Source of the DNA: a virus
DNA length: 24,518 nucleotides
Virus record (IMG/VR): IMGVR_UViG_3300044910_000146
Span: 1 to 24,518 of that record
Strand: one strand, 5' to 3'
In this document: positions 1 through 24,518 of the stretch, one piece after another
Layout: every line of letters begins with the position of its first letter
Numbering within the stretch: the stretch's first letter is position 1
Position numbers and translations under genes: made by a program
The notes under the pieces: generated by a model
Told to the model about the DNA's origin: nothing
Databases searched by the model: none
The model's input: the letters and a program-made list of their open reading frames with translations, nothing else

Positions 1-388
1 TTGTATCAGCATACATCATAACATCTCTACCGTCTTTAACTGCAGTAACGCTATATTTTAGAAACTGAGGAGTTAACTCATCTAAGTCAGCTTGCGGAAT
101 AGTAGTATATCCTATTCCTTTTTTTGAAGGAATAGGGTTAATGACATACGGACTGTTAGGTAATTCATTACCGGATGCATCCATTACGTTTAATGAGATA
201 ACACTTACTGTAGTTAAATCAATTCGTTTTTGATCTGCATTTTTAATGTCGAACTCAATGGTATTGTCAATACCATTATAAATTTTTACGTTTCTTTGAT
301 ACACTGATGTAAACTCCACTGTGAACCCAACCAGATCAGCAATAAGCTCGACTCGGTTTGGGTATAAATAGCTTGATATTTTTTGCAT
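1..388 (-). CDS. Conserved phage protein of unknown function, C-terminus cut by window edge
   Basis: I read this open frame directly on the minus strand. It starts at ATG 388-386 and stays open to base 1, giving about 129 residues beginning MQKISSYLYPNRVELIADL. An AAGGA ribosome-binding site lies about 7 bases before the ATG. A late-promoter octamer CATAAATA (415-408) puts the predicted transcript start near 402. The visible part is rich in beta-branched and polar residues (for example TTVSVISLNVMDASGNELP), which suggests a beta-sheet domain of a virion or baseplate component. That role is inference from composition and the late promoter. I do not recognise the family. A plus-strand late promoter lies inside its codons 7-9. 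Confidence 0.8.
   Translation of the reverse strand, partial: MQKISSYLYPNRVELIADLVGFTVEFTSVYQRNVKIYNGIDNTIEFDIKNADQKRIDLTTVSVISLNVMDASGNELPNSPYVINPIPSKKGIGYTTIPQADLDELTPQFLKYSVTAVKDGRDVMMYADT
363..370 (+). promoter_or_regulatory. T4-type late promoter, exact TATAAATA
   Basis: The octamer TATAAATA matches the T4 late promoter consensus exactly. By the T4 geometry (octamer at -13 to -6) the transcript would start near 376 and lead into the plus-strand gene beginning at 413. The octamer lies inside the first codons of the minus-strand gene that starts at 388. Confidence 0.6.
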
Positions 389-407
389 TGGCAATATCCT
401 TTATATA

Positions 408-415
408 TATTTATG
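408..415 (-). promoter_or_regulatory. Late promoter CATAAATA (minus)
   Basis: CATAAATA on the minus strand fits the NATAAATA late motif. The predicted start is near 402, giving a leader of about 14 bases with AAGGA before the ATG at 388. The octamer overlaps the ATG (413-415) of the opposing plus-strand gene. Confidence 0.55.
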
Positions 416-790
416 GCAAACTTAAGAGATAACATAGAACAAAATTTACCATTTATTAGCGTATTAAACTACGGAAGCGACGAGTATGTTGGTATAATCA
501 TTAACCAAGATCAGTATGTAACTAGTTTTTACGATTTAAATGCAATTCAGACTGCTGAAGGCAAAGCTTCTTTTTTAGAAATAGGAGAGATATGGTGGTG
601 GGAATCAAATCGACAATTTCCAATTTCTATTTTTTGTAGAGAGGAAATACGACCGTTTGCGTATGCTATTAAAACATTCAATAGTAAAGATACCCGCATT
701 ATATTAGGTCCAGTAGTTAATTTAATGAACCTAACAGTTAAACGAGTTAAACGAAAATCTGTCCAACTCGTCCGAAAACCTACCCGTTAA
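413..790 (+). CDS. Conserved hypothetical phage protein, 125 aa
   Basis: The ATG at 413 gives MANLRDNIEQNLPFISVLNY. An upstream TTG at 383 is in frame but looks like non-coding leader. The protein has a central IGEIWWWESN segment, a LGPVVNLMNL segment, and a strongly basic tail (KRVKRKSVQLVRKPTR). It has no signal peptide or membrane segment. No clear Shine-Dalgarno site precedes the ATG. An exact TATAAATA late promoter sits at 363-370, so late expression is likely. It is one of only two plus-strand genes in the window, and its end overlaps the convergent DnaE-like gene by 11 bases with no terminator visible. I associate it with small uncharacterised proteins of marine T4-like phages, from memory only, and the function is unknown. 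Confidence 0.82.
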   Translation: MANLRDNIEQNLPFISVLNYGSDEYVGIIINQDQYVTSFYDLNAIQTAEGKASFLEIGEIWWWESNRQFPISIFCREEIRPFAYAIKTFNSKDTRIILGPVVNLMNLTVKRVKRKSVQLVRKPTR

Positions 791-1352
791 CCTGATCACA
801 TATTAAATTCATTTGTACAATAATTGCCATAGCATACGCTATTGCATGAGATTTACGAAATGCATAACCGGTGTCAGCGTCGGTGTGTCCCCATATTTCG
901 TTCATCACCGTAGTCCATTCTTTCCCAATCAAATAACGTTTCGCCGGTCTTATCATAGCTAGGACTGCAGCTAATTGTTCCACCGAAGTCGGCTGCATCT
1001 GTTTCAGAATATCTGTGTGCCCGTTTATATGAAATAGTAGATTTACAAAATCTTCTTGAAGTAGTAGTTCCCATATTGGTTCAATTCCCATTAAGTGTAG
1101 TAAATGATCATTATCTTTAATGTCTTTGTATATGCTAACATTTAAAAAATCAATCTTAAAATAACCCCTATCCTCGGCTTCTTTATAGTCAATTGTACTC
1201 ACTCCTGAGATAGGATTATGCGGAATACTTTGACAATAAATGCCGGTGTTATGTTTCTTAAAAGCGTTTTCGTTTCTAATGGCTGCCGTGACATGTTTGA
1301 TCTTTGATAACGCAGTTGATCTGTCAAAGAAATCTAAATCAATGTCTGGCAT
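780..1352 (-). CDS. Miniature DNA polymerase III alpha (DnaE)-like protein, 190 aa
   Basis: The protein opens with PDIDLDF at residues 2-8, matching the first catalytic motif of bacterial C-family polymerases, where two aspartates bind metal (here D3 and D5). GYFKIDFLN at 63-71 matches the KFDFLG motif that carries the third catalytic aspartate (D68). Further blocks keep DnaE order: HNTGIYC (34-40) resembles HAGGVVI, TDILKQMQPTSVEQLAAVLAMIRPAK (113-138) resembles the RLQP...ALVALFRPG stretch, and GYAFRKSHAIAYAM (162-175) resembles GYGFNKSHAAAYAL. At 190 residues it is about one sixth of DnaE and lacks the PHP, most finger, beta-binding and OB regions. GGAGG lies 10 bases before the ATG, and a late octamer sits at 1398-1405. 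Polymerase activity is not established; a repurposed scaffold is equally possible. Confidence 0.72.
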   Translation of the reverse strand: MPDIDLDFFDRSTALSKIKHVTAAIRNENAFKKHNTGIYCQSIPHNPISGVSTIDYKEAEDRGYFKIDFLNVSIYKDIKDNDHLLHLMGIEPIWELLLQEDFVNLLFHINGHTDILKQMQPTSVEQLAAVLAMIRPAKRYLIGKEWTTVMNEIWGHTDADTGYAFRKSHAIAYAMAIIVQMNLICDQVNG

Positions 1353-1397
1353 ATGTGAAGAACCTCCAATTATAAAGCGGTTTTATTACAACCTCAA

Positions 1398-1405
1398 TAT
1401 TTATG
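1398..1405 (-). promoter_or_regulatory. Late promoter CATAAATA for the DnaE-like gene
   Basis: CATAAATA on the minus strand lies in the 54-base gap between two minus-strand genes. The predicted transcript start is near 1392, about 40 bases before the ATG at 1352, with GGAGG in between. Confidence 0.5.
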
Positions 1406-1406
1406 T

Positions 1407-2099
1407 TCATAGATTACTCTCTGTAACCACAGTCTTTACAAGCTCTACATCGTGTGGCAAATGTTTAAACTTAGTAAACCAAAATGGTATATCTAACACA
1501 TTACTCACTGCTGCAAGCTGTTCGTCATTAAAACGTTTTATCATTAGCTTGCCTTGATTAGAATTTAATACAATCCACGGACTAATCTTACCATCTTTAA
1601 TATCGTACATTGCTCTATTTAAACTTACGTATGAGAAATAATGATTCCATTGTGAATTATTAGCATCACTCCACGCTAACATGTGAGTAATACTACGTTC
1701 TAATGCAGTTTCTACAGATTCTGTTCTAATTAAGTCTACAACGTATTTGTCGTATAGATCATCTCTACACCAATGATCTAATTTAACTCCACTAGTAACT
1801 ACATAAGTTATAAACTTATCAGGATACAATGGTTTTACGTTACTAACAAAACTTCCAAACTTAACAAATGCATTGTAATATGGGCTTTTACAAAAGTCAT
1901 CATATGTTTTCTTACCATGGAAGTTTTGTGTTTTTTGATAAAATGTGTTATACGTTTCAAACCCTAATACTACGTGCTTATCTCGTTGTGCTAATGCTCT
2001 ACGTTTTGGCTCGCAGACATGTACTGCAAGCGTAGATTCTTTTACAAATTTACTGTTGCAGTATTGACATTGGAATGGTTTGGAAGTTGCTAGATTCAT
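1407..2099 (-). CDS. Conserved phage protein with N-terminal zinc-finger-like motif, 230 aa
   Basis: Residues 8-29 hold a Cys-x2-Cys...His-x-Cys arrangement (FQCQYCNSKF then LAVHVCEPKRR), a compact C2HC-type zinc finger often seen in DNA- or RNA-binding proteins. The rest is a mixed-charge domain with conserved-looking aromatic stretches (YDDFCKSPYYNAFVKFG, KISPWIVL, DIPFWFTKF) that I do not recognise as an enzyme. The ATG overlaps the previous gene's TGA in an ATGA arrangement, so the two are translationally coupled. It is the last gene of the run following uvsW. I recall similar zinc-finger proteins of unknown function in cyanophages of the T4 group. A nucleic-acid-related role is inference from the motif and neighbours. 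Confidence 0.82.
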   Translation of the reverse strand: MNLATSKPFQCQYCNSKFVKESTLAVHVCEPKRRALAQRDKHVVLGFETYNTFYQKTQNFHGKKTYDDFCKSPYYNAFVKFGSFVSNVKPLYPDKFITYVVTSGVKLDHWCRDDLYDKYVVDLIRTESVETALERSITHMLAWSDANNSQWNHYFSYVSLNRAMYDIKDGKISPWIVLNSNQGKLMIKRFNDEQLAAVSNVLDIPFWFTKFKHLPHDVELVKTVVTESNL

Positions 2100-2593
2100 T
2101 TTTTCAATTTCTTTTTAATTTCTTTATCATCAAACCCGTATTCTTTAGCAAGGTTGACTAATTCTTTATCTGTTGTTAATGATGCAAGCATCTCAACTTC
2201 TTTCATTTTCATACTAGGATGCAATTCAGATAAGAATGCAACTTTTTTATTATCAACATTACCTTTTTTCTTAAATCCAATCCATTCGTGAAAGAATGTT
2301 TGTTCTTTATCATACGAACACATACATAGTAACATCCATAATAGCTTAGGGTGTTTTTGTAAATCAAACCAGTATCTATTATAACAACCATTTACTGATT
2401 CAACGTAATGTTCTTTTATTTCTCGAGATTGACCTTTAACATTACTAATATATCGATTTAAAATAAACAATTCGCCTTTAAGTGCTTTTTGGTTACTTTC
2501 GTCAAGCATATCCCATAAGTCATTAAGGCCTAAATCAACTGCATTAATCTTTTGTTTTAATTCTACCTTTTCGCTTAATTCTTCTTTGCTCAT
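2096..2593 (-). CDS. Conserved hypothetical phage protein, 165 aa, helical and charged
   Basis: Starts MSKEELSEKVELKQKINAVD, with AAAGG about 9 bases before the ATG. The protein is Lys/Glu-rich and probably mostly helical. A central block (ILNRYISNVKGQSREIKEHY, then WFDLQKHPKLLWMLLCMCSYD and FFHEWIGFKKK) looks conserved and carries four Cys residues, but not in a clear zinc pattern. The C-terminal part (MLASLTTDKELVNLAKEYGF, ending KKKLKK) is strongly basic. It lies between the 168-aa gene downstream of uvsW and the zinc-finger gene, overlapping the latter by 4 bases. Membership in the replication/recombination block suggests a DNA-metabolism accessory protein. I compared it with my memory of T4 gp33, gp59 and gp62 and saw no convincing match. 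Confidence 0.8.
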   Translation of the reverse strand: MSKEELSEKVELKQKINAVDLGLNDLWDMLDESNQKALKGELFILNRYISNVKGQSREIKEHYVESVNGCYNRYWFDLQKHPKLLWMLLCMCSYDKEQTFFHEWIGFKKKGNVDNKKVAFLSELHPSMKMKEVEMLASLTTDKELVNLAKEYGFDDKEIKKKLKK

Positions 2594-2612
2594 TTGGTGC
2601 CTTTGTGATTTC

Positions 2613-3119
2613 TTATAATAATTTGTCTAAATGGATTAATTCACTGTTTCTTGAAACTTCTTTTACAAAATATGCACATGGTGGTTTGTATTGTTGTCTT
2701 ATTGGTGTTGCTAATAAATGGCCTATTTTCATTTTAGGAAAATACCATTTAACATCATTATAAAAATTTACTATTTCTATTTTCATAAATTCAATTCTAA
2801 AATCAGATATTGGATTAAAAATTAATGCATCAAAACCTCTATCATTTAAGCTAGTTAATGGTAATATTTCGATATGTGTTGCACTACTACTGTCGCCCAC
2901 TGCAATACACCAATCAATTGGCATAGTAACTTCACTATCGCCTATTTTTAATACCATTGCAGGTGCATTAAATGATTCTAAATATATTAATGGTGAAAAG
3001 AAAAAATCCGGATCTTGCGGATTACTATTGTCTAACACACCAAATCGCATACTATCGTCGACTTCATCTGGCAGACTATTGAGCGAAAACCACTCATTGT
3101 TAACTGTTAATATATTCAT
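2613..3119 (-). CDS. Conserved hypothetical phage protein, 168 aa, coupled to uvsW
   Basis: I place the start at ATG 3119-3117, overlapping the uvsW stop as ATGA. An in-frame TTG at 3125 would add two residues. The protein begins MNILTVNNEWFSLNSLPDEV and contains MPIDWCIAVGD, HIEILPLTSLNDRGFDALIFNP, VKWYFPKMKIGHLLATPI and PPCAYFVKEV. It appears to be a compact mixed alpha/beta domain without membrane segments. I recall proteins with MPIDW and LPLTSLNDR-type motifs in marine T4-like phages, all of unknown function. Direct coupling to uvsW means equimolar production with the helicase is possible, which hints at a shared process. Confidence 0.82.
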   Translation of the reverse strand: MNILTVNNEWFSLNSLPDEVDDSMRFGVLDNSNPQDPDFFFSPLIYLESFNAPAMVLKIGDSEVTMPIDWCIAVGDSSSATHIEILPLTSLNDRGFDALIFNPISDFRIEFMKIEIVNFYNDVKWYFPKMKIGHLLATPIRQQYKPPCAYFVKEVSRNSELIHLDKLL

Positions 3120-4579
3120 TTCCAATCTACCTTATTAATTTCAAATTTATATTTTGCATCTTTATAGAACTTTTTTCTTTCTGCAAGATGTCTTTTAGCA
3201 TACTTACACGTACTTGTAATGTCATAAATTTGCACAAAGTCTTTATCGTGTGCTTTTCTAATTCCTCTACCTATACTTTGTATAACCCTTGTAAAACTTT
3301 TACCTGATTCGATTAACACTAAATTAAAAATACGTGGAATATTAATACCAACTGCTGCTACACCATAAGTTGCTACAATAATTTTATTTGTCGATGTTTT
3401 AATTTCGTCGTATTCTGTTTTTCTATCTTTTGTTTTTACATTACCTGATACAAATACAGCATCTGGAATATTTTCGATTAATATCTTGCCGCTTTCGATA
3501 CGACCAACTAACACTAATGTGTTACCCGTTTCTGCAATTTCGTTAATTTGATCGCTAATAAATCTCATACGGTCTTCATTTGTAACTTGATATGTTATCT
3601 CATCCGAATATGCCCTAAACTCTTTTAAATCAATTAGCTGTAATACTTTTACATGGCAGTCTGATAACACGCCTGCTTCTTGTAACTCGTATGCTTTGAT
3701 ACCTCCTATTACTGGTCCAATACTTGCAAATATTTGTTCGTATTCAAACTTTTCTTTAGGTACAGTACCTGTTAACCCCCAACGAATCGGTGCATTACAT
3801 AAATTATGCGTAAGTAAATTTTTTAGTACATCTGCCTTTGCCATATGCACTTCGTCAACAATTACAGCAGTTACACCATCTAAAAATTCTGCTAATGATA
3901 TAATATCGTGTTCGTGATTTTTACTTTTCTTGTCTAGTATGTTAAGACTTTGCCATGTGCATATTGTATGAGTTTTGTTTATATCTTTTTTATCGCCATA
4001 GTACATACCAACATCTAACCCAACGCTTACAAAGTCTTCATGTGTTTGTTCTACTAAACTCTTATTTGGAACAATAACAATTGTACGGCCATGCGGTTCG
4101 CATATGTGTGCTAGTGTTGCTGTTGTAATTGTTTTACCTGCACCAGTTGCAATCTCTTGCAATGCTTGTGTTTGCTCTAAGAATTTATTAATGGCGTCAA
4201 CTTGATAGTCACGTAACATAATTGGTTGTCCTTCTTGAGCATGTCCTACTGGCCATACCTTACCTTGATCTGCCCAATATGTTTCTGTAACTGGTATAAA
4301 CTCTAACTTATAATGATTTCGCAGGTCTTCTATTTCATCTATCTCAACACCGCATTTATTCATTATTGCTAAGATAGATTCTAAATTATTTAAATATCCT
4401 GTCCCACCTAACCCAAATAGACTTACTGTACCGTCCCACCTGCCTAACTTAAAGGCAGGTTGATATCTAGCATACGGTACTTCGTACTTAAATGCGTTTA
4501 CTAATTTCTTACGCACGTCTAATGGTAAATGATCAAATTTAATATTAACTTCGTCTTTTATGACTAATTTAACTCCCAT
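3116..4579 (-). CDS. uvsW: UvsW-type RNA-DNA and DNA-DNA helicase, 487 aa
   Basis: Superfamily 2 helicase close in length to T4 UvsW (about 500 aa). Motif I (Walker A) ATGAGKT is at 144-150, the DEVH box (motif II) at 242-245, LTGT (motif III) at 269-272, and QSIGRGIR (motif VI) near the C-terminal third. The Q-region LRDYQVDAI precedes motif I. The N-terminal 100 residues, with YARYQPAFKLGRWDGTVSLF, match the small DNA-binding domain of UvsW. In T4 this enzyme unwinds branched DNA and R-loops and shifts replication from origin-dependent to recombination-dependent initiation. The ATG lies inside the last codons of the upstream 407-aa gene (16-base overlap), with GAGGAA as ribosome-binding site. 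The downstream 168-aa gene is coupled by ATGA. Identification is firm. Confidence 0.96.
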   Translation of the reverse strand: MGVKLVIKDEVNIKFDHLPLDVRKKLVNAFKYEVPYARYQPAFKLGRWDGTVSLFGLGGTGYLNNLESILAIMNKCGVEIDEIEDLRNHYKLEFIPVTETYWADQGKVWPVGHAQEGQPIMLRDYQVDAINKFLEQTQALQEIATGAGKTITTATLAHICEPHGRTIVIVPNKSLVEQTHEDFVSVGLDVGMYYGDKKDINKTHTICTWQSLNILDKKSKNHEHDIISLAEFLDGVTAVIVDEVHMAKADVLKNLLTHNLCNAPIRWGLTGTVPKEKFEYEQIFASIGPVIGGIKAYELQEAGVLSDCHVKVLQLIDLKEFRAYSDEITYQVTNEDRMRFISDQINEIAETGNTLVLVGRIESGKILIENIPDAVFVSGNVKTKDRKTEYDEIKTSTNKIIVATYGVAAVGINIPRIFNLVLIESGKSFTRVIQSIGRGIRKAHDKDFVQIYDITSTCKYAKRHLAERKKFYKDAKYKFEINKVDWK

Positions 4580-5787
4580 ATGTTCCTCGTTTCAATTATT
4601 GGTTCTGTTGGAGTATATGTAATAATTAAATCACTACACGTTGCATATACTGCCGTTTTACTTTGGCGCAATGTGTTTTTAATGCAAAGTACGCTCATTG
4701 GTTTCCATCCTGTTTTAAGAAAGAACTTTGGTAGTTTACCGCCTAGCACACCTGCAACAGCTGTTGAATCATCTAGCATACTATTATACTTTCTATTTGC
4801 AATTCCGTCATTAAATATTTTGCCATCAGGCGTATTATCTAATCTAAAATAGATACCAATGTTATCTGTAATTCCATTTTTAGTTAACGCAGTTGACAAT
4901 TCATTAAACTGAGTAATTGTTATTAACGGAGTGGTTTGATCAAACACTACTAACATCGGCAACCTTTTTAATTCAACTAATGACTTAACAACATTAGATA
5001 GTGTATGTGTATTACTATCAATCCATATTTTTGTTTTAGTACGATTAGCAATAGTTTCCGTTAATGTATTATTATTACACGCAACATGGTTAGTGTATTG
5101 ATATCGATGTTTACGGTCTTTAATTAATAAGTCGTTTAAATCGATATTATCACCTAAATCATTATCAATTGCATGTTTAAACATTGGAAAATTAATATTT
5201 TCGAGTAAGAACTGGCTTGCTATATTTGCGTTATCCCACGTAATAATAGTATTGTATACTGCTTGTAACTCGGGAGAAACTTCAAAGTTATATTGTTCTA
5301 AGTTTTTCATTACAGTGTATAAATTTTGTTCTGTGTAATCTGCAATATAAAACGACCCAGATCTTACTTGATGAATTACAGATGATAGCGGTTTTAGGTG
5401 ATTACGTATAGTAGATGAGAATGTAAATTCAATTGCAATTACTCCTGTATAGTTATCACGTAACCCATTGTATTCCGGAATAGCAGTTGAGCCAGCCGGA
5501 ATATGGTATATCTTCTTAACATCTGGAAGTACACGAAACGGGTGTTGCCATTGCGGATTATCTAAGTATTCTTTGTAATCAGCGTTAGCTAATAACATAA
5601 ATGGCGTGTATAACTGATTACTTAAAATTGCAAGTAACAGCGTACCTTGTTTTTCAGTAATATATGTAGTGGACTGCATTGCAGTATGTAAGCTTCGCAA
5701 TGTTTTATTATCTCTTGACGAGAAAGGGGGAGTTGTAGTCATTGCTTCAAGAAATACAAAATGAAGCAAGCTGTCAATCGTAGTCAT
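4564..5787 (-). CDS. Unknown phage protein of the recombination block, 407 aa
   Basis: Begins MTTIDSLLHFVFLEAMTTTP, with AAGGTG about 10 bases before the ATG. I see no nucleotide-binding P-loop, nuclease triad or membrane segment. Features include VIAIEFTFSS near residue 115, a possible alpha/beta core (LPMLVVFDQTTPLITITQFNEL, NIGIYFRLDN) and a final beta-rich segment (PKFFLKTGWKPMSVLCI, KTAVYATCSDLIITYTP). The VVFD and IYFRLDN strands with a following Cys-containing segment could form a helicase-like or Rossmann-like fold lacking catalytic motifs, but this is speculative. It lies between the UvsY-like gene and uvsW, overlaps uvsW by 16 bases, and is preceded by an 8-bp hairpin. A mediator or accessory role in recombination or fork restart is inference from position only. 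Confidence 0.82.
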   Translation of the reverse strand: MTTIDSLLHFVFLEAMTTTPPFSSRDNKTLRSLHTAMQSTTYITEKQGTLLLAILSNQLYTPFMLLANADYKEYLDNPQWQHPFRVLPDVKKIYHIPAGSTAIPEYNGLRDNYTGVIAIEFTFSSTIRNHLKPLSSVIHQVRSGSFYIADYTEQNLYTVMKNLEQYNFEVSPELQAVYNTIITWDNANIASQFLLENINFPMFKHAIDNDLGDNIDLNDLLIKDRKHRYQYTNHVACNNNTLTETIANRTKTKIWIDSNTHTLSNVVKSLVELKRLPMLVVFDQTTPLITITQFNELSTALTKNGITDNIGIYFRLDNTPDGKIFNDGIANRKYNSMLDDSTAVAGVLGGKLPKFFLKTGWKPMSVLCIKNTLRQSKTAVYATCSDLIITYTPTEPIIETRNIWELN

Positions 5788-5808
5788 GTGTTATACACCT
5801 TATAGTAG

Positions 5809-5829
5809 TGACGGGCACTAAGCCCGTCA
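5809..5829 (-). other. Perfect 8-bp RNA hairpin before the 407-aa gene
   Basis: Arms TGACGGGC (5809-5816) and GCCCGTCA (5822-5829) pair perfectly around a 5-base loop. No T-run follows on the minus strand, so it is not a normal intrinsic terminator. It lies in the gap between the UvsY-like gene and the 407-aa gene, close to the latter's ribosome-binding site. Confidence 0.6.
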
Positions 5830-5835
5830 TATTAA

Positions 5836-6291
5836 TTAAATTGTTGCGTCTTCCATACCTGCACATCTTAATCGTATAATATTGCTTAATGCATACGATT
5901 TTTGATCTAAGGCTTTTGTAATACCCAACCATTGATTTCTTAGTAAAGCAAATTCGTTAATAATCTGTTCGTACTCAATTACATCATCTTCACCTTCGAC
6001 AAATTTTTCACAATCGCGACTGCTTAACGCTCTTGCGTATGTTTCTAAATATTTTCTAAAGTGATAACTCTTTAATCGTTTAAGTTCGATATTAAGGAAC
6101 TCAAGGATAGCTTCAATTTCTTGAAGCTGTCCATATCTATGTTCTACAATGCCTGGCATTGCTGCAGACGCACGTTCTACATTTCCTACTATTTTACACT
6201 CTTGTCTAGCACTTGTCAATTCTGTTTGAAAATATGCAATACCATCATGTAATTTTGTTATGTCGTTAGCTATTGTAGAATACCAACTCAT
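5836..6291 (-). CDS. uvsY: Probable UvsY-like recombination mediator, 151 aa
   Basis: A predominantly helical protein beginning MSWYSTIANDITKLHDGIAY. The C-terminal third (EDDVIEYEQIINEFALLRNQ followed by WLGITKALDQKSYALSNIIRLRCAG) follows the pattern of the T4 UvsY C-terminus, where a charged helix is followed by a hydrophobic helix ending in a basic 'I..lR' element. UvsY (137 aa in T4) binds ssDNA, displaces gp32 and loads UvsX. The context fits, with uvsX and gp32 just upstream and uvsW downstream. The identification rests on remembered pattern and context, since sequence identity looks low. The ATG overlaps the stop of the preceding 77-aa gene (TAATG). The Arg/Lys-rich middle (ELKRLKSYHFRKYLETYARA) is consistent with nucleic-acid binding. 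Confidence 0.6.
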   Translation of the reverse strand: MSWYSTIANDITKLHDGIAYFQTELTSARQECKIVGNVERASAAMPGIVEHRYGQLQEIEAILEFLNIELKRLKSYHFRKYLETYARALSSRDCEKFVEGEDDVIEYEQIINEFALLRNQWLGITKALDQKSYALSNIIRLRCAGMEDATI

Positions 6292-6524
6292 TAAAACTCC
6301 AAATCTGTATAATCATCGTCGTCATCGCTATTATCTTCTAAGTAATAAGTAATAGCTTGATCTAAAACAGGATCGATACCTGTTGCACCTTGGAAGGTAC
6401 GATCACTAGCACCAAAATCTGCTAGTAATTCAATAAATCTTTCAGCAGCAATTTCTGCTTGTTTCTTATCAATGTAGTCTGCAAATAATAACCATACATC
6501 AGCAATTTGTGTTTCATTCAACAT
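6291..6524 (-). CDS. Small conserved protein between uvsX and uvsY-like gene, 77 aa
   Basis: The correct start is ATG 6524-6522 (MLNETQIADVWLLFADYIDK), with GGAGGA about 6 bases upstream. The longer frame from 6569 has no ribosome-binding site and overlaps uvsX further. The gene overlaps the uvsX stop by 11 bases and the next ATG by 1, so uvsX, this gene and the UvsY-like gene form a coupled unit. The protein has an acidic tail (YYLEDNSDDDDDYTDLEF) that could interact with basic partners. I recall similar small acidic proteins following uvsX in T4-like cyanophages, with no assigned function. Acidic tails of this kind often mimic DNA in protein contacts, but that is speculation here. Confidence 0.8.
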   Translation of the reverse strand: MLNETQIADVWLLFADYIDKKQAEIAAERFIELLADFGASDRTFQGATGIDPVLDQAITYYLEDNSDDDDDYTDLEF

Positions 6525-7596
6525 TTTCGTCCTCCGTGACGTATTCATCATCAATATCATCAATGTCATTAGATATTAACGGTTGATCAGTAAATTCAGC
6601 CATTGCTCTTTCAAGAGCACCGTTAGCATTACTTTCCCACTCTTTACGGTATTGTTTAATTTCAGTACCGTCAGTAGCCACGTATTTAAGTCTATTACCA
6701 TCTTTTGATAGCATACCTTTTTTCTCAAATAAGTCAACTAACCCACTAAATGGATTCATACCTGTAGTATACGGGATTTTAATTTGCAAAGTTTCAAATG
6801 GTTTAGCATAACGAGTTTTCATAATCTTGCATGATGCGCGAATACCGTTAACTTCACTAACTTTGTTACCATCTAAATCTTCTTTTAGTTTAAGTTTTTT
6901 CATTGCTACTACAATGCTTGATGCATAAACAAATCCCTGTCCGCCTGATATTTTGTCATCTGGGTCAAACATATCTTGACTTGCATACGTGTGATTAGTA
7001 CATACTAATCCAACATTGTGACTGCCAAACATATTAACGCAATTACGAACAAGTGCAGTAAGTGCTTTAGGTTTACGACCCATATCACCTTTTAAATCAC
7101 CTGCTTCAAATTGATTAATATCAGTTGGAGTTAGTAACATACCTAATGAATCAACTACAAACAATACTTTTGGTTTGTCTTCCATTGCTTTATATTCTTT
7201 CATAAACTCACTAATAGTTTTAGCTACATCATCAATCATAGCCATATTAAGTTTAAGAAGTTTTTCTTCAGTAGTGTCTACACCTAATGCGTGTAGCCAT
7301 GATTCGTCAAGTGCATTTTCTGAATCAATTAGTACTACATATATTCCTTGTTCTTGTGCATTCTTAACAATGTTACCTGAACAAATATAACTTTTGCCTG
7401 CACCAGATTCGCCTGCAAACACAGTTACTTTACCTAATGGAATGCCTTTATGGAAGTCTGAACTAATAAGATAGTTAAGTGCATAGTTGCCTGTGCCAAC
7501 CCAATCTGTAGGATCGTTAAAGCCTACGCCCAATCCGTCAATGCTTTTTGTTAATGTTTTTCTAAATTTTGTTAAATCGAATGGTTTTGTCGCCAT
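6514..7596 (-). CDS. uvsX: UvsX, RecA-like strand-exchange recombinase, 360 aa
   Basis: Start chosen at ATG 7596-7594 (MATKPFDLTKFRKTLTKSI), with GGAG 7 bases upstream; an upstream in-frame Met lacks this. Walker A GESGAGKS lies near residue 60 and Walker B VLFVVDSLGMLL near residue 145. A DNA-binding loop region (DMGRKPKALTALVRNCVN) and the NHTYAS and ISGGQGFVYASS segments match UvsX/RecA. T4 UvsX is about 390 aa. UvsX polymerises on gp32-coated ssDNA and drives homologous pairing for recombination-dependent replication. The C-terminus is acidic (DIDDIDDEYVTEDENVE), as in many RecA-family proteins that self-regulate through an acidic tail. The leader holds a perfect 11-bp hairpin (7617-7642) between gp32 and uvsX. 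Identification is firm. Confidence 0.96.
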   Translation of the reverse strand: MATKPFDLTKFRKTLTKSIDGLGVGFNDPTDWVGTGNYALNYLISSDFHKGIPLGKVTVFAGESGAGKSYICSGNIVKNAQEQGIYVVLIDSENALDESWLHALGVDTTEEKLLKLNMAMIDDVAKTISEFMKEYKAMEDKPKVLFVVDSLGMLLTPTDINQFEAGDLKGDMGRKPKALTALVRNCVNMFGSHNVGLVCTNHTYASQDMFDPDDKISGGQGFVYASSIVVAMKKLKLKEDLDGNKVSEVNGIRASCKIMKTRYAKPFETLQIKIPYTTGMNPFSGLVDLFEKKGMLSKDGNRLKYVATDGTEIKQYRKEWESNANGALERAMAEFTDQPLISNDIDDIDDEYVTEDENVE

Positions 7597-7616
7597 GAGT
7601 ATACTCCGTACATTGT

Positions 7617-7642
7617 AACGTAGCAAGACCCCTTGCTACGTT
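7617..7642 (-). other. Perfect 11-bp RNA hairpin in the uvsX leader
   Basis: Arms AACGTAGCAAG (7617-7627) and CTTGCTACGTT (7632-7642) pair without mismatch around a 4-base loop. On the minus strand no T-run follows, so it does not read as an intrinsic terminator. It ends about 10 bases before the uvsX GGAG site. It may affect mRNA processing, stability or translation, but no mechanism is shown. Confidence 0.7.
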
Positions 7643-7659
7643 AATCCGTTACATCTTAA

Positions 7660-8658
7660 TTAGCCGCGATTACGAATTCTTGCTAAAATATCATTAGCAC
7701 GAGAATCGCTTGATGCTGTAGGAGCTGCTTCTACTGCAGGTTGTGGAGTATAGGTATTAACAACAGCTGGCTCATCCCATGGGGCGTCTTCTTCAACTGT
7801 GGGTACTACGGGTGCAACTACGGGCGTTACTGTTGCAGTAGGTGCTGGTGCTGCGTTTTCGTCAAACTGTACGCCATATGGTCTAAAGTATTTGCCCCAA
7901 CGTTCAATGTCGTATGCTTCACCATTAACAGATGCTTCAAACATTTCTACCATAACTTTAAGTTCAACGTCGCCTGGTTTTTTAGGTAAGTAATCTGCTA
8001 AGTTAGGTAAGCCAAATTTGTCAATTGCTGATCTTTCTTCTTCACTTAGTGGACGTGTATTTCTTTTCCATGTTGATGTTGAATAGTCTGCAAAGCCGCC
8101 TTTACTGCCAACGCGCAATGTAAAGTCAAAACCATTTACATAGTCTGTAGGCAATTCTGTATATTCTTCGTCAGTTAATGCTGCGTGAATTAGTTTGTTA
8201 ATTTGTGGTCCAATAATAAATCTACGGATTGGATTTTCGGGTGGTTCTCTTTCTTCTAAGCCATCTTTAGGTACAAAGCCGTGATAGATGAAACTACGTT
8301 TTTTCCAATATTTACGACCCATTTCTTCTAAAGAAGGATCTTTAAACCAAGGACGCACTTCTGAAAGAATTGGACATACCGAACCGTCGTTGTACATTTC
8401 AACGCATGGTACATTTACTGTTACGGGTTTATTATCTGTTTGACCTTTAATACCTGCAAAAGGTAATTTGATTACGTTACGCTCAACCCAGAAAAACATG
8501 TTATCTGCGTTGCCGTCTGGAAGGAATCTAAAAGTTGCTTCGCCACCGCTTTTAATAGTCCAGAATGGATAAATTGATTTATCACCGCCTGTATTGCTAT
8601 CTGTACTACGTGTTTCTGCCGCTTTTAGTTTTGCTCTGATTTCTGCGAGTGTTGCCAT
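7660..8658 (-). CDS. 32: gp32 single-stranded DNA-binding protein, 332 aa
   Basis: T4-type gp32: the N-terminal oligomerisation segment (MATLAEIRAKLKAAETRS), the OB-fold core with FWTIKSGGEATFRFLPDG (32-49) and NMFFWVERNVIKLPF, then a core region PENPIRRFIIGPQINKLIHA. Only two cysteines occur in the region of the T4 zinc site (C85 and C95), so the His-Cys3 zinc site of T4 gp32 appears absent or altered. A Pro/Ala/Val/Thr-rich linker (about 270-320) leads to a basic, not acidic, tail ending NDILARIRNRG; the acidic tip of T4 gp32 is missing or replaced by DEEDAPWDE-like patches upstream. It coats ssDNA in replication and recombination. The leader holds promoters and a candidate RNA switch. Identification is strong. 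Confidence 0.95.
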   Translation of the reverse strand: MATLAEIRAKLKAAETRSTDSNTGGDKSIYPFWTIKSGGEATFRFLPDGNADNMFFWVERNVIKLPFAGIKGQTDNKPVTVNVPCVEMYNDGSVCPILSEVRPWFKDPSLEEMGRKYWKKRSFIYHGFVPKDGLEEREPPENPIRRFIIGPQINKLIHAALTDEEYTELPTDYVNGFDFTLRVGSKGGFADYSTSTWKRNTRPLSEEERSAIDKFGLPNLADYLPKKPGDVELKVMVEMFEASVNGEAYDIERWGKYFRPYGVQFDENAAPAPTATVTPVVAPVVPTVEEDAPWDEPAVVNTYTPQPAVEAAPTASSDSRANDILARIRNRG

Positions 8659-8666
8659 TTTAATAT

Positions 8667-8725
8667 CCTATGTGTTTTGAGTTAACACACAGATTGCTCT
8701 GTGTGTTATATAGCCTATGTGTTTT
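8667..8725 (-). promoter_or_regulatory. gp32 leader with two mutually exclusive hairpins and a duplicated RBS segment
   Basis: Hairpin 1 pairs TAACACACAGA with TCTGTGTGTTA (8683-8708) on the minus strand: 11 bp with a GCAA tetraloop, a GNRA type. The segment AAAACACATAGG occurs twice, at 8714-8725 and again at 8667-8678, where its AGG forms part of the gp32 ribosome-binding site. The hairpin's second arm can also pair with the downstream copy (10 pairs including two G-U, 7-base loop), which would mask the RBS. Formation of one structure excludes the other. T4 gp32 represses its own translation by binding a leader pseudoknot, so an analogous control is plausible but unproven. Confidence 0.5.
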
Positions 8726-8778
8726 TTATGTTTTATACTGTATATAATAAGTATGCCTTACTTTTAAAGTATGTGCGT

Positions 8779-8807
8779 ATTATATACTCTTTTATTTATA
8801 TGAGCAA
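8779..8807 (-). promoter_or_regulatory. Sigma70-like promoter for gp32
   Basis: Perfect -10 box TATAAT (8784-8779) lies 17 bases after a weak -35, TTGCTC (8807-8802, 3 of 6 matches). This would allow host-polymerase transcription of gp32 before late-sigma activity. The strength depends mainly on the -10. Confidence 0.45.
8793..8800 (-). promoter_or_regulatory. Late promoter, exact TATAAATA, upstream of gp32
   Basis: TATAAATA on the minus strand matches the T4 late consensus exactly. It lies inside the spacer of the sigma70-like promoter, with predicted start near 8787. The gp32 ATG is at 8658, so the leader would be about 130 bases and contain both hairpins. Confidence 0.6.
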
Positions 8808-8823
8808 GTGAAATCTTTCACTT
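8806..8823 (-). other. Short hairpin after the stop of the 357-aa gene
   Basis: Arms AAGTGAAA (8806-8813) and TTTCACTT (8816-8823) pair around two bases. No U-run follows in the minus direction, so it is at best a weak terminator or processing site for the upstream transcript. Confidence 0.35.
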
Positions 8824-8835
8824 TGTCAAATTATT

Positions 8836-9909
8836 TTACCATTTTGCTAATTGTACAATTCTAGCCAAACTGTCTTCATTTTTAAACGAAACTGATTCAT
8901 GCATACCTGGCTCACCTGGGAGAGGATTGCGGAACATAGCTGGAGTATCTGGATCGTTTTGATCCCATCCACCAGACGGTTGTGCTGCAGATGCTGCTGT
9001 TTGTTGTGTTACTGTTCCTGGAAACACTTGGACACCTTCTGGTTTTTCTGGAGGTGGTGTTTGAATTGATTGGCCAGCTTCTTGTTGTTGAAGAGACCGT
9101 TGCATCTGTCCAAGTGCAGAGCTATTATACGCTGATTGTTGGGCGGTAGATGCCGGTGTAGGTGCTTGCTGGCTTTGGAATGCAGGAGTAATTGCTGCTG
9201 CACCTGCCGGAGCTGCTGCTGGAGCTGGTGTTTGATTAGGATCCATGTTCTTAATTGCTGCATCATATGCTGCTTTTTGCGTTGGATCAGTAGGTGCTGC
9301 CGGTGCTGGTTTACTAGGATCCATATTATTAGTAGCTTTTAAACCAGCGTCACGTTTATCAGATTGTGCTTGCCAATCTAGTGCTGCTTGTGTTTTTGGA
9401 CCCATAATGCCGTCTGCTTTAATTGGATATCCTTTGGCAATTAAATCTTGTTGTTGTTTTAATACTGCCGGATCTGGTTTAGCTTGTGCAGGAGCTGCAT
9501 GTGTAGGAGCTGCAGTTGTGGGTTTAGTTTGTACTGGTTTTCCTCCAGTTCCTGAAGTATGTTGTGCAGGTGCACCTGCAGATTTCTGTGCTGCAGCCCA
9601 TGCAGCATTTTTATCCATACCACTTGCTATATTTGCGTTGTACGCTTGTAACACGGTTTGATGTTGTGCCGGAGCTGCAGTTTGTTGTGCTGCTACAGGT
9701 TTAGTATCAGTAACAGGCGGTGGTGGAGCAACGTATGCACCGCGCCCATGCGGGGCTGTAGTTTGTTGTGTTGCTGCAGTAGTTGCTGTAGTTTGTTGTG
9801 ATGCTACAGGTTTAGTACCAGCAGGAACAACTCCTGCTTCATACATTGCTAACTTTTCATTTAATTGATTAACTCTAAATAAGAGTGCATTTTCTGTAAT
9901 TTTTTTCAT
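8836..9909 (-). CDS. Ala/Pro/Gln/Thr-rich protein with peptidoglycan-binding-like domain, 357 aa
   Basis: Architecture in order: an N-terminal helix MKKITENALLFRVNQLNEKL, a long low-complexity Ala/Pro/Gln/Thr region, a PG_binding_1-type segment at about 146-182 (VLKQQQDLIAKGYPIKADGI, then MGPKTQAALDW), more low complexity, and a C-terminal EDSLARIVQLAKW. The PG_binding_1 fold binds peptidoglycan in cell-wall enzymes, but no catalytic lysozyme or amidase domain is visible. It resembles the gene immediately upstream in ends and in the PG-like segment, so the two are paralogues. The ATG follows the previous stop by two bases with AGAGGATAATA as ribosome-binding site. A virion surface or host wall-contact role is a guess. 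Confidence 0.82.
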   Translation of the reverse strand: MKKITENALLFRVNQLNEKLAMYEAGVVPAGTKPVASQQTTATTAATQQTTAPHGRGAYVAPPPPVTDTKPVAAQQTAAPAQHQTVLQAYNANIASGMDKNAAWAAAQKSAGAPAQHTSGTGGKPVQTKPTTAAPTHAAPAQAKPDPAVLKQQQDLIAKGYPIKADGIMGPKTQAALDWQAQSDKRDAGLKATNNMDPSKPAPAAPTDPTQKAAYDAAIKNMDPNQTPAPAAAPAGAAAITPAFQSQQAPTPASTAQQSAYNSSALGQMQRSLQQQEAGQSIQTPPPEKPEGVQVFPGTVTQQTAASAAQPSGGWDQNDPDTPAMFRNPLPGEPGMHESVSFKNEDSLARIVQLAKW

Positions 9910-9911
9910 TA

Positions 9912-10658
9912 TTATCCTCTTGCTAGTTGAATGATTCTAGCTAAACTGTCACCTTGACTAAATGTTACATGTTCGTTAAGTTCTGGTTGACGATCAAAGT
10001 CGCCTTGTGTGTTATCAAATGGTTCCGGAGCAACAGTTGATTGATCCATGTCTGCACGTAATTGATCATACCCTGCAATTCTATCCTGTGTTGCATTTGT
10101 TTGATTTTCCCAATCAATTGCTTGTTGTGTGTTAGGACCTAAAATGCCGTCAGCCTTGATATTATATCCTTTAGCACGTAGTTCATATTGCAACTTTTGA
10201 ACAGCTGGATCAAACTTAGGAGTAGCCGACTTTGGTTGGCCTGCAGGATGCGGTTTAGCTGCTGCAGGATGATCTTGTGCATAACTAGTGTCCGACGGTT
10301 GAAACTCATGTGGAGCTGCATCAGCGTGTGGTAAATCGTATGATCCTGCAGGCGATAAGTCCGGATATTCTTCAGGATTAGTTAATCCTAAGGGTGGATA
10401 GTTTTCAGGATGATCTTCTGGATGGTCTGCAAAATCACCATGTGCTGCGCGGTTAAGTGCATTGTTAACATTATCTTTACCTTGATTCATGTAATCGCTA
10501 AAATTTTGCATAGGATGGTCTGTTGCGCCAATTGCATCAGGAGCATCTCCAAATGCATCTTGGCGGGTGTTAGCATTAAACCCGCCTTCGATTATTGCCA
10601 TAGCCTCTCTTAACGATCTAACGGTATCTAGAAGTACGGTTTCTGAAATTCTTTTCAT
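9912..10658 (-). CDS. Paralogue with peptidoglycan-binding-like domain, 248 aa
   Basis: Begins MKRISETVLLDTVRSLREAM and ends SQGDSLARIIQLARG. Between them lies a His/Pro/Asp-rich low-complexity region (repeated DHPEDHPENYPP-like stretches) and a PG_binding_1-type segment at about 149-184 (AVQKLQYELRAKGYNIKADG, then ILGPNTQQAIDW). The arrangement matches the 357-aa gene directly downstream, so a tandem duplication followed by divergence of the linkers is likely. The start ATG lies inside the end of the previous gene, with a 41-base overlap in a different frame. No catalytic residues for cell-wall cleavage are evident. Function unknown; wall binding is inferred from the segment alone. Confidence 0.82.
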   Translation of the reverse strand: MKRISETVLLDTVRSLREAMAIIEGGFNANTRQDAFGDAPDAIGATDHPMQNFSDYMNQGKDNVNNALNRAAHGDFADHPEDHPENYPPLGLTNPEEYPDLSPAGSYDLPHADAAPHEFQPSDTSYAQDHPAAAKPHPAGQPKSATPKFDPAVQKLQYELRAKGYNIKADGILGPNTQQAIDWENQTNATQDRIAGYDQLRADMDQSTVAPEPFDNTQGDFDRQPELNEHVTFSQGDSLARIIQLARG

Positions 10659-12975
10659 AATTGTTTCTCACTGTTTTATGCATTTTATGTTTGTCAATAC
10701 TATCAAATCGTCTACGACCAAATGCTTCTAAATCTACTTCATCATCGGTTGGTTCTTGATGTCTAACACCTGCTAATCTTAGAACGTCATTTTGTTCTCT
10801 AGCGTCTTCACTTGGATCTAATTGATCTACTTTTTGCAATACTTCTCTAACATCATCTTCTGATGCGTTACTGTACTCACCGTCTTTAAAACTTTTAATA
10901 ATCTTAGTTTTAACTCTAGTTCCGCCAATAGTAAAATTGCGTTCTTCTTTATTCCAGAATCCTGCAATCGAATTTAGAATTTGTTCTTTACCTGAGATAT
11001 GTTCTTGTGTCGGTTCGCCACCGTCGTTGTCCTCCATATCGCATTCGCCATATCCTGCTTCACATGGAGTTATTCCACTCTCTCTAAGTGCATCACGGAT
11101 AGTCATACCTTCTGCAAACATGGTTTCTAGTGTTGCACCGGCTGCTTTAGCTTTAATAAACTTAGCTTTGATTTTAGATTTTTTATGATGAATACCTTCT
11201 TGCATTGGAGGTGCTGGAGGTGCTGGAGGTGCTGGAGGTGCTGGAGGTGCTGGAGGAACTTCACTACCTGGAGCTGGAGGAACTTCACTACCTGGAGCTG
11301 GAGGAACTTCACTACCTGGAGGTAATTCACCTTCTGCACCTAGTTCTCCTTCTGGAGGCAGTCCATCCATATCAGGAGGCATTCCGCCCATGTCTAGAGG
11401 CATTCCGCCGCCTAGTCCGCCTAGTCCGCCGCCCATATCAGGTGTACCTTCAGGAGCTGCTGGCGGTGCTGCTATATCCGGAGGAGCAGATCCGTTTGCT
11501 GCAGGTGCCATATCTTGTCCACCAATGTCGCCATCACCAAATTTTAATTGAACTGCTACACCTGGATCAGTGTGCGTTACGTATTGTTGAATTAATGGGC
11601 GAGTATCTAAATCTGGATCAATATCTTTAAGTGCATCTAAGAAATCTGGATCGTCAATTAGTCCAGCTAAACTTTGAATAGCATTAACTCCATCTGGTCC
11701 GCCGCGCAATTCTTTTTCAAGAATTCTATTTAATTTGTCAATTGCAACTTTTTGTGCATCTTTGTTTGGGCTAAACAACTCATCTTTATCTTCAAGCATA
11801 ATGCGATTAATAAATGATTCAAATGTTTGTTCAGGATCAAAGCTTTCTTTTTTATGGCTTTTATATCCTTTGTTTTTCATAGAGTGTGCTAATGCCCAAG
11901 GATTATCAATTTCCTTGTGTTTCTTCATTGCTTTAACAGTACCTTCCCATCCTTCTGGTGCTTTTTCATCTAAGAAATAATCTGAAGATAGTTCGCATAC
12001 TGGTAATTCACTTTCGTCTACGATATTGTATAAAAACGGAAATACTGTTTTCATTTCTTCATTAAACGTGCGCACAGTTAATCGATCAATCCAATCATTC
12101 ATTACAGTTTCTGGGATAATGCGTTCTTCTTTTTCAACAAATGATTCTGCAAATTGTTGATAGTATGCAGGGCGTTGTAAGCTATTAATTTCTTTTTTAA
12201 CTGAGTCAATGCGCTCAATTACACGCGATGTAACGTCGCCCATTGCTTCTGATATTTGAGATTGGCGACCAACATACCCTTTAAATTTGCGTAAACTTGC
12301 TAATTCCTCACTAAGTTTAGTTATATGTTTGCCAATTGCATCGTATGGGTTGCCGCCGTGTTTAACATGTTCTGCTAATGCACGAGCACCTGGTAAGTGT
12401 TTATACGGGTATTTAAATCTTTCACCATCTGCGTTTTCTACATAAATGCTTTGAATATGCATAGTACGACCTGCAGCTAGTTCTGGATTAATAGGTTGGC
12501 TATGTTTAACAATTAACCGAGCTTCACCTAAGTTTTGGTAACTTATTTTAGAAGTTCCAAACATTTTACTTTCCATCATTGGTTGTTCCTTGGGTTTTGC
12601 TTGAAACTGATAGTCTCGTTTGTCTAAGTTGCTTTTTCCAATATTTTGTACATCAAAATTTAATAACCGATTTTTAGCAAATTGTCTAAATGATCTTATA
12701 AATTTATATGCATTGTGATGTGTAGCTCCAGAGTCGTCGTCAACTAAGTCTCCGCTAACTTGTACTACAATACCATCATCTAAGTCTAAAGTAATAGCAA
12801 TAGTACCAAGCGGTTCGCCATGTTCTTCATATTCAAATTCAAAGAATCGAGCACGTGGTATATCAGTCTTTTTACTTAATACTTCTGCATTTTCGTCACC
12901 CATTTTAATATTTGAGAAACGTGTTTGTATTTTACCATAAAGGTCTAAAGCGATTTTATCTAAATTATTGTCCAT
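10618..12975 (-). CDS. Large conserved phage protein with Pro-rich tract, 785 aa
   Basis: Start taken as ATG 12975-12973 (MDNNLDKIALDLYGKI). An in-frame GTG at 12990 is possible, but it overlaps the late octamer GATAAATA (12988-12981). The N-terminal part contains IRSFRQFAKNRLLNFDVQNI and KSNLDKRDYQFQAK, then ARLIVKHSQPI and FKYPYKHLPGARALAEHV. The middle has a Gly/Met/Pro stretch and then a Pro/Ala tract encoded by tandem DNA repeats (11207-11317). The C-terminal region holds GITPCEAGYGECDMED and FWNKEERNFTIGGTRVKTKI. I recall similar large proteins of unknown role in marine T4-like phages. The position directly after gp17 suggests a virion or assembly role. No known enzyme motif is seen. 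Confidence 0.82.
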   Translation of the reverse strand: MDNNLDKIALDLYGKIQTRFSNIKMGDENAEVLSKKTDIPRARFFEFEYEEHGEPLGTIAITLDLDDGIVVQVSGDLVDDDSGATHHNAYKFIRSFRQFAKNRLLNFDVQNIGKSNLDKRDYQFQAKPKEQPMMESKMFGTSKISYQNLGEARLIVKHSQPINPELAAGRTMHIQSIYVENADGERFKYPYKHLPGARALAEHVKHGGNPYDAIGKHITKLSEELASLRKFKGYVGRQSQISEAMGDVTSRVIERIDSVKKEINSLQRPAYYQQFAESFVEKEERIIPETVMNDWIDRLTVRTFNEEMKTVFPFLYNIVDESELPVCELSSDYFLDEKAPEGWEGTVKAMKKHKEIDNPWALAHSMKNKGYKSHKKESFDPEQTFESFINRIMLEDKDELFSPNKDAQKVAIDKLNRILEKELRGGPDGVNAIQSLAGLIDDPDFLDALKDIDPDLDTRPLIQQYVTHTDPGVAVQLKFGDGDIGGQDMAPAANGSAPPDIAAPPAAPEGTPDMGGGLGGLGGGMPLDMGGMPPDMDGLPPEGELGAEGELPPGSEVPPAPGSEVPPAPGSEVPPAPPAPPAPPAPPAPPMQEGIHHKKSKIKAKFIKAKAAGATLETMFAEGMTIRDALRESGITPCEAGYGECDMEDNDGGEPTQEHISGKEQILNSIAGFWNKEERNFTIGGTRVKTKIIKSFKDGEYSNASEDDVREVLQKVDQLDPSEDAREQNDVLRLAGVRHQEPTDDEVDLEAFGRRRFDSIDKHKMHKTVRNNYEKNFRNRTSRYR
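11207..11317. repeat. Tandem repeats encoding a Pro/Ala tract
   Basis: GGAGGTGCT is repeated five times (11207-11251), followed by nearly three copies of a 24-base unit starting GGAGGAACTTCACTACCT (11252-11275, 11276-11299, and 11300-11317 with a changed end). Read on the minus strand they encode repeated PPAPGSEV and PPA units in the 785-aa protein. Such arrays can change copy number. Confidence 0.9.
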
Positions 12976-12980
12976 GTTTA

Positions 12981-12988
12981 TATTTATC
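12981..12988 (-). promoter_or_regulatory. Late promoter GATAAATA with +1 predicted at the ATG
   Basis: GATAAATA fits NATAAATA. By T4 geometry the start falls exactly on the A of the ATG at 12975, implying a leaderless transcript. The gene has no Shine-Dalgarno site, which agrees. Confidence 0.55.
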
Positions 12989-14579
12989 ACATATTAGAGG
13001 AAACAAATATTGGTAGAGGTGCTTCCCAGTCCTCAATTCTTTCTTCAATTCGCATTCTTTCAAATACCATTGGATCCCATTCTGCTAGTATATCGATCAT
13101 TCTTACTATTAGTAATAATGCTGCTACTAAGTCATCGTGTTGTCCTGGTTTACCTTTAAAACTAATCCCGTGCGCAATAAAAGTTTTTAATTCAGATATT
13201 AATGGCTTACTGTTAATAGTCATTTTATCTTCTTCTATAAAATATTTTAATTTTGAACACGCAGCGATTTTATTATTAAATGTTGTATTGAATCCTTTGC
13301 GGAATTTACGAACATGCCCCTTTCTGCCAGGTTCACTTACAAATAACCCTGGAAATGTTTCTTCTCCTAAATTTTCAATTACTACTAACGCGCTTTCGCC
13401 CACTGTGTTGTTTTCTACTGACCAGTATATTGAATTATATTGATCGTATCCTAGTTCGTCTTGTATATACAACAACACTTCTCTAAGTAATTTTACTTGT
13501 CCTTGTATTGGAGTAATGTTATGATGCCATTCTGCTACTTGCTGCATTGATGGTAACTCAAATACTGTTATTGCAGAAAAGTCTCCACCTGTTCCTAAAC
13601 TTGGATCTAATGCAATTAAATATAAGTTACCTGCAATTGGTTTCTTATACCAACGCACTTGTCCCATCTTTGTTGTTGGTTCTTTACCATATATTTCTAC
13701 TAATTTTAAACTGTTAATAAGAGTTTCGTCGTATACAAGAAATTCGCAGCCATATTCACGTCTAAACTTTTCTTCACCTATACGACCAAGCTCTTCTTGT
13801 TTCCATGCATCGTCACGATCTGGATGATCCCACCAGTCAGACCGGAATCCAGCAAATCCGTTAATTCCGATCTTATCTGCCTTTTCATTTCCAAACTCGT
13901 CAAAATATTGCTGGCTTTCTTTCCATATAGTAGCAAATTGATCTTCGTCACTGTTTGGTGTAGATGTAATAATACAACGTCCACCAGTTGCTAGTGTAGG
14001 TGATATAGAAGTCCAAAACTCTTCAGCAATGTTAGGTTGCAAAAAAGCAAACTCATCGCAATATAATAACGAAATACTCATACCCCGCCCGGTTGTACCT
14101 GTAGTAGTCTGGCTTACAATACGCGAACCGTTATCAAACTCCATAGATCCTTTATTGTAACTTACTACACCGGCACGTATAAAGTCTGGGCAAAGTTCGT
14201 ACCCATATCGTATACGTTGCATAATCTCTTGGGCACCTGTATATTTGTGCGCTGCAATTAGAATAGTTTGATCTGGATGAAACATTGCAAACCATAATAA
14301 GTATGCAGATGCACAAGTAGTTTTACCACTTTGGCGCGGTAACATATTAATATTAAAACGATGTGCATGATAGCAGTTTAACAAATTAACCTGATAATCA
14401 AACGGTTTAAATAACAGCTTACCTTTTACTGAATGTTGAATATGAAAAAAGTATCTTGAGAAATACAGATACCCGTCTTCAGGATCAGAACACAACAATA
14501 TATCGTTAATTTGCTGTTCACTAAATTTTTCAGTTTTATGTGCTTTTTTTGTAAGGACACCGTCTAACGATTTTCCCAT
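12987..14579 (-). CDS. 17: Large terminase subunit gp17, 530 aa
   Basis: ATPase/nuclease motor that packages DNA into proheads. Walker A PRQSGKTT is at 81-88 and Walker B LLYCDEFAF at 171-179, with CDEF at 174-177. The coupling motif STPN is at 206-209. The C-terminal RNase H-like nuclease begins IALDPSLGTGGDFSAI (first metal-binding Asp near 325) and continues to QHDDLVAALLL near residue 480, with the Asp pair typical of the family. Length is close to T4 gp17 (610 aa) though somewhat shorter. It pairs functionally with the gp16-like gene 2 kb upstream, separated by two conserved genes and a terminator. AAAGGA precedes the ATG by about 7 bases. Identification is firm. Confidence 0.97.
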   Translation of the reverse strand: MGKSLDGVLTKKAHKTEKFSEQQINDILLCSDPEDGYLYFSRYFFHIQHSVKGKLLFKPFDYQVNLLNCYHAHRFNINMLPRQSGKTTCASAYLLWFAMFHPDQTILIAAHKYTGAQEIMQRIRYGYELCPDFIRAGVVSYNKGSMEFDNGSRIVSQTTTGTTGRGMSISLLYCDEFAFLQPNIAEEFWTSISPTLATGGRCIITSTPNSDEDQFATIWKESQQYFDEFGNEKADKIGINGFAGFRSDWWDHPDRDDAWKQEELGRIGEEKFRREYGCEFLVYDETLINSLKLVEIYGKEPTTKMGQVRWYKKPIAGNLYLIALDPSLGTGGDFSAITVFELPSMQQVAEWHHNITPIQGQVKLLREVLLYIQDELGYDQYNSIYWSVENNTVGESALVVIENLGEETFPGLFVSEPGRKGHVRKFRKGFNTTFNNKIAACSKLKYFIEEDKMTINSKPLISELKTFIAHGISFKGKPGQHDDLVAALLLIVRMIDILAEWDPMVFERMRIEERIEDWEAPLPIFVSSNM

Positions 14580-14610
14580 ATGTAATCCTTTTTTTGTATT
14601 ATGTATTTAC

Positions 14611-14638
14611 AAAAAAAAGCGGACATAATGTCCGCTTT
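14611..14638 (-). terminator. Rho-independent terminator before gp17
   Basis: Arms AAAGCGGACAT (14616-14626) and ATGTCCGCTTT (14628-14638) pair perfectly. Read on the minus strand the stem is followed by eight T bases, a textbook intrinsic terminator for the gp16-side transcript. gp17 therefore probably needs its own promoter or read-through. The only nearby late-like octamer, TGTAAATA, is one base from TATAAATA and weak. Confidence 0.85.
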
Positions 14639-14643
14639 GTGAG

Positions 14644-14873
14644 TTAATCGTATTGTGGTTTCATCGGCTTATCAGTAGTATGGGCATAGTGTACAACTAC
14701 CCCGTATCCGTGTCCTGCTCGCCAATCTTTGTACTTTTTGCCTTCAGTCATTGCACGTTGTTCTGCAGCTTTTAATTCAGAACTACCTTTTGGTCCACCT
14801 TTAAAAATTGCCCATCGTTTATGATCAATTAATACTTCGGCATTTAAAATAGGATCATGTGCTTCGATTATCT
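14644..14873 (-). CDS. Start-less coding frame, likely -1 frameshift extension of the 167-aa protein
   Basis: This frame reads as real protein (IIEAHDPILNAEVLIDHKRW, then AIFKGGPKGSSELKAAEQRA and WRAGHGYGVVVHYAHTTDKP) and ends at TAA 14646-14644 just before the terminator. It has no ATG, GTG or TTG between its upstream stop (14893-14895) and the coding-like part; only an internal ATG much further in. The preceding gene runs into an A9 run (14873-14881) six bases before its own stop. A -1 slip there joins the two into a 242-residue protein. Either programmed -1 frameshifting on A AAA AAA, or a one-base homopolymer error or mutation, explains this. Initiation at a rare codon such as ATA is the remaining alternative. 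The function of the extension is unknown. Confidence 0.6.
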
Positions 14874-15371
14874 TTTTTTTTGTGTACGCTCTTTAACATC
14901 TTCATATAATGACGCAAGATGATTAACTAGTGATTCGTGACGAATGTTCCACGGGTTGCCACCGCCTGCTTGTTTAGGTGCTTCTCCGCCTTTACTAAAC
15001 ATATCGTCACCAACTGGAAACATTGAATCTAGATTATTAACGTGCGAACCGGTGTCGCCTTGTTTAGAATTGCCAAAACTATCACCAATGACAATGTCTG
15101 CTTCATCATTACCGAGTAGTTTTTTGTCGTCGTGATGCGAATGAGTCGGTTCACTGCTTGTATCACTACCGATACCTTTTAATACATCTATTAATTCACG
15201 AATACCATCTGCACCTTTACTGTTAATAGTAAGATTCATGTTTAATGACTCGTCAGGAGGATGTCCGCCTTGGATAATAGCTGCAGGCATTTCTTCGCTG
15301 CATTCATCAATTGAAGGTTCAGTTCCTTCGTCAATGTGTTGCATAGTTTGCAATAATTCTTTAAAGTCCAT
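14868..15371 (-). CDS. Conserved phage protein of the packaging region, 167 aa
   Basis: Begins MDFKELLQTMQHIDEGTEPS and continues with LNMNLTINSKGADGIRELID and VLKGIGSD. A His/Asp patch (HSHHDDKKLLGND) and a Gly-rich part lead to the C-terminal SLVNHLASLYEDVKERTQKKR. I recall proteins with MDFKELL...MNVSMNG..GGIRDL motifs in T4-like cyanophages, uncharacterised. The ATG overlaps the previous stop (TAATG), so it is coupled to the 209-aa gene. It lies between gp16 and gp17 and may be a virion or prohead protein. It ends in an A9 run, where -1 slippage would add 76 residues (14644-14873). Confidence 0.85.
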   Translation of the reverse strand: MDFKELLQTMQHIDEGTEPSIDECSEEMPAAIIQGGHPPDESLNMNLTINSKGADGIRELIDVLKGIGSDTSSEPTHSHHDDKKLLGNDEADIVIGDSFGNSKQGDTGSHVNNLDSMFPVGDDMFSKGGEAPKQAGGGNPWNIRHESLVNHLASLYEDVKERTQKKR

Positions 15372-16000
15372 TAAAATTTCCCTAATTTAGCAGTTGGCAG
15401 TGTAACTTGTTTAGATCCAATTGCACTAGTAGTTCCAATTGATTTATCATATTTAGAAGTAACTTTTGCTGCTTTTTCAACAGGTGCTTTTTTTGCTAAT
15501 AATTGATCGTTAACGCCTTTATATTGTTCGCCTTGATGTTTAACTTTACCAAGTTCTTTTAACAGTGACATTACATTTGATTGCCCTGCTAAATGTTGAT
15601 TATTTTCTTTTTCATAATCTTTACCTAATAATGCTTCACCTGATTTTTCATCATTTTTGTGATTGAGTTCTTGCTCTTCTTGTTCTTTAAGATTGCGAAC
15701 TTTAACACAGCATTCGCTTAACCCCAATGATTCAGCTGCAAGTTGTCTTACTTGAAAACTTGTTGCAGGATAAGTTAATATAATATCATATGTTGTAACA
15801 CTGATATTTTTGTGTTCAGGAAAATCGAGTTGTGTTTCCTGAATCGGTGTACGTGTACTTCTTTGGAATAATTCCACTACAAATCTATCTAACGATCCTT
15901 TAAATTTATCAAGTTGCTCATCTGAAGGTTCTCCAGCAAGTTTAACTTTAAATTCATAAGATTGTTTTGATTCGAGTAAATGTTGTTTAAATGATTTCAT
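15371..16000 (-). CDS. Conserved phage protein of the packaging region, 209 aa
   Basis: Begins MKSFKQHLLESKQSYEFKVK, with AAGGA about 6 bases before the ATG. A ferredoxin-like alpha/beta start is suggested by YEFKVKLAGEPSDEQLDKFK, ISVTTYDIILTYPATSFQVR and LGLSECCVKVRN, which have alternating strand and helix character. The second half is charged and linker-like (EEQELNHKNDEKSGEALLGK) with a Lys-rich C-terminus (KAAKVTSKYDKSIG). I recall similar MKNYKEFLVESKKTYDFKI-type proteins in marine T4-like phages, also uncharacterised. A late octamer AATAAATA (16019-16026) gives it a likely late promoter. It overlaps the 167-aa gene's start by one base. Confidence 0.84.
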   Translation of the reverse strand: MKSFKQHLLESKQSYEFKVKLAGEPSDEQLDKFKGSLDRFVVELFQRSTRTPIQETQLDFPEHKNISVTTYDIILTYPATSFQVRQLAAESLGLSECCVKVRNLKEQEEQELNHKNDEKSGEALLGKDYEKENNQHLAGQSNVMSLLKELGKVKHQGEQYKGVNDQLLAKKAPVEKAAKVTSKYDKSIGTTSAIGSKQVTLPTAKLGKF

Positions 16001-16018
16001 AATGTATCCTTGATAATA

Positions 16019-16026
16019 TATTTATT
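16019..16026 (-). promoter_or_regulatory. Late promoter AATAAATA
   Basis: AATAAATA on the minus strand overlaps the stop of the gp16 gene. The predicted start near 16013 leaves a 13-base leader with AAGGA before the ATG at 16000. Confidence 0.45.
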
Positions 16027-16504
16027 TCATATTCTTTAATTTTTCGATCAAACTGTTACGATCGGTTACGATAAAGCCATCGCCTTGAATATTAACGCTA
16101 GTATCTTCCGGATGTGCATCATTATCTAATTTTTGTTTTTTAATTTGAAGTTCAATCATTTTAAGTTTCTTATCTATTTTAGCGGATTTGGCATCAATTG
16201 CATTCTTTAACATACTAGCAGCAACTTCAAACACACGTCCGCTATATCTAGCTTCAACGTTCATTCCTAAATCCATTAAGTCGTCATATGCATCAGTTGC
16301 ACGCTGCGCTAGAGCATCAAACTCTGTATCACTAATGTCTCCTAGACCTTTTACTTGTGGCAGAGCTGCTGATATTTTATCAAATTCAGCTATGTCTCTA
16401 AATAACGGTGTAGGAACAGGAGGTAGCGGTAGTTGTGCTTCTGATTCTTTTATAATAGTTTTACTTTCTGGTAAATTTAATAATTCTTCTAACTTACGCG
16501 TCAT
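16022..16504 (-). CDS. 16: Small terminase subunit gp16, 160 aa
   Basis: Begins MTRKLEELLNLPESKTIIKE. The length matches T4 gp16 (164 aa). The central part (ATDAYDDLMDLGMNVEARYS, GRVFEVAASMLKNAIDAKSA, KIDKKLKMIELQIKKQK) has the long-helix pattern of the gp16 oligomerisation domain, with 'R.fEVaa.ml' followed by a coiled coil. gp16 recognises the concatemer and regulates gp17 ATPase and nuclease activity. The Pro-rich segment (QLPLPPVPTPLF) is a linker. AAGGATAACCT precedes the ATG. The gene lies directly after gp4 and two genes before gp17, typical of the packaging cluster in these phages. Identification is by pattern and context, quite confident. Confidence 0.82.
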   Translation of the reverse strand: MTRKLEELLNLPESKTIIKESEAQLPLPPVPTPLFRDIAEFDKISAALPQVKGLGDISDTEFDALAQRATDAYDDLMDLGMNVEARYSGRVFEVAASMLKNAIDAKSAKIDKKLKMIELQIKKQKLDNDAHPEDTSVNIQGDGFIVTDRNSLIEKLKNMK

Positions 16505-16525
16505 AGGTTATCCTTGTGTAATATA

Positions 16526-16975
16526 CTATTTACGTTGTTTACCGCCGTTGTGAAAAATATCATCCTCATTTATAACCCTAAATACTAATCCATTTTGTTT
16601 GCAGTATGCATTAGCTGCTGCCCATTTAGCTTGATTTTTAATAAACTGTGCTTGATTATATTTGTTCTTACCAACACGTTCTAATATATGCTGACTTGCA
16701 GGTTTTATTTCAATTACTTCATTATGTATATGATTATTCTTATCTACATATTGAATAAAAAAATCAGGAAGGTAAATGGTGTTGCGATTAGTTAGTGGAT
16801 CTCTATACGGAATAGTTATTGCTTCACTTGCCCATTTTTGAATACCGGGATTAGTATCGCACATGTTCATAAAGTTCCACTCCCACGAACTTCTGTAATA
16901 CGGAACTTTAGTTCCTACATATTTCCCAGGATTAACTATGTTATATTTTCCTTTTGCAAATTTACGGCTGCTCAT
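16526..16975 (-). CDS. 4: gp4-like head completion protein, nuclease-fold, 149 aa
   Basis: Begins MSSRKFAKGKYNIVNPGKYV. Matches the T4 gp4 pattern: YRSSWEWNFMNMCDTNPGIQ (compare YRSSYEL...CERNPKV), WASEAITIPYRDP, then LPDFFIQY and VIEIKP (about 73-93), which form a PD-(D/E)xK-like site, and NQAKWAAANAYCKQNGLVFR. T4 gp4 (150 aa) trims the DNA end after packaging and completes heads for tail joining. The ATG overlaps the previous TGA (ATGA), coupling it to the 120-aa gene. The gene order differs from T4, where gp4 lies apart from gp16/17. Identification is strong. Confidence 0.9.
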   Translation of the reverse strand: MSSRKFAKGKYNIVNPGKYVGTKVPYYRSSWEWNFMNMCDTNPGIQKWASEAITIPYRDPLTNRNTIYLPDFFIQYVDKNNHIHNEVIEIKPASQHILERVGKNKYNQAQFIKNQAKWAAANAYCKQNGLVFRVINEDDIFHNGGKQRK

Positions 16976-17334
16976 ACTAATATATTTCTTTTTTCATACG
17001 CGCTATTGGTGCCCTTAACTCGATAACCAATTAAACTTGTTTTTTCTCTATATGCATTTAAAATTTGTGCAACAACTGATGATAACTGCATAGTAGGCAC
17101 AACTTTAAGGGTATCTAATAATTCAAATACTGGTATATTATCAGCTTTAGCTTGATTTAATAGTACGATAGCAACTGTTCTTGCACTTGATAAATCAAAG
17201 CCACGTCTCTGAAAAAATCCAACCGTTGCATCAATATCATTTGATGGAAAGGTAACTGTATTAACATAATACTTGTCAAAGAATTGTTTAATTTCGGCTG
17301 CATTTGATGATGTCTGTGGTAAATTTGAATTCAT
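16972..17334 (-). CDS. Conserved hypothetical phage protein, 120 aa
   Basis: Begins MNSNLPQTSSNAAEIKQFFD, with AAGGAAA just before the ATG. A helical core (DIDATVGFFQRRGFDLSSAR, TVAIVLLNQAKADNIPVFEL, LDTLKVVPTMQLSSVVAQIL) ends in a basic segment. I recall small proteins with 'FF.RRGF....A..VA.VLL.QAK.D...VF.LLDTLK' in T4-like cyanophages, located among structural genes and uncharacterised. It sits between the tail-tube paralogue and gp4 and is coupled to gp4. A structural or assembly role is inferred from position. Confidence 0.84.
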   Translation of the reverse strand: MNSNLPQTSSNAAEIKQFFDKYYVNTVTFPSNDIDATVGFFQRRGFDLSSARTVAIVLLNQAKADNIPVFELLDTLKVVPTMQLSSVVAQILNAYREKTSLIGYRVKGTNSAYEKRNILV

Positions 17335-17343
17335 AAATTTCCT

Positions 17344-18450
17344 TTATCGACCTGTATATGTAGGGGGATTAGTAGTAGTATCAGCAGTGCTAACAGTTGT
17401 GGTTTTCATTTTAGATTGCGTTGCTGCGGATGAATTAGCATTAAATTGTCCTACCGGAAGCGAAATATCTTGTACACCGCTAGCTGCCTGTTGTGATGCA
17501 AGTAACGAATTATAGGCTAGTTGCTTAGTACTTCCAGCTGCAGATTTAGATGTAATTTTATCACCATCAGTTGAATTAAGGTTACTTGGTGTTGACGGAT
17601 CGGTAGAACCAAACCATGCTTTTGCAAATGAATGCGACCCTTCTGGTATACTGTTTATATCTTTATTTGGATCTATGTTTGATAACGGCGAGAGTGTAAG
17701 ATCGTATAGTGGAGATAATGCACCGAAATTATCCATCTCGGATTTGTTACCATCATCGATATGATTAACCCATCCGGTATTAAACGACACTGCTTCGTAT
17801 GCTATTTTCATATCAAATTCGTGAGATGCGGTTTCGTGATAACCTAATTTCCCACCTGTCCATGATGTAATTACCGGGTTGATTAATTTATAACTTACAA
17901 ATTCTTTTCTTGACATTTGAAAAATCATAATATCTTTAAAAAATGGTTTCTTACGACCATTGTACCCATACGGTGACGTAATATAACTTGAGTTTAATGT
18001 TGCATTTTTTATATATGCAGAATCTTTAACAGAAACTGTAGGATCAGCGTAATAATATTTGTAATATAATTGCCACATTTGATTTACAAGACCCATGTTG
18101 TCATCGTGGAATGCAATATCAATATCATTATACTTATGTTGATATTGAACTACTTTTTTTCTATTATACTGATTTAGTACTTCGTGTTGTACTGAATATG
18201 AAGGTAAATTAACGCCTTTAACTAATAAATTAATTTCATCTTGAAGTGTTTCTACTAATCCTTTAATTGGGTCTGATTTCGGAACTGGGTTAACTACATC
18301 CCAATCGATATTAAAGGACACATGAAATAAAAATTTAGTTTTTGGTAATAATCTAAATTGATCGTCAGCAAAAATCCTAGACGCATGTTGCCGGCATCTG
18401 AGGATAGTTATTGGATCTGATTGTAATTCTGAAGTAGGTGTAAATGACAT
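17344..18450 (-). CDS. Tail-tube-like paralogue of gp19, 368 aa
   Basis: Begins MSFTPTSELQSDPITILRCR. LPKTKFLFHVSFNIDWD (35-51) parallels MPKLKYRFRVLFSNF of gp19, and GVNLPSYSVQHEVLNQYNRK followed by YNDIDIAFHDDNMGLVNQMW parallels the gp19 block from ANRPTVKFADQKIDVYNS to ISIKLRDDSTGVVNKL. The C-terminal 130 residues are a Ser/Thr/Asn-rich extension absent from gp19. In T4, gp54 and gp48 (baseplate caps) share the gp19 tube fold, so a baseplate-proximal tube initiator is the best guess, not proven. A late octamer GATAAATA (18456-18463) places +1 on the ATG; no Shine-Dalgarno site is seen. It is separated from gp19 by a strong terminator. Confidence 0.8.
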   Translation of the reverse strand: MSFTPTSELQSDPITILRCRQHASRIFADDQFRLLPKTKFLFHVSFNIDWDVVNPVPKSDPIKGLVETLQDEINLLVKGVNLPSYSVQHEVLNQYNRKKVVQYQHKYNDIDIAFHDDNMGLVNQMWQLYYKYYYADPTVSVKDSAYIKNATLNSSYITSPYGYNGRKKPFFKDIMIFQMSRKEFVSYKLINPVITSWTGGKLGYHETASHEFDMKIAYEAVSFNTGWVNHIDDGNKSEMDNFGALSPLYDLTLSPLSNIDPNKDINSIPEGSHSFAKAWFGSTDPSTPSNLNSTDGDKITSKSAAGSTKQLAYNSLLASQQAASGVQDISLPVGQFNANSSAATQSKMKTTTVSTADTTTNPPTYTGR

Positions 18451-18455
18451 ACATA

Positions 18456-18463
18456 TATTTATC
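18456..18463 (-). promoter_or_regulatory. Late promoter GATAAATA, +1 predicted at the ATG
   Basis: GATAAATA fits NATAAATA. T4 geometry puts the transcript start exactly on the A of the ATG at 18450, implying a leaderless message, as for the 785-aa gene. Confidence 0.55.
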
Positions 18464-18497
18464 TTTTTAATAAAGTGGAGAGTTTTATACAGCAGTC

Positions 18498-18529
18498 AAA
18501 AAAAAGCCCGTATAAAACGGGCTTTTTTT
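18498..18529 (-). terminator. Strong intrinsic terminator after gp19
   Basis: GC-rich arms GCCCGT (18506-18511) and ACGGGC (18517-18522), extended by flanking A8 and T7 runs, form a classic stem. On the minus strand a run of eight T follows. It ends the gp18-gp19 transcript. The flanking A and T runs make it usable in both directions. Confidence 0.9.
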
Positions 18530-18534
18530 AATTG

Positions 18535-18566
18535 AACTACTCTGTAGTAGTAACTACTCTGTAGTA
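18535..18566. repeat. 15-base direct repeat at the end of gp19
   Basis: AACTACTCTGTAGTA occurs at 18535-18549 and 18552-18566. The second copy contains the gp19 stop codon, so the repeat duplicates the final codons beyond the stop. It looks like a small slippage duplication. Confidence 0.8.
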
Positions 18567-19252
18567 CTTTTAATAGTTGCTGTTCCACCGTCTGAATCAG
18601 AAGCATAACTAATTCTAGAAGCACCGGATTCTGTACTTCCAATGCCACCGCCGACTGTTTGAATACAGTTGTCAGGTTGAATTGATAAATCGATTGTCAT
18701 ACCAGTACCTTGATCTGAATATTGTAATTGTCCAAATGTAGACGATATAATATAACATCCAACACATTCCCATGTTTCTAAAATGTTTGGAGAACCGTCT
18801 GTAATAGAGAATGTTCCTGCGTTTCCGCCATCTAACATTTGAATTGTCATATTAAACTTATAATCGCCTGCTGCTGCAGCTGAACTTTGTTCATAGAAAT
18901 CAAATTGTTTTTGGTTTTGTTGACCAACAAGTTTGTTAACTACACCTGTTGAATCGTCACGTAATTTAATTGAAATTGGATCCCAATTAGCTTTGCCTGC
19001 ATAATGAATTGTACTGTTATATACATCAATTTTTTGATCAGCAAATTTAACTGTTGGACGATTTGCTTCAACAATTTGTTTAGTTAATTGTAATCCTGTA
19101 TCTCCATCAGTAAGACCAAAATTTGAAAATAACACTCTAAAGCGATATTTCAATTTAGGCATTAACATTGCCTCATTTGTAGTGTCCTTATCTATCGGAA
19201 CTGAAAAATTAGTTAACGATGTAATGCCTGGTGGTGTGTCTGTCTCTGCCAT
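18554..19252 (-). CDS. 19: Tail tube protein gp19, 232 aa
   Basis: Begins MAETDTPPGITSLTNFSVPI, with AAGGAG before the ATG. The core MPKLKYRFRVLFSNFG (31-46), the NRPTVKFADQKIDVYNSTIH strand region, the KANWDPISIKLRDDSTGVVN region, and ETWECVGCYIISSTFGQLQY match T4-type gp19. T4 gp19 is 163 aa; extra length here is at the N-terminus and in the Ser/Gly-rich tail (GGIGSTESGASRISYASDSD). gp19 polymerises into the inner tube inside the gp18 sheath. It lies directly after gp18 in the T4 order and ends at a strong terminator. Identification is strong. Confidence 0.93.
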   Translation of the reverse strand: MAETDTPPGITSLTNFSVPIDKDTTNEAMLMPKLKYRFRVLFSNFGLTDGDTGLQLTKQIVEANRPTVKFADQKIDVYNSTIHYAGKANWDPISIKLRDDSTGVVNKLVGQQNQKQFDFYEQSSAAAAGDYKFNMTIQMLDGGNAGTFSITDGSPNILETWECVGCYIISSTFGQLQYSDQGTGMTIDLSIQPDNCIQTVGGGIGSTESGASRISYASDSDGGTATIKSTTE

Positions 19253-19262
19253 TGTTTTCTCC

Positions 19263-22200
19263 TTATTTTAATGATTCGCCGGTATTTCTCAAACGCAACG
19301 GAATATAAATAAATTCTACTGCCTTCATTGGTTGAATTGCAACATCAATCCATAGTTCACTACGATCAATTCTATCTGGCGTATTATTTTGTCCGTCACA
19401 TTGGACTGCGAAATCCATAATTCCTCGTTTAGACATAACATCAGTAAAGATTGCTTCAACTGCTTTTTTAGCTTCAGACCGTGTTCTTGGATCATTTGGT
19501 TCAAATAAGTATGATCTAGTTGCTCTTTCAAGCTGTCTACGCAAAAATACTACCAACCGAGCAACGTTAATACGATCTAAAGATGATGCGTTAGGCGAAC
19601 GTGTATATTGACCAAAGTTAACAATCCCTTGTCCATCAAGGTAAGTAATTGGATTAACTTTAATATCGGCCAATGTATCGCGCAACCCGTTGTTTAATGC
19701 AATTGTTTGATATTTACCAGAGCTTGTAACATAACCAGTTGAACTAATGTTAGTAATAGCACCTCTGCTAGTTCCAGCTGGCGCAAACCACGGATAAGAT
19801 TTTTGATCGTTTAATGCAATTGTTGTTAACATCATATGCGATGGAGGAAGTACAACATTTAATCCTTTGTTGTCGCTTGCCATACCCCAGGGATAGAAAA
19901 ACGCTACATATGGATCAGCACTAACTAAACCGTCATCGTTATCTTCTGTTGCTAACTTAGCATTATGTCCCCAGTTGCTAATATCAGTTGCGTTAGGTGC
20001 TAAACGAGCAGGACTATCAGCAATAATAAATGCAGTAAGGCCACGATCTGAGTTTAACACTCTTAATTCTCCAACTAACTCAGGATACCCAGGAGCAGCA
20101 AGTAAATTAAATACACGTTGTTCTGTATCACGAACTTGAAAATTAGTGTTAACCAATGCTTGTAATGACTGAATAACAACCTTACGTTGTGCTTTATAAC
20201 CAAATGAACCAATACCGTTGCTTTGGTTTCCTGATTCAGTTACCCAACGAGAAGTTGTAGTATAACCATTAGTTTCATTCATTACTTCGTCATTACGGCG
20301 TGTGTTACGGTGTAATGGATTAATATATGTTTTACGATATTTTTTAACGTTATTACCACTTCTACGTAAATTCCATAACAGCATACCTTTTGCATATAAT
20401 GCAGGATTTGGTGCATCAAAATCTACAAAGTTAGCAGCATCGTTTAATGCCTGTGCTTGTGCAAATGTTAAATCACCGCCTTCTGAAAAACCACCTAACA
20501 TATCTGATAATAAACCCATGTCAGGTCCGCCATTAGTACTCCATCTTGCATCAGCAAAAATAATACCATTTTCAGTAGTATGATCAGTAGTATCCATTAA
20601 TTCCCATTGTTTATCAAAATCAATATATCTGTAAATTTTTGGATAGTTGTTTAAATCTGACATGTCAACCCAAATATCACCTTCGGCTAATGCACCACCA
20701 TCTGATTGTAATTTTGGTTTTGTTGCAGAAACAAATGGTCCTTTTGGATTTTTTAATATACCTCCTGAGTTGTAATTGTTAAATGCCACCCATGTAGGTG
20801 TTCCATCAACAATATCTAAGAACATAAGATCAACGTCTTCAACTTTAGAATCAAACCACAATTGTCCTTCTGATGGGCCACTAACTGGTTCTTTAGGAGT
20901 TAAATGAGCAAATGATGATAATCTATCTGATGTATATTCGGTCCAGAGTGTAGCAACAAATCTATTATGAACGGTAGGTGTACCACCTATAGTAATTGTA
21001 GTGTTGCCACCTGGATGAGCATAGAAGTTTAATGACGAATTTGCCAACCCAGACGGTGTAGATGGATTACCAAACAACTTAGTAACAATGTTATTAGGTG
21101 TTGTACCTGTTTGTGCAAATTCAATTTCACCACCTGTTGCATGTTTAATAGCAATTTTACTTCCTACTTGATATGCAGTAACATTAGTTGTTGCACCTTG
21201 ACTAACATTGTTAATTCCAAAAAGAATTGCATCAATAATAGTTTGAACCGTTGCATCCGACGCAATAGTACCAATTACTACGGTTCTTGTAATTAACGAA
21301 TTAGATCCAGGAACACTTTCACTTAATCTAAAAGTTGCACTGTTGCTTGGAGCAAATGTCGTTCTTTTAATTTCAACAGATTCGATTATAGTAGCGGTTG
21401 TATTACTTCTACGATACAACTTAAATGATGCAGAAGTTGGTGTAAGTTCTGCATCATTAGTTTTAGCATAAACTGTATTACCAACAATGTTTAACCCGCC
21501 GCCTGACGAATCTAACCCGTTTAATGCGCTAGCGTTATTTGGATATACTGAAACAGTTTTTGGAATCCATGATTTAGCTGCCTGTTTATAAACACTGATC
21601 ATTAGATCAGTACCTTTATTAATTGGAGTTGTTTTAATCCAAACTGATCCAGACGGTCTATTATTTGTTTTAATTTTAAAATCCGGAACTGCAGTATGTG
21701 GTGCAATAGATAATGCTGGTGCATAAAATACTGACGCAGCAGGTGTTCCTGTGTTGTCATTTCTTAAATTCAAACTAGCAAATGCAGTAGAGTTAGTTCC
21801 ATCTAAACTAATGTTAACACCGGTTGAATACAAGTATAATTTGCTGTTAACTGCACGAGCAGAAACTACACCGTTAAGTACAACGTTATTATTAATGTCA
21901 TCTACAATTGCAGCTAATGTTGTTTTGTTAGTAGTTGTTTGTGGTAATAAATCGCCTGCAGTAATAACAAGTTCGTCAGCAATAGAAATATCTGTATCAT
22001 CTACTACTGCAGTACTAGAAACAGCTGGAAAACTAGCAGCCCATTCTGCAGTACCGACTTCAACCCATACCGGAGGAATAGTGATACCAATGCCTGGTCT
22101 TTTATACCATAATTTCATAAGACTAGTTACTGCAACAATTGCATAAGATCCCGGAGCTCCAACACTTGATTTTGGAGTAGATCCGTCTACATCAGTAGAT

Positions 22201-22733
22201 TCTGTAATTACAGTTGGAATTTTGTTAACAAAAGTTTGTCCAGTTAGTGCTGATCCAGTACCTGATGATGGACGACTATCCCATTCAAAAATACCCCATT
22301 TTGAACTGCTAGTGTCTAACCAAAATGTACCGTCTTCTGGAATTCCTGCTGGAATAACAGTTGTGCCAACTAATTGTGACATGTCAATACTTGCACGAGC
22401 TACATACGCGCGGTTTGCTACACCTAAATAACTGTAAGCAGCTTGTAATCCATACTCATTTTGTTCGTGAGCATGTTGTGCATTATTATTTGAATCAGTT
22501 TTAAAAACTGGTGTACCAAATGTGTCTAATAAATCTTTTTGACCAGTAAGTAGATATACTTTACCGTCATTTTCTGCTAAGGTTCCTGGAGCAATTCCTG
22601 TTCCAGCATCTGTTAATTTATTTGAAGCAGAGGCAACAAAAATTAAAGGGATTGTACCAGCAGGTGCGGCAGTGTATGCACTTTCATCGGTGATTGAAAC
22701 GCTTACCCCTGGTGAACTGAGTGTTTGAGCCAT
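19263..22733 (-). CDS. 18: Tail sheath protein gp18 with large inserted modules, 1156 aa
   Basis: Begins MAQTLSSPGVSVSITDESAY, typical of T4 gp18 (SPGVEV-type start), and ends with the conserved sheath C-terminal domain (DRINVARLVVFLRRQLERAT, FEPNDPRTRSEAKKAVEAIF, VAIQPMKAVEFIYIPLRLRN). T4 gp18 is 659 aa, so about 500 residues are extra, mostly between residues 120 and 720. The insert holds four 'EG-hWhD...hY...W' repeats (about 133-152, 360-390, 620-650, 683-711) and two flagellin-IN-like segments (about 248-310 and 483-545). These should be displayed on the sheath surface. Exact TATAAATA at 22766-22773 and GGAG drive late expression. Identification is firm. Confidence 0.97.
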   Translation of the reverse strand: MAQTLSSPGVSVSITDESAYTAAPAGTIPLIFVASASNKLTDAGTGIAPGTLAENDGKVYLLTGQKDLLDTFGTPVFKTDSNNNAQHAHEQNEYGLQAAYSYLGVANRAYVARASIDMSQLVGTTVIPAGIPEDGTFWLDTSSSKWGIFEWDSRPSSGTGSALTGQTFVNKIPTVITESTDVDGSTPKSSVGAPGSYAIVAVTSLMKLWYKRPGIGITIPPVWVEVGTAEWAASFPAVSSTAVVDDTDISIADELVITAGDLLPQTTTNKTTLAAIVDDINNNVVLNGVVSARAVNSKLYLYSTGVNISLDGTNSTAFASLNLRNDNTGTPAASVFYAPALSIAPHTAVPDFKIKTNNRPSGSVWIKTTPINKGTDLMISVYKQAAKSWIPKTVSVYPNNASALNGLDSSGGGLNIVGNTVYAKTNDAELTPTSASFKLYRRSNTTATIIESVEIKRTTFAPSNSATFRLSESVPGSNSLITRTVVIGTIASDATVQTIIDAILFGINNVSQGATTNVTAYQVGSKIAIKHATGGEIEFAQTGTTPNNIVTKLFGNPSTPSGLANSSLNFYAHPGGNTTITIGGTPTVHNRFVATLWTEYTSDRLSSFAHLTPKEPVSGPSEGQLWFDSKVEDVDLMFLDIVDGTPTWVAFNNYNSGGILKNPKGPFVSATKPKLQSDGGALAEGDIWVDMSDLNNYPKIYRYIDFDKQWELMDTTDHTTENGIIFADARWSTNGGPDMGLLSDMLGGFSEGGDLTFAQAQALNDAANFVDFDAPNPALYAKGMLLWNLRRSGNNVKKYRKTYINPLHRNTRRNDEVMNETNGYTTTSRWVTESGNQSNGIGSFGYKAQRKVVIQSLQALVNTNFQVRDTEQRVFNLLAAPGYPELVGELRVLNSDRGLTAFIIADSPARLAPNATDISNWGHNAKLATEDNDDGLVSADPYVAFFYPWGMASDNKGLNVVLPPSHMMLTTIALNDQKSYPWFAPAGTSRGAITNISSTGYVTSSGKYQTIALNNGLRDTLADIKVNPITYLDGQGIVNFGQYTRSPNASSLDRINVARLVVFLRRQLERATRSYLFEPNDPRTRSEAKKAVEAIFTDVMSKRGIMDFAVQCDGQNNTPDRIDRSELWIDVAIQPMKAVEFIYIPLRLRNTGESLK

Positions 22734-22765
22734 ATTATAATCTCCATATATACAAGTTCTAACTG

Positions 22766-22773
22766 TATTTATA
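22766..22773 (-). promoter_or_regulatory. Late promoter, exact TATAAATA, for gp18
   Basis: TATAAATA on the minus strand puts the start near 22760, with a 27-base leader containing GGAG before the ATG at 22733. This should drive gp18 and gp19. Confidence 0.75.
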
Positions 22774-22794
22774 GGAAAATGTAATTTTATGGCG

Positions 22795-23412
22795 TTATAT
22801 CTTAATTATTTCCGTTATTTTTGCGTATAATGCATCAAGTGTGCTGTTGTTGTCTATCGTGTAGTCTACAGTTAACCCGTACCATGCCCATTCACTTTCG
22901 TGTATTCCAAACTCTTTTAACATTAAGATGTCATCAATATTACCTGCAAATGCACCTTGTGCATAGGTATGCCAATCTGGGTCTGGATATCGTTTTACAC
23001 GAACAATTTTTCCATCTAACCGTTTTATAGTTGCAAATTCATTTGGAAATCTACAATCGCTAATAACAACGTTAGTGTCTATATTTCTTAACTTATTTTC
23101 TAAACTAGCAATCCAAATATCGTCATGAAAACTTCTTCTGCATACTTCTGTACCCCATTGCTGCAATACATACCGAGGGGTTAAGTTTGGAATATTTAAT
23201 TTATCTGCCCACCATTGATCAACTTGTTCACGCCATTCTCGTGAGTCGGTAGTTTGACCTTCTAACAATGTTCTATCCCATCCAAACACCGCAGCTACTG
23301 CATCTTTTAATGTTCCTGCAAAACTTTCACGTTTAAAGTTATGTTGATTAACTAAGTAATCTGCAATAGTATCCTTACCTTCGCTTATATTTCCCACAAT
23401 ACCGATTATCAT
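22795..23412 (-). CDS. 1: Deoxynucleoside monophosphate kinase (gp1-like), 205 aa
   Basis: P-loop GNISEGKDT is at 7-15 (GxxxxGKDT). The YVLQQWGTEVCRRSFHDDIW segment (about 81-100) and VVISDCRFPNEFATIKRL (about 115-132) match the T4 gp1 family, which phosphorylates dNMPs (dTMP, dGMP, hmdCMP in T4) to dNDPs for replication. T4 gp1 is 241 aa; this one is shorter. AGGAG lies before the ATG. A consensus sigma70 promoter (23432-23460) sits directly upstream, so this gene can be expressed by host-type polymerase although it lies among late structural genes. Substrate range cannot be told from sequence. Confidence 0.9.
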   Translation of the reverse strand: MIIGIVGNISEGKDTIADYLVNQHNFKRESFAGTLKDAVAAVFGWDRTLLEGQTTDSREWREQVDQWWADKLNIPNLTPRYVLQQWGTEVCRRSFHDDIWIASLENKLRNIDTNVVISDCRFPNEFATIKRLDGKIVRVKRYPDPDWHTYAQGAFAGNIDDILMLKEFGIHESEWAWYGLTVDYTIDNNSTLDALYAKITEIIKI

Positions 23413-23431
23413 ATTATTCTCCTAAAATGGT

Positions 23432-23460
23432 ATTATACACTAATTTTAGAAGAATGTCAA
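23432..23460 (-). promoter_or_regulatory. Consensus sigma70 promoter for the gp1 kinase
   Basis: Perfect -35 TTGACA (23460-23455), 17-base spacer, perfect -10 TATAAT (23437-23432) on the minus strand. The arms CTAAAAT and ATTTTAG nearby could form a small hairpin around the -10. The ATG at 23412 follows about 20 bases after -10, with AGGAG. Full-consensus sites are rare by chance in the gap between genes. Confidence 0.85.
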
Positions 23461-23461
23461 A

Positions 23462-24232
23462 TCAGCCAATCACAAAAGTATAACCTGATCCGCCGGATAT
23501 ATATGTTTCAAGTTCTTTGTCAAGCGCAATAAGCTCTTCTTTACCTGCAGATTTCATATCATTACCATTTAACGTAATGCCGCCGCCTGGGCCTGCAATA
23601 GTTGAAAACAAACTACGTGCTTCTCCTAGCATAATTTTACATGTAGCAAGTGTGTAATCACGCAACCATTGTTTAGCATAGATGTCAGTTAGTAATACAA
23701 AGTCAGGACGATAATTGTGTGACTTAATTAAAATCTGTTCACCTTGTGCAAATGGTCGTTGTAAGATTGTTAAGATATGGCTTTGTGGTTTCCATTTGAA
23801 TTCAATATAACTACCAAACATTTTACCAACTAATTTTTGATATCCTGCAAATAATTCGTAAGTTGCAAGTCCGCCCATCATACTTCCACTCATTAAGTAT
23901 GTGTTAGTGTATGCTAAGTTAAATGGTTCAAATAATGTACCGCCTGCACCCATACCAGACCGTGACCCAATAGCACGTCTAAATACGCTTTGTACTTCTA
24001 TAATTTCATCAGGTAATCTGTAATCATTTTGATCTTGTACCAGTTCTAAAAAGCTGTAACTTTCTTCTACAGCATTTGGACTGCGTTGTCTAAAGCGAGT
24101 TAACGCTCTGTCTAAAGCAGTTTCGTAATGAATTGGGTCGAGGTCCAAATCAATCATTCCCGCACCTAACATAGTGCTTACATATTCAAATACTTTATTT
24201 CTTTCTATCAATGATGTTGTTTCGTCAGACAT
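23462..24232 (-). CDS. 13: Neck protein gp13, 256 aa
   Basis: Begins MSDETTSLIERNKVFEYVST. The C-terminal half matches T4 gp13: KQWLRDYTLATCKIMLGEAR, then GPGGGITLNGNDMKSAGKEE and LIALDKELET, ending FVIG (T4: WVKDYATALAKELNGQIL... LPGGVTIDGQRL... FGILVG). The N-terminal LGAGMIDLDLDPIHYETALD resembles the T4 start ([20 protein letters not shown]). gp13 forms the head-tail neck ring with gp14. T4 gp13 is 309 aa. AGGAGA lies 8 bases before the ATG with a late octamer at 24249-24256. It is divergent from gp14, unlike the co-directional order in T4. Confidence 0.88.
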   Translation of the reverse strand: MSDETTSLIERNKVFEYVSTMLGAGMIDLDLDPIHYETALDRALTRFRQRSPNAVEESYSFLELVQDQNDYRLPDEIIEVQSVFRRAIGSRSGMGAGGTLFEPFNLAYTNTYLMSGSMMGGLATYELFAGYQKLVGKMFGSYIEFKWKPQSHILTILQRPFAQGEQILIKSHNYRPDFVLLTDIYAKQWLRDYTLATCKIMLGEARSLFSTIAGPGGGITLNGNDMKSAGKEELIALDKELETYISGGSGYTFVIG

Positions 24233-24248
24233 AATAGTTCTCCTACTA

Positions 24249-24268
24249 TATTTATCTTACGATAAATA
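24249..24268. promoter_or_regulatory. Back-to-back late promoters between gp13 and gp14
   Basis: GATAAATA occurs on the minus strand (24256-24249) and again on the plus strand (24261-24268), separated by four bases, forming a perfect palindrome with 8-base arms. Predicted starts are near 24243 (leftward, gp13) and 24274 (rightward, gp14). Both leaders contain good ribosome-binding sites. Confidence 0.75.
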
Positions 24269-24293
24269 TGATAACACTCAAGGAGAAGTAATA

Positions 24294-24518
24294 TGCCGAG
24301 GCTTAGTCTTTATAAACCCGAGAAAGGCAATAACTACAGATTTATCGATCGTCAAATATCATTGATGTTTCAAGTTGGTTGCACAGATTGCCACGTTCAT
24401 AAATATTTAGGACCTAAAAATCCGTTAGAAGGAACTGCTGATCAACCAATATATGATGTAATAAAAGAAACAAATATTCAAGATTTATTATTCTTAGAAA
24501 ACCGTGATCGCAAGTATG
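24294..24518 (+). CDS. 14: Neck protein gp14-like, N-terminal part, cut by window end
   Basis: I read this frame directly: ATG at 24294 with AAGGAG 8 bases upstream, open to the window end (75 codons). It begins MPRLSLYKPEKGNNYRFIDR and continues QISLMFQVGCTDCHVHKYLG and IQDLLFLENRDRKY. I recall MPRLSLY...HKYLGP...IQDLLFMENRDR-type proteins of marine T4-like phages that align with T4 gp14, the neck partner of gp13 (T4: [20 protein letters not shown]). The gp14 call is therefore from remembered family pattern plus adjacency to gp13. The orientation is opposite to gp13. The remaining C-terminal part lies outside the window. Confidence 0.65.

Follow-up and report, generated by a model that had tools for sequence, protein, structure and literature searches.

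A conserved hairpin and an open, repeat-bearing stretch in a jumbo-phage gp32 leader suggest a translational operator on the T4/RB69 plan

The leader of the gp32 gene in the window (the whole 24,518-nt stretch of viral DNA that was analysed) carries a conserved hairpin and an unusually open stretch with direct repeats, and these features are specific to gp32 leaders. With moderate confidence we predict that it is the autogenous translational operator of a jumbo-phage gp32, following the plan of T4 and RB69; gp32 would bind the leader and repress translation, and the hairpin would have a role in both. The structure is real and its purpose probably ordinary: the variant is new and the operator type is known, and the two-state RNA switch over the ribosome-binding site (RBS) envisaged in the original prediction is unlikely.

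That the leader belongs to gp32, as originally proposed, was borne out by a match of the encoded protein to phrog_1192 (E 1.3e-51); phrog_224 (single-strand DNA-binding protein) was also matched. Annotated ssDNA-binding proteins of RaK2, GAP32, PA5oct, Atu_ph07 and other jumbo phages share 37-54% identity with this protein. A Pfam search of the protein gave no match and a solved-structure search no meaningful one. The order gp32-recombinase is conserved in most annotated relatives (e.g. Phosso, XaC1, RaK2, 121Q and GAP32). The features considered here are as follows.

6517..7596, minus strand: UvsX/RecA-like recombinase, downstream of gp32 (PF00154, E 1.7e-15)
7660..8658, minus strand: gp32, single-strand DNA-binding protein, 332 aa, start at 8658 (phrog_1192 and phrog_224 matches)
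8654..8714, minus strand: possible weak long-range helix over the start codon, GCUAU (8714-8710) with AUGGC (8658-8654)
8667..8678, minus strand: repeat copy 2, AAAACACATAGG, with a Shine-Dalgarno-like AGG (exact repeat; AAAACACA(A)TAGG in relatives)
8667..8693, minus strand: possible alternative helix, hairpin 3' arm 8693-8684 with 8676-8667 (about -10 kcal/mol)
8683..8708, minus strand: 11-bp hairpin, arms 8708-8698 and 8693-8683, loop 8697-8694 GCAA (fold prediction; pairing in 12 leaders)
8714..8725, minus strand: repeat copy 1, AAAACACATAGG (exact repeat)
8779..8807, minus strand: promoter-like TTGCTC-17-TATAAT

The promoter-like element was read directly from the sequence, and relatives have TTGACC-17-CATAAT at the equivalent place; a consensus promoter scan did not list the window's element because its -35 is weak. 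A T4-late-like TATAAATA lies inside its spacer at 8800-8793, and the gp32 transcript probably starts near 8772. Further upstream on the minus strand, the adjoining ORFs at 8836-9909 and 9912-10658 resemble paralogues: both have a common KADGI(M/L)GP(K/N)TQ stretch (a borderline peptidoglycan-binding domain), and both end C-terminally with DSLARI(V/I)QLA. A large ORF on the same strand (10618-12990) contains a tandem proline-rich GSEVPPAP / PPAPPAP repeat tract.

The predicted 11-bp GNRA-capped hairpin was found on the minus strand at 8708-8683, with 11 pairs, a GCAA loop and an energy of -14.1 kcal/mol in the window leader. The fold of the 96-nt leader had a z-score of -3.6 against 200 dinucleotide shuffles, none of which was equally stable, and the local hairpin test gave z -5.4. 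All 12 distinct leaders from close relatives (73-100% gp32 identity) preserve the pairing, while the loop and flanks vary. Pair 10 shows a double change (A-U to G-C in L004, L107 and L108) and pair 9 a G-C to G-U change in one leader only (L108); pair 10 is the only one with covariation on both sides, the arms being otherwise invariant across the 12 leaders. The GNRA loop was rejected as a recognition element because it is not conserved: GCAA occurs in 2/12 leaders and loop length ranges from 4 to 6 nt. No T-run follows the stem and no transcription terminator was found, and an Rfam search of the leader up to E 5 matched no described RNA family.

Two exact copies of AAAACACATAGG, also claimed originally, occupy 8667-8678 and 8714-8725, the rest of the window has no further copy, and the leader's repeat score was 6.5 sd above shuffles. 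The original prediction described these copies as a duplicated RBS segment flanking the hairpin. The duplication is real; what is conserved is another matter. AAAACAC flanks the hairpin on either side in 12/12 leaders, the AGG of the upstream copy was missing in two of them (L089 and L090/L104), and AAAACACA(A)TAGG occurs only twice per genome in two 372-kb relatives, in one of which (G001) both copies were read directly in the gp32 leader. The conserved unit is therefore an A/C-rich single-stranded element specific to the gp32 leader, and a duplicated RBS was rejected as the conserved element. Seven extra loci that have the 3' arm and repeat pattern and lack gp32 look like chance matches, mostly in apparent coding sequence.

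As a background for 28 distinct gp32 leaders (27 of jumbo type and the T4 leader), we took 208 regions lying upstream of other ORFs in the same seven genome groups. A 48%-identity relative from the genome-contig scan, whose start was not reliably placed, was excluded. With background genes and starts taken by a crude ORF rule, related leaders non-independent and folding at standard 37 C parameters, the RBS region was less paired in gp32 leaders than in the 208 others (Mann-Whitney p 1e-9) and direct repeats were stronger (p 1.5e-6). Local hairpins were also stronger than in the background sample (p 0.002), but not in every leader; several distant leaders, among them that of T4, did not reach significance in the hairpin test. 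Measured against the 208 background leaders, the RBS segment of the window leader was mostly unpaired (0.66) and its repeat z was 6.5; the T4 gp32 leader was modest on the openness measure (0.52). The unselected background top lists included the gp32 genes of the window, its relative, Atu_ph07, GAP32, Vibrio 2.275 and PA5oct. Inclusion of gp32 genes in the background makes the comparison conservative.

Distant leaders differ in sequence but share one order of elements: a promoter, a hairpin, an open A-rich stretch in which each clade has its own repeats, then Shine-Dalgarno and AUG. A hairpin upstream of the open repeat region is usual, not universal, among the 28. The clade-specific repeat is AACAAAGAA(A/G)CAAA in the GAP32, XbC2 and Munch leaders, TTAGCACAA in the Atu_ph07 leader and AGGCAT in the leaders of the 60% clade.

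Several other elements were noted near gp32 genes. In the L016-L079 leaders (about 60% identity), the 60 nt or so that precede the gp32 start codon hold two or three AAGGCATA/AGGC elements. One or more copies of a AACAAAGA(A/T)-type element stand shortly before the Shine-Dalgarno, about 20-60 nt before the gp32 start, in L119, L121, L122, L124, L126-L130 and L153-L157; gp32 in these phages is only about 40% identical to that of the window, and their upstream hairpins differ. Upstream of gp32 in L010, L011, L012, L014, L015 and L034 a 12-13 bp hairpin lies over the promoter -10/start region, followed in most by a T-run, so in these six the gp32 promoter apparently overlaps with the terminator of the preceding gene. 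At the equivalent position, many of the 60% relatives carry a dyad, GCGCATAA..TTATGCG. Possible H-type pseudoknots were seen in the leaders of PA5oct (L117:500-600; loop AACCC with downstream GGGTT, chance p 0.12 in a weak test) and Vibrio phage 2.275 (L125:390-600; loop CGTTGT with downstream ACAACG, chance p 0.05, likewise in a weak test); should they prove real, the T4 gp32 pseudoknot would have distant counterparts in these two phages.

As an operator, the window leader would present a promoter-proximal stable structure, here a simple hairpin, and then unfolded A/C-rich RNA with repeated AAAACACA that extends across the Shine-Dalgarno and the start codon. As long as gp32 is taken up by single-stranded DNA, the open RBS would be translated; gp32 in excess would cooperatively coat the open stretch and block ribosomes. 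The hairpin could serve as the gp32 entry site or as a boundary.

Openness and A-richness generally favour translation initiation, and the open A/C-rich leader might instead act as a translation enhancer (S1/30S standby), with the hairpin protecting the mRNA from decay and no feedback by gp32. The unusual stability of T4 gene 32 mRNA (PMC3014915) speaks for such a role. We consider this explanation doubtful. The major-capsid leaders of the same genomes, a high-expression control, lack these features: their unpaired fraction was an ordinary 0.34-0.52 and their repeat z did not exceed 1.3. In addition, self-repression by gp32 is established in T4 and RB69 (PMC535899, PMC3014915).

The switch of the original prediction would work through the hairpin's 3' arm: gp32 or another signal would open the hairpin, and the freed arm would pair with the RBS copy and turn translation off. 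This pairing can indeed be drawn, as claimed, with 10 pairs including U-G and G-U and a 7-nt loop, and it is possible in 12/12 leaders, in most of them with a bulge. The complementarity of the 3' arm to the RBS copy exceeds chance in the window (duplex -12.2 versus -6.0 +/- 1.7), though this is in part due to the AACACA core that the 5' arm has in common with the repeats. However, the RBS-pairing state was never competitive. In the window leader the alternative helix reached -9.8 to -10.0 kcal/mol, well short of the hairpin, and its probability in the window transcript was about 5e-4. Over the 12 distinct leaders it lay 3.6-7.9 kcal/mol above the hairpin, with a highest mean probability of 1.8e-3 (<=0.2% of the ensemble at equilibrium), so the two folds are not close enough in energy to interconvert. 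When folding was followed in growing transcripts, the hairpin was complete before the RBS copy emerged and the alternative never exceeded 0.1%.

Energy calculations and a search for covariation had both been suggested as checks in the original prediction, and the second agreed with the first: no compensatory change favours the alternative helix, and double changes occur in the hairpin alone. The positions altered at pairs 9 and 10 stay paired in the alternative helix too; these changes therefore do not count against it, but none requires it. Moreover, the RBS copy reads AACACAATAGG in 9/12 leaders, where the inserted A produces a bulge in the alternative helix. Elsewhere in the family, 26 further distinct leaders showed no special complementarity between 3' arm and RBS, so the pairing is confined to close relatives of the window. 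A switch is also unneeded, because the RBS is already open in the stable fold and directly coverable by gp32. We nevertheless keep the switch as an unlikely reading rather than dropping it, mainly because the arms, like AAAACACA, are nearly invariant, as expected under a three-way constraint; sequence-specific recognition would also give such near-invariance of the arms. A protein-driven version, in which gp32 spreading from the upstream repeat melts the 5' arm and the freed 3' arm clamps the RBS copy, is highly improbable; if true, it would be an addition to simple T4-type occlusion, confined to the window's close relatives.

It is very unlikely that the controlled element is a clamp on the start codon, formed around the hairpin by pairing of the copy 1 flank GCUAU(AU) with (AU)AUGGC. 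Such pairing is predicted with P 0.28-0.95 in 9/12 leaders and has 7 pairs wherever AUAUGGC occurs; however, it is absent (P about 0) in the other three (L089, L104/L090 and L095/L003), the window has only 5 weak pairs, and AUGGC is fixed by the protein sequence. Least likely of all is that the inverted repeat works at the DNA level, for instance by binding a protein, and that its RNA fold is incidental: the arms are nearly invariant in sequence and not merely in pairing, but the A-U/G-C double change and the G-C to G-U change preserve RNA pairing, the loop varies from 4 to 6 nt, and the hairpin sits on the transcript, between promoter and RBS.

An operator of the predicted kind would bear on a subject that a review (PMC3014915) singled out, the self-control of gp32 in diverse T4 relatives, which needs study; the same review noted that the T4-type pseudoknot may be the sole viral pseudoknot used in translation autoregulation. 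Each clade of these jumbo phages has a structured element and a repeat of its own; together their leaders form a natural set of candidate operators, and what gp32 recognises in RNA thus becomes directly testable.

Among known systems, RNAs that sequester the RBS, such as the hairpin hiding the mobE RBS (cited in PMC3014915), resemble the window leader, for which a fold with the RBS paired can be drawn as well; in the window leader, though, such a fold is never competitive, and no compensatory change supports it. The operator hairpin of T4 gene 43 (DNA polymerase), where control is known, is likewise a leader hairpin of a replication-protein gene; loop bases are important for recognition there (PMC3014915), whereas the loop sequence of the window hairpin is not conserved. 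The closest comparison is with the gp32 operators of T4 and RB69, which combine a structured element with an unstructured stretch of UUAAA repeats over the RBS (PMC535899, PMC3014915). The original prediction held that the layout here differs from that of T4, and in part it does. In place of the T4/RB69 pseudoknot the window has a simple hairpin: no loop-flank pairing of at least 3 bp was detected and loops are not conserved in the 12 leaders, in a test of such low power that T4's own pairing was also not significant. The repeat is the A/C-rich AAAACACA rather than UUAAA, and the hairpin lies between two repeat copies and ends about 25 nt before the AUG. We would therefore describe the leader as working like the T4 operator rather than as a proven member of its type. 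The overall plan is nonetheless that of T4: a gp32-family ssDNA-binding gene, a promoter-proximal position, and a structured element 5' of an unstructured stretch of short repeats that covers the RBS.
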